A stretch of DNA of 64,000 nt from Gautieria morchelliformis (Eukaryota; Basidiomycota; Agaricomycetes; Gomphales; Gomphaceae). The stretch spans positions 124,001-188,000 of the forward strand of contig WHVA01000141.1 in NCBI GenBank assembly GCA_015179125.1, in the 5' to 3' direction. How positions within the stretch are numbered: position 1 is the stretch's first letter; each line of letters begins with the position of its first letter. Shown here piece by piece: positions 1 to 64,000 of the stretch. Below the pieces are notes generated by a model. That model made no database searches and was not told the DNA's origin. It worked only from the letters and a program-made list of their open reading frames with translations. A program made the translations under genes and the position numbers.

Positions 1-1812
1 TCTCCGATTTGTCACGGTGGACCGCAAATCAGTGCCAAACCCCATAATTTACCGGCGTTGGAGGCGAATGTGCCCATCACATGCATGAGGGTCTACCGTT
101 ATTCCTGGCGGTTCCAGTAGATATAAGTAGGACCCATCAGCCAGATGGTACTTCAACCCTCTCTCTGGGCATCGACTCAAGATGATAGTGCTGAAGTATC
201 TGAGCCCAAGTTCTTGTACAGCACCCGACAATCCAGACAACCAAAACACGTCGCCATCGGATACCACCTCACCTGTGACACCGCACACCGTAGACGGGAA
301 TGGCGTTTTCATCCCTTCTGCTCCACCGACGATACCGAGACCCCTTCCAGTGCCCTCGCCGTCGAATGATGCTGTAGACGGCCCTCCTACAAACCACGGT
401 GAAAGAGGACGTGGCATGCTTGCAACCGTTGAGAAAGTTCCAGCAGCGGCATCGAAGGGTGACGCGCAGGAATCGCCCGGGAAAAATACAACTATCGGTA
501 TGATCGGTAAGTCTGTTTATATATATGCACAAGTATGTTGTGACAGCATTTCTCCAGGGGAAGGAGCCGCAATCGTCCAGTCCGTCTCGAATGCTGTAGC
601 TAGTACAGGCGGGACATCCGCCATCACACAGACCATAGGCACGTTTGCTGCAAAGAATGACATTTTCATGAATGTTCTGGATGATGTATCAAAGCTACAT
701 CCGTTTGTCGCAGGTAGGTCGTAGTAGGAACTCTCCCCAGTAGACTGATGCGACCCCTGATGCATCAGTCGCTGTTGTGGCCTTCAAGGTTAGAGATCAT
801 TGGTTTTCTCCGTGAAACTGAATGTTGATGTATTTTGAAGGCCGTTTGGAGACTTGAGGTGAATCGCAGAGAAAATAACGAGAAGATCAATGCTTTGTAT
901 GAGCAAATGCGGGATATGATGAGCGTTCTCACACAGTGCGTGGGCTTGGATCCGAACTCTCACAGCTTTTCAACCAGTGGATTAGGCTTCAGGATATTCG
1001 GGATCCGGAGCAGATTAGGAACGGCCAAACAATCAAGGGTCGCATGCAGAAACTTGTAGAAGACACTGCTCAAAAAATCGACGATTGTGGAGAAGTCTGT
1101 AGCGCGTATGCTAAAGAGAGTGTTATAGGTATGTGAACGGTCACATATCCACGTTTCTCCCTGCTTAAGAAATTATATACGCTAGCCAAATTCTTTAAGA
1201 GCACCGTTTGGGTAACACAACTGGCTGGTGTTGGCAAGGTTTTCGACGATCGTCGCACCGAATTCCAATTTGCTTTAACTATGCATACTGCGGTTGGCAT
1301 GGACACTGCGAACATCACTCTGGAGTATGTCAAGGGCACGATGACAGCCATGAATGAGAGAATGGAGATGATGTTCAATATAATCGCTCACACGTTATCT
1401 CGCGAGGAACAGCAGCTGAAGGAGGAAGCCGGCAGCGAGAATATCGAGAGTATCCTTGAGAACGAAACACTCCTCATCCGCCTGGCAAAGGACAAACTGA
1501 GAGGGGCGTCTTCAAGTGCTACAAAGCGAAGTAAGGCAGAAGGCAAACCTTATACTTTGGAGGACCTCCGTAAGGATCTTCGTACCGCTCCTAAGGAGGC
1601 AATCGAAAAGAACATGGAGGCTTTTGAACAGAAGCTCAGCCTGCAGAAGAAGCATATTACAGCCGAGATGAATGCGATGGCTGACCGCGTTATTAAAAGC
1701 CTTAAAGCGGGACCGCACGACGAAATCGACGACCCCGCGATTGTCCTGTTCTATGTCATTGCTCACCACGCTTACCTTTCACTTTGTTATGGCAGGACAT
1801 ACGTGCTCTCTG

Positions 1813-2215
1813 GAAAAGAATGGTACGTGACAAGATGTACCCGTTCGGATTGAGCTGAAACTGCATAGGATTGGCGAGGTAGTATCAAATCGCGATATTT
1901 CATCATGGGATTACGCGACCATTTTCACGAGAAGTGGGGTTCGGAAGTTCAAGCTGCTAAAAGCGGTTCGGAAGTCCAAGCTGTTAAAAGCGGTTCGGAA
2001 GTTCAAGGTGTTACGAAAAGAAAGGTACGTGACAACACCTGCTCATTCGGATTGAGCTGAAATTGCATAGGTTTGGCAAAGTAGTATCAAAGCCCGAAAT
2101 GTCGTCAAGGGAAAACGGGATCATTATCAAGAGAAATCGGGTTCGGAATTTCAAGGTGCTAAAAGAGGTTCGGACGAGCAAGGTGTTAAAAGAGGTGATG
2201 CGTCTAGTTCAGCGG
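1813..2215 (+). repeat. Intron-containing internal tandem duplication (offset ~201 bp)
   Basis: The segment beginning at 1813 recurs, diverged, at about 2015. Each copy holds the exon end, a GTACGTGAC donor (1823 and 2024), a 46-47 nt intron with ATTGAGCTGAAA and GCATAG acceptor, then a Trp-x2-Ser-Ile-Lys exon start and a run of GSEVQ-type repeats. Both copies keep the reading frame, so the duplication added an intron and about 50 residues to the gene. Confidence 0.8.
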
Positions 2216-4769
2216 GCAATCCGAACGCGGACGAATGGGCTCTGGCATACTTGAACATACATTGGTTACAACCGATCGGCGAGTCCTTTGATGACGACGC
2301 ATCTGGGTTTATCACTGTGGGCGAAGTCAATACTTTCACCGATGCAACGCCCCTCGACTGGAGGTAAGCGAGATGCTCAGAATTCGAATACCCCGACTTC
2401 GCTGACAGAATGACTAGGCTACCACAATGAATAGCATTTTGGGCAATCGGTAGGATTGAATGCACTTGGGACAATTATATTTCGTTAACGTGGCACATAC
2501 TTCAGGATGGCATCAAACACTCATTTGCTATGGAAAAAAGATCCGTGACATTTTTGCAAAGATGTTCGCTATATTGCCCCGGATCGACGTTTCCAATCAG
2601 GTTTCGATAAACAAGTACCTTTCATATGTCTATCCGAATGTTACTACCATCCTGGCAGCTGTCAACCCATGCCACGTCAATGAGGCTCTACAGGAAAAAT
2701 TTCAGCCTTATATCGAATCCGAGGAGAAGAGACTGAGGGAAAATCTGGAGATGGCGCGTTATGACATAGACGATCTGGACACCCTCGCCTTGATTACGGG
2801 ACCGGGTCGGATTGGTAAAGTAAGTGTCTTAAATCGACTCAAAACAGTATGTGTGCATGTTAATGCCTCGATGTTCATGGCGTAGTACGCACATGCGCTT
2901 TTCTACCTGCTTCTACAGCGTCATTTTGAAATATTCCGAATATGCCAGCATCGTCCTGTTCACCCTGACGAGCTTTGGGTGAGTAATACCCAACTCCAAT
3001 ATAATGGTGTCATAACCTCATTCTACACGTTGCATTAGGATGCCGCCGGATCCATCGGATGCGTAATGAAAGCGTTCATGGAACGTTTTGAACTCTTAAA
3101 ATGTTGGTGCTTATCCTCTCAACACGAATAGTCCTGATACTTGTATCGTTTGCAGCTGTTTTCAGGCAACGGAGATTGGACCTGACAGAGCAGTTGGCAA
3201 CATTTGCGCATGGCATGGTAAGGACTCTTATACCGTAGCCGACTACTGAGGAAATAGCTGTGGCCAGTTTAAATACCTCGATAATCCGGACGGCTTGCGG
3301 GAGGCCATCAGGAAAGATGAATTTTTGGATTACTCTTACGACGACAAGTTGGAAAGCCAAGATCTCAAAGACGTGGACATCCTCAGATTTCAAGTGGATC
3401 AACAATTGGTGGATATTGATCCCTATCCTCCGCCCCCCAACCCCAAACCCCTTGAAGCTGCTTCACTCGCTAGCGTGCTGGGGACTTGGAACGGCTTCTG
3501 GTATCGGAATGTCTTATCCACTCTTCCCTGTCGAGGCATGCTGTCCATGACATTGCATCTACCAGAGGAAAAACAGACTCTACTGTTTGAAGGGTCTTCA
3601 CAAAGTAATCTGGGCAAAGAGCAGACCCTACGGTTCGAAAGGTCTTTACGAAGCAATCTAGGCAAGTTCACGCTCTATGGTAGGTGCAGCCAGGACGCAG
3701 CGGCCAATTCTTTCCACTTCAGCATGAAACGTGACCTTGTGTCCAATCATCGCACTCAGTATTGGGATGGCCAGTTCGACGTGGCTACAGAAACGATTAC
3801 GGGGACGTGGGGCACCGACTCTGATGTTTCAGCACATATTGGAACCTTTATTCTGAAAAGGACCGCTCCCGAGGATCTTAGGTTCCGTCCTGCGCCTGCG
3901 ACTATTGAAGCTAACAAAGCACGTTCTCTCTGGGTATATGCCCTCAACGCTGTTGAAGCGCGAGTCCGCCGTCAATTGTGGTCCTGGTCCCATTTCAAGG
4001 AACGGAGAGACAACAGAGAAGAATTTATAACATTATACACACGACACGGTCACTTGGGTCGTCCTCTCATCAATAGGAAAGAGCTGTGGAGATTCCGCCG
4101 TGTGCGGGAAAAACTCACGGCCGCAGATAGCCGATTTTATCATTCCCTGGCAGACGACAGAATTCGAAAAACTATAAATCATGGGTAGAGTACAGGATTA
4201 CTCCAAGCTTTGCATGGTACTAACATCCTGGCACGACATAGAGTTCAATGTGCCAAATGCCACGGCACAATCGGTGGAACGCGGATTATATGCCTCATCT
4301 GTCAACCGAACGCGTGGGGCACCTTGGATCTGTGTGAGGATTCTGAGTGTGTCGCCGCCTCTATAGAGCAGGACAGTTTGCCGACGCCACATCTTCCAAC
4401 GCACGACGTTATCAAAGTCAGATGCTTTGTGCACATGGTACATTTTGGAAAGCTGGAACGCGAAGCGGTACAAGCACTTGAGCGTGTCCGAGTCCTCTTG
4501 GGCACTGGCGACAATGCTTCGGACTTGGAGGAAGCATACGATAACGATTACCCGTCTCAAGTTACTCAGGCAGCTCCAGACCGAGCCTCGATGAAGTTGG
4601 GGAGCAGCCACCACTGCACCTTTTGTAACGTCAAGATCACACCGCCCTGCTGGTATTATATACATGGAGAAGGTCCCTTATCTTCCCCCTCCTTCCCGTT
4701 CGGCACCTGACGTCTGTCGTTATTATCAGGGGACACATTTATTTGTGACGCATGTGAAGTCAAGGAGGA

Positions 4770-4914
4770 GGCAGGTCTCAAGGAACACGATGAGGAAGAT
4801 TTCAAGAACCAATGCCAGGCATTTTTGTAGACACACGATAAGGCACGTTTGATGAAACAATACGAGGCAATTTTCAAGAAACAGGATGAGGCAGGTTTCA
4901 AGAACCAAGATGAT
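4770..4914 (+). repeat. Six degenerate 24-bp tandem units (8-residue repeat)
   Basis: Period-24 units starting AGGCAGGT/AGGCA encode E-A-x-x-K-x-x-D type octapeptides that extend the coiled coil of the EF-hand/ZZ gene. The third unit contains the in-frame TAG at 4828-4830. Confidence 0.75.
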
Positions 4915-5038
4915 GCATATGATCTCGTCCGATGCCAGTCGTTGAGGCCTGCTACAGCCGTGGCGCTTTCAACAAAGGAGCGGTTGGGAAATCTCGAGGA
5001 AAGGTTCCTGGCCCTCGATTCCAAGATGGATGACCGAT

Positions 5039-5256
5039 TAGGAAGGGTTGAAGAATTGCTCAACTCGATGCTGAAGAAAGTGAAGGAATGAAGTGTAACA
5101 TTGAAGGACCTTTATCTTGGCTGTATTTCTTCCAGAACCATAAATTGTAGGAAGGGTTGAAGAATTGCTCAACTCGATGCTGAAGAAAGTGAAGGAATGA
5201 AGTGTAACATTGAAGGACCTTTATCTTGGCTGTATTTCTTCCAGAACCATAAATTG
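5039..5256 (+). repeat. Perfect 109-bp tandem duplication over the gene's 3' end
   Basis: 5039-5147 is repeated without mismatch at 5148-5256. The unit contains the last codons, stop codon and early 3' flank of the EF-hand/ZZ gene. Identity implies a recent event; the first stop at 5089 still ends translation. Confidence 0.9.
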
Positions 5257-5329
5257 ATCGGCTACAAGGTTGTCGGAAGCCAGCTTGGCGCGTTCAATCT
5301 CCACGACCCAGACAACATTAGTGCAAGAA

Positions 5330-6045
5330 TCGTTTTGCTGTCATTAGTATATATTTGTCGTTACATTACAACCGCGGACGCGACCTCATTATAGACATGT
5401 TGCTAGATAGCGGCCGGCGGACGACCCACCGTGCAATATAGTAGAGTTGGACAAACGTATTGAAGAGGCACCGTTTTCAGGACAGGATGAGCTCACCATG
5501 TGTGACGGAGGGAATAACTTGATGGCTTCAGATTTGCACATATAAGTGCTAAACATTCGAATACATCAGCGGGGTGTGTGTTAATCCTGGATCCATTCCC
5601 GCGTTGATCATGCACGTTTTCCCAGCTTCCTATCGCGCATTGATGATGCACTTCGTTGTTTCTATTCTCTCAACGTCAATGCTGTTCTCGTCCTGTGCAC
5701 TCTGCTCTTTTCAATCGAGTCGTGACTTGGAGCCAGTGTGAAATATTATTGTATCGATGACTATACTTCAAAAGCTGATTCTTTTGCACCCGTGACTCCG
5801 GGGCTATCTCAATTGGGAGTAGAGCGTATTCGTGTCAGGGGGTGGGCAAAGCTTTCCATTTAATTTTGCTGCGCGACGCTGGGTGGGCCTGCCCTAAACC
5901 GATCACGTGGGTGACCAGTGCGCCTCTGCGGTTTTCGATGGCGGCCACCCTCGCCCTCTGTCGCTATCAGCCATAATGCATCCGTTTTCACCACCGCCAA
6001 CCCATGGTCCCAGCACAGCCTCCTCCACGCTATAAGACGGCCACT
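5330..6045 (+). repeat. Diverged copy of the Myb gene promoter and first codons
   Basis: This stretch aligns with 50805-51530, upstream of the Myb/SANT gene. Shared landmarks in order are the TTAGTATATATT start, the CATGTTGCTAG stretch, a conserved block around the GAATACATCAGCGGGGTG motif, an AACCGATCACGTG box (CACGTG at 5904-5909 and 51388-51393), and the start ATGCATCCGTTTTCACC at 5974. The coding copy stops at a TAA about 20 codons later, so it is a truncated 5' gene fragment. Indels between the start codon and CACGTG break the upstream frames, which supports the ATG at 51475 as the true Myb start. Confidence 0.8.
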
Positions 6046-6059
6046 CGAATCAGCAACCA

Positions 6060-8128
6060 AGAATGGCGCGAACTAAAGTGAAAGTAACACCGGCTTACCA
6101 GATACAAGAAAACTTGGTGCCACTGGGATTCCCAACAGTGTCAGTTGCTTCGGGTAGTTGTATTCTAGTTTTTCAAATGGATGAGCTCAAACGCGCGCAG
6201 CTGAAAGTCATCCGAACCAGCCACAAACCAGTTCTTGCCTCATAAATATCACACTGCAGAAAGCGCCGGCACCTGAAAATCAGATGAAAAGGAACTTGAG
6301 TTTCAGTACAAAACCAGCTAAAAATCAGTGCTCAAGCACTGATTTTTAGCTCCTGAAGCATTCTCGGCCCCTTTGACCATGAACTGATTTCTAGTAGTGA
6401 AAATGTCCCACTTTGCACTGTTTTTTTAGCTCAAAATGAACTGAATTCTAGCTTGTTTAGGACTAATAATAAGTACATTCAGAACTACTTTTTAGGTACA
6501 GAGATCATTGCCTAGCGAGAGCTCGGGGTGTGCGTATCTGAACCAATACAGGACTGCAACAGGACGGACATACAGAGATAAAGTCATAATGAAACCGCAG
6601 GCGAGTGGCCAAACTGGGTACGTTTCATCCTTTCTAATGGGCACATGCAAATGGAACGATACCTGAATCACACTTCGTTCAATATGCATCCCATAATGTA
6701 ACAGACAACATACCAGGCATACTGCACCGAGACAACAGATGCACACAACCAGATTGACTGGACATCGTATCAGCATGGTCGCGGCTCATGACATAAAATA
6801 TGATATGAGCACATACCGATATTGCTGACAACACCGTGCGGAGGACGTTTGACTGCAGAGATATAGGCTCGATCTGCACGAGCTGCCCCAGTCCAGCGAT
6901 GCCCTGGATATATGAGCGGCGCATTTGACGGCATCGTCTGTGCAAGCCTGTTCTGGAATATATCACCCGTGTGGACTGCAGGCAATTAGCGAGGAATACC
7001 TCCGCTCAGATTCGGCACAGGACTCACCAAGCCAGAAGTAGTGCCGATAAACCTCACCAAGCAACTTACTCGTGACACAGGGCAAAGCTATGTGATCAGA
7101 CGGGCAGTGGTGAGACTTTCACTGTATTCGAGTCTCCATGAAAGAGATTTTCATGGGAGTGTACGAGGACTACAATGTAGACGTGATGCTGGTCTAATGT
7201 GAAGGCATCATAATGGGTAACGTGAATTTATGTGTCTTAATGATTCCAGAAGCAGATTTCTTGTGTTTCTTCATCTGATTCTTTGAGCGAAGCGCTTGCC
7301 GTGATGGTACGTGCTATATCACACCTGGCGATATCATCAGTAGTAGGCCAGTTTCCTGAAAGTTTGCAGCTGGATTGATATGATGTGGTTGTGGATATAT
7401 ACCGGATCCGGAGAAGAGAGCATTGTATTTGGATTTCAGCGGAAGCCTGGATACTGAAAGAGATGCATTAATAGCAAGCGGATAAACCACAGAATGAATG
7501 TCTGTGTCGAGCATGTTTTTAGTGTGAGGACGACAATGACGCTACGAGGTTGAGGTACGAAGTGATGATCTGTAAAATGCCTGGCTGCATATATGAGGTG
7601 CGCAGTATGAGAATGTCAGAAATGGCATCTATTACAAACGATGGATCTCACATGTGTTTATTTCGATCATTGATCGATGAAGACTTGTCCTCAACGAGTC
7701 CGGGCCAGGAACCTGAAGTGATTCGTCGTAAGGATCATCAGCAGTATATGAGTACGAGGCCGGAATAACTTGGGAGAGCGGAACCGGAGGTGTATTATTT
7801 AGTACGCGCTAATCCAGATGATCGGTATTGGTATCAGTATTAGTCACACACGAGGCATATATTATGTGCAGAGGGGATTGGATGAGCGTTAGAAGACAAA
7901 GCACAGTCAAGAGATTATAAGAATTTTGAACAACCAGCGGAACTGCCTGGAGAATTGAACACAAGCTGATGGAATGAGGAAGACAAACGACCTGACTTCA
8001 GAAAAAGCTACGAATCTCTGGCTGGAGGCATCCGAGAAGAATCACCTTATGCTGTGGCTAGCTCTCCCACAGCGGGAACTCCAGTGATATACATGTTGCC
8101 AATTAGCTTCGCAGTGTTAGGGTGGTGG
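6060..8128. other. Gene-poor stretch
   Basis: No gene could be supported. A 60-codon ORF at 6063-6245 (+) and overlapping minus-strand ORFs at 6492-6985 with hydrophobic runs resemble no family I recognise. The minus-strand ORFs could be exons of a small membrane protein because splice-like GTATGTGC and CAG sites sit between them, but the model is weak. Confidence 0.4.
6315..6352. repeat. Perfect palindrome in AT-rich repeat
   Basis: Arms AGCTAAAAATCAGTGCT and its reverse complement are separated by two bases. Similar CAGTACTGATTTTTAG words recur at 9395-9560, suggesting subterminal sequences of a DNA transposon; no clear termini were found. Confidence 0.6.
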
Positions 8129-8217
8129 TGGTGCCGGTATAGCGGTGGTGCCGGTATAGCGGTGGTGCCGGTATAGCGGTGGTGCCGGTATAGCGGTGGT
8201 GCCGGTATAGCGGTGGT
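8129..8217 (+). repeat. 17-bp tandem repeat, about five copies
   Basis: Unit GTGGTGCCGGTATAGCG repeats with essentially no divergence. It is not in a recognisable coding frame. Confidence 0.9.
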
Positions 8218-8453
8218 AGGAAGCAAGGAGCGTGGGAGCTATTTAGTAAGATGGCGGAGTATCAAATGACTCGCGAACAAAAAAAAAAGGTGACGTGAGC
8301 TTGACGAGAAACACTAGGCTAATGCTGTCTCCCGGTCATGCTTGCAGCTTCTATCATTACAAATGTGGGGAAACGTATGCTCTCGCCACCCCATGGCTCG
8401 GCGCACTCGATGAAATTGTGAGCCTGGGGATGGAGGGTGCAGGCAGGTGAAAG

Positions 8454-9346
8454 GTGTCTTGGAGTAGGAATTATATGTCCCCTCCCATTCTTCCCTCGCA
8501 TTCCATGCATCCCACACCATATACGGCCTCCGATACCCTCACCCCCCTCCCAATATTCTACCATCGCTTCAGAACGTACTGCTCTACATGGAACCTCGAG
8601 CTATTTACCTCCGAAACTACAGCGCAGCCACCCCCGGTCCCCGTTCCCGCTTCGATTCGGGCTAACGTAGACAGCTCAGCGACTTCTCACACTCCCTCAC
8701 GCCGCTCCTATGAGCTGCCAGTTCATGCTCAACGGAGTTGGGATGCAGGGAATTCTGTCTGCTGTAATGACAATACGAGAATGGTACGTATTTGACTCTT
8801 GACCCTCGGAGCTGTTGCTATTACTGATCGATCATAGCCATCGCCTGTGACTTGTTCTATGCGACTGTCCAGGGGTTAGTTATCAGTGGCCTGCGTGTGG
8901 ACAGCTTCTATTTCTCCGACCTCGAAACGTCGTGGTTCAACACTCTGCACTGCCGGGATGGTTTACTACCCGTTCCTGGAAATTTGAGCCGCCCCCCGTC
9001 GTGAGTATGGTCTTCAAAGGTTCAACGACACTATTTCTCGTCGCTCACGCTGATTCCACAGTCCATCTTCCTCACGATCCGTCAAGGATTCCTCCACTCT
9101 TTGTTACCACCTGTTCCGGTGCCCAATGAAGTGGCTGTTGTGCAGCCATGCTCAACTGGTGGGAAGGATGCAACCAGTGAGGTAACGACATACACAGAGA
9201 CGAGGGTCTCTGTAGTGATCAATTTGCGTACCATGGAATGCGTCATTGGGAGCGTGAAGCGAGGAGGGAATGAATGGGGCATAGTGGACAGAAGCGGTGA
9301 TTTCGCCAGGGCGGTGTTTGTGGACCCGGAGATTGATCATGATTAG
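8454..9346 (+). CDS. Unrecognised protein, related to the ORF at 50010-50709
   Basis: The function is not recognised. A Pro/Ser/Thr-rich 5' part (from about 8454) is followed by splice-like sites near 8785-8838 and 8878-8930 and a final exon ending at 9346. The C-terminal ~55 residues contain CVIGSVKRGG, WGIVDRSG and DFARAVFVD. The same pattern occurs in order at the end of the minus-strand ORF near 50.0-50.1 kb, so this is a repeated family, probably mobile-element associated. Exon structure 5' of 9000 is tentative. AT-rich repeat DNA starts immediately downstream. Confidence 0.45.
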
Positions 9347-9397
9347 GTAAAAAAATTTTTTATTCATCATTGGACTTTGCATTTTTTCCTGTACCTA

Positions 9398-9560
9398 AAT
9401 TTCAGTACTTGTATAGTACTGATTTTTAGTGCTGGATGAAATTTATTTTTTGGGGACTACATTTCAGTACTTGTATAGTACTGATTTTTAGTGCTGTATG
9501 AAATTATTTTTTGAGGACTAAATTTCAGTACATAGTGCAAGCGGAACTGAAATATAGTGC
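9398..9560. repeat. AT-rich repeats with CAGTACT-TTTTAG motif
   Basis: Two near-identical ~63-bp units (ATTTCAGTACTTGTATAGTA and following) are in tandem, with a third partial unit. They share words with the palindrome at 6315-6352. Likely subterminal repeats of a degraded transposon. Confidence 0.6.
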
Positions 9561-9606
9561 TTATTCTTTCTACAGTGATCAGATCGAAGAACACTGTGTA
9601 GGTCGT

Positions 9607-10008
9607 TTAAGATAGAAAGAAGGAGAAAGAGCCATCTTCGTAAGGAAACAGACCGCCTTTTACCTCATCATCCCAATTCGCCTTTCGCCTTTTCAGCGCA
9701 GTCATGGCCTGTGAGAACTCATTTTCTGGCACCCACCCATCGCGTCCACAGTCAATATCTTCATCCTGAGAAGTAATAGATTCTTGGCACTTAGCATACC
9801 GCTCCAATTCCTGCTCGTGATTCCGAAGCTCATCATCTGTAAATTTTATAAGACACTGAGAGCCCTCATGCATCATGGGCAAAGGTCTCCCAGATGTCTC
9901 GGAGGTGGACGAGCGCTTGTCGTAGTGGTACCAAACTGTCGCTCCAGGATCTGAGAACGTGGTACAGCAAAATAGCCAGGTCTGCGCCAAAAGGCATCGT
10001 ACACACAA
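9607..10008 (-). CDS. Uncharacterised ORF, 133 codons
   Basis: An uninterrupted ORF, Asp/Glu-rich, with WYHYDKRSS near its start. No domain is recognised. It lies head-to-head with the LINE fragment that follows and may itself be transposon-derived. Coding status rests only on length. Confidence 0.3.
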   Translation of the reverse strand: MCVRCLLAQTWLFCCTTFSDPGATVWYHYDKRSSTSETSGRPLPMMHEGSQCLIKFTDDELRNHEQELERYAKCQESITSQDEDIDCGRDGWVPENEFSQAMTALKRRKANWDDEVKGGLFPYEDGSFSFFLS

Positions 10009-10176
10009 TCATCCTCCTCGGATTCTCTGTCACAATCTTCTGCTCATATATGGGATAGCCCGAGACGTCTCCGTTGTTGATTTCTCATCCATGTATCCGA
10101 CGGTAATGCTGTGCGCGAGCATATCACCTGAGAACATATCTATGTTCAAGTCCTCGAACAAGAAGGGAACCGTCTC

Positions 10177-10872
10177 TTGGACAGAGCCGTTGGTCGGCAC
10201 AGAAGTGGAGACATTTGGATCTCTACCTGCTCTGAGGATGAACGGAACGACCTCGTCGAGACTTCTCGCCAATGGCTCCCCAAATTGTCTGTCAACCTCT
10301 CCATTTCCCCCAGGTTATACCCCATCATTGTCCATGGATTTCCCACCTCCTTCGATCTATCACGAGACAGCGATGACATCGCCACCCTGTTGGACCAAAA
10401 CGAGCATATCATTACGCACCCCTCCATGCTCCAGCATGCCGAGTTCATATCTCGCTCTCCTCGACAAAATGCAAAAATGCACTCCTCCCTGATCCTATAT
10501 CTCAGTGATCTTGATGCTGCTAACAACTGCATCAAGCAGCATATTGCATATCAAGGATGCCTCCACTCAACCATGCGATTCACACGCCACCCCCCACAAT
10601 GCTTCAACTGTTATCGCTTCGGTCACTTTGCACGCTCCTGTAAAGACAAGACAAAATGTGGCCTATGCTCAGGACCACATCTCACACATGACTGCAAATG
10701 TGCCTATGTGAACAACTGCAGTGAGGTGGTCACATGCCAACACATTGTCCGGAAATGTTCCCTCTGCGACGGCCCCCATTCGGCAACTGACCGCAAATGC
10801 CCTGCACGCAAACATATCCTTGAGTGTCACCTTCAGTGGACTGCTACCGTAGATGGCCTCTACCATGAATAA
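10177..10872 (+). mobile_element. LINE (non-LTR retrotransposon) ORF1 fragment with zinc knuckles
   Basis: An open frame of about 230 codons ends in a gag-like cluster: CFNCYRFGHFARSC (C-x2-C-x4-H-x4-C) followed by CGLCSGPHLTHDC and CSLCDGPHSATDRKC. The upstream part, with a PxLYPIIVHG-like stretch, fits the ORF1 RNA-binding protein of basidiomycete LINEs. No endonuclease or reverse-transcriptase ORF follows, so the element is 3'-deleted. That is unlike the 5' truncation usual for LINEs. Confidence 0.75.
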
Positions 10873-11752
10873 TAGATGTCAACTAATCCACTGCCTCCCT
10901 TGCATACCACCACCTCTGACCACTGGCCCATACCGATGCCCATCATTTATTACCCGACGCAGGTCCTCGAGAACGAGCCTACACGCAACCAGTACTCCCT
11001 CCTTATTCCCATCAACATCTAGTAACATTAATATTTGTGGCGCCGCAGAGGTTAAGCTATTACTAGCTTACCCTGGGATCTCGTTTTTATCCCTCTCAAC
11101 CTCATGAAATGCACCGCCCTCGCTCTCCCTCCTGTAGTCTTACTGCGATATCCTCCCTTCGTTAAAGTAGCTTGCCATAGACCTACATGCATGTAGCTTA
11201 CAGTGCACCATAAGCGCCATGCGCTTCGAGCACTCTAATTGATTTTCTCTCTCTCTCTCTCTCTTGGACAGACACATGCGTGATATATCAGTACGGAGAG
11301 GATGCCGCCGTCTTCGAGAATGTTGACATATTGTGGGTGGCTATCACGCGTTGTGGTGGCTAAAGGGCCGCGGAGGGGTGTTGTGCTGTGGTGGCTAAGG
11401 GACTACAGTATGTACATGTGTGCTTGGATGTGAGAATTAGAAATCCGACACCTTTTGCCGAGATTTCTCCGCGTATTGTGCAATAGCTTAGCTCTGCTTT
11501 CTTTCTGGAGCAACCGCGGCCGTACATCTAGTCGTCCTTATCCCCTAAATATATATGCAGGTACATGGCTCCACAAGCTTAAGGAACTCGGGTCTAAAAC
11601 CTTTAGCGCCGTCACACGTCAATCAGCCCGCTTAAGTCCAATCGAACAAAGGAATCGATAAGGCGTTGACAGCGTCACATGTAATCAATGCATTGCGATA
11701 ATATATAACTATAACAGCGATGAAGTTCGTCTTCTACTACCTTTTACCAACC
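10873..11752. other. Non-coding stretch with CT microsatellite
   Basis: No gene seen. A CT dinucleotide run sits at about 11246-11264. From about 11640 the sequence matches 21669 onward, the 5' flank shared by the zinc-finger paralogues A and B. Confidence 0.6.
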
Positions 11753-13316
11753 ATGTCTCGTTTCCACCAAGAGTGTGCTCAGCCCCGTGTGGACATGTAT
11801 GTGTATTTTCCTTTATGTCAAGTTACTTTCTACAGATACTAACTAGTCCGGCTGGTCTGTGTACAGCGACCCCTGCTACGCATACCGCGATCACGCGCAC
11901 TTCCCGGGCGAACCGGACGATCTTGGGCTGTTTCCCTTGCAGGGAGCAGGCACCAGTGTGGGGAACAACACTGCACCCCATTCCTTTGGTGCGTCCAACG
12001 TTTCAGGACAGGTGTTTATACTGACAGGCAGCCAAGTAGACATACAAGAGGCATCGCGCTGGCAATTCGAGGATGCCTTCGAACAAGGGTCAGGTAGCGG
12101 GGTGCATCCTTCCCCCACGGTGTTGGCCCAGGACACCCAGTTGCTACCCACAGAGCAACAATGGTACGCGTCGTTTACATCTGTCAGCAGCCTACCCAAC
12201 AGAACGTGCCTAGTTCCAGTCATGCGTGCAGACGCATCATATGGTTGAATGGCACCTCCGGCAGACATGGCTGTTTCGACCGCACCGTAATTGAGGGGGT
12301 CGCAGTGGAACTGCTCTCCAACAAGACTCTTGTTGGAGAGCAGTTCCACTGCGACCCCCTCAATTACGGTGCGGTCGAAACAGCCATGTCTGCCAGAGGT
12401 GCCGTTCAACCATATGATGAGTTGATGACTGAGCCCAATGTTCCGGTGCACACGTATATGCCTTATGCAATCAACTGTACGTAGTCTTGTCGCTGTACTC
12501 AGAGAGATAAAGGCTGACATACCTCGGCTAGCGGCACATCTGCCTGGTAGCAACGAGGTAGGAACAGCCTATCGGCCGTATCAGACGGACCCAGGACATC
12601 GTAGATGAGGAGGCATACCAGTGAGTACATGGTGGCAGTCATGGAGAGTGGGTTTAAAATTGACTACATTGACGGCCCTGGCAGATCAACCTCCAACTAC
12701 GACCTAAACAACACATATTACGACGGTGGAAATGCGTGGAATACCACGTATATTTCCCCCGCCGGGACTGCTGCCCTGGCGCAGTCGGATGCTAGCCCCA
12801 GACACCATCCGGCACGGCAAACCACCGTGTGCTCGAGGCCACCACGCCGTCGCGTTCGGCCTGAGTGGCTGCTCAACCCTATCAACATGATTGCCAATGC
12901 TGGCAGCAAGTGCAACTATATTTCTCCGGAAGGAGTGCTCTGCAGCGTCACTCAGCGCACTGGAGGAAACCTCGCAAAGCATTGGCTCTCGCATGCGATG
13001 CGGGAGATAGTAAGGATAGAGGAAGGACAGATGGAGATGTCCCAGGCGACCATCATCAACACCGAGGGTTGCCAGCAGATTCAGGACACCCTGCCCACAC
13101 TCCCCGTGCCGGAGGCCAGCCTCGTACTACGTGAGGCCGGAAGGCCTCGCTGAACACCTAACAACCTGCAGCGCCGGGCCAGGCATACCACTTCTGAGCT
13201 ATGAAGTAGCAAAGCAGGTGGCTCATGAGCAGATGGCGGAGCTTATCCAATATGACCAGGAGGTATTCCGAAATATGTATGAGGGAGCGGTGTCGAGGAT
13301 TCTCCATGCCATCTGA
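11753..13316 (+). CDS. Zinc-finger-like family, paralogue A
   Basis: No named family is recognised. Exon 1 is 11753-11796 (44 nt, phase 2, MSRFHQ start), then a GTATGTG intron with ACTAAC and a CAG acceptor at 11866. The paralogue CD also has a 44-nt first exon starting MSQ. The 3' half encodes a C2H2-like motif at about 12911-13000 (C-x8-C, then H-x3-H) and a second His/Cys segment (GLAEHLTTC) at about 13141. The stop is at 13314-13316. The middle is distorted by an inverted duplication (12235-12419), and middle exons are uncertain. It may be a nucleic-acid-binding protein, by inference from the His/Cys pattern only. 3' flanking DNA matches paralogue B. The gene may be decayed, given the hairpin. 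Confidence 0.5.
12235..12419. repeat. Near-perfect inverted duplication with ~88-bp arms and 3-nt loop
   Basis: 12238-12325 and 12329-12416 are reverse complements with only two or three mismatches, separated by ACT. Paralogue B has a single version of this region, so the second arm arose by inverted duplication within paralogue A. A transcript would fold into a long hairpin. Confidence 0.92.
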
Positions 13317-13782
13317 TGTAGATGAGCGTGCAGGTCTGGGTTGCCATCGACCATCGATACGATGATGGGACTTTATAGACAAGATGGTCTACCTGTGTAA
13401 ATTTGTCCGGTCTTGGCCGAGATCAGTAACCTGTGTATGTGGTTCCGATGTTGCTCGTGGCGCAGCCGGCAGCGTCCATTCGGGATTGCCCGCCGTGCAC
13501 GCCATGCATGACCGAGTTGCTTGCTAAGTGAAGAGATGAGCTCGGGTGATTGTGTTATTATAAAGTAACTCAAAAGGTGGCTTAGCTTATGCGTCGACCC
13601 TGTCTTGGGCCATTGAACCACACGGATCGCTCACAGCACAGAGAGGCAGGACCTTCCTAGGGGCAGATAGCCATATGACTAAACCTTAGGATAGCATGAC
13701 ATAAGAAGCGCCCTCCTCAAACTAAAAATCTAAACGGGGTGCAGAGGACGCGAAAGATGGTACTACTGTACCTGTATATAAG
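13317..13782. other. 3' flank of paralogue A
   Basis: No gene. Contains a stretch (TTTGTCCGGTCTTGGCCGAG and following) shared with the 3' flank of paralogue B near 23680-23790, marking the extent of the segmental duplication. Confidence 0.6.
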
Positions 13783-13783
13783 T

Positions 13784-15982
13784 CACTGTGGATAGCGGAA
13801 CCATTGAAAACATATAGGCTGACCCACTGGATTTCAATTTTCACGGCTTCTGCCACTGAAACAGCACCCAATGAAAAACCCACTGAAAATTTTTCAGTAA
13901 ATATGTTCACTGAAATTATCACTGAAGTATTTTAGGTGGTTTAGGCATTGAAAATTTCAATGATATTTTAATGACATTTCAGTGTAACATGCACTGGTAA
14001 TTTACATGCCCAACCTCATGAAATTTCAGTAAACAAGGCATGGGAACTCCAGGATATAGTCACAGAAAAAAAAGGAAGTAACACCAATGAAAAGTCTGCA
14101 AAAACTTGACTGAAAATCCGTGCGGTCGGCCGGGAAAATAATGGATGAGGAACGCTGGATGTTGTTGAGTCGGTAGGTGAAATTCCGTGACTGGGCATTG
14201 AATATAGGGGAGAGAGGATGTGATAATGGCACTGAAAACACCATGGTAAGGAAATGAAAATCAACTGATAACTCACAATACTAACCGGCTCTGTCCTACA
14301 CCTAGCCTCGAGCCCGTTCGACACCGCATCCCTAGCCACATCGCCGTCAAGTGGCTCACTCTTGATGTTTGCACAAGTTCAAATGAGGATGTACGTAGCG
14401 GGGTGCTCCAGTCCAATCGCACGCGACGCAGGCAGAGTGCGAACCACAATGAAGTCAAGCTGCCTATAGGACACATTCTGGGACGCGCCTTCTATGGCGG
14501 GCATTTTTCTCTATGAGATGGATGGGAGAATCTGACGCAGCAATTCATTATTGTAGGTTCGCTGTGGTAACAAGAACGTGATTATGTAATCACATGACAT
14601 TTCGTTTACCTTCTTACTGCCACGACCACCCATGGATGGTACATGCTGGCAACCCATCTCTGGTTTCCAGATCCACACCAACCTCGCCCATTGTGGTGGG
14701 TATAAGTTGCTTGCTACGTTCTCACGCTGTTTTCTCCGCCGTGCCAATGTTGCTTTTATTTTTTGTCCTTGTGTGTATGCGGTGGGCGGTTTCTGTGGCG
14801 CGTTTCTGCTCTGTCTCGCACTTACACTTGATTTCCAGCACATGCGGTGCGGGGTGTTGGGACTGCGGACTGACGAAGTGACGATGACACGACGCAGCCA
14901 TTCGTGTCAGTGCTGCATAAGGTGTCGAGCGTGTATGAGTGGTGTCCGTTTTTGTCCACTGTCGGTGAGTCGTCGTGTTTTTGGTTTTTTTTTTTTTCCC
15001 GACACTGTAAACTTACTATATGCATCTTGTGATGTACTCGTTCAGCTTCAAGGCGGTGTGGAAGCGCTGCGGCGTCAAGGCGGGGGGCATCTTCGCAACG
15101 GTGCGTGGGGTGGACGGGATGGGCTGGTTGGACTAATGCGCGTCGTTCTCTCTCGTTAGTGTCTGCAAGCCGCAACCGCAGTCGTGAAGCATTTGATCGA
15201 CATGCATGCGCCACTGGAGATCCTGCTATATGCGCTCGACTGCTTCTTCGTGATGGGTGAGTTCTGCGCATGTTCCTGCTCAAGGTGCGTTGGCTGCCGT
15301 TTTTTTTTCTGCGGGTGTTCTGAATGATGTTGTTGTGGATGCTGCACCCCGAGTTCGCGGCCTTGTTGGACATGGAGCAGCACACGCGCATTGTGGCGCT
15401 CGTCACGCGCTTCGTCTAGGTGCTCTTCAATGACTTGGCAGGTATTTTACATCTTATATGCCTGTTATTACTAGAATATCATCCAGAAATAGACTGCTAT
15501 TTCACTATATTTCATTGGATCTTCCACTGGCTTTGGGTGCCCAAGTCACAGAAAATCCGCCTTCTAGCTCAGGCTCTAACAAATGAAAAACAGCAAAGAA
15601 ATCACGGGAATGCGGGGAGCCACCCATGGGTATTTCCACTCTTGTTACGCTGAGTTATTGGTGTATTTGAGCCGACATTCCGTGATTACCCCATGAAACC
15701 TCGGTGATAACTCATTATAGTGTCCATGATATAAACACTGAATTTGTATGATATTACTACTTAAATCCAATGATTTAAACATGGAAATACCATAATAACT
15801 CACTGAAATTACATGATATGCACACTGAAATAAACTCACGGGTATGAACACTTTTCCACTGAAAACAATTAAGTGGCTTTATCTCGGAAACTCAGTGGAT
15901 TATGCACAGAACGCAGTGATTTAGCCACTGAAATTTCAATGGTTGAAACTAAAGGTTTTCAGTGGTTCCGCTATCCACAGTG
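13784..15982. mobile_element. 2.2-kb terminal-inverted-repeat DNA element
   Basis: The ends are inverted repeats of about 29 bp: CACTGTGGATAGCGGAACCA on the left, its complement on the right. Flanks read AAGT on both sides, a candidate 4-bp target duplication. Both ends carry many scattered ACTGAAA and CATGATAT-type words, as in subterminal transposase-binding arrays. No transposase ORF is visible. The middle (14930-15420) has plus-strand exon-like pieces with good splice sites (LIDMHAPLEILLYALDCFF; HPEFAALLDMEQHTRIVALV), which look like a captured host gene I do not recognise. Confidence 0.7.
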
Positions 15983-16482
15983 AAGTTAGTTAACAGGTCA
16001 TTCTATTGATAGTTGTATCGGTCAACTGAGACTCCTCAGCGACGTTAAAGTAAGTAGCTGTCCATATGGTATGAATATGATGAATGGATTGCATTGGTCA
16101 GGCAAAGAGAATCCTTGGTCCGTGACATGCAAAAGAGAGGTGCGATGTGGGATGTTACGAAAAGCCGAATAGTCCGCAGGAAAGATGAACAGCGTTAGAC
16201 GTCTGGAGGGACAGCGCGACAATTTATGCATCCCTCCGCGGCACGTAGAAGCGGGGCAGCTGCAAAGTCCAAAACATAACGCATGGAGTAGAATCTGGGC
16301 GTTGGATTCATGAGCCGCGCATAAGCCTTCAAGGCTTATCCTTTTCAAAACGGCTTATGAGCACTTCTCTCTCAACAACTTGTTGAAAGAGAAATACAGG
16401 GAGCCTCCCGCACATGTCCCATTTGTTTGGGGACCCGGGCAATATCTCTAGGAGAGCTTCCAAAACGGCACTAACACCGACT

Positions 16483-16539
16483 CCACCATATATTTACTGG
16501 ACATGCGTAACTTTCACATCTCAAATAAATATATGGTGG
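16483..16539. repeat. 14-bp inverted repeat
   Basis: CCACCATATATTTA at 16483-16496 and its exact complement at 16526-16539, in otherwise non-coding DNA between the element at 13.8 kb and the kinase relic. Confidence 0.8.
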
Positions 16540-16775
16540 AAAATACGCGCCAGTTCTGCGACATCCATAGAATTATACTGTCTAGATGAAAGTGAGACAT
16601 ACTAGGCAGGGGAATTATATAGCAGCCAGGCTCGATGCGTCCCTTTGAGCCTGGTACGTTAGCGTCACCAATATTGTCAGGGAACATGCTATGGAAACTG
16701 GTTAAGACATGGATGCGAAGAAGACAAGACATGTACCATCAATAAGCGCTACCTATTTGGCTTAGCCATAAATTG

Positions 16776-17726
16776 TCATCGCACAACAGCCCACTTTAGG
16801 GTCAAGGATCGATCGGGCGCCAGGACTGTGGCCGTGGTGAAGAAAGGGGCTCCAGCAAGGGCGGTTGGAAGGCGTGCAATTACCTCTACCCCGTTATCAA
16901 TGTTGAGGGCAAAAAGCTTATTGTAAGATCCTATAAAACATATCAGATGAAATAGATACACAAAACACGACATACATACCTTCACCCAGTTTCTTGAACA
17001 TGACGCACCGCTGCGCTCCAACTGCGGCACAGGCCACGTTTTGTATCTCATCGACGTTGAAATAGACATATCGCGGTGCAGTTTCTAACCCACCACCATA
17101 TTCAGAACAATCGAGGAACCAAGCTGAATCGCACATGTTCTTCCTCATTGTACAACCATTGCCCACTAGTGTACTTGAAGAGCTCTACTTGTTTAGACTT
17201 TGTGAATGAAATAGTATGTGAGAGACCCGATAGCTTCTGAGCGGTCTTGAGAATTTGCTGCATGGTGAATAGTGCATTTTTTAGCTGCAACGTGCGGCGT
17301 TTGGAACATACTTCTTCAGAATCTTTGTACCTGGCGCGTCGACTCGCCAGATCCCAGGGCACATCTCTCTTCGGATGGCGCCGTACATCCGCGAGCTTCT
17401 GTGCGAACGTTCGGGTACAAACGTTCCGCAATACAGATGCCGTCCATCTATGACTTATGTGAACTTTACTTACTTACTCTACAGAACAACCTTCAACGAA
17501 TAAAACTCAGAAGACATTCCCACTCGTCATCAATATCGAATCCCCCCGGATCGCCGATCGAAGCATTTTGACACCTTTTGCCTACGTATACATCTGGAGG
17601 TCGTAGGTTTTCTTCTGTAAAGCTACAACTTCTGTCTAACAATCGCTGGATTGACATGCGAGCAACGCGGGCACAGTTCCTGGCGAGTTGTAATCCATTA
17701 CCAATGCTTGTCATGTTTCGCTTCAA
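16776..17726 (-). pseudogene. Aminoglycoside-phosphotransferase (APH/AIM9)-like kinase fragment
   Basis: Minus-strand exons carry the N-lobe pattern of fungal APH-family kinases: LFKYTSGQWLYNEEE near 17190-17130, FNVDEIQNVACAAVGA and KKLGEG near 17075-16990, then NKLFALNIDNGVEVIARLP near 16925-16860. These are the start, the Gly-rich loop and the beta3 strand of the family. The frame then ends at 16776 without the catalytic HxD..N region, so the gene is truncated to its N-lobe. An upstream ORF (17726-17493) may be an earlier exon. Confidence 0.65.
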
Positions 17727-17782
17727 GTTGCTTCCCTACTGAGTAATCGACTTGTACTTCCTATATGAATGCAAGTGACTAA

Positions 17783-18720
17783 TCCTGCAGCGCAGTGCAA
17801 CAAGTGCCCCACTCTTGTGTCCATGTCTGCCTTCTTCTCCAGCAGGAATCAAAGCATGGCCCAAGGATTATCCCACGGAGCACGGTATCCGCCCTGCAAG
17901 TTCATATCCAATCCCACCTCCCCCCATGAATCGAATGAAGGTCTCGGTAGCATGTCATGCACTGTCATACTACCTCGCGCATTCAAACCGGCGTCATTTT
18001 CGAGCAACACTCCAATGGTGCATGTTGTCCTAAAGATGCAGCCGCCTTCAGCGGATTGCCACACATTCCTCCTCGAGCATCTACATGTGCTCCCCTCTCG
18101 AGGAGCAGCTGAAAGATGGAATCGTGATCTCCCGATACTGCCGTTTGCAAAGCGCCGCCAGACATTCTTTGAACTTCATGTTCACTCAGTACGCCGCCGC
18201 CGCCTGCAACGCACTGCGATCAGTTCTTAGGACTTTGACCTCAGCCCCATTCTCCAGCACTGGCAGCGACAGAACAATTACGTTGTGGCCTCTAAACGCA
18301 GCGGCTTGCATCGCACCGCCATTAGATCCTCAGGCGTTCACGTCAGCTCCCTTCGGCAAGCAGGCACGAAACGATGGCCTCCCTCTGCTCCCCACTGCGG
18401 CCAGGAGCCACTGAATGGTGGTATCGTGACCCTCTGATGTCGCCGCCTACAGCGCACTGCCTTACTCTCCTGCTCGTGCGTTGACATCCACGCCCTTTGC
18501 CAGCAGCAACTGATCAATTGCATTGTTGCCATGCTCGCCACCTTGAGCATGGACGTCCGCCCCCTCTTTCACGAGCAACCGAACATCCGCGCTGTGACTT
18601 TTGAAGGCCGCGGCCTGCAGCGCACTACCGTAGTATCCCTCTCGTCACACCCATTTCTCAACAGAAGTTGGGAGACTGGTTCCACCCCCAATTTCGTAAC
18701 ATATAGGGGCGCACATTTGG
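17783..18720 (-). pseudogene. Ankyrin-repeat protein relic
   Basis: Read on the minus strand, repeats of the form GSALQAA..GH...QLLL..GADVNA appear at least six times (for example LLLERGAHVDARGG near 18110-18070, KEGADVHAQGG near 18560). They are spread over all three frames with intervening stops and indels, so the gene is decayed. Such ankyrin arrays are common in basidiomycete NACHT or effector-like proteins; the N-terminal partner is not recognisable here. Confidence 0.75.
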
Positions 18721-18818
18721 TTTGACAGGGATCTTGGGTTCGAGACATAGTTAGTTTCTGGAGTATAATGGGCTTGACATCGTCGTTCGACCGAGAATGA
18801 AGAGTGCAGTGTTTAGCT

Positions 18819-18948
18819 GCATAGGTTGATAATGGATAGATCCAACTTGTACTTGAGGTTGCAAAACACGGGTAGCTGTTGTACAAGCTGGACCTATCCA
18901 TCTGTTTTGTAACCTCAAGCACAAGTGATATCCATTATCAACCTATGC
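18819..18948. repeat. Imperfect ~48-bp inverted duplication
   Basis: 18819-18868 (GCATAGGTTGATAATGGATA start) and 18903-18948 are reverse complements with a few differences, around a ~34-nt spacer. It lies beside the ankyrin relic. Confidence 0.85.
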
Positions 18949-18949
18949 A

Positions 18950-20343
18950 GGCTGGTTTGACTGCAGCAGGTAGATAAGACGGGTCTTGGCAATGAACATG
19001 TCGGTGGTAGCTTTGTCGAAATGATAGTATGACTGACCTCAGCGCCTCTCGGGTTGGGGATCGGCGGCCTCTGCGCGATGAGAATACAGCTTCTCCAATG
19101 CGTCGGGGATGCTTGAGCACTGCAATGGCAACTGCGTGATCAGAGCTGTGGAAATTTAAAAGAATTCAATAGCGAGCGATCCATCTCAGGTACTGGCAAT
19201 GCTGGGAAATCTCCTCAATGATGGTGGCGCCTAATGCACACAGGCCGTTGGTAGGATTACTAGAAGCTCAACAAATATGGTGGGTTTACCACAATACGGT
19301 TTTCCGAGTCAGCACCCGCTGTGCTAGTCGATCAACGTCAACAACAGGACCAAATCAAAGCGAAGTGAGGACGTATGTATCCCGTGAAGCCACAGTGGGA
19401 ACATGTTGGCCTTGTTTCCATTCCTTAAAGTGTTGTCCCTGCAAGAACCATGAGCCTGTCACCCCCTGTCTTTCCCTACAGGCATTCGTATGTTTCGATT
19501 GTGATCCAGAACCGATAGCCAGTTATAGATTTTCCGATGAGGCTCCTCTGCGCAACAATTTGGATCTACAGGCCCCTAATCGCGTCAGAAGGCCGCAGCC
19601 ACGGCAATACGTCTCTTCTCGCAACGATTAGTTTTTCAAGGCAAACTGGTGAACATACCCGATCCACATTCAACGCCAGACTTAGTACTGAGCCTTGCCA
19701 AAACAGTCCTACTAGTAGATGATGATTGTGAGTCTATTTAACATTTTCTTTGAGCGGCCTTATCAGCGCTTGCATCATGGGTTCTAACGCCTTCTTCAGA
19801 CTGTCCAGCTCGGAATTAATGGCAACGAGGAAGGCCATCGGGATTCATTAGCTAGAAGCTCGACCAGAACTACTAGTAATTGAGAAGATGCGATGTCTTC
19901 CTCGCCTTCCGCGTGAGAAGATGCGATGTCTTCCTCATCTTCCACGAGCTCACGCGCGTCGTCGAGTTCTTTTTGCAGTCATCAACTGGTCGATCAATGG
20001 CTCTCTTCTTACCCCTATAGGTGTATTCTTGAGTGTGCTCATAGTTGCCAGAGTGGGTTACATTACTTACATAAAGAACGGCAATGACACTCGCTGACGC
20101 GGTGTTATAGGATGTTAGTAAAAGGTCACAAGTGTCGACATACTAGCTAGCTAATCCCAGAGCGGCATGATTGCGTCGAGCCTGAGATGCTAAATGCCGA
20201 GATCGAAAGACCGTGACGTCATCAGCTGAGACCTTAGCCAGATCGGCCGGGCCAATGACGCGGCCCTCCGCTAGGCCGCTAGGTTCGATTTAACATCACA
20301 TATTTAACATCAGATACTGTACGCAGGGTCTAGCACACATAAC
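18950..20343. other. Stretch with no supported gene
   Basis: ORFs at 19218-19631 and elsewhere match nothing known to me. A ~32-bp direct repeat (AGAAGATGCGATGTCTTCCT) occurs at about 19884 and 19916. Sequence immediately before 20344 is the promoter region of the oxidoreductase gene. Confidence 0.5.
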
Positions 20344-21466
20344 ATGTCTGGTATGTCCACTACCTTCTTCTTGTCAGTTTGTTCACGATCCAGTGATGCG
20401 CTACTAGCAGTAGTCGGGCAATCTGCGCTCATCCTTGGTGCAACGGGCTCAGTAGGAAGGAACATTTTGAAGGAAGTGTTGGACTCACCTCGCTTTAGCC
20501 GTGTGGGCGAATTCGGCAGACGCACGACCGCCTTGGACACGGACGGGCTCAACAATAAAGGGAAGCTTATCCAGAAGGTAATAGATTATGAAAAGCCTGC
20601 GGAAGCGGGTTTCAAAGACGAGAAATGGGATGTTGTATTCGTTGCGTAAGGCAATGCCGACGTATTCGCCAATTTGTTTCTGATTTCGTGCTCGCAGCAT
20701 GGGTACCACGCGTACGAAAACAGGTAGTCTGGAGAACTTCATCAAGGTCGATCAAGAGTGATAGGCCCCTTCCTCCCTCCCTTGAACTTGACCTCATTGA
20801 CCTGCTAAACCCTAGCTATGTTGTGGAAGCTGCACGAGCTGCCAAGCAGGCAGATCATAAGCAACGACTTATTTACGTCTCTGTGAGTTTCTAGCCGTGG
20901 AACAAGTTCATTGACTAAGAATACATCTATTATGTAGTCTGGAGGAGCTAGTCTTAATTCGTGGTTTCCTTACATGAAGTACATGGGAAAACCTCGTCTC
21001 CACGACAATTATGCTAAACCACTTTTTAAGGAGCAAAGCTCAAACTGAAGACAGATTAGCCTCCCTCGGGTACTCAGACACGATTGTGTTTCGACCTGCA
21101 AAGTTTCTTGGGAAAGATCAGGCAGAGTTTGTGGACAATGTGGCACAGTATGGAGATTCTTTTGAACATGTCCATGCGGTTGATTGTTCTATTGCTGCAG
21201 GTGGGCGTTCGCCCCGCTGTCGCGAGTGACGGATAGGATCGCAATCGATGTATGTTCTCTGCTTCATAGCCATTGTAGTTATGTACTAATATAAGATTGC
21301 GATGCAGGTGAAAGTGCTAGCTAAGAGTATTCGCATCGCTGCTGAGCTGGGTTCGTCCGCCTTGCCCCCATCAGCGGAAGCCACTGTTATACGTGGAAGC
21401 GATGGGGCTTCAAAATTTACTCTGGTACAGAATAAGGGTTGCCTCAGAATGTCAGAGACTGGGTAG
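20344..21466 (+). CDS. FMP52/HTATIP2-like NAD(P)-binding oxidoreductase
   Basis: A Rossmann-fold short-chain-type protein. After a 7-nt first exon (ATGTCTG) and an intron ending CAG at about 20409, the sequence QSALILGATGSVGRNILKEV gives the G-x2-G-x2-G dinucleotide motif. Later exons give WDVVFVA, then MGTTRTKTGSLENF, YVVEAARAAKQ, RLIYVSSGGASLNSWFPY, LGYSDTIVFRPAKFL and a last exon VKVLAKSIRIAAELGSS ending at 21464-21466. All exon joints are in frame with 50-60 nt introns, so the gene appears intact. The family includes yeast Fmp52 (mitochondrial outer membrane/ER) and human HTATIP2; localisation here is inferred. The substrate is unknown. Confidence 0.8.
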
Positions 21467-22495
21467 TCGGATCGGATTGTAGTGTACGGATCAAGCAGAG
21501 TCAGGACCCCTCTGACAAGTATCCCCTAATTATAATATATATGGCTTGTACCAGCCTCCACTACTAAAGGGCCGTCGTCAACTTGATGCGGCTTGACGGC
21601 CGGCCGGAAGGACGTACGTCAGGTGTCAGCCGATAAGCTTTGGCGAACGCACAATCGAACGTACAAAGGAAATCGAACAAAGGAATCGATAGGGCGTTGA
21701 CAGCGTCACATGCATTTGCGATAATATGGATATAAGTAACTAACAGCGACGAAGTTCGTCTTCTACTAGCTTTTACCTCCAAGCATTTGCCTTTATGGTC
21801 AAGTTACTTTCTACAGATACTAACTAGTCCGGCTGGTCTGTGTCACAATCCCAGCGACCCCTGCTACGCAAGCCATACCACCACCACGCAGGCGAACTTG
21901 ACCATCTTGGGGATTGCCAGCGCTGCGTGTCATGACGGATGCATACATACATACATGACACGTCGCCCTGGCAATTCGAGGATGCCTTCGAGCAAGGGTC
22001 AGGTAGCGGGGCGTATCCTTCCCAATACACCAGCTCCACCACCTGGGCGGGCCGTACTCACCCATGTGCGGCTGCCTGTGCGCGAGCCGTGTACTGACCT
22101 TGGCGTTTGTCCAATATCCAATGCCCAGTGGTATGCGTCATTTACATTTGGAGGGCGCATGTGCTGACACTGTCTCCGCTTATATAGTTGGCTGGGTCTG
22201 GGTCAGCAGCCTACGCAACAGAACGTAGCTACTAGCCATCTCGTTGGAGGGCAGTCCCACCACGACCTTAAAGACACGAACGTTTCCTGTCTGCCGGACC
22301 GGCAGATACGAAGCATTGTCCTGCGGAACGTAGGCATTGGGCTTGCCATATGAAACTGCTCCTCAGACTCGTTGATGACTCGGCCCAATGCACACGTTAA
22401 ATCTTCCTGATGCGATCGACTGTACGTAGTGTTGTGGCTGTACTCAGAGAGATAAAGGTGTATACTGACATCCTCGGACAGCGGCACATGATGTG

Positions 22496-22562
22496 CCGAT
22501 AGTCCGTTCCTACCTCGTTTCTACCACGCGGTAGCAACGAGGTAGTAGGAACGGACTATCGG
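22496..22562. repeat. Inverted duplication 1 in paralogue B
   Basis: Arms 22496-22525 and 22530-22562 (CCGATAGTCCGTTCCTACCT and its complement). Paralogue A has only the right-hand version, so the left arm was inserted as an inverted copy of neighbouring DNA. Confidence 0.88.
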
Positions 22563-22569
22563 CCCCCCG

Positions 22570-22615
22570 GGTATGATGCCCAGATTTCTCTTGGGCCAAG
22601 AGAAATTTGGATACC
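22570..22615. repeat. Inverted duplication 2 in paralogue B
   Basis: CCAGATTTCTCTTGG (22580-22594) and CCAAGAGAAATTTGG (22596-22610), extended outward by GGTAT/ATACC; one mismatch in the inner arms, one-base spacer. Confidence 0.85.
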
Positions 22616-22637
22616 GTGCCAGACGGGACAAGAACCT

Positions 22638-22662
22638 GCACACATCGTACTACGATGTGTGC
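22638..22662. repeat. Inverted duplication 3 in paralogue B
   Basis: Perfect 12-bp arms GCACACATCGTA / TACGATGTGTGC with a one-base spacer; absent from paralogue A. Confidence 0.85.
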
Positions 22663-22861
22663 CACGATGTACTCGCTGATATCATCGCAGATGAGGTACA
22701 GCAGTGAGTACATGGTGGCAGTCATGGAGAGGGAGCTTAACATTGACTACATTGGCGGCCCTGGCAGATCAAGCTACAACTACGACAGAAACAACATTTA
22801 TCGCGACGGTGGAAATGCGTGGAATACCACGTATATTTCCCCAGCCGGTACTGCTGCCCCT

Positions 22862-22914
22862 GGGGCTCGCATCCGACTGCGCCAGGCCCCCTGGTGCAGT
22901 CGGATGGTAACCCC
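22862..22914. repeat. Inverted duplication 4 in paralogue B
   Basis: Arms 22862-22886 and 22890-22914. Paralogue A has a single CCTGGCGCAGTCGGATG copy at about 12775; B has that plus an inverted copy in front of it. Confidence 0.87.
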
Positions 22915-23511
22915 AGACGCCATCCAGCACGGCCAACGAGAGTGCTCTCGGCTGCACCACGCCGTCGCACTCGGCCTGAGCTGCTCAATCCAATCGACTT
23001 GATTGTCAAAAGATGGGAAAGGCAAACCAGAAGGGGTGGTCTACGGCGGGATGGCGGGCTATCGAAATCGTGAGGTCGCAAAGCACTGGCCCAGGCGGTC
23101 ATCATCATCACCGAGGGGAGGATGATTGTTGCCAGTATAGGTCGAAGTAGGATTAGAATCGGGGTTGTAGTAGATTCGATAGTTTGCAGCGACTCTCATG
23201 GCTGCCATAAATACATGGAGACTGTTCTAATTATACTATGATCCTTTGTCTTGCAGAGACTAGAAATCCTTGTTCTGCTGCGCTCCTTGTTCTCCCTCCT
23301 TTCACTACCGCCTCGTAGTACGTACGCGTCATTGGCTTATGTCAGCACACCGAAGTGCCGCTTTATCCAACAGCCAGCAGATACAGGACACGCTGCCCAC
23401 ACTCCTGGGGCCAGAACCCAAGCTGCTATTATGTGAGGGCGCCGATGAAGACATACGGCGTAGCAAAGCAGTTGGCTCGTGAGCGGCGGAGATTGTCCGA
23501 TATGAGCGGGT

Positions 23512-23586
23512 CACACCGCTCCCTCATACATGTTCCTAAACACCGTGTGTTTAAAGGTGTTCCGAAATATGTATGAGGGAGTGTGG
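23512..23586. repeat. Inverted duplication 5 in paralogue B
   Basis: CTCCCTCATACAT (23519-23531) and its exact complement ATGTATGAGGGAG (23569-23581), with partial homology extending inward to CACC/GGTG. The left arm preserves GAGCGGTG as in paralogue A, while the right arm has changed. Confidence 0.82.
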
Positions 23587-24026
23587 AGGATCCAGAACGC
23601 TGAATTAGATGACAGTGCAGGCGGCTGGGTTGCCATCGACGATGGGACTTTATAGAGCGTAGGGACAAAGACTATCACGTGTAAATTTGTCCGGTCTTGG
23701 CCGAGATCAGTAACCTTTGTTGATGAGCTGGGGTGATTGGGCTATTATTTCATTACTTGAGTCCAGGAAAGTAACTCAAAAGGTATTGCCTTAGCTTTGA
23801 CACGCGTTGGCTCGGTCTTGGGTCGAACGTGACCTAAGTTGCACGATCCATTGAAGTACAATAGATGCCGTGCGCGCGTGTGTTCTATCTACCATCACAT
23901 TCCGCCCAGTTTGGACATCAATGCCCTCTACAACGGCTGGCGGGTCCAGGAGACTGGCTACAAGTCGGCCAGCGAGATGCCGAGGCTCGTTTGAAAATTG
24001 GTTTACGGTTTGGCGAGGACATCGCG

Positions 24027-24865
24027 TCCGCTGCGCGAGCCAGTCTCGGAGAGACTCGGGGAGACCCGTGCCTGAACAAACAGTATCCCCCAGTCACAGG
24101 TCAGGTCTCGTCTATATTTGTAACACAGTCGAATCTATGAAATAAGCATGTTTCGTGTATTTTAGGGAGTTTGAGTTGCAAAGTGACACTGAAGGCCGCC
24201 GGGCAGTGAAGACGGTCAGCCTGCACGGGGGACACACTGCAGCAAATGGATCGGTCCTCAGAACGGTGTCTACAGACTACACGGCTCGTAATACCTTGTT
24301 GCACTCGATGACATAGCTCGTGAGAGTTTCACTCAACGTAAATAAGCCCTGAATGTGATGTGCGATTAGTCCGAGGGAGGTAAATTGTACATCCCAGAGT
24401 GATCCCTATGTTATTATCATATGCGAAAGTTTTCGATGTCCCGTCATCTTCCAGGATTTCTGAATCGTCTTGACAGGAACAGAGCGACGCGGTGCACAGC
24501 TAGAGTCGCACTCGCACGCCCCACAAATCCATCCCCCGAGCGTGCCACTCCAGATGCACTACCAATGTGACCCAGATCAGACAAGCGAACATTTCATCGC
24601 TCAGTGCGGTTGGTATGATGAACGGCAAGGGGATTATTCAAGAACACATACTAAACACAGGTACTAATCATATCCATTTATTACAGCCAGACGTGCGATC
24701 ACAAGAAATTGAAATTTGATTGCCTGTGGTGAGTTTTGACAAGTACGGCAAGGAGCGGCGATGGGTTTAGGTTGTGGACACGTTGAGGGTGTCAGTAGAC
24801 GGTGGTTCACTGTTTGGCTGGGGGAGTCTCAGCCGAGTCTCCGGGAGACAGTCTCGCGCAGCGGA
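24027..24865. mobile_element. 839-bp deletion derivative of the KDZ-associated element
   Basis: The left end TCCGCTGCGCGAGCC and the right end (its complement, ...GCGCAGCGGA) form a terminal inverted repeat of about 38 bp. About 330 bp at the left match 41140-41430, including the start of the CxC5 gene. About 250 bp at the right match 49070-49330. The middle of the long element is missing, so this is an internally deleted, non-autonomous relative. Confidence 0.82.
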
Positions 24866-24882
24866 CCCGATTCTCTGCAAAA

Positions 24883-27065
24883 TTCCCAAATTGTAGTGGC
24901 TCCAGCGCCGCCCTGTACCTTCATCCATGCCTGATGCCTGCGCTTATGATTTTCGAGGTCATAGGGCTTGCTTTAAATGAAGAGGCGGTGACAGAACAAT
25001 TCGAAGGACAGCCAATTGGAGAGGCCAGGAAGGATGGATTCGGAAAGAAAGAAAAACGTGAGCAGGTTAGTGCCTGGCGGATTGTCCATGCTTGTGTCTC
25101 GTAAAATCGAGGATAGATTAAGCGATGCATAAGGGGTAATATACACTCAGGGGATCGCCGGTATGCGAAGATCAGCTGCTGCAATGGTTCAGTGCTGCTC
25201 CGCAGAACTGGGCTATGAACAAGTAAATGGAAAATTATGTCACAGGTGAGAACTGAGCAGGTCTGCGTAGTCTAATGTACTCACGGGGAACACCGTAGCG
25301 CCTACTAAGCCAGTACTTTGCGATTTCTCCAAAACATATTTCTACGGGTCGCTTTAACGCCTGATCGATGATCTCCGGAACGCTAGGCTTTGTCCAGCCA
25401 TCGTATCCGTTTTGTCGACAAGCAACTCAATACGCTCACCACGGGAGAGCATTTGCTCAAATCGCCCATCGGTTGAATACTATCGACTATTGTTTATTCT
25501 TGTCCTCCTTGGTTCTGGTTCTTAATGTCTGATTAGTCTATTACGATCGAGTTCTTGTCATGGATGCGGGTCGCGTCGCCGAATTTGACACACCATTAAA
25601 CCTATTCGACCGTCCCGATTCGATTTTCCGGTCATTATGACGAAGCGAACCTATCGCATCAAGATATATTGAAGATTCGCGGGAGCGTGACGAAGGATGC
25701 GTCGAATCTCGAAGAGCAGTAAGGGTGTTGATCGTCGAGCTAGATTTTATAAATGCAATGTGATAGCTCTAGTCTAAGTGCTCCAGATCTGTGAAAGTAG
25801 GGTGTGAGTCCGAAGTCGTTCAAGTCTACGGTTAGCGCTATGGAGTTTGCGCTTTACGTACGGATTGATCTCGGTGGTGTATAGGAGGTCCGGCCGCACT
25901 TGCTAGTTGAAGTAGAATAATCATTCGATTCCGAATCGTCTTTGATTATATACACAACCGTCACGAGGAGTCAGAGTTAAGTTATGGCGCAGTCCATGTG
26001 ATCTCTGGGCTGCGTCCTTTCAGTGAAGTTGCGAGCGAGACCAATGATGACAATGTAATTCCTTTTGGCGAGTCATTTGGCAGGCACAAAGAGTTGGAAT
26101 GGAATGTATGGGAACGAATGCACCCATCCTGTTTCCTGGGGTAGTTGTGCGATATCTACTTCATGCTCAAGTCTTGATTGCGCACGTTATGCGTGAATCC
26201 CAGAAGGCAAGGATGACGGTAAGGCTGCCACAGTGCTTTCGAGACAAATCGTCAAACAAAAGTGTGGTTTCCGTAGGGCGAGACGACAGGGAATCGGTCG
26301 GAACCGACTTGCATTTCCTAAATCTTTAGCCAGTTGCACCTTTCGGACTAGGAGCGAAATTGGGTATATGACATCGTTAGACAAACGAGGCAGTTCGTTG
26401 GAAGTAGATACAAAGAATAAAGACGAGTACACACTGTTATCCTTCTTAGCCAACCTAACGCGTCCCTCGCCCAAACAGTCCTCGACTCTCCATGATTAAA
26501 CCATCGATTCACCACATCATCAATGCTGTGTGGCGTGCAGCGCTCCATACCATCATCAAGCCATGATTGTTTAACATTCTCGTGAAAGATATAGGAAAAG
26601 GGATGCATATAAGATCGCAGATTGGGCGGGGAAGGTAAGTGTTGTAAGGTCCAATATGAGCAGCTTTCTAGGGAATGAGGGTGTCACGTTTGAGGTACGC
26701 CATGGACGACTGAAGCCGCAGTACTGCTTGCATAGGGACTGACGACAAATATTCCCCGGTAGGTGCAATGCATGTAATTCCTCTAGTTTGCCAGTTGAAA
26801 GTATTGGTACTTGGTCAAATCGGATCATCGAGGCAACACGCGTGACACGTCCCACATAATCACATTTCGGTTGTCGCGCGTCAACCATTGCTCAGCTACC
26901 TTGCTCATCTTACGCTTCGCTGGCCCTAATTTGTGCCAAGTTGGCTACTTTCAATGGGCACCTGACCTAGTATGGCATGCATGACCTTTTATTCCACAGC
27001 CACCACAAGTCACATGGATGTAGCCAAGTCAACATAGTTGTTAAGCCGCTGGATTTCTCCACGAG
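24883..27065 (+). repeat. Direct-repeat block, copy 1
   Basis: Colinear with 38350-41132 from CAAAATTCCCAAATTG to the last ~25 codons of the zinc-finger gene. It contains a small ORF start (MIFEVIGLALNEEAV near 24945) and the ABC-transporter relic. Copy 1 lacks the solo LTR found in copy 2 and shows the empty target GCTAC at 26944-26948. Confidence 0.82.
25528..25725 (+). pseudogene. ABC transporter (ABCC/MRP type) C-terminal fragment
   Basis: [19 protein letters not shown] then [12 protein letters not shown] and DILKIRGS match the segment after the second nucleotide-binding domain's H-loop and the extreme C-terminus of MRP-type transporters. An indel near 25635 breaks the frame. Walker motifs and membrane domains are absent. 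The second block carries the same fragment at about 38665-38815, with an unbroken frame there. Confidence 0.72.
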
Positions 27066-30000
27066 TTCTTGGTCAAGACATCGAGTCCGCGTTTTGATTG
27101 CCATTCTTTTGCGGCCACGGCCCTAGCCTTCCTATCTGTCAGGTTCTTCCAGCAGGTCTCCCGGAAGTGCCGCAGCAGATGGGCTTCTTGCGAGAACGTC
27201 CTCGGTCGTTTGCCGTACGTGGTGCATCCGTAAGGACACACCACCTGGAGCGCCTCTGCCCGGAGAACGTCGGCATCGGACTTCAGGATCGTGGCCCTCG
27301 ATATGTCTAAAGAGCCTCTTTTTATATGTCGCAGCTCCTGCATGACGTGGTCGTTGATCCAGTGCGCTGTGCGATCCACATCAACCCTTCGACAGGTGCG
27401 GCCATTTGCATCGGTATGGCCGCATTCCGTGGGGTGTGGGGTTTCACCGGTACCTGGTGCCAAGTCATCATCCTCACTATCGGATGATGATGGCGACTCA
27501 TATTGGGGTGTAGGCGAGGGTGCTGCATCTGGTCGCCTAGTTGAGGCTCCCGCCAGCTGCCCACTGGCAATGTTTGCAGCGGGTGGGGTGGCAGTGGTGG
27601 TCCACGCCATCCCCCTGTTGTAATATAGATGTCTTTGGTAGATGGTGGGCCTGCGACATGCGTCAGGGTCATGTTCCCGTCTGTCAAACATCCATGAAAC
27701 CACTCACACATTATGCCCACCATCTGTGTGGACCAGATTGTCTGTACTGTCATCAGAGAAGGGCGTGCCTCCCGGATCCAGACCATTGTGGAGACATGGT
27801 GCATTTCCTACGGGCGGTAGGAAATAGGATCCAGTCTCTTGACCGCTTATGAACAACATCAGAGTGTGCTTTTCACATAATACTAGGTGGGTACCCGCGC
27901 TTCGCGCGGGGGTGCAGGTCAAACGCCTCGGTAAGGTCAAATGCATCAGTAAGGTCAAGTGCATTGGGGTAAATAGGATCATGCAAAATATATCCCTGTT
28001 CATATAATATCATGAATGATGTATGCACCCATGGAACAGCCAAACATGCAGAGCTCTCTCTCGACCTCTGGGATGGCCCTCCCAGCGACTCTAGACATGA
28101 AAGTGGTAATGGTCTTGACTGAATCATCAGAGATTATAAGATTGCGCCCATTGTCATAATCCACAGGTTTCAAAGCTTGTGCATTGTGAAATAGATCCAA
28201 TAGTGATCTTGGGGATCATGAATTTTGACAATGTGGTTATATTGATATGCCAGCTGATCCTCCGGTGACACTCTCACAGAATCAGAAACAATACCAAAAT
28301 CAGAAATGGGGGAAGACCCAAAGTGCAGTTGGATAGCATGTCCTCACACATAATGTGTCCTCACACGTAACATGTCCTCACAGGTAGCATGTCCCCACAC
28401 GTAACGTGTCCCAACAGGTAGCATGTCCTCACACATAACGTGTCCTCACAGGTAGTGTGTCCCCATACGTAAGGTGTCCTCACAGGTAGGGTGTCCCCAC
28501 AGGTAGGGTGTCCCCACAGGTAGCATGTCCTCACATGTAATGTGTCCCCACATGTAAGGTGTCCTCACAGGTAGCGTGACCCCACACATAACATGTCCCA
28601 CACATAACGTGTCCTCACATGTAACGTGTCCCCACAGATAGCGTGTCCTTACACGAAAGGTGTCCCCACACGTAACGTGTCCTCACAGGTAGCATGTCCC
28701 CACACATAATGTGTCCCCACATGTAACGTGTCCTCACAGGTAGCGTGTCCCCACAGGTAGCGTGTCCTCACACGTAATGTCCTCACATGTAATGTGTCCC
28801 CACACGTAACGTGTCCTCACAGGTAGCGTGTCCCCACACATAACATGTCCCACACATAATGTGTCCTCACAGGTAGTGTGTCCCCACAGGTAGCATGTCC
28901 TCACACGTAACATGTCCTCACAGGTAATGTGTCCCCACAGGTAGCGTGTCCTCACATGTAACGTGTCCTCACAGGTGACATGTCCCCACAGGTAGTGTGT
29001 CCTCACACGTAACGTGTCCTCACAGGTAGCGTGTCCCTACAGGTAGTGTGTCCTCACATGTAACGTGTCCTCACAGGTAGCGTGTCCCCATACGTAACGT
29101 GTCCTCACAGGTAATAGCGTGTCCCCAGAGGTAGCGTGTCCTCACACATATCAGGGACATGTATCAGTATCTATTTTGTGACATATATAAAATAGGAAAA
29201 GAAACCACATTTAAGCAGCTGTTGTCATTAATTTTAGCAAAGTCAGGATAATTTATTGATATCTATATTTATTTTTTGAAAAAAGATAAAAAAAAACACA
29301 CTACATTAAAACAGAAGTTGTTATTAACTTTAGCAAAGTCAGAATAAGTTATTGATATCTATTTGCGAAAAAATATCAAAAAAATATACAGGATATTTAA
29401 GTTGGCTGTTATTAAGGTTAGGAAGTTAGATTTATTGATTTCTATTTGCGAAAAAATATCAAAAAAATGTACAGGATAATTAAGTTTATTATTAAGGTTA
29501 GCAAGTTAGGTGTATTGATAGCAATTTGCGAAAAAATATCAAAAAATATACAGGACATTGAAGCAGAAGCTGGTGTCAATTCACAGCCAAAGAAGCCCAG
29601 AGACACCCAGAGACACACAGAAAGACACCAAGACCCCAGCCAAAGCAGTAGTAAGCCCACCACAGCCAGAACACAGGAGGACACCAGTGGGGAGTGCGGT
29701 TTTGCAGCATCGCTCTCTTTATACCAAGTGAAGGTCGTGCACGGACCACCCTCGGGTATGGTCGTGAACCGGTCACGTGACCTGGAACGCTGCTGCGCAG
29801 CGTTTGTAACTCGCGGCTGCGCCGCTCGCCGCTGACCTAAACAGACCGGGGGCTCGCGGCTGCGCTGCTCCGCTGACAAACTAATGACCAAGCATTGGTC
29901 AGCAGCGCCCACAACCCACTGAGCGCGTTTAACTCTTAGACTAGGTGGATACCCGCGCTTCGCGCGGGGGTGCAAGTCAAACGCCTCGGTAAGGTCAAAC

Positions 30001-33000
30001 ACATCAGCAAAGTCAAACACCTTGGGTAAATCAAACTTGGGATAAGTCAAACACATTCAGATAAGTAAAATGCATCTTATTGATTAAAAGTAGCTCTAAG
30101 TAACACATTGAGGTAGGTAATGTTATGACCATGCTGCTTGACCAACTCTGGTACCTCTGCACCTCCTCTGACTCTATTCCGCAATGTCCACACTTCGACC
30201 TTTTGATCTCCTTGTTCTTTCCTATTCACATACTTCCCCTTATGACTCTATTCACCAGCCTTCCTTACTTAACCCTTAACATAGCAATTCCGGAGCATCA
30301 GGAGTTCCATTTGTTCCGCTATCAATTCCCTAGGTGGGTACCCACACTTCGCATGGGGGTGCAAGTCAAATGCATCGGTAAGGTCAAACACATTGGGTGA
30401 ATCAAACTTGGGATAAGTCAAACACATTCGGATAAGAAATTTTCATTCAGATAAGTAAAACCCTTCTTATTGATTGAAAGTAACTCTAAATAACACATCA
30501 AGGTAGGTAATGTTATGACCATGCTCAACCAACTCCGGTACCCCCGCACCTCTGACTCTATTCCACAATGTCTGCACTTCAACCTTGTGATCCCCTTGTT
30601 CTTCACATATTTCCCCTAATGACTCTTTTCACCAGCATTCCATACTTGACCCTCAGCACAGCAAGTCCAGAGCGTCAGGAGTTCCATTTGTTCCGCTACC
30701 AATTAGACCCTTGGTCTTTTGCCTATTGTTCTTAGTTCTACACTGCACCCCCTTGTAGTTCCTCTTGTTTCGCATTAGGTACTTTTATTCTAGTTACTTG
30801 CACTGGAATTGCTTACCTCTACCTTCTGACATGTTGTCTCAGCTCTTTGTATAAAACCCAGTCATGTGTGCCTCTGTTCAGCAATCAGATAATCGACTTT
30901 GATATGTCACTCCCTTTGCACTGTCTCCGGTTCTTAGACCTGCAAGGCCTCTGTCTCTCTGACCTCCGTCTTCCAACTTGATTTCTCATATCCAACTTAA
31001 CTCAATTCTTGAACCCTTACTACTTCAGTTACAATACTCAACCTCTTCCAACTTCCAATCTCAGATCTCCAAAATACTTAGGATGATAGTTGGGGGTGCA
31101 ACATATAAGTTGGAGCTGCAGTCCTTTTAGATCCAAACCTGATACATAACAGGTAATGACTCTACACATTTCTCCCATGTCTCATGTCCCCTACCTCACA
31201 TGTAGTGTGTCCTTGCCTGTAGTGTGTCATCACACTTTATCTGTCCTCACACGTATTGCATCCTCACATGTGGCATGTCCCCACACGTAGTGTGTCCCAA
31301 AGCATAGTGTGCGTAGTGTGTCTCCACATGTAGCATGTCTCCATATGTAGTGTGTCCCCACATGCAGTACAGTGTGCATGGCATGTCCCACATGCATAAC
31401 ATGTCCCTCAAGTATTCTGTGTGTAGCATGTCCCTGGTTTGTAGCATGTGCCCAAACATAGCGTGTCCCTAAATTATAGCATGTGTGTCCCCCATGCATA
31501 GCGTGTCCACATGTGTAGCATGTCCCTACATGTAGTGTGTGTAGCGTGTCCCCCAAGTATAGCTTGTGTAGAATGTCCCTTGTTTGTAGTGTTTTCCCCT
31601 GTAGTGTGTCCCTTGTTTGTACCATGTCCCCCAAGCATAGTGTGTCCCCACATATAGTGTGCACATCCCCATGCATAGCATGTGTGTCCCCATGCATAAC
31701 ATGCGTGTCTCCACGCATAACATGAGTGTCCCCAAGTATAGTGTGTGTGTCTCCACGCATAACATGGGTGTCCCCAAGCATAGTGTGCGTGTCCCCAAGC
31801 ATAGTGTGCATGTCCCCACGCATAACATGCATGTCTCCACGCATAACATGCGTGTCCCCAAGCATAGCGTGTATGTCCCCATGGATAGCATGCTTGTCCC
31901 CACGCATAACATGCGTGTCTCCACGCATAGCATGTGTGTCCCCATGCATAGCCTGTCTGTCCCCAAGGATAGTGTGTCCCCACATGTGGCATGCATGTCC
32001 CCAAGCATAGGGTGCATGTCCCCATGCATAAAATGTGTGTCTCCAAGCATAACATGTGTGTCACCATGCATAGCATGCATGTCCCCAAGCATAGCATGTG
32101 TGTCCCCATGCATAACATGTGTCTCCACACATAGCATGCATGTCCCCAAGCATAGCGTGCATGTCTCCACACATAACATGCGTGTCCCCATGCATAGTGT
32201 GTGTAGCATGCCCCTCAAGTATAGCATGTGTAGCATATCCCCAAGGGCCTCAAAGTGAAGCAAGCAGAGGCTGTTACTACTTATTAACTTTTAGCAAACT
32301 CAGGGACATGTATCAATATCTATTTTGTGACATATACAGACATAAATAAAATAGTCAAGGAAACCATATTTAAGCAGCTGCTGTTATTAATTTTTAGCAA
32401 AGTCAGGATTATCTATTTTGTGAAAAAATGTCAAGAAAATGTCCAGTACATGTAAGCTGAAGCTGTTATTAATTTTAGCAAAGTTAGGACTATCTATTTT
32501 TCGAAAAATGTCAAAAAAATGCACTGTACATTTAACCTGGAGCTGTTGTCAATCTTCACAAAGTCAGGATAATTTATTGATATCTATCTGCGAAAAAATG
32601 TCAAAAAAGTACAGTACATTGAAGCAGAAGCTGTGATTAATGCCCAGCCAAAGCCAGAGAAGCCCAGAGACTGACAGACAAACCCAGAGCCCAGCCAAAG
32701 CCATAGTAAGCCAGCCACCAGTATAGCCAGAGAGGAGTGCCTGGTAAGCAGCTTTACAGTAAATAAAACAATAAAACAAACCACATTTAAATGTAGAACA
32801 TATTGTCATTAATTTTAGAGGAAACTTATTGATGTCTATTTTCAAAAAAAACCCAAAAAATATTGATATTAAAACAATTTTTTTCAGCAGTCTTGGGATG
32901 TTATCTAAATCTAATTTCGAAAAAAATCACAAAAATATAATGCACATGTGACAATACTATATGATGAAAAAAAAAAAGGAACCAATAAAATTACCAACAC

Positions 33001-36000
33001 AAATAAAATAAAATACATGGCAATGCATTAACAAAAAGATATTACCTACCAATAGATAGCCAGCCAGCCAAAGCAATAGCCAGCCAGCCAGCTAGAGGAG
33101 GTGACAGCAGACAGAGCTGACAGCAGACAGAGCTGACAGCAGACAGAGCTGACAGCAGACAGAGCTGACAGCAGACAGAGCTGACAGCAGACAGCACCCA
33201 GAGCAGACAGAGCACAGAGCAGACAGCGGACAGAGCACAGAGCACAGAGCAGACAGAGCACATAGCAGACAGCAGACAGAGGAATCGCCGGTTGGGCAGG
33301 TTCCTGGCGTTATGTCCTTACCGTTCGGCCTTTATACCGTGCGCGCGTGTCGTGCACGGACCACACTCGCGTATGCGCGCTCTGGTCGTGAACGGGTCAC
33401 GTGACCGCTGCGCAGCGTTCTATGCTCGCGGCTGCGCCGCTCGCCGCTGACCTAATTTGGAACGCAAATGGTCACGTGACCATGCTGCGCAGCGTTCTTG
33501 GCTCGCGGCTGCGCCGCTCGCATGCCGCTGACAAATTGATGACCTAAAACCTGACATAAGCTCGACGCCCACAACCCACCGAGCCGCTTTCACCTATAGG
33601 AACTAGGTGGGTACCCGCGCTTCGCGCGGGGGTGTAGGTCAAGCGCCTTGGTAAGGTCAAATGCATCAGTAAGGTCAAGTGAATCAGTAAGGTCAAGTGC
33701 ATTGGGGTAAATAGGATCATGCAAAATATATCCCTGTTCATATAGTATCATGAATCATGTATGCACCCAAGGAACAGCCGAACATGCAGAGCTCTCTCTC
33801 GACCTCTGGGCTGGCCCTCCCAGCGACTCTAGACATGAAAGTGGTAATGGTCTTGACTGAATCATCAGAGATTATAAGATTGCGCCTATTGTCATAATCC
33901 ACAGGTTTCAAAGCTTGTGCATTGTGAAATAGATCCAATAGTGATCTTGGGGATCCTGAATTTTGACAATGTGGTTATATGGATATGCCAGCTGATCCTC
34001 CGATGACGACACTCTCACAGAACCAGAAACAATACCAAAATCAGAAATGGGGGAAGACCCAAAGTGCAGTTGGATAGCATGTCCTCACACATAACGTGTC
34101 CTCACAGGTAGCGTGTCCTCACAGGTAGCATGTCCCCACACGTAATGTGTCCTCACAGGTAGTGTGTCCCCAAACGTAACATGTCCTCACAGGTAGTGTG
34201 TCCTCACAGGTAGCGTGTCTCCACACATAACGTGTCCTTACAGGTAGCGTGTCCACACACGTAACGTGTCCTCACAGGTAGCGTGTCCTCACACATAATG
34301 TGTCCTCACATGTAATGTGTCCCCACAGGTAGCGTGTCCTCACACGTAACATGTCCTCACACATATCAGGGACATGTATCAGTATCTATTTTGTGAGTGT
34401 GACATATATAGACATAAATAAAATAGCAAAAGAAACCACATTTAAGCAGCTGTTGTCATTAATTTTAGCAAAGCCTGGATAATTTATTGATATCTACCTT
34501 TTAAAAAAATGTCAAAAAATGTACAGTACATGTAACCTGAAGCTGGTATTAATTGTAGCAAAGTCAGGATAATTCATTGATATCTATATTTATTTTTCAA
34601 AAAAAGATAAAAAAAAAAAACACTACATTAAAACAGAAGTTGTTATTAACTTGAGCAAAGAAGTTACTGAGATCCATTTCGAAAAAATGTCAAAAAAATG
34701 TACAGGATATTTAAGTGTTATTGAGGTTAGCAAGTTTTATTTATTGATGTCTATTTGCGAAAAAATATCGAAAAATTTAAAGGATATGTAAGGTGTGTCC
34801 TCACACATGGCATGTCCTCACATGTAGTGTGTCCCCAAGTATAGTGTGCATAGCATATCCCTCAAGTATAGTGTGTGTAGCATGTCCCTTGTTTGTCCTC
34901 CGAGTATAGCTTGTCCCCCATGCGTAGTGCCCCATGAATAACATGCATCCCCCAAGTGTAGCATATCCCCAAGGGCCTCAAAGTGAAATTATTGTATATG
35001 CAAGCAAAATAAGTGAATGACAGAGGGTTTACAATGAATATTAGAGATATAATTGCAAGCAGAGGCTTTTACTTATCATTAACTTTTAGCAAACTCAGGG
35101 ACATGTATCAATATCTATTTTACAGACATAAATAAAATAGTAAAGGAAACCATATTTAAGCAGCTGCTCATTAATTTTAGCAAAGTCAGGATTATAGGAT
35201 TATCTATTTTTCGTGTCAAAAAACTGTCCAGTACATGTAAGCTGAAGCTGTTATTAATTTTAGCAAAGTTAGGATTATCTATTTTTCGAAATCTGTCAAA
35301 AAAATGCACTGTACATTTAAGCTGGAGCTGTTGTCAATTTGCATAAAGTCAGGATAATTTATTGACATATATCTGCGAAAAAATGTCAAAAAAGTACAGT
35401 ACATTGAAGCAGAAGCTGTTATTAATGCCCAGCCAAAGCCAGAGAAGCCCAGAGACTGACAGACAAACCCAGAGCCCAGCCAAAGCCATAGTAAGCCAGC
35501 CACCAGTATAGCCAGAGAGGAGTGCCTGGTAAGCAGCTTTACAGTAAATAAAACAATAAAACAAACCACATTTAAAAGCAGAATCTATTGTCATTGATTT
35601 TAGAGGAAACTTATTGATGTCAATTTTCGAAAAAACCCTGAAAAATATTGATATTAAAATACATTTTTTTCAGCAGTCTTTGGATGTTATTTAAAACTAT
35701 TTTCGAAAAAAATCATAAAAATATAATGCACATGTGACAATACTATGATGAAAAAAAAAACAATAAAATTACCACTACAAATAAAATAAAATACATGGCA
35801 ATGCATAAAAAAAAACATATTACCTACCAATAGAGGGCCAGCCAAGCAATAGACAGGCAGCCAGCTAAAGGAGGAGACAGCAGACAGAGCACAGAGCAGA
35901 CAGCGGACAGAGCACAGAGCACAGAGCACAGAGCAGACAGAGCACAGAGCAGACAGAGCACAGAGCAGACAGAGCACAGAGCAGACAGCGGAGAGAGGAA

Positions 36001-37498
36001 TCGCCGGTGGGGCAGGTTCCTAGCGTTCCCTCCTTACCGTGCGGCCTTTATACCGCGCGCGCGTCGTGCACGGACCATGCTCATACGCTGTCGCGAACGG
36101 GTCACGTGACCGCTGACCAGCGTTCATGCTCGCGGCTGCGCCGCTCGCGGCTGACCTAAAGAGAGAGCCCTGGAGCCGGCAGACCGGCGTAAACCGGTGA
36201 TAGGGCCAGGGGCTCGCGGCTGCGCCGCTCGCGTGCTCCGCTGACAAACTGGTGACCAAGCATTGGTCAGCAGCGCCCACAACCCACTGAGCGCGTTTAA
36301 CTCTTAGATGTCTGTACTTACTCATCAATATATTGCAACGACGTCAAACCCGGAGACAGCCTGAATGGCGTGTCGTAGCCCGACCTTGAGCGGAGTTTTC
36401 CTTCCGCTGACGAGCTCATGCCGTCACAGGCAGAGTTCGTCAGTGAGGAACTTGGGTCAGGGGCGATGTAGTGCAAGCCCTGCTGCTTGAACGTCGAGGA
36501 ACAGTCCGGGCCGGCGCTGGGGAATGGTGCGCCTTCCTGAGGTGGAGGAGGACCAGATAACCAACTACCATCAGATACTGACAGTGGGTAATGTGATGCA
36601 TCCCCCTGCCCGCTTAAGAATGAAATGAGTTATTTTCTAGACTCATGCATGATCGTGTCCTTACCTGAGAGGCGCATATTCCTCCACATAATCGACAGCA
36701 GATCCCACCGATCCACTAGCCTGATTGTACGAGATAACCTCCGGCACAGTCGGCTTGGTTTCGATCAGGGGTTCGCGAGCGGTGCGGCGTAATTCCTGCT
36801 GCTGGTGGCCGTATGAGTATGGAGCTCCTGGCACTGGGTAATGTAGCTCTCCCGGGTGCCCACTTAGAATTTAAATAAGTCATTTTTCAGCGTCCCAACG
36901 ATGGCTGTCCCTACCCTCGAGCAGTCCGCATGCAGTCATCAATATCCCTTTGGCTACCCCAGCGGTACGACATGTTGTCATAGACACCGGCGACAGACGG
37001 TGCGTCGGTGGTGCCTGTTGCACCATGCCATCCAAAGCTGGAAGCATGGTGTTTCTGCGAATGGGTCAGTGAGTTTCATCATCTCACACAAATTCGCGAC
37101 GCATACTGAAAATGTTCGTGGATGACATTGTCATACACGGCCCCTTCCTCGCCGCTCCACACTCCAGACATTCCCATACCAGGCTGAGAAGTCGTCAGAG
37201 GCGTACATTACAATCTCGAACAAGTTTGAATTCTCACTTGTAGGTTTCCATCCTCAAGCTGGACAAAAGAAGGGGCCACTGTGTAATCAACCGCTACTTC
37301 GGTTGATCGTACCGATTGATGGTACGCCCTACTGTAGGAGGCATCGTCCATGGGGTAGGAAGTGTTGGCGGTGGTGCTGTCCTGTGGCATATAGCTACAT
37401 CGTATCGCGTGGTAAGCATACAGAAGTATGAGGCCTCGGAGTGGCAAGCCTCACCTCCGTCCATCATCGTGCGAGCGCATGGTGTAATACTGGGACAT
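27041..37498 (-). CDS. Zinc-finger-like family, paralogue CD, split by Helitrons in one intron
   Basis: Eight exons on the minus strand: 37498-37455 (44 nt), 37394-37238, 37193-37107, 37054-36915, 36862-36665, 36612-36322, then 27845-27718 and 27660-27041. Exon 6 ends QYID plus GA (phase 2) at donor GTAAGTAC; exon 7 begins C-GGT-CAA after ATAAG, restoring frame. Between them lie 8426 bp of Helitrons; without these the intron would be 50 nt. Exon 8 encodes a C2H2-like motif (C-x8-C, H-x3-H) and CPYGC...HLLRHFRETC, ending at the TAA of 27041-27043. The 44-nt first exon and the YYNRGMAWTT / TYYDGGNAWNTT similarity tie it to paralogue A. Function unknown; a nuclear nucleic-acid-binding role is only inferred. 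Whether the giant intron is still spliced cannot be seen. Confidence 0.68.
27883..29940 (-). mobile_element. Non-autonomous Helitron H1
   Basis: On the minus strand it starts TCTAAGAGTTAAACGCGCTC at 29940 and ends with hairpin CCCGCGCGAAGCGCGGG, TACCCAC and CTAG at 27886-27883, followed by host T. These are the hallmarks of Helitron 5' TC and 3' hairpin-CTRR ends. There is no Rep/helicase ORF. Near the 3' end a 66-codon minus ORF (28200-28000) is shared with H3 and has no recognised function. The interior contains a long 17-bp minisatellite. Its 5' end abuts the CTAG of H2 directly. Confidence 0.85.
28330..29155. repeat. 17-bp minisatellite in H1 (about 48 units)
   Basis: Unit GTGTCCTCACAGGTAGC and variants (ACGTAAC, CCCCACA). 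Since 17 is not a multiple of 3, minus-strand ORFs through it give 17-residue pseudo-repeats rich in Cys, Trp and His and are not genes. Confidence 0.92.
30511..31151 (+). mobile_element. Solo LTR, 641 bp, inside H2
   Basis: Begins TGTTATGACC and ends GATACATAACA (TG...CA), flanked by GGTAA at 30506-30510 and 31152-31156. It contains a TATA-like CTTTGTATAAAA at about 30854. It is related to the solo LTR at 40305-41002 (same termini and the shared TGTTGTCTCAGCTCTTTGTA block). Confidence 0.9.
31170..32245. repeat. 17-bp minisatellite in H2 (about 60 units)
   Basis: Unit CATGTCCCCACGCATAA and relatives (GTGTCCCCAAGCATAGC). Long ORFs on both strands here (up to 250 codons) are low-complexity translations of the array. 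Confidence 0.9.
33100..33282. repeat. Short tandem repeats, CAGACAGAG class
   Basis: Five copies of GACAGCAGACAGAGCT followed by GCACAGAGCAGACAGA units. A related array is in H3 at about 35875-35995. Confidence 0.88.
33603..36308 (-). mobile_element. Non-autonomous Helitron H3
   Basis: 5' end TCTAAGAGTTAAACGCGCTC at 36308, 3' hairpin and CTAG at 33606-33603. Host A precedes the 5' TC and T follows the 3' CTAG. Ends and the first ~700 bp from the 3' side match H1, including the 66-codon shared ORF (33938-33738). Interior repeats resemble H2. The 5' region is GC-rich with TCACGTGAC and CGCGGCTGCGCCGCTCGC palindromic words. No Rep/helicase ORF. Confidence 0.85.
34080..34370. repeat. 17-bp minisatellite in H3 (about 17 units)
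   Basis: Same unit as in H1 at the equivalent position but far fewer copies, so array length differs strongly between related Helitrons. Confidence 0.9.
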
Positions 37499-38349
37499 TT
37501 TGAAACGAGTAGCTAGTGTGGAGGGGAAGAACGTGAAATTGCGTCTCCTTTATATCTATCTACTAGTACACGCGCCATTCCATGAATGGCTACCCTAATG
37601 CAGGGCTCCCCGATAACCTGACTCAGAGACACGCTTTTCCGGGATTATGTCGTACTTATTGTAACAGCCTTCCAGTAAATGACACTTCTAAACAAATGTA
37701 CGACCACACGACCATTCAAACGCCAGTGACCTAACACTGCGTGCATCAGCTTCGTGATATATGTGACCATGTCTGCCCCACGCCTACTCCCCGTGTAGTA
37801 CCTTTGTTTTTCCCAGGCTCTGCACTGTCCTTGCATAACACCGTTAGCTTTCAGATGTCGCCCCCGGCTGTCACTGAGCCTCCACGCATGTCTCGTAACC
37901 CGACGCAAAACACTATCAACCGATGTCGCTCCACTTCCTTTATCTCGTACTCATTGTAACAGCTTTTGTAGAATTATCCCAGAGTGATTGTGATCCTTGC
38001 GAAGCACGTGCCTACGTGCCAGGAATTCATCGGCGAGAAGACATCGAAGCCCAGCGGTTCTTAAACCCCCACGTTTTCAACACGTTGCATACTCTAAAGA
38101 AACTGCAGCGACATAACTTGATACTATCCATGGAATAGCTAGCGCAGCATGATCACATATCATAAGCTACAGTGCCGCCATGCACGTATTAGGTCGACTT
38201 GCATTTGAACGATTTTCCCAGGTCATCGTCATCGTGCGTATACCTCGTGTCGTTGTTGATTAGAAGTATCATTGACTGAATTTCTGGCACCTTGGCTCCA
38301 GGTGCCTGGCACGCGAACTCTGATTGAACAGCCGAAGATTAGGCTTCCG
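37499..38349. other. 5' flank of paralogue CD
   Basis: No gene supported. The direct-repeat block begins at about 38350 with AAAATTCCCAAATTG. Confidence 0.5.
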
Positions 38350-41132
38350 GCTAACAAAATTCCCAAATTGTAACTCCAGCGCCGCCCTGCATCTTCACCC
38401 TGATGCCTTATGATTTTGGAGGTCATAGGACTTGCTTTAAATGAAGAGGCGGTGACAGAACCAATTGAAGAACAGCCAATTGGAGAGGCCAGGCGGGAGG
38501 GACTCGGAAAGAAAGAAAAACGTGACGAGGTTAGTGCGTGGTGGACTGTCCATGCTTGTGTCTCATAAAAGCGAGGATGGATTTAGCAATGGACAAGGAA
38601 TACTAAATATACACTCAGGGGGTCGCTAGTATGTGAAGATCAGCTGCCGGAGCGGTTCAGTGCTGTCGCGTCGCAGAATTTAACACACCATTAAACCTAT
38701 TCGACCCTCCCGATTCGATTTTCCGGTCAATATGCGACGAAGGGAACCTATCGCGTCAAGATATATTGAAGATTCGTGGGAGCGTGACGAAGGATGCGTC
38801 GAATCTCGAAGAGCAGTAGGGGTCTTCATCGACAGTCGAGCTATATTTTACAAATGCAATGCAATAACTCCAGTCTAAGTACCCCAGATCTGTGAAAGCA
38901 AGGTGTGGGTCCGAAGTCATTCAAGTCTACGGTTAGGGCTTTGGAGTTCGCGCTTTACGTACGTACTGATCTCGGTGTTCATCGACCGCTGTCCAGGTAG
39001 GTCCGGCCGCACCTGTTAGATGAAGTAGAATATCATTCGATTCTGAATCGACTTTGATTATATACACGATCGTCACGAGGGGTCAAAGTCAAGTTATGGC
39101 GCAGTCCATGTGATCTCTGGGCTGCGTCCTTTCATTGAAGTTGCGAGAGACTCTGTGGTGTGCACCATCCGTTGCCAGAATTAGACAGAGAACAGCATCT
39201 GGACAGGCTTGGCATTAGACTGTTCTGTCTCTTCCGTCATCTGAAACTGAAAGCGGTGAAAGCTGACCGTGTGCCAAAGGCTCGAAGTACGAACCTACGG
39301 GGTCGCTGTTAGAAGACTATCATCTCGGTTACGTGTGCACCACGGAAGCTCACACCTGGTGGTGGGTTCATGTCCTGCCCATAGTCCGCCGGCTCGAATC
39401 CAGCCTGCCACATTTATCTGTTCCTTCATCTGGCCCATTTATACCTATAACAAGGATTAAAATAGGACCAAACCAATGGTGAAAATGCATTTCCTTTTGT
39501 GAATCATTTATCAGGCATGATGAGTTGGAAGGGAATGTACGGGAACGACTGCACCTATTCTGTTTTCTTGGGCAGTTGTGCGATGTCTACCTTCAAATGT
39601 CAAACAAAAGGGGGGTTTCCGTAGTACGAGACGACAGTGAGTCGGTCGGAACCGACCTGCATTTCCTAAATCTTTGGCCAATTGCACCTTTCGGACTAGG
39701 AGCGAAGTTGGGTATATGCCATCATTAGACAAACCAGGCCGTTCGTGGTGGAAGTAGATACCAAGAATAAAGAACCAAGAATAAAGACGAGTACACACTG
39801 TTATCGTTCTTAACCAACCTAACGTGTCCCTCGCCCAGCAATCTGCGACTCTCCAGGATTAAACTATCGATCCAACATATCGTCAATGCTGTGTGTGCAG
39901 GGCTCCATACCATCATCGAGGCATGATTGTGTAACTTTCTCGTGAAAGATATAGGAAAAGGGATGCATATAAGATCGCGGATTGGGCGGAGAAGGTAAGT
40001 GTTGTAATGTCCAATATGAGCAGCTTTCTAGGGAATGAGGGTTGTCACATTTGAGGTACGCCATGGACGACTGAAGCTGCAGCACTGCTTGCATAAGGCC
40101 TGACGGCAAACATTCCCCGGTAGGTGCAATGCATGTAATTCCTCTAGTTTGCTTTCAGTATTGAAGGTATTGGTCAAATCAGATCCGTCATCAAGGCACA
40201 CGCGTGACGCATCACATAATCACATTTTGGTCATCGTCAACCGTTGCTCAGCTACCTTGCTCATCTTACGCTTAGCTGGCCCTAATTTGTGCCAAGTTGG
40301 CTACTGTTACGACCGTTCATTTCCGATTTCCGACCCTCAGTTCCGCCACACCTTTCCGCCCTTCCGATATTTCCGCAACACTTTCCGCTCCTCCGATATT
40401 CCGACATTCTGACATTCTGCCCATTGTTCTATTCCCTTGTTCTTTCGACTCTATTACTCGGACCCACCGGACCCGCGTCATCGTTCATCAAGAACATATA
40501 TCCGGTCACCCTTGTAGTTCGTTGTCAGATATGTTTTCCCGACCCCTTGTTCTTTGCCATTGTTCTACCTTACCCTGAACCCCCCTTGTAGTCCCATTGT
40601 CCCCAATAGTTAGTTCCCACGCATTGTCTACTCGACTTCCGCTTCCCCCGGAATTTGCTTAGTACCATATCATTACCTGTTGTCTCAGCTCTTTGTATAA
40701 AAGCCTGTCATGTATGTCTCTCTTTCTGCAATCAGATAATCGCCTTCGATACTTGATTTCCTTCGCTCCATCTCCTGTTCTTAGCACAGCGAGTCTAGCA
40801 AGATCTCAGTCTCTCCGCCTTCTGTCTTCCGCCTTCCGCCTCAGTTCCGACTCAAGTTCCAACCAGACCTTTGGTTCAGTACCTTCCGACTTCCGACTCA
40901 GTTCCGAAATACTTAGGACGATAGTTCATTGGGGGCGCAACCTATAAGTTGAAGCCGCTGTCCTTTCCAGTCCCGACTTAGCGGAAATCTCGATACGTAA
41001 CAGCTACTTTCAATGGGCACATGACCTAGTATGGGATGCATGACCGTTTAGTTCACAGTCACCACAAGTCACATGGATCTGGCGAAGTCAACATAGCTGT
41101 TACATAAGCCGCTGACTTTCTCTAGGAGTTCA
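38350..41132 (+). repeat. Direct-repeat block, copy 2
   Basis: Diverged copy of 24883-27065 in the same orientation. It contains an ABC-transporter C-terminal relic (38665-38815) and a solo LTR, and ends with the last ~15 codons of a zinc-finger-gene copy (CTCTAGGAGTTCAAGACATC), where homology breaks at the edge of the long KDZ-associated element. Confidence 0.8.
40305..41002 (+). mobile_element. Solo LTR, 698 bp, with target duplication
   Basis: Starts TGTTACGACC, ends CGATACGTAACA, flanked by GCTAC at 40300-40304 and 41003-41007. The homologous block copy 1 reads GTTGGCTACTTTC without the insertion, giving an empty-site control. A TATA-like TTTGTATAAAAG is at about 40690. Confidence 0.93.
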
Positions 41133-41284
41133 AGACATCGGAGGACATACGCTCCGCTGCGCGAGACAGTCTCTCAGAGACTCGGGGAGACCCGTGCCTG
41201 AACAAACAGTACCCCCTTGATCGGACAGTCAGGTACTAGCATTTTCATCTACATTTGTAAGATGGGCCAATCTATGAAATAAGC

Positions 41285-44200
41285 ATGTTTTATGTTTTGT
41301 GTATTTTAAGGAGTTTGGGTGGCAAAGTGACGCCTGGCCGCCGGGTGAAGACGGTCAGCCTGGGAGACACACTGCAGCGAATGGATCAGCCCCCAGAACG
41401 GTGTCTACATGGCTCGTTGCGTGACTCGCTGCGGTTCGCCAGGTTCGCCATCCTCCTCAAACCCGCTATTTCATTCCAGCAGTTAGATGTCCGTTCACCA
41501 CCATCCGAACTGCCTCTACATGTACACATGTTTCTCTGCGAGGCACTGGGCTGGGGCTGGCCTGCTGTGGCTCAATTCTGGCAACAATTATGTGAAGAGG
41601 TATGGAATGAGTCAGAAGTTGCAGCAACTGTTGAGGACATACGGGCTTTTCGCCAATATGGCCTCCTTCATGGGATTGGTGAGACCGTCTACTACTTTGC
41701 CCTCAGCCACTGACTGGAATAGGTCACCGTGATATGTATCCTCCCACTCATGTTTGTCTTGAGCCAAGCTGTCCAAATCACCAGGAAACCAACACCACAC
41801 TGACATTACGCCAGCCATCTCTGTATGATGCAACTCTATTCACCAAAGCATCAGGGGCTCTGCCTATATTTAGTCATTCTTTATATTGTCCCAGTATGGC
41901 TCATCAGTTTCATAGCAGTGAAATAAGCCTTACTCAATGAGAGCCTCTGCGCAGATTGTCACATCCACTATCATCCCAATTTTTCAGTGTCTAAAGCAAC
42001 GTCCATGCGAACATATTACCATGGTGTGCCAGATGTTGTTCAGGTATCCCAGCATCACTTTTTTGAAAGTGCGTTGTTAGAACTACAAGCGACTGAGATG
42101 TGCTTTGCCTGGTATGCTTGACCAGTGTTATGTAGCATGCTATTGACTGTTTTGAGACAGGGTATCAAGCACCAACTGTGCTCGTGTCTACAATAAAGCA
42201 CTGGGACCTGCCGATGCACACCAGTCCAATAATCCAGGTGCATACCCTGATGGCGGCCCTCCATCGCTCACTCTGCCTACGGATTGGACCTCGTCCATGT
42301 CCATGAACAGTGCCGATGTACTGGATGGCTTTTTCTTATTCTCATTGCTGCTTGAAAAGGCTGAGAAGGGAGAGTGCCTGGTTTTAATCCATGATGCGAG
42401 TTCACAAAGACTTCATCTGGAAGGGGCCATGCAGGAGAGGAATGCAGCAATCGAAGGATTCGGGCAAGAACTTTACAACCATGCTTGCGATCTTTGTTGC
42501 CACATGTAAGATAGCGGCAGTATAAACTGCGCACCCTCTAAGCGCCCATCTAAGCCATCTCACCAGAACGCTTTCCCTATTGTAGACACTTGAAATATCA
42601 AAAAAGTAAGACCATACGTTTGTTCATAAGACACTATTCGACAACTCTATGGTGCTATTTTGTTGAAATCAAGCTTATAAAAATTTCTATTGCATGTTTT
42701 TTCACTTTTTCATTTCAAAATTCATAAAACGTGATTCCCTGTCCAGGAAACACAAGTTCAATTTTCTGTCCCAGCGATTTTTGCCGCATCACATAAGCAA
42801 ATAGCGGATCTTGAATTCTTTTTTCATGGGACACAGTGACGAGTATATATCCCACTCTGACGCTTCAGACTCCGATGCAGCTCAAGTTTTTGTATACATG
42901 AGTAATAAGAAAAATACCAAAGTAGATGATTAAATCGGGGGATGCCCCGAGCGTAGTGAGGGAGGTCCTGATTGGTGCACTAAAGCCTCGTTTGTGCATC
43001 CAAAATAGTAAATGTGTGTCATGAATTTTATATACCCAAAATTAAAACTGCAACAGCAAGTTACAGAAAGAAAACAGAAAAATATAGGCAATGAACTATT
43101 TACACAAAGTCTGTTGGTTGAAACAAAAATCGACACACCTCAGAAATTGAACCTGCCACACTAACTTCAATTTAGATAATCCTTATAACCACTACACCAA
43201 ACAGACATTAGATAGAGAAAAGTGAAATTTCATGGGTATAGAGTACTACCAAAGTCAATATTGGACTTAGATCAGGCCCCAAAGTAATATACCATAGCTA
43301 CCAAGATGTCCTACCGAAATTTGAAAATTCTCCCCGGGCTATTTTCGCCGTCTAAACCCTAACCCTAAGGTGACTAATGGGCGCTTAGAGGGTGCGCAGT
43401 TTATACTGCCGCTATCTTACCGAAATCCTGATGGTGGTTGGGGTAGGTTTGGCATCTAGTATTTGACAAGCTCTCACTAATCTTTCACTTCACACCAGTG
43501 AAACTTCAAGGCGCTGTCAGCGATGGCAACGCAATGGGGCATCCCTGCTGTGCAGTTCATGACTGTAAGATCGCTCTAGGCAACACCAACCGTGACATGT
43601 ATTGTCCCGTTCATTTGGGCCGGCAGGCCAAGTGTGCTGTAATAAGCTGTGACATGCCACATGCTGAACACTTTCTAACCTGCGACCAAGGTTCACATCG
43701 TTCTCTAGAGCAAGTCTACAAACAGAAGCAGAAGGCCTTTTTCCACTTTCGGAATAGGATTGCGAAGGGGCCGTCATTGCACAGCGTGACTACGGACTCT
43801 GTGGGACTTGACATCCGAGGAGAAGAGGGATTCCAAGAGGTGGAGGGTGAAGAGACACAGGGGCCCTTTGTAGGAGGGCCGGCATGTGAATCCAAGCCAC
43901 TGCAAGGGAATCGGAGGATCCACGCTCAGTTTGGTCGCAGGCGGACTCACAATGAGCAGCTACTGATTAGACCCTGTGGAGTGATAATCTCACGGGGTCC
44001 TTTTTTTGGGTCTGAAGCGATATCTGCAGTGCGGGTATGTACATTTTATTCTGCAGATGCAGTGAACTCCTACTGACCTTTGGCTGAGTAGGAGTTCGTG
44101 CTAGCCACGTTCCCAACTCGAGAATCAATGCCAGAGGTTTTTTTCTACGATTCTAACTGCAATCTATTAAAACATATCCGTCACACGCAGTGCCGCCACT

Positions 44201-44625
44201 TTGATGACACTGCGGTGGTCGTCAATGTGTTTCACTTCAAGTCGAAGCACAAAGAATCCAATGGTTTTTGTCAAGAGAACTGCAATCCCGCATTATACCT
44301 GGAATTGTACGAGGATGGCGAGTGGATCTTCAACTCATCGATTGCTGAACAGACAAATGTGTGGTTTGGGGGTTTCCTGGCTATAGTGCGTGAGATGACC
44401 ACAGTCCGCTTCAATTTTTACCTCGATGAGATGATTAAGAGACGAAACCGGCACGTTGTGGCGGAGCTGGAGCGCAAGGGACATCAGCCATGGAGGGTGC
44501 CTTGGGCGGCATTGTTCCCAGCGGATGGAGAAGGAAAAGAGCATGGAAAGGGGCGGGTGGGTGCAGGGGAGCCTGCCATGGGTCAGACAGAGGGGAGAGG
44601 TTGGTATGGCATGGTCGTACCTTGA
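41285..44625 (+). pseudogene. CxC5/CxC6 KDZ-associated cysteine-cluster protein, split by a MITE
   Basis: Exons: up to 41678, 41723 to about 41888, about 41949-42117, about 42166 to 42506, [MITE], 43420-43442, 43499 to about 44036, about 44092-44625. The CxC5 part has THVCLEPSCPNH and LYCPNCHIHYHPNFSV, then TNCARVYNKAL. The CxC6 part has GHPCCAVHDC, YCPVHLGRQAKCAVISC and LTCDQGSH. The C-terminal block has RRTHNEQLLIRPCGVII, FFYDSNC, FNSSIAEQTNVW and NFYLDEMIKRRNR, all characteristic of the family. Removing the 909-bp MITE and one TA restores an uninterrupted frame into donor G|GTAGG at 43443. The first exon may begin upstream of 41285. The role of these proteins in KDZ transposition is unknown. 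Confidence 0.8.
42509..43417. mobile_element. 909-bp MITE with TA target duplication
   Basis: Inverted ends AGATAGCGGCAGTATAAACT... of about 40 bp (42509 and complement to 43417), flanked by TA at 42507-42508 and 43418-43419. The interior is AT-rich with no ORF. TA duplication and structure fit the Tc1/mariner group. It sits inside a coding exon of the CxC5/CxC6 gene. Confidence 0.92.
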
Positions 44626-44894
44626 GCTGATCCAACTAGCGCTGCAGCGGAGCGCGGCAGGTGAGCAGGAGAATACCAGTAGATGTATGATGAGGAATAC
44701 TACGCACGTTGAGTGGGAGGAACGACTGCGACGAGTTGAAAAGCGTGAACGCAGGAAGGTTGTTTTGCGTCACGAGACCAAACCCGGTTAGCGAGACGGG
44801 CTTGCCGAGGCTTGAAAAAAGAAATATCAAGACGAGTGTCGGCACCCACAACGAGACGACTCACGTCAGAGCTGACTGCGCAGTGCAGTCCATA
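44626..44894. other. No gene seen
   Basis: Tail of the CxC5/CxC6 locus; only shadow ORFs. Confidence 0.4.
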
Positions 44895-45200
44895 CACGTT
44901 CGCCATCGAATTTGCCCTCCCCGCAGAGTCGCCGCACCGGTGCCCGAAGCCACGGGTGTACAGGCTGATGGGCAAGGCATTCACAGAGACCGTGGGCACC
45001 ACCGACAGCTTCAAGGCATTGACAATTTCAGGATTACCCGGAGAAGATGAGAATTCGAAGTTTTCAAGAAGCTCAATTAATATCACCTGTATTTCAATGG
45101 TTCTGAATCGTTATGAGAGAGAGAATTTCACAAGCCCAGTGGAAAACATACGAGAAGCGCCATCTGGATGCTGGAAGGTCATCCCCCTGTTCCGTAATCA
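44895..45200 (-). pseudogene. Cytochrome P450 C-terminal relic
   Basis: Minus strand: WRFSL, a GTATG intron ending ACAG, then VILIELLENFEFS and GNPEIVNALKLSVVPTV. This is the pattern after the heme loop in basidiomycete P450s (CxGWRFA.. then the L helix and C-terminal sheet). The residues before WRF read PASR where the heme-ligand Cys motif should be, and nothing upstream is recognisable, so this is a small non-functional fragment. Confidence 0.5.
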
Positions 45201-45833
45201 AGAAATAAGAAAAGCACACACCCGATGCAGCTTCGTGTTCCACTGCTGAACGTTGCGCTGCTGAGCGTTGCGCTGCTGACACGTTAGCCTCTCAACCCAC
45301 TGACGGCGTTGTCCGTACATGTTCAGAGGAGCTGATAGAAGCTCGATGACCCTCCCTCTTAGGTCCTATAGCGGCCAGACGGATGTTTCTGGTAGCTGCC
45401 AGAGGGTTGGTCCGTGCTCGGGCTTGAGGTGGGGCGTGCGCACACAGTAGTTGGACCTCAATGCACCGCTGTTCGTGAAGGTCCGATCCCGACGACGAGG
45501 CTCCCCAAACGACGACATCGCATCGAGACCTGGAAAGCAGGCTCGAGAGGCACGCTGGAACGTGGTGCGCACAGCTCAAACGACAGCATACCAGAGATGC
45601 TCATGTGCAAGAACGCGTGCGAGCGTGTGTGGGGATGTGCAACTGCCGCACTGGCGCCCGGCGCCCTTGGAGCTCATGTCGGACTCGAGGGCGAGTGGGG
45701 TTTGTGTGCGGTGGGACGGCACGCGCACGGGCGGGGCGTAGATAGAAGGCGGGATGGAGTTGTTTTCATGTCGAAAGGACCGAAGGAAATACGGAAATAC
45801 TGCTGGCTGTGAGATGTCACACTTGTCTGGAAA
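45201..45833. other. No gene supported
   Basis: GC-rich with several overlapping ORFs on both strands (for example 45292-45579 minus, 45414-45812 plus) that resemble nothing known. A short ACGTTGCGCTGCTGA tandem is near 45250. Confidence 0.4.
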
Positions 45834-46125
45834 CTATGGCAGACACACCTCATCCACCCCGGCCCCAGATGTACACTGAATCCTTAACTCCTTGAGACCG
45901 GGCCACCGCTCGCAGATGCAGAGGAATCCCTCAATACTCCATGCCGGTAAATTGACCGCGAGTCCCTTTAGGTCAGCGTTACGCCTCCGCATGGATTCGA
46001 GAGAACAGATCAGCCGGGTTTCCCTGGGAGTAGTCCCACTGGAGGTAGGGGGATCAGTTAGGGTCAAATACTGCAGTGGGCGCTGCGTTCCAAAGAAATA
46101 TCCGAGGGCTCTGAGATGTCCTGTA
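45834..46125 (-). pseudogene. F-box/LRR-like protein fragment
   Basis: LGYFFGTQRPLQYLTLTD runs into LAVNLPAWSIEGFLCICERW and PGLKELRIQC on the minus strand, the spacing of leucine-rich solenoids of basidiomycete F-box proteins. No F-box and only two or three repeats are present. Confidence 0.45.
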
Positions 46126-46512
46126 AGAGTCTGTAAGAGTGGTAGGGAATCTTGACGGAGAACTTGTTCGAGTTCTCATGGGGATTGAATTATGTTTTGA
46201 GCTGGGATCGTCGGGAGGTTATGGAGCGCACCACAGATCAAAGAGCAATCGACGTCTTCATAGGTTAAGCCATGGCACGAAAAGGACCGGATCGGAGGTG
46301 GATGGTCGATTTCTGCAAGCAGGGGGCAAGCTGCCCCATAGAAGTCGACAATGCATTAGTACACGTTGATGGCGGGCGCCCAGGCGGATGCAGATCACAC
46401 ATTGTGACATGTCAATCCGTATGGCGAGCATGCCTTCTGTTCTGGAATATGAGGGCGTACTATGTACATGAGGAAGTAAGGGAATACTACCCAATGTGAG
46501 TATGGTGTAGGC

Positions 46513-49056
46513 TCAGAACAGTGACTCAAGCCCCAGCTCGCTGCAACGCCTTCCACACAAATGGCCTCGGATATAAAACTCCAGGGCTTTCGCACCACTG
46601 TCGTGAACTGCGCTGCTAGAGGGATTGTACCTGTGGCTGAACCAAGAAGTCGGAAATCAGGTCATAGTCACCTGACAGCGACTATGGGGACTGCTACGTA
46701 CTCAGTGTGAAGCTTGCAGTCGAAACTGCTTATGTGTCCCCCGTCGTCCATACCTGTGCACATGGTGAGTCTCATGCCCACCGGTACGTGTCTTCGCTAT
46801 CAGACCAACCCTGGAACGCACCTTGGACATCAACAACAATCTCATGGCGGCCAGACTCCACAACTATGTAATGAGCGAAGGCATTGAGCGTGTCCTCGAA
46901 AGGGGTGCATGTTGCAGAGGGAACGATGGGGAAATTGGTGTGTACTAGTCGCCCACTGAGGTAGGGTTGGGCATACCACGCCACACTGGGGTTGTCCCTG
47001 TCATACCAAATGCACCCTTCGACAACAGTACAGTCTACACAGACCACATCAGTACACAAACAACACCATGCCGCAACCACGCACCAGCTAACTGTACTCC
47101 TATTGTCTGTGCCTTTTCCTTGAAACGGTTCAGCCACACACTAGTTGTCCCGAGGAGTATGGCCTCATCATGCAGCATATGGTCCAGTGAGTGAGAGTCA
47201 TGAGGCAGGAAGCACTTAGCGAAATATAATGCCGGTCCCTGTTCTCGAGCGACCAACTGGCAAGCGTTTCACCATGAGTATCTTTTGAACACCAAAACCA
47301 TACTCCCACTCACCCGCTGTCCATCCTTATGACACCCAATGACCCTCACCTCATTGTCTACCGTAATTTGACAGGTTCCATGTATATTGGGGTCCCAATA
47401 CACGCTGATGTTAACCGCATTGGGATGAGACAAAGCTTGATCATCATCCGCTGCAAACGGTGGCCAACCGACATGATGTTTCTCAGCGATATATACCATA
47501 GTAATGGAATTGTCCTTCTAGGTGAAATTTTCCTGGCCTTGGTTCTCAGCAGCTGCCTCTCCATTGCGAGATGCATCAAGCCTCTTTCGCAGCTCACTCC
47601 AACGACCCTGAGGTGTCTCTCTGCTGTCAATGAACTCGTCTAGAATACCTTGCTCGCGAGCCTGGATGTATAGAGCACGTGTCTTGTAAAATGTTGAGCG
47701 CACCCATTCCATTCCTGGAAACGCTCCTTTAAAAGTCTCCGATACTTGATGTTCGACGTCAAGCATAATAGTCATGCCGGTCACATGTTGACAGACATAT
47801 GTGAATGGCAGCTTCTGAATGGTGGCATTCCGAGTGGAGTTCAGTATGGTACCATCGTTCGTAGGCTCTTTCCCTGTGAGTTTGATTGCTTTGGCCTGTG
47901 GCTGTGATATATTGGACGAGTCAGTTGATGAGCATGTTCGTTTGTGAGTTACTGTGAGTGCAACTTTGTCAGTCACACGTCCAATTTCATCTTCCAGCCC
48001 CAGACATTGAGTGTCGCACAGTGAAACTTTGCGAAGGAGAACTCGGCCGCTGGTAGGGACGGCTATAGGGAGTTGAATTATCTGTGAAACCCATTGCACA
48101 TGGCGAGGTTCGAAGAAGGAGATAAGGTGGCCGTCTCGAGTACCCAAGCGCTGTATAATCTCTGGATGGTCTGTGAGACATAGTTGACCGAGGGACTGGG
48201 TCTGCACTCGATGTATCCACGGATGACCTTCATCACCAGCCTGCATGTACGACAGTGAGAATCATGCCAAGGGGACACTACGTAGATCACGCACACCATC
48301 CCATAAAACCAGTGTAGCTGTTCTTGCTAATGCATTTTGGGCTTTCTGACATTTGAATGTCTCATCTGCCCTTGCCTCACGTGCGTGGTGATGTGCAACA
48401 AAGGCGCGGCCATAACCAGGAGGAAGGGGTCGTGCATATGTTTGTTTCACACCTACGGAGGGTGGTAGTGATTCCGAGACATCTTTAGATGCCGCTGAAG
48501 TGTTCCCTGCCGTGTCTGAAACATTTCCAGCAGCGGTGCGTGCATGCGGCAAGCTTAGCCCAGAAATGTCAGCCGAAGCCAATGGGTGGATTCTGCATCC
48601 ACCGAGTGTCTTGCAGCAATGTGAACACAAGCGAGGCACCCTTTCGCAAAGTCTATTTGCAATGCGAGGCCGTCCGGTCTTGGTTTCACACCCAGGTTGG
48701 ACACAAGTCAGTACCACGGACTCGCCCTTGTCATTCTTTGCCTGTGCAGATTGCCGCATTGCAAAATCCAGCTGAACATCTTCCGGCACTTTGTGCAGTG
48801 GTGTGGGAGGACCATGTGCAAGGAAGTCATTACATTTTGCACACTAGAAGGAAATATTCCAGGTGAGATGCACTGTAATATGGTTCATAGCGTTGTTAAA
48901 CTCACAATTTGATACCAGCAGTTGAAGTTGCCTATATATTTCCCATTTCCTTTGCCTAACTTGAGGCCCGAATACTCACCACCACAACAGCACAAAATGT
49001 GACATTCAGGGAGGGGGGTGGCAGATAGTCAGGATAGTATTTATGAGGGCTGGACA
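46513..49056 (-). CDS. Alpha-type protein kinase
   Basis: Atypical Ser/Thr kinase of the alpha-kinase (MHCK/TRPM7-like) fold in the Agaricomycete-expanded form. N-terminal Cys clusters (CAKC; CVQPGC; CSHCCKTLGGCRIH) occur around 48850-48600. A long linker follows, spliced near 48298-48247 (LWDG|AGDEG). The catalytic part includes VRSTFYKTRALYIQAREQG, MVLVFKRY, NAFAHYIVVESG, and VDVQG followed after an intron by DGGHISSFDCKLHTE. The C-terminal zinc module is GAKALEFYIRGHLCGRRC (F-x4-H-x-C-x3-C). Stop at 46513-46515. The first exon (48900-49056) is uncertain because no single ATG frame runs cleanly into it. The gene lies entirely inside the KDZ-associated element, near its right end, so it may be cargo. 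Confidence 0.8.
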
Positions 49057-49329
49057 TGTGCAGTTGGTATGAAGAACAACAAGGGGGTCATTCACGGACA
49101 CAGGTACTAATCATAGTGATTTATTCAAGTCAGACACGCGATCAGAGGAAATTTTATTGCATATGGAGCTGAGTTTTGACATGTACGGCAAGGAACGGGG
49201 ATGGGTTTACTTTGTGGACGCGTTGAGGGTGTCAGTAGATGATGGATCACTGTTTGGCTGCGGCAGTCACAGCCGAGTCTCCGGGAGTCTCCGGGAGACA
49301 GTCTCGCGCAGCGGACCCGATTCTCTGGG

Positions 49330-50009
49330 TTTGGCACTCAGGCTACGGAAAGTATCCATGTCAGATGTTCAGGCTCAATCGATCAGGACTACTTAATCGT
49401 CGGTTATAAATTTCTCTTGGCAACAGTCGGAAACAAGTATAAAGTAAGCATGCCAGTCAAGAGACCAATCTCACAGTGCATGCTCCCGCGCTTGCCCGGC
49501 CCAAGAGGACGCGCGTACGCAGGACGAGACGTTGCCAACGAGTCGCCCCTATCCGGCCTAATTACCAACCTGACGTTGGGTGTTAGGCTCGACTGGGGCG
49601 CCTCGATTTCATTGATAGCAGCGTTCTCCAATTCAACAAGGACACTGACATGGCCCTCTGGGCATGAGTGCCTTTATTCGCGATTTCATCAATAGCGAAT
49701 TTCAAGGGCTCGAGCTGGAGCGCGAGCACTGAGCTGCAGTACAACGTTGCACTTGCGTACAGAGCAAATTAAACTGTAATACCGTGTAAATGTCACTTCA
49801 AAACTTGGACTCTGATCCGTCGAGTTGTAGTGAGCAGGGACCCGTTCTGAGGCCAACAAGGATGACAGCTAATGAGAACGCCGCAGCAACGCAGAGAACG
49901 ACTTCGTCTTGAAGTTGATGCGAAGTCAGAAGCGAAGGGTAGCATGCTCTGTAGCGTACCGGTTATTCTGTCAGTGAATAGCTTACAGAATAAAACTGCA
50001 CTACGCACC
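49330..50009. other. No gene supported
   Basis: Right flank of the long element. A 92-codon ORF at 49417-49695 (+) is unrecognised. Confidence 0.4.
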
Positions 50010-50709
50010 TCAGCCCTCTTCCAAATGTTCGTCAACAAACACCGTCCTTGCAAAATCCAAGCTTCGCTCAATTATTGCCTAGTTGTTCCCTCTTTTCACT
50101 CGACCCACTACTCGGCCGATCGCCTGTATATCGATGAAGATCCCGGTCGCAGTCCAATGGTGCGTGGTGACCTCACGAGTCGTGTCCCGGGCCTCAGTAT
50201 TGCATGGTTCAACGCAGGCCACCAGGGACCTTCGCTTGTTTGGGATGTTAAGGTGTTCCGCACGCGGGAGCGTAACCTCTAGTTGTCCGTCGAACATCTG
50301 TACCGTTTCTCTGGGCTCATTGGCGCGGCGGGGGGTTTTAACCATAAGTTCACGTGGAGTCAATAGATGCAATTGATTAAATATAATGCCACCTCGCACA
50401 AAATATGTGTCACGGGCTGTAGCTGCTTTGGCCTCGCCCATCGCACTGCATGAAGGGACCTTATCTCCGCCGTTTGCGATACGAACTTTGCCCCAGGGTG
50501 TCATTGTGATAGGGTAGATTCGGTGCAGGGTGTCGACACCGGTACACTTGCAAGATACTTGCATATCTTGAGCCGAGCTGCTGCGTCAGGGATGCACGAG
50601 CGATTATGCGGTGAACGCGAGTATCGTGTGGGGATCCGTAGTTGATGACAGAGTGCGCAATCCAATAAAACTGACGACTTCCTGAATAAGAGACCTCATA
50701 GGCTAACAA
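50010..50709 (-). pseudogene. Unrecognised family related to the ORF at 8454-9346, with internal stop
   Basis: Minus-strand exons from about 50709 (RQFYWIAHSVINYGSPHDTR) to 50010. The end reads FIDIQAIGRVVGRVKRGNN, stop, AIIERS, DFARTVFVDE, stop. It parallels VVINLRTMECVIGSVKRGGN, EWGIVDRS, DFARAVFVD of the 9-kb ORF. The first stop (TAG, ~50079-50081) stands where the other copy has Trp, so this copy is probably dead. Family function unknown; repetition suggests a transposon-linked protein. Confidence 0.6.
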
Positions 50710-50804
50710 AGCACCTTAGTTGGCGTGAGCATCGCGGCGGTTGGCCGTTGGCGGTTGGCGGATTCGATCTCCAAGGATAAGCAAGCTGAATCGCTTTGCA
50801 GTAA

Positions 50805-51474
50805 TTTATTAGTATATATTCGCTGTTACATTACTTTCCTTTGAGGATGTACAACCGTGGACGCGAGCTCATTATTGACTGCATGTTGCTAGCTAGCGGC
50901 CGACGGTCGACCGACCTTGACGAAAAACGTATTGAAGAGGCATGGTTGCGGGACAGGATGAGCTCACCATGTGTAGTGACCCAGGGGATAACCTTCAGAT
51001 TTGCACATATAAGCACTATACATTCGAATACATCAGCGGGGTGCACGTACATATGTGTTAATCCTGAATCCATTCCCGCGTTGATCATGCTTCGTCGTTT
51101 CTATCCTCTCAACGTCAACACAGCTCTCTTCCTGTGCACTCCGCTTCTTTCAAATCGTAGAAAGGTCGATGGTCCTCACCGTAAGTATTCTGCCAGCCAC
51201 TGGCAAGGACGGCTTAGAACCAGTGTGAAATATTATTGTATGGATGACTATACTTCACAAGCCGATGTGTTCTGCACCCATTGAGACTGCGGGGCCATCT
51301 CAAGTGAGAGTAAAGCGTATTCGTGTCGCGGGGAGCAAGGCTTTCCATTTTGCTGCGCGACGCTGAGTTGGCCTGCCCTAAACCGATCACGTGGTCACTA
51401 AGGGACGCGCCGCATCAATGCTCCACCGGTTTTCGATGGCGGCACCCTCGCCCTCTCTGTCGCTGTCAGACATA
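50805..51474 (+). promoter_or_regulatory. Conserved promoter region of the Myb gene
   Basis: About 670 bp upstream of the ATG at 51475 are shared with 5330-5973. The best-kept blocks are around 50990-51100 and the AACCGATCACGTG box just before the gene. CACGTG is the core recognised by bHLH factors; its use here is inference. Confidence 0.45.
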
Positions 51475-54441
51475 ATGCATCCGTTTTCACCACCGCCAAC
51501 CCATGCTAGCAAGGCTGCCTCCCCGCCCCCATGTCCTAGGACCAGCACCCCCGAACCCCTGGAGCCTGTCGAAATCGAAGATATGCGGAGAAGAGTTCTA
51601 GATATGGGCTGGGGGGACCTCTCAAGGGGAAATGAGAAGGCCGGGTCCAGCGAGAAGGAATTGGCCGATATGGTAACTGATCTGTCGACATGCGAGCGAT
51701 TGTGTGCTCACTGCTAGCCATTTATCAGCTCTTACGAATCACGCATCCCGCAGCACTCCCACAGCCATCACAGCTACATGCACAAGCCGAGACAATCTCG
51801 AACCTCATACAGCAGCGCGATTTTCTTGTTACACGGTCCATGGAGGAGCATGAGCGATGGGAGTCCGAAAAGGAGGGCTGGGCGAGGGCGGCTCATGCCC
51901 TTATTATCCAGGGACGTCGAGAGTTTTCACAGGCGGAAAAGGACGATTCAGTTGCTGCACAGTATGCCCATGTCACCACCGATGCATCTACCCAGCGTCT
52001 GCAAGAATTTGAACGTGCTAATAGCACCCTCCAAAGCGACAAGAAGATGCTTCAGCAGAAGGTACTATGCATCTTGTCTCGTCCTCTTTTGCATACTCAT
52101 CTTGTTGGCAGCTCTCAGATACGCTGAGCCGGCTTGCGTCCCTCGAGTCGGAACTCGCGCAGCTGAAGCCGCTTCTCCTCTTGCAGCCATTCGCGCTGAC
52201 CCATTCCCACCCCACCGGCACTGCACGCGGCTGGTCGGCTTCCGTACCCAGTCCGAGCACACCTCCATCTATGCGTCGCGGCAGAGGTGGCCGTCAACCG
52301 TACGACGATGTTGACGGGGAAGACGAGCTTGAGTCCGATGATGAGCTGCCACCATTACAGCCTCGTCCGCAGTTCCGGAATCCTATCCTACGCCCTGTCT
52401 CGCATGAGCAACCATCACTGCAACCTCCATTTCCTCTCAGTCCTCAAAAGCCGAGAGGTGACTATTACCGTCGCAGAGAATCTCCGGCATCCACAGTGCA
52501 CTATCCTTCTGCCCAGTACTCCAAGCCTGGCCGGCGTAAAGCTGCCGGTGTGCAAGGCGCCTCGGGAAAACCCACCATGTCGGATGCTCGCACAGAACAC
52601 TTACTCCTCGCTGCTCGCAAAATCGGCATGCAGCGTGCTACTATCCTGAGTGGCGCCTTTGCGCATTTGCACCAAGCTCCAGAGCCAGCACCAAACTACA
52701 GACAGCGGCCCCCGGCCTCTCCTTCCAAGGCGCATACTTCGCATTCGCCCAGGACACCGCGTCGCGCTGCAAATGCTAACACGCCATTATTGACGCGTAC
52801 ACCACTTGGACAGCTAGGCTCATCTCCACAGCCGCGGACACCTTTACAATCACTCCTGAGTGCTGCTCAAAGCGTACTTTCCACTCCTGGCACCGCTCCT
52901 TCCTCTATGGTGGAGAGCCCCTTGGCGAAGCGGCGCAAGCTCAATCACCCAGCAACTTCTTTGGGTGCCGATAAGCCGTTCGATGCGAGGATGGAGAAGG
53001 GGAAAGGGAAGGAGACGGAGGTGGAGAAGGAGAAGGGGATGGAAAGAGAGAGGGATATGGAAACGGAAATAACACTTACCGGAGGCGTCGCCAGAGTGAA
53101 AAGCGCTCTTGATTTTCTTGCGGATCAGGCCGAGGTATACAGCACACAGCCCGCCAGTCAGGACAGCGCAGGTGACGGAGATAGTCAACCGAGAGATGTC
53201 GATGAAGCCACGTCTCCTGACGTGGAGATGGAGGATGCTTCGAACCCGGCTGATGTCGCAGGTTCCGAGGGTGCGCCCAGGTCGAACAGGAACCATGTTA
53301 AGGGCAAAGAGAAGGCTAGCGATCGGGCGTCTACATCCAGAGCTGGCACGCCAGGAAATGAGTTGCTTGATGTTGAAGAAGGTAAAACACAGCAAACGAT
53401 CATCGAACACAAGAGCCAGGGTACCACACCCCCAGCATCTTTAGGAACATTCAGCGACCCCTCTGCTACTTTTGCTGAAGGTGACCCAACTCCGCGCCGG
53501 CTGCCACGGGCCGATGACCGTTCCGTGACCCAGACATCATCGCCATCAGAGCCGCTCCGTGCCCCGCTCACGCTGGCCCCCGCTATTAGCTTAACCCCCC
53601 GTGCATCTCGTTCCCCGGCGCCGCTAGCTGCCGTTGCAGACGCACCGTCCGATCCCCGAAGCGGAACTGGGTCACCGTCCATGGAGCGGCATGGGTCTCG
53701 GGGTCTAAGTGCACCGGCTGTGGGAACGGAGCCGGGACCATTTTCGACGTTCGTCTTGCAGCACTCACAGCCCACAGCGCCATCCGGTGCCGATCCAGCT
53801 GCCCTACAGCCTTCGTCCAGCTGCGAAAGTATGGCGCAAGAGCCAGGTACATCCACCGGTGTGGCAACAAGGGTAGTTGAAAGCGTCAAGTTTGCCTCAG
53901 ATGCACCTCGGCGGACACGCAGTCCATACATTAAGTGGACCAAGGAAGAAGACGAGTTATTAGCAAAGGTGAGCTGCTTATTTGTTGCGAAGACGTTAGT
54001 GGGTAGATTGAGTTGCCTTTGCTTGCTTTTAACAGGCTGTGGCGAAGTATGGGCAGAAGTGGGACCTCGTGCAGAAAGCGCTACCATCTAGGGGTTATCA
54101 TCAAGTCCGGCAGCGATGGCTACGGAAATTGGGTGTGTATATCTCACTTTTCACATGCTGACCCCTCGCTTAATCTGTGCGACGTAGGGGTTTTTGATGG
54201 TAGCAAGCTCGACCTGTCTTCACTTGAGACCAATGCCGCAGCGAAGTTTCTCAATCTCTCAACGGCGCCACCCACGGATGATGACGGGCGCTCACTCTCA
54301 GAGCCACATGAAGCGCCAAATCCTAAGTTGGGTCTCGCACCGTTGAACAGCGAAAAAAACATAACCGCATCCAATTCGAGTGGTGGTACATCAACCCCTC
54401 TTGCCCCCTCCGGATCGACTGCGGGAAGAAGTAGCACTTAG
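51475..54441 (+). CDS. Myb/SANT-domain DNA-binding protein
   Basis: Five exons: 51475-51672, 51729-52061, 52112-53968, 54036-54132, 54188-54441, all joints in frame. The N-terminus is Pro/Ser-rich. Residues from about 80 form a coiled coil (QAETISNLIQQRDFLV to LASLESELAQLK). A long disordered Ser/Pro/Arg region follows with RRGRGGR and a basic/acidic MEKGKGKETEVEKEK run. Near the C-terminus a single Myb/SANT helix-turn-helix reads IKWTKEEDELLAKAVAKYGQ, KWDLVQKALP and HQVRQRWLRKLG, with the three regularly spaced Trp residues. It is expected to be nuclear; targets unknown. Start chosen because upstream frames are not conserved in the 5-kb copy. It is likely intact. Confidence 0.85.
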
Positions 54442-54861
54442 CCGGCAGGTGGACATGGTGAGGTGTTGTTGGTCACAAACTTGGTATATAAGTAATTGGA
54501 TATATCACATCGTCTTTTTCGTTATGGAGCATGGTTATTTTTTATCTTTTGTTTCGAATATGGTTGACTGGTTTTGGTTCCTGCTACACAATCACTTTTG
54601 ATGCACCATTTTGCTGTCCTGGTATTGCAGTACTGTTCTGTTTTGTGTGATCTTGTGGCTTGCTAATGTCAGAGCATGTCTACGTGAATATAACATTGGT
54701 ATTGGACGCCATAGCGTTGCACTGGGCCCCTACAACGTGAGTAGGATAATAGACAAACAGTGTAGACTGGCATGACCCATCATCTGAAGTAATCGTCCGG
54801 AGATGATCAGTATGGCAAATCGGTTGGATCAGTAAATAGCATACATACTACACTGGAGCGT
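54442..54861. other. Intergenic, convergent 3' ends
   Basis: AT-rich gap between the Myb gene and the convergent membrane-protein gene; no gene seen. Confidence 0.5.
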
Positions 54862-57741
54862 CTACACCCTCGTAAACGGCTGCATTGCCATTCCCGCCGG
54901 TTTCCTCTCCCCAGGGATGCTAAACTCGTTTGACGTGGTCTCCTGAGGAGTAAAGTAACGCCTTACGACGTCACCTACTCGTGTGAGAACTGACTCCGAC
55001 CCCCAAACCTTATAGAAAAATATGTAGACACAGAGGACTGTGAAAAGGATAACTGCAACGATACACGCCAGCAGTGCGCGTGCAGGCCCTTGTATGTGTT
55101 GGAATGCGAAATGCAGCAAGGCAAGGGAAAAGCTGATGACCGACCACATAAGGAAAGCTAAGGGGCAGGATAGGAACCCGGCGGAGAGCGTCATCCTAAT
55201 AGACTGAGAGTATCGGCGTTCTCCGTTTACGCGAATGATAGGACGCTGCTGTGGAAAGAGACGTCAGAATAAAATACAGGCTGCACAAGGAAGACATGGT
55301 TTGTTTACAGTATCCTGCAATATAGGTCGCGTTTGCGAACGATGCTTCCACAAATGATGCACACCTGTGAGTATGCTGGCCATCGAACAAAAGGTCGACA
55401 CTAGCGCCATTGACTGCTGGGTCTTTTGGATTTGCTGATCAAACAATGAATAAGAATAACATTTCGGATGCGCCGAGAGATGTTTAGCTGCCCACCTGGA
55501 CTGACAGGAAAGCTACGCTAGCACTGGTACATGGGATTCAGTGTCGTCATGAATAATAAAAGATTATGGCTCTAGCTTACGAGACGAGGACGGTACCCTG
55601 ATACGGGGTGTCGTGAGAAAGTTGCTACTTAATTAATATCATGAACGTACCAACAGGTTCGATTCTGAAGACCAGTTAGCAAGCATCACCATGCATTAAC
55701 GGGGAAACTACACACCTGTCCATTCTTGGAGCATGTCCTGCAATGATTTCTGGAACGCAGGAACATAAAGTCCACCATTGGCACGGGCAAACTTTAATTG
55801 ATCCCGATATCGCTCATGTGTGCCAAAACAAATGATAAACATAAAAATGTTGAATAGTTTTTGCTTCATGTTTGGTGAATCCTCCTCCGCCTCCTCGATC
55901 CTTGGAATGGCGTCGATTTTACCATATTTATACGCCTTGCGTGATTGCCAGATAGAGATCATCACGTAGCTCACAAACCAAGTACGTACGCCATGCTCCC
56001 GAGCCATTACTAGATATTCCACGGGGTAAATGGGGGCACACTGGACAGTGTGAATGCCGTACCGTTTTTGAGAGTTTTATATAAGAATATAAAATGCTCG
56101 CATTGAACACGAGAGAATGGCGAGGTGGTTTTTGCATTATCGTCGATACGCTCTGGAGGTATATTGATAAAGCTTGGGGTGTAGATATGATCGCGTAATC
56201 ATCTGACCTGTGTAGTAAAATGCCAAAGCACTCATCACCTCGTCCTCTGCTCCGGGGGAAAGCGGACGATGCATCGGAAACTTGCAAACTTGTTCCCAAT
56301 ATACATGCTCATCGTCATCGACTGCGAGAACCGTTTCAGGGTTGTGGGTGCAATGGGAGACCGACCAGCATGCTTACATTCTGAACTGTCGCTCAGTAGT
56401 GTCTCAGTCCATTTTGAACTGTCGCTCGGTAGTGTCATAGTGCGACGGCGGGCATGATCCAGCAGGACAAAGTGATCCTTTGATCCTTTCTTGCCTAGTT
56501 GGATGACAAGTTCCTGGTCCTTGGGCCCATGAAATGACCGAGATACCGCCTTGCTGATGGCTTCCACGTATGTTTCCACCTTTTCCGAGACATTTTGATC
56601 ATCGATATTTTCATAAGTTACAGTCCTGGCCTTCTTGTTTGCAAAGTACGGTAGACCATTATGGTGCACATAGGGCTTCCAATCACCACGCGCGCTGTGG
56701 ACAGGGTATACAGGCCCCGGATAACGCCCGTCTGGATATGTGGAAACGGCTGTATTGGTATCTGTAAGATATATGCTGGATTTTCTGGATTGCCTGGACA
56801 AATGGATCAATCGAGAGCAACCTGATGAAAAGCAGGGAAATAACAAACAATTGAGGGGTAGATGGTCCACCAGCTCCAATAACGTGGGTACTTCCAGCCT
56901 GCTCCTGTGAGTCTGTGGTAGTACCTAGAGGACGTATGCTAGAGTTTTTGGACGAATGGTTCAGTTTCGGTCGACAATCGGACAAAAAGCAGGGAAACAA
57001 CAAACAGTTCAGAAGTAGAGGGTTCACCAGGTACAATAGCATAGGTATTTCCACCCTGGTTCGGTGAGCCTGCATCGACAGTGAAAGACAGTCGTTAGGG
57101 TTGCCTAATCTCGAGATTATTCCATTCGTTACCTCTTTCAGGCTTGGGGAGACTGGGCTCTGCAACGTTCTGCGTCTGCATCGAGTTCGAGGGCGTAGTC
57201 ACATTAGAGGATTCCCAACTACGAGGCGTGCTGAGGGCAGAGTCCGACTCAGGATTATACCCATTTGAATATATGGGAGAGGGTTGATTGATATCTAGAT
57301 GCTGTAGGCTGGAGTTGCTGGAGTTTCTGGAGCGCCTGGACGAATGGATCAATCGAGAGTAGCCTGATGAAAAGCAGGGAAACAACAAACGATTTAGGAG
57401 TAGATGGTTCACCTCCAACAATGTGGGTATCCCCAACCTGCTCCTGTGAGTCTGTGGGAGTACCTAGAGGATATATGCTAGAGTTTTTGGACGAATGGTT
57501 CAGTTTCGGTCGACAATCGGACAAAAAGCAGGGAAACAACAAACAGTTCAAAAGTAGAGGGTTCAGCAGCTACAGTAGCATAGGTATTTCCACCCTGGTT
57601 CGGTGAAACGTACACCCACGCTTCCGATTTCGTCCTAGGTATCCCTTGCGGGCTTGGGGAGACTGGGCCCAGCTCCAGCGTTTTAGATTTTCTGTGTCTG
57701 TGTCTGAGTTGGGTTTGGTGGTGTTGTGTCGAGGGAGTCAT
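54862..57741 (-). CDS. WW-like domain plus C-terminal membrane protein (Agaricomycete family)
   Basis: Begins MTPSTQHHQTQ at 57741. A Pro/Ser/Thr-rich N-terminal region is encoded by repeated mini-exons with near-identical introns starting GTTTGTTGTTTCCCTGCTTT. Then comes a degenerate WW-like stretch (DWKPYVHHNGLPYFANK, TVTYEN), a globular region (EKVETYVEAISKAVSRSFHG, ELVIQLGKKG, FVLLDHARR), and WEQVCKFPMHRPLSPGAEDE near 56290-56230. Next is EYLVMAREHGVRTWFVSYVM, followed by membrane segments (LVSTFCSMASILTGVHHLW; FLMWSVISFSLALLHFAF; LLACIVAVILFTVLCVYIFF). Stop at 54862-54864. This order is common in mushroom genomes, without a known function; probably an integral membrane protein. Confidence 0.65.
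56660..57741 (-). repeat. Tandem duplication of a ~540-bp exon-intron cassette
   Basis: Sequence around 57310-57608 recurs at about 56770-57070, offset about 539 bp. Each unit holds two mini-exons (ending in EPST-x-E/K-L/S) and two introns. The result is four similar Pro/Ser/Thr-rich exons in the N-terminal part of the membrane-protein gene. Confidence 0.8.
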
Positions 57742-57864
57742 ATCAGGAGTTGAAAGTGTGAAGAGCTATGTGAGGGAGACAAATAATACAGAAGGAATGA
57801 GATAAGTAGTGCATATATATATGGCAGTCAACCGTGAGTGATGCATCCCACTGCAGCCGGATGC

Positions 57865-58015
57865 AATTACAATGCATTAGTGGTTCGAACATTTACGTTT
57901 AACTTAGCATTGTTTTCGAGGTACAACGATGCAACCTGTTGCTGGGAGGGTTACAATGCATCAGTGGTTCGAACCTTTACGTTTAACTTAGCATTGTTTT
58001 CAAGGCTACGATACA
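57865..58015. repeat. ~82-bp tandem duplication
   Basis: TGGTTCGAACATTTACGTTT to the GCATTGTTTTC end occurs at about 57880 and 57963 with few differences. Non-coding, upstream of the membrane-protein gene. Confidence 0.85.
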
Positions 58016-58585
58016 ACGCTGTCGCTGGAGGGTAAAACAAGGTCTCGGGTATCCATATGAGGTAAGACGTCAAAACCCCCAAGCGGTCGCGATCGTAGCG
58101 GCGCCTAAGGTTCAGGCCCCTATACTCCGAATGTGGAGTGAAAGTACAATCGGCGACGAAGACTCGGAATCCCGAACTGGAGTGGTAGCTACGTGCCAAC
58201 GGCCCAAACAAGGCGAATTACAGCACACGACATTCTACTTTACATGTGCGTTGTAAGTGGACCACCAAATTGGGCGACACCGTGAGCAATCGATCCAGAA
58301 CGGCTCGGGGAAGTTCGGACGTCCCACTGCGACCTTGCTCCTGCTCATCTCCATCATCACTACTGCCGGCAGCCAATACAACAGATACACCAACTGTGGT
58401 GGGAGGGCTATGAAGCTGTTTCTTAATAGAAGTCACCTGCTCGATTTTCACCGTCCGCGTAACCTAAAGTTAGACCGGCCACTCAAAGCAGAGTCTATTG
58501 CGTACGTTTTGCGCGTTATTATATCTGTGGGAGACTACACATTGACAGTCCTGACGTGCACCTTGACGACGCTATCATCCGGCCC

Positions 58586-59919
58586 ATGCATCTATCTTAC
58601 GCATTGCAATCTTCGGTCTGGTATTCCTGAAGGTGTCTGCGTAGTCTTGCGTCATATAAACGACCTAAATCACGCGGTCGATATCCGCGCTCACGGAGCG
58701 CTGCCGTTCTCGTGGCGCTCTTCGTTGGCCGCGGAGGAGATTTGTATGTTCTTCTTAGTCGGTCAGTATTCCACATACAATAGGTTGGCATCTCTTTAAG
58801 CATGACTGCATCTAGACGTTCGGATGAGTTAAGAAGCTATCCTGGAGATACCTCACTGCCAGGTGGGAAATTGGAGCGAACAGATCAGTCGTTGGAGAAT
58901 GCAGCGGTAGGTACCTTCCTCACGCCTTCTAGATAATGCTGATATGCTGTTGCTTCCCCGTCTATAGCGCCGTGAAGCTTTCGAAGAGGCAAGTGAAATT
59001 CACACCTCAGACCTTGTCACAACTGGCTTACGCACTTGCAAGATTGGCTTGCCCTTGGATAAGACAAAAGTCCCATTGCTCTGCATTCTTGAGCCATTCT
59101 TGGCAGGTAACCACATCATTGTCACTCCGTCAGTCTCGTGATTCTCTGGGCTGTTGAGACGCTGATTGAGGTACCGTTAAGAGTTGTCGTACTTATACTG
59201 GACCAGACGCTGCGTGTACGCGACCTTAATTTCGTACCGCTCATGAATTTTTATTGCTGACTCTCATTTTTTGAATTAGCCGATTCTAAACGCGTTCGAG
59301 GTTCAAAGCCTATTCTCACACCCACTTCTCGCTTTCCTTGAGACCTCCCCTTCTCGCGAATCGGAAGCCCCCATTCCTGATCGTCACTTATCATCCAGGA
59401 CTGAAAAGGGAACACCATCCAATAACCATTCGCCGGTGACCATAGCATCGGGAGTGGGAAAGCTACGGAGCAAGTCTACCCGCTCCACCTACGCACTGAA
59501 ACCACTCGAGCAACCATATCGCGTCCACGAGGATATCCTGTGGCACGGACGGCCTGTACGGATGCACCGTTTTTTAACCGGCCGTGAAGCGCAGGGTGTC
59601 AAGCCTATATTCGGACTGACATCGTGCGCCTCTTCTTGCATGATTTTCGTGACATAAACTGATACGCTCGCCTATTTGCATGGCACGGGTTTGTGGGACT
59701 AGGGCGATCCTGATTCGTACTGCACAGATAGGCTACGCGCGCGATCCTGAATATGAATTATGCGCACCCGGACAGGCGAGTCTTGAGGACAGGATAGCAA
59801 TCGCCATGCAGCAACAGGAGACCTTGCGGAAAGCATGTCGAGACGAGGGCATTGAGCGAGATTGGAACATACCGCCTGATAAGCAGAGACTGACAACTAA
59901 AGCACGGGGCCGGCTGTGA
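58586..59919 (+). CDS. Nudix hydrolase (PCD1-like CoA diphosphatase family)
   Basis: The frame SAAVLVALFVGRGGDLYVLL joins over intron 58762-58815 to SRRSDELRSYPGDTSLPGGK, then the Nudix signature REAFEE|IGLP, VPLLCILEPFLAGNHIIVTP, VVVLILDQTLR, LFSHPL, RVHEDILWHG, MHRFLTGREAQGVKPIFGL and ILIRTAQIGYARDPEYEL, ending at 59917-59919. This is the order of peroxisomal-type coenzyme A diphosphatases; CoA or related nucleotide cleavage is inferred. The intron after EAFEE (58989-59042) uses GC-AG. The start is doubtful: the ATG at 58586 is followed in frame by TGA at 58628, so the true first exon or start is unresolved. Confidence 0.75.
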
Positions 59920-60530
59920 CGGTTTATACTCAGGTGTGTTCTGTTATTCCTACGGCCACCGGGCATCACCGAATATATTCTCCGTCACCCGTGACGTTTT
60001 CCCCGCAGATTTGTCTAAGATTAGTGCATCAGGGTAGTAGCAACGATATTATATTTGGACTCAGCATCATCCATCATGACTGTCCCTGCTTCTAGACCCG
60101 CAATTGAAGGTCAATCAATGCACAGGTAGTAGCCACCTATACCACACGGCCGGTATAGCCGTTGGTTCAAACCACCAATCCATGCATTACACCACATACA
60201 AATGCGAGATGATCTCACATACAAATGTTCCCACTACAAACATATGGGGCGAATACAAGTGTGTACTAGACTTGCGACTTGTCTGTTATAAACTTGCAAT
60301 TTTCCGTTGGATGAGTATGCCAGCATCGATCGTATGGTATACAGTACTAGCTGGCTGAGCCGTTACAAAGGAAAAATGATGGGAGAACCGCCAGTCACGC
60401 ATCACGGGTGACGGCCGCTTTCCCATCCGTCACAGCTTGCTCCTTACCAACAACGTTCCTTTCCTTCGTTGTCGACGGTAAGCGCCTTCCGTACGGCTTC
60501 GCTGACGTTCCTCTCACTCTTTTGTAGACA
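59920..60530. other. Intergenic / chitin synthase 5' region
   Basis: No separate gene. GTAAGCGCC at 60478 and TTTTGTAG ending at 60527 look like a 5'-UTR intron just before the chitin synthase ATG. Confidence 0.45.
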
Positions 60531-63500
60531 ATGTCGAATGCCCGCGAGGCAATCAGCTCCGGCGAGCTCACCGATCTCGTCGTTTCCTCCTCGTCCTCAA
60601 CTACAGTCTACCCTTCGGACGACACTATAATCTCCGTCTTGCAGGCTCGCTTTCGCGCAGACCTCCCATACACACGAATCGGTGCCACCGCCCTCGTCGT
60701 CGTCAATCCCTTGAAGGTTCTCACTAGCGTGAACGACGCCTCGGCCCAGGAATACGAGGACAAGAGCTACAAAGATACCAGTCTACCCACCGCAGATGCT
60801 CCTAAATCACTACAGCCTCACATATATGATCTTGCAGTAAGAATATATCTGCTCATGCGCCGCCGGTCAGAGTCCCAGAGCGTCGTCTTTCGGTGAGTGC
60901 CGCACGCGCATGCACATGCGTCCCTGACACCCATTGCGTTAGCGGGATCACGGGCTCCGGCAAGTCCGAGAGCAGCCGTCTGCTCGTGAATCAGGTCCTT
61001 CGACTCTCCGCACATTCCAAAAAGGAGTCTAAGTTGGCCGACCAAGTACGGAGCCTAGGCCTCGTTCTCGACTCGTTCGGCAACGCAAAGACACTCGTTA
61101 ATCCTAACGCATCTCGCCACGGTCGCTACCTCGAGCTCAACTTCAACGAGCGCGGCCGCCTTGCCTCCGCAAAAGCCCTGGCTTACGGTCTAGACAAGTC
61201 CCGATTGAACAGACTCGGCCATGAAGAGCGCTCCTACCACGTATTTTACCAATTCCTCTCCGGGGCCACTCCTGACGAGCGCGATGCCCTAGGCATCGAG
61301 GATGTGTCCGATTACGCTCTTCTTGCCTCCTCAGGATGTTATCGTCTCCCGGGTGGTCCGTTCAGCGACGACACTGTTCAGATGGATGATCTTCGCGGGG
61401 CTATGAGGACATTGGGGTTCAAACCCAAACATACCATGTCGATTTTTCAACTTCTCATCACTATTCTTGTTCTGGGCAATATCCATTTCGTAGACGCCGA
61501 GTCCCGCCGGGGCGAGCAGTCCGCCACGGTCTCAAACCCGATCGTGTTAGATCATGCTTCACGCCTTCTCGGTGTCCCGTCAGACGATCTACAACACGCG
61601 CTGACGAACAAATCGAACTACGTGCGCAAGGAATTTTACAACGTCCTTCTGAACGCCGAGCAGGCCGCGCGGCATCGCGATGGGCTTGTCCGGGATCTTT
61701 ATGCCATCCTCTTTGCATTCGTCGTCGAAACCGCAAACCACAAGATTACACCCGCACAACAGGAGCCTGCACCAGCGACACAGATCGTAGTCCTCGACCA
61801 GCCCGGCTTCCAGACCCGTGCGCCGAACAACACCAGTTCCATGCTCTTCGGGTCACCACTCATTGCTGCACAAGGGCAGAATGGCTTCGATGAATTTGTC
61901 TTCAATTTCCAGGACGAGCTTCTGCAGTCGTACGTGGTACGGCATACTTTCGAGGACGCCGTCGGGTATAACTCTCATGTCGTCTCTGATGGGGTCTCAT
62001 TACCTGCCGTAACAACGATGGACAATTCCGCGTGTATCGAGCTCTTACGTGGCGCACAGCTCAGTGGTACGCCCCAACGGAAACCGGCCGGCATGCTAGG
62101 GGCAATGAGTAAAGCGGCCACTGCTTATAAGTCTGGCAAGGTAGGCGAGGACAAAGATGAACAGCTCTTGCGCGACATCGTCGAGAAGTATAGCAAACAC
62201 GCTTCCTTCGCTGTTAACCCCACACCTACTGTCGCCACGGAAGGCCGGCTGTTCGGGATCAACCACTATGCAGGCAGCTGTTCTTACGATGCATCACACT
62301 TCGTTGAGAAAGATGCGGATACGCTCGATTCAGCGTTCGTGCCCCTCCTGCGGAATTCTACCGAGACGTTCATCGCCAAGCTTGTATCGGGCCCTAGCCT
62401 GGCCACCGAGACGCATTATCAAGACAAAAACATTGTGGTGCAAGCACAGGTCTCCTCCCGGCCACTTCGCCAACCTACTCGGCCTGCTCAGCGGCCCGAT
62501 GATGCCGCTCCCCTAGACCCTTCCAAGGTATATCCTGTTAGCACACAGCTTAATTTCAACCTCTCGGAGTTGTTGGTCACCCTCGATCAAATGAAACTCT
62601 GGACGGTCCTGTGTATCCGTCCCAATGATTCCATGTCCCCCAACTCTTTCGACAAGCGGAGAGTAAAGGCACAAGTACGGTCCCTTCTGTTACCCGACCT
62701 GGCTGCACGGCGTGCGACAGAGTATGTTGCGGATTATGAGCACGAGAAGTTCTGCGACCGCTATGTTCCCACCATGCGTGGAGACGTTCCGTTACGCATC
62801 CGGCAATGCGTACAGGCGAATGGGTTGCGGGAAGGCCAGGACTATGCCCTTGGGCACCGGTCGATTTGGTTGGCCTATGGTGCGTGGAAGATTATCGAGG
62901 ACGGTTTGCGGGCAGTAGAGAAAGAGCGCCGAAAGGCAGGGTTAGGTGGTGATGATGAGAGCGTGGCGCACGACATTGGGGATGACGCTACGACCGATCA
63001 CGAGGGTCCCACCTGGAAAGCTGGAGGTGGCGCGTTTGGCGAAAGTTCCGACAACCTCGTCCGAGGCATGCACCCCCAGTCTAATGTATTCCATAATGCT
63101 CCTGGAGGGTACGGCTCCGGAGGGCTCGCGACTCCCAGCCAGCAGGTGTATACCCATGGTCGGGACGAAAGTGGCTGGGGCTCCGAATGGGACGTGAAGC
63201 GAGGCATGTCGCCCCCGACGGACAAGGTTGCTGAATCGAAAGAGTCAGCGGGCTTAATCGTCAACGAAAAGCAGAACACAGTTGAAGAGATACCACAGAC
63301 ACGCGCGAGACGTTTTTGGATCGTTGTGGTATGGTTGTGTACATGGTGGATTCCATCGTTCCTCTTGCATCACGTCGGGCGTATGAAGCGCCCCGACGTC
63401 CGCTTTGCATGGCGTGAGAAGGTGACCATCTGTTTTCTCATTTTATTCCTTTGTGGCATTGTCCTGTTCTACATTATCGTGTTCGGAGTACTGCTTTGCC

Positions 63501-64000
63501 CTAATTTCAACAAGGCATGGGCAAGCAACGAAGTTGCTCAACACGCTGCAACAAATAATCTCTGGGTGTCCATTCAGGGCCAGGTCTACGATATCACGAA
63601 CTTCCAGGGTGACCACAGCGACATACCAGCTGAGCCCGTCACCAGCGACGTATTGTTGCAGCTTGGCGGCCTCGATCTTACCCCTTACTTTCCCCCGCCT
63701 CTCGTATCCGCTTGCAGCGGGCTTGTCTCGGATCCCCGCCTGGCCCTCAGAGCAAAAAACGTCACTATTATATCCCCCAGGCTGTTCATACGTCAGGTGT
63801 TCAGCAGACAAATGTCGGTACGAAATTGGATCAATCAGATTGGTATACCAGTATTTTTCAGCCCAAGATCAATCAATACCACAAAGGTCCACTTGTTTGG
63901 GATACAGGAATGATCAAGTCAGAGGCCGACAACGGTGACAGGTACGCGTCTGTCATCATCATGCTCGTGTTTCTTTGCTGATAATGTTTTGCGACAGGGT
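60531..64000 (+). CDS. Class V chitin synthase with myosin motor-like domain (5' part)
   Basis: Membrane glycosyltransferase making chitin from UDP-GlcNAc, fused to a myosin head. Exon 1 is 60531-60892; intron 60893-60942; exon 2 from 60943. Motor motifs in order: P-loop GITGSGKSES, NPNASRHGRYLEL (switch I), LGNIHFVD, VVLDQPGFQ (switch II), FGINHYAG. Then LWTVLCIRPNDSMSP and a DEK-like linker, two membrane helices (FWIVVVWLCTWWIPSFLLHH; ICFLILFLCGIVLFYIIVFG), and a cytochrome-b5-like fold (NNLWVSIQGQVYDITNF). The catalytic QxxRW region lies beyond the window. At 63774-63778 a C5 run is one base short: the frame moves from NVTIISP to the continuation QAVHTSG, which resumes in another frame up to donor 63942. 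Either a sequencing error or a real lesion. Confidence 0.9.

Follow-up and report, generated by a model that had tools for sequence, protein, structure and literature searches.

The window, i.e., the whole stretch of 64,000 nucleotides of Gautieria morchelliformis DNA that was analysed, contains a gene on the minus strand in which one intron is interrupted by a large insert. The following features were annotated, in the direction of the host gene:

36322..36577, minus strand: predicted host exon 6, ending in phase 2 at the donor GTAAGTAC
36309..36321, minus strand: left piece of the host intron, GTAAGTACAGACA
33603..36308, minus strand: element A, non-coding, Helitron-type, 2,706 nt; 5′ end TCTAAGAG, preceded by the host A; 3′ hairpin and CTAG
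33614..33630, minus strand: 3′ hairpin of A (stem of 7 bp, loop of 3 nt, ending 11 nt before the 3′ end; z -4.20)
29941..33602, minus strand: element B, 3,662 nt; 5′ end TTCCTATAGG, abutting the CTAG of A; 3′ hairpin and CTAG
30330..30369, minus strand: older 3′ end within B, decayed, with CTAG retained but no longer a hairpin (z -1.12)
29952..29968, minus strand: 3′ hairpin of B (z -2.86)
27883..29940, minus strand: element C, 2,058 nt; 5′ end TCTAAGAG, abutting the CTAG of B; 3′ hairpin and CTAG, then the host T
27894..27910, minus strand: 3′ hairpin of C (z -3.32)
27846..27882, minus strand: right piece of the host intron, TATTATG...ATAAG
27708..27845, minus strand: predicted host exon 7, preceded by the acceptor ATAAG
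27041..27650, minus strand: predicted host exon 8, including the stop codon

The host gene and its split intron

Reading of the minus-strand frame revealed that exons 6, 7 and 8 are open throughout and end with TAA at 27041. Exons 1–5 as drawn did not contain an open frame, and the coding claim is therefore limited to the predicted exons 6–8. Comparison with paralogues of the same genome showed that exon 6 has gaps of 0, 1 or 6 nt only in eight of the nine alignments listed, while in the ninth (contig C295) the gaps are 2 and 44. Exon 7 of the window was gapless across all 13 paralogue rows, and exon 8 was gapless against the nearest copies, C315 and C313. The split gene is described here as fungus-like. 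A preliminary description had called it zinc-finger-like, a designation for which a C-x3-C ... H-x3-H motif recognised by eye is the basis, as exons 7 and 8 together with the final five residues encoded by exon 6 matched no Pfam family at E≤1. The same description had placed the end of exon 6 at 36322 in phase 2 and the start of exon 7 at 27845 after ATAAG, and these coordinates, ends and phases were verified. That two unrelated gene halves meet at 36322 and 27845 was ruled out, because exons 6–8 read through and the intron is unbroken in 12 other copies.

The insert (27883-36308; 8,426 nt) lies precisely between an A and a T of the intron, and the minus-strand junctions are ...CAGACA followed by TCTAAGAG and CCACCTAG followed by TATTATG. 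The intron comprises 8,476 nt with the insert and 50 nt without it; the claim that its removal leaves a 50-nt intron was confirmed by these lengths and by the paralogous copies. The insert was absent from all 13 other intron copies aligned from the same genome. Its site was gap-free in 12 of them, four of these unbroken rows starting only just before the donor, while the C295 copy lacked 4 nt there. Comparison with the 13 paralogous sites without the insert also upheld the proposed A/T target and revealed that a target duplication is absent. Further host-side matches were paralogues as well (best 98% beside exon 7; 83–95% upstream). The intron thus represents a clean founder site that can be compared with 13 copies without the insert.

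Three different elements and their relatives

Canonical Helitron1 elements start with 5′ TC, end with a 3′ hairpin and CTRR, insert at A^T without target duplication, have no terminal inverted repeats, and transpose by a rolling-circle mechanism through a RepHel protein, which combines an HUH nuclease with a helicase. A short 3′ hairpin with CTRR, in each case CTAG, was present in A, B and C. The three hairpin-CTAG ends of the preliminary description were therefore all found, together with a fourth, the decayed end inside B, which lies 389 nt ahead of the working end of B and at an equal distance in L049 and L050. The 5′ TC of the preliminary description applies to A and C; B starts with TTCC, which contains a TC end only when the first T is assigned to the target. 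A second TTCC-starting element was present in L025, behind an A outside any Helitron end. In the region 19000-46000 three inverted pairs were found with a minimum of 30 nt and a seed of 14, none of them at element ends; repeats of less than 30 nt were assessed there by eye alone. The longest frame inside the insert has 276 aa and lies in a minisatellite.

Judged from their sequences, A, B and C are different subfamilies, with identities of 81% between A and B (over 0.67 of A), 79% between A and C (over 0.69 of A), and 72% between B and C (over 0.27 of B). A looks mosaic, with some stretches resembling B and others resembling C. Much closer relatives were found elsewhere among the best 40 candidates of each genome search. 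The first 1,909 nt of A are 99% identical to C702 and C456, the first 1,353 nt of B are 98% identical to C572, and C is 98% identical, over its full length and tip to tip, to elements in L024 and L026, which are located amid other members in L024 and behind a host A in L026. Because the identity to the nearest relative is 99% for the segment of A, 98% for that of B and 99% for that of C, these values do not give the order of insertion. Among the best rows of the genome search, the order A to B was found in none of 21 A relatives checked and the order B to C in none of 37 B relatives, while B to A occurred in 1 of 37 and C to B in 2 of 24. The rows checked were 21 of 39 other scored rows for A (≥93%), and 37 of 39 for B and 24 of 39 for C (those starting at the first base of the query).

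The five available arrays with an adjacent complete pair (the window, L023, L024, L025 and L028) were compared, one L024 member being ended at a decayed 3′ end. All eight adjacent complete pairs were less than 85% identical, while relatives across arrays were 98–99% identical. One non-adjacent pair within L025 was 91% alike, and in L026 two extra bases were present between members. When the flanks of 41 distinct junctions were compared, only 1 of 820 pairs was alike on both sides (>95% over >300 nt); identical junctions had been merged beforehand, and sides of less than 400 nt were unable to match.

Direct joints throughout the genome

Joints of CTAG directly to three types of 5′ tips were searched for in the genome. 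With one mismatch allowed, 385, 144 and 209 matches were obtained, and the backward controls yielded 5, 0 and 0. Exact 5′ ends of the TCTAAGAG type numbered 437, of which 324 followed CTAG, 102 followed A and 11 followed neither; this count was made with zero mismatches and, like the one-mismatch junction patterns, is biased to young copies. Outside tip-to-tip joints, A thus precedes 102 of 113 such ends, although not every one of these flanks is host DNA: that of L050 is, by eye, the interior of a C-like Helitron. If A^T sites were chosen at random, less than 0.02% of insertions would, by computation, land directly at the 5′ end of a resident, even if the genome contained 3,000 of these. On contigs C1–C269, neighbouring junctions at most 8 kb apart had the same strand in 83 of 85 cases. 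This analysis and that of the RepHel flanks on the same contigs used zero-mismatch rows and covered 174 of the 738 junction matches and 47 of the 150 listed PF14214 matches. Some junction-type pairs recur at similar spacing in C182 and C193. A stretch of 2,615 nt is identical in L044 (contig C101) and L047 (contig C122), and thus some of the contigs behind the genome counts may be redundant or allelic. Assembly chimeras were ruled out as a general cause, because both tips are precisely joined in hundreds of places, including long contigs; this applies to the joints in general, not to any single contig. That stacking occurs hundreds of times suggests that new insertions of these transposons are frequently placed at the tip of a copy already present.

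As a possible source of the protein, RepHel-coding sequences were searched for with the PF14214 profile alone. At least 150 scored matches were obtained among 865 candidates, and the contig of the window was not represented among the 150. On C1–C269, 3 of 47 RepHel matches lay between two family junctions. Thirteen of the 47 had a family end at most 5 kb away in the proper orientation and 34 had none, based on 127 junction matches of the first two tip types.

Proposed origin and growth of the array

Separate insertions are the most likely origin of the array, because its members belong to different subfamilies, have 98–99% identical relatives in other surroundings, and stand in an order, A-B and B-C, that was unrepeated among the relatives checked. 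The preliminary description had already inferred repeated insertion, and the same observations support it. It is probable that a single A^T of the 50-nt intron received three non-coding Helitrons in succession, each of them mobile by itself, and that the array grew at its 5′ side. The simplest rule would place each insertion at the A^T that the host A forms with the first T of the resident: if newcomers insert in front of residents, this one rule covers 426 of the 437 5′ ends. According to the rolling-circle model, a donor is nicked at this very bond by the Helitron transposase (RepHel), so that a resident could offer a ready-bound or ready-nicked target. The CTAG of the newcomer would then be linked to the 5′ T of the resident, and the 5′ T of the newcomer to the host A. 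Growth would occur at the host A side, which would make A the youngest and C the oldest member. The protein may be supplied by putative RepHel-coding elements elsewhere in this genome, and a few of these are located between such junctions.

The identical final sequence would result from separate insertions at the 3′ side, with each newcomer entering between the CTAG of a resident and the next T (G^T), so that A would be the oldest and C the youngest. In a maize study, lines that have only the upstream member of a pair fit this direction better, unless the downstream one was excised (PMC2267711). However, 102 of 113 ends outside tip-to-tip joints follow A, so that elements which otherwise mostly require A would have had to use G^T 324 times. 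At C78, judged from coordinates only, the start of a TCTAAGAG end lies 8 nt within the 5′ tip of a different member and hence close to a 5′ tip. Growth at the 3′ side is regarded as unlikely. Somewhat less likely still is that a composite A-B-C was formed elsewhere by reading through weak 3′ ends and entered the intron in one event. Such read-through is documented in the Helraiser report (PMC4778049), L049 and L050 have the decayed internal 3′ end of B in common, and the similar spacing of pairs in C182 and C193 would fit. Against it, neither A-B (0/21) nor B-C (0/37) recurred among the best-scoring relatives, where an unseen copy is possible, only the one junction pair in 820 was alike on both sides, and the internal 3′ hairpins of A and B are as stable as the last one.

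Exact joints of CTAG to TC would also arise if circular Helitron intermediates recombined by homology with resident copies. Circles with exactly joined ends are described for Helraiser (PMC4778049), and the mosaic look of A would agree with recombination, but a single crossover would make both neighbours chimeric, while C is 98% identical to its relatives from tip to tip and A 99% over its first 1,909 nt, making this route very improbable. The probability is lowest for the multiplication of one element in place, as a rolling-circle concatemer or by unequal crossing-over. Rolling-circle replication could yield head-to-tail multimers, and tandem plant and bat arrays are so interpreted in two reports (PMC5876387, PMC5148889); here, however, the members are different subfamilies, and instead of near-identical neighbours all eight adjacent pairs were below 85%, which contradicts such an origin of this array.

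Head-to-tail Helitrons are already known, and it is the scale and the mixed membership that look new. According to Du et al. (2008; PMC2267711), two different maize Helitrons are joined CTAG to TC with a G/T junction; the authors favour separate insertions, with the A^T of host A and 5′ T as one option, and leave the insertion order unsettled. That case is one pair in a plant, whereas here three members are present in one intron and hundreds of junctions genome-wide. For Metarhizium acridum, three Helitron copies in tandem are described, for which two 5′-end insertions or rolling-circle replication are weighed (PMC5148889). It is likewise fungal with three in tandem, but it is one case with Helitron2-type ends, in contrast to the CTAG ends, the A^T target and the hundreds of joints found here. 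Helraiser and bat Helitrons share the 5′ TC of A and C, the 3′ hairpin and CTAG, and circles with exact head-to-tail joints and 3′ read-through are reported for them (PMC4778049, PMC5876387); unlike the genomic array, Helraiser is an experimental element. In a literature search for fungal or mushroom Helitron arrays or insertion into Helitrons, with the subscription literature mostly outside, the accessible text did not report genome-wide arrays.

Plant centromeres also contain tandem Helitron arrays, which are described as truncated, whereas the members found here carry both tips. Tandem Helitrons have so far been explained, from few cases, as rolling-circle concatemers or neighbouring insertions. 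Hundreds of exact joints between unlike elements in one genome are enough to choose between these models, and the same joints allow testing whether the donor nick site doubles as the target. It is tempting to speculate, though tentatively, that this Helitron family homes to itself. The 5′-tip nick site of its own transposase would be the main landing site, with roughly three in four ends of a single tip type lying exactly against an older copy. The mixed, one-directional arrays may then act as sinks that spare genes, and founder insertions such as that in this intron would be rare.

The host intron and its three elements

The gene structure proposed in the preliminary description was verified. 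Read on the minus strand, exon 6 has its last base at 36322, ahead of GTAAGTAC, and exon 7 its first at 27845, after ATAAG; the exon phases fit, and exons 6–8 form one open frame up to a stop codon at 27041. When the insert (36308-27883, 8,426 nt) is removed, a host intron of 50 nt remains. As had also been claimed, the insert consists of three head-to-tail Helitron-type elements, A, then B, then C, each with a 3′ hairpin and a CTAG end.

Elements and an older 3′ end within the insert
33603-36308, minus strand, element A: 5′ TCTAAGAG, 3′ end with hairpin and CTAG
29941-33602, minus strand, element B: 5′ TTCCTATAGG, 3′ end with hairpin and CTAG
27883-29940, minus strand, element C: 5′ TCTAAGAG, 3′ end with hairpin and CTAG
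30330-30369, minus strand, older 3′ end inside B: CTAG kept, hairpin lost

Each hairpin has a 7-bp stem and ends 11 nt from the CTAG 3′ end, and the element bodies contain minisatellites of 17 and 21 nt. The older 3′ end of B probably predates the insertion into the intron, because two further loci of the genome, L049 and L050, also have an older 3′ end 389 nt from the working end.

Both flanks of the insert were searched against the window's own genome (122,073,039 bases, 1,113 contigs). The exon 7 flank matched on contigs C313, C189, C972, C1090, C1088, C315 and C295, and every match started at most one base from the insertion point; among the matches listed for the exon 6 flank, the host ones stopping at this point were on C313 and C315. 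Thirteen other copies of the intron were fetched from the matched contigs and aligned, and none of the 13 contained the insert. Twelve were free of gaps across the insertion site, while the C295 copy lacked four bases there. These insert-free copies confirmed the proposed target, because they place the break exactly at A^T, without a doubled host base. The 13 copies are paralogues and not alleles of the locus. Eleven of them come from contigs that carry at least two copies, spaced by about 5.6 kb, and the putative exon 4 of the window has an extra 8 nt that are absent from all six listed paralogue alignments.

The host gene is one of a family whose copies on C313, C189, C972, C1090 and C1088 are arranged in tandem at a spacing of about 5.6 kb. 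Parts of the sequence behind the gene recur before it (24901-27082 and 38375-41140, 83-95%), at an offset of about 13.4 kb, insert included. Two exact inverted repeats of 44 nt (42506-42549 and 43377-43420), separated by 827 nt, adjoin a frame that encodes a KDZ-transposase-associated CxC6 domain (43450-44073), and in one frame at 60833-63910 a myosin motor domain occurs together with a cytochrome b5 domain, a combination known from some fungal chitin synthases. Taken with the short introns, these two frames suggest a fungal genome.

Stacked ends across the genome

In a genome search with at most one mismatch, CCACCTAG was directly followed by TCTAAGAG in 385 matches (backward control 5), by TTCCTATAGG in 144 (control 0), and by TTACACTAT, a third 5′ tip type found in loci L025 and L028, in 209 (control 0). 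Exact matches to TCTAAGAGTKRAAYG numbered 437 (control 0), 324 of them directly after CTAG, 102 after A and 11 in other contexts. The plus strand of the window contains 4,376 AT dinucleotides, which scales to about 8.3 million in the genome; if AT were chosen at random, less than 0.02% of insertions would adjoin a resident 5′ end of the same orientation, even with 3,000 residents. The 174 junctions (CTAG joined directly to the next 5′ tip) listed on contigs C1-C269 are arranged in same-strand chains with up to 8 members, and of 85 pairs of neighbouring junctions at most 8 kb apart, 83 had both on the same strand. Only 3 of the 47 matches to PF14214 (RepHel) listed for these contigs are flanked by such junctions on both sides; with A-preceded ends included, 13 have an end of the family at most 5 kb away on the proper side and 34 do not.

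Head-to-tail or tandem Helitrons are on record for bat, maize, other plants, Drosophila and Metarhizium (accessible parts of PMC5876387, PMC2267711, PMC5148889). In the literature searched, as far as its text was accessible, no account was found of a genome in which the ends of a Helitron tip type are mostly stacked.

Array members and their relatives

Over 0.67 of A its identity to B is 81%, and over 0.69 of A its identity to C is 79%; B and C are 72% identical across 0.27 of B. Closer kin were found elsewhere: for A on C702 and C456 (99% over its first 1,909 nt), for B on C572 (98% over its first 1,353 nt), and for C in loci L024 and L026 (98% tip to tip, with different neighbours there), the 5′ part of C reaching 99% on their contigs, C890 and C782, respectively. 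Neighbour order was sampled by scoring the best 40 candidates per search. In this sample no listed B relative stood at the right distance after any of 21 A relatives, and no listed C relative after any of 37 B relatives; other orders do occur among the relatives checked (B-A 1/37, C-B 2/24). Among the 820 pairs formed by 41 distinct junctions extracted as sequence, the left sides were alike in 49, the right sides in 7 and both sides in 1, compared with about 0.4 expected if the sides were drawn independently. Within the arrays examined, all 8 adjacent complete pairs were less than 85% identical, and one non-adjacent pair in the L025 array was 91% identical.

Several ends were irregular. At L030:1487-1508, TCTAAG occurs twice before TCTAAGAG, after TA; the repetition suggests a stuttered Helitron 5′ end. 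Multiple 5′ termini have also been described for Fusarium Helitrons (accessible part of PMC5148889). At L026:4673 two bases, AA, separate the CTAG of one member from the TTACACTAT tip of the next, similar to a Fusarium element 2 bp upstream of another (same part of PMC5148889). Decayed 3′ ends inside elements also came in a second form, CCACCTAG and then AGGTAAGGGTTCAAGA or a near-match; examples are L036:744, L058:758 and L028:2938, which lie about 740-770 nt upstream of the working end. The recurrence of this form is a sign that 3′ ends may be renewed by read-through.

Direction of array growth

Separate insertions at one point would require that the target is regenerated every time. An element placed after a host A would regenerate A^T at its 5′ side, because it begins with T. 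A^T at the resident's 5′ side is one option that Du et al. offered for a maize pair of two different head-to-tail Helitrons (accessible part of PMC2267711), and insertion at A^T with growth at the 5′ side accounts for 426 of the 437 TCTAAGAGTKRAAYG ends. Alternatively, the array could grow at its 3′ side by insertion at G^T, and maize lines with the upstream member of the pair alone fit such 3′-side insertion, or later excision (same part of PMC2267711); however, this would require the use of G^T 324 times. Growth at the 5′ side is also consistent with an arrangement on contig C78, where, judged from match coordinates alone, a TCTAAGAG end lies 8 nt inside the 5′ tip of another member, a placement that fits the 5′ tip as a target.
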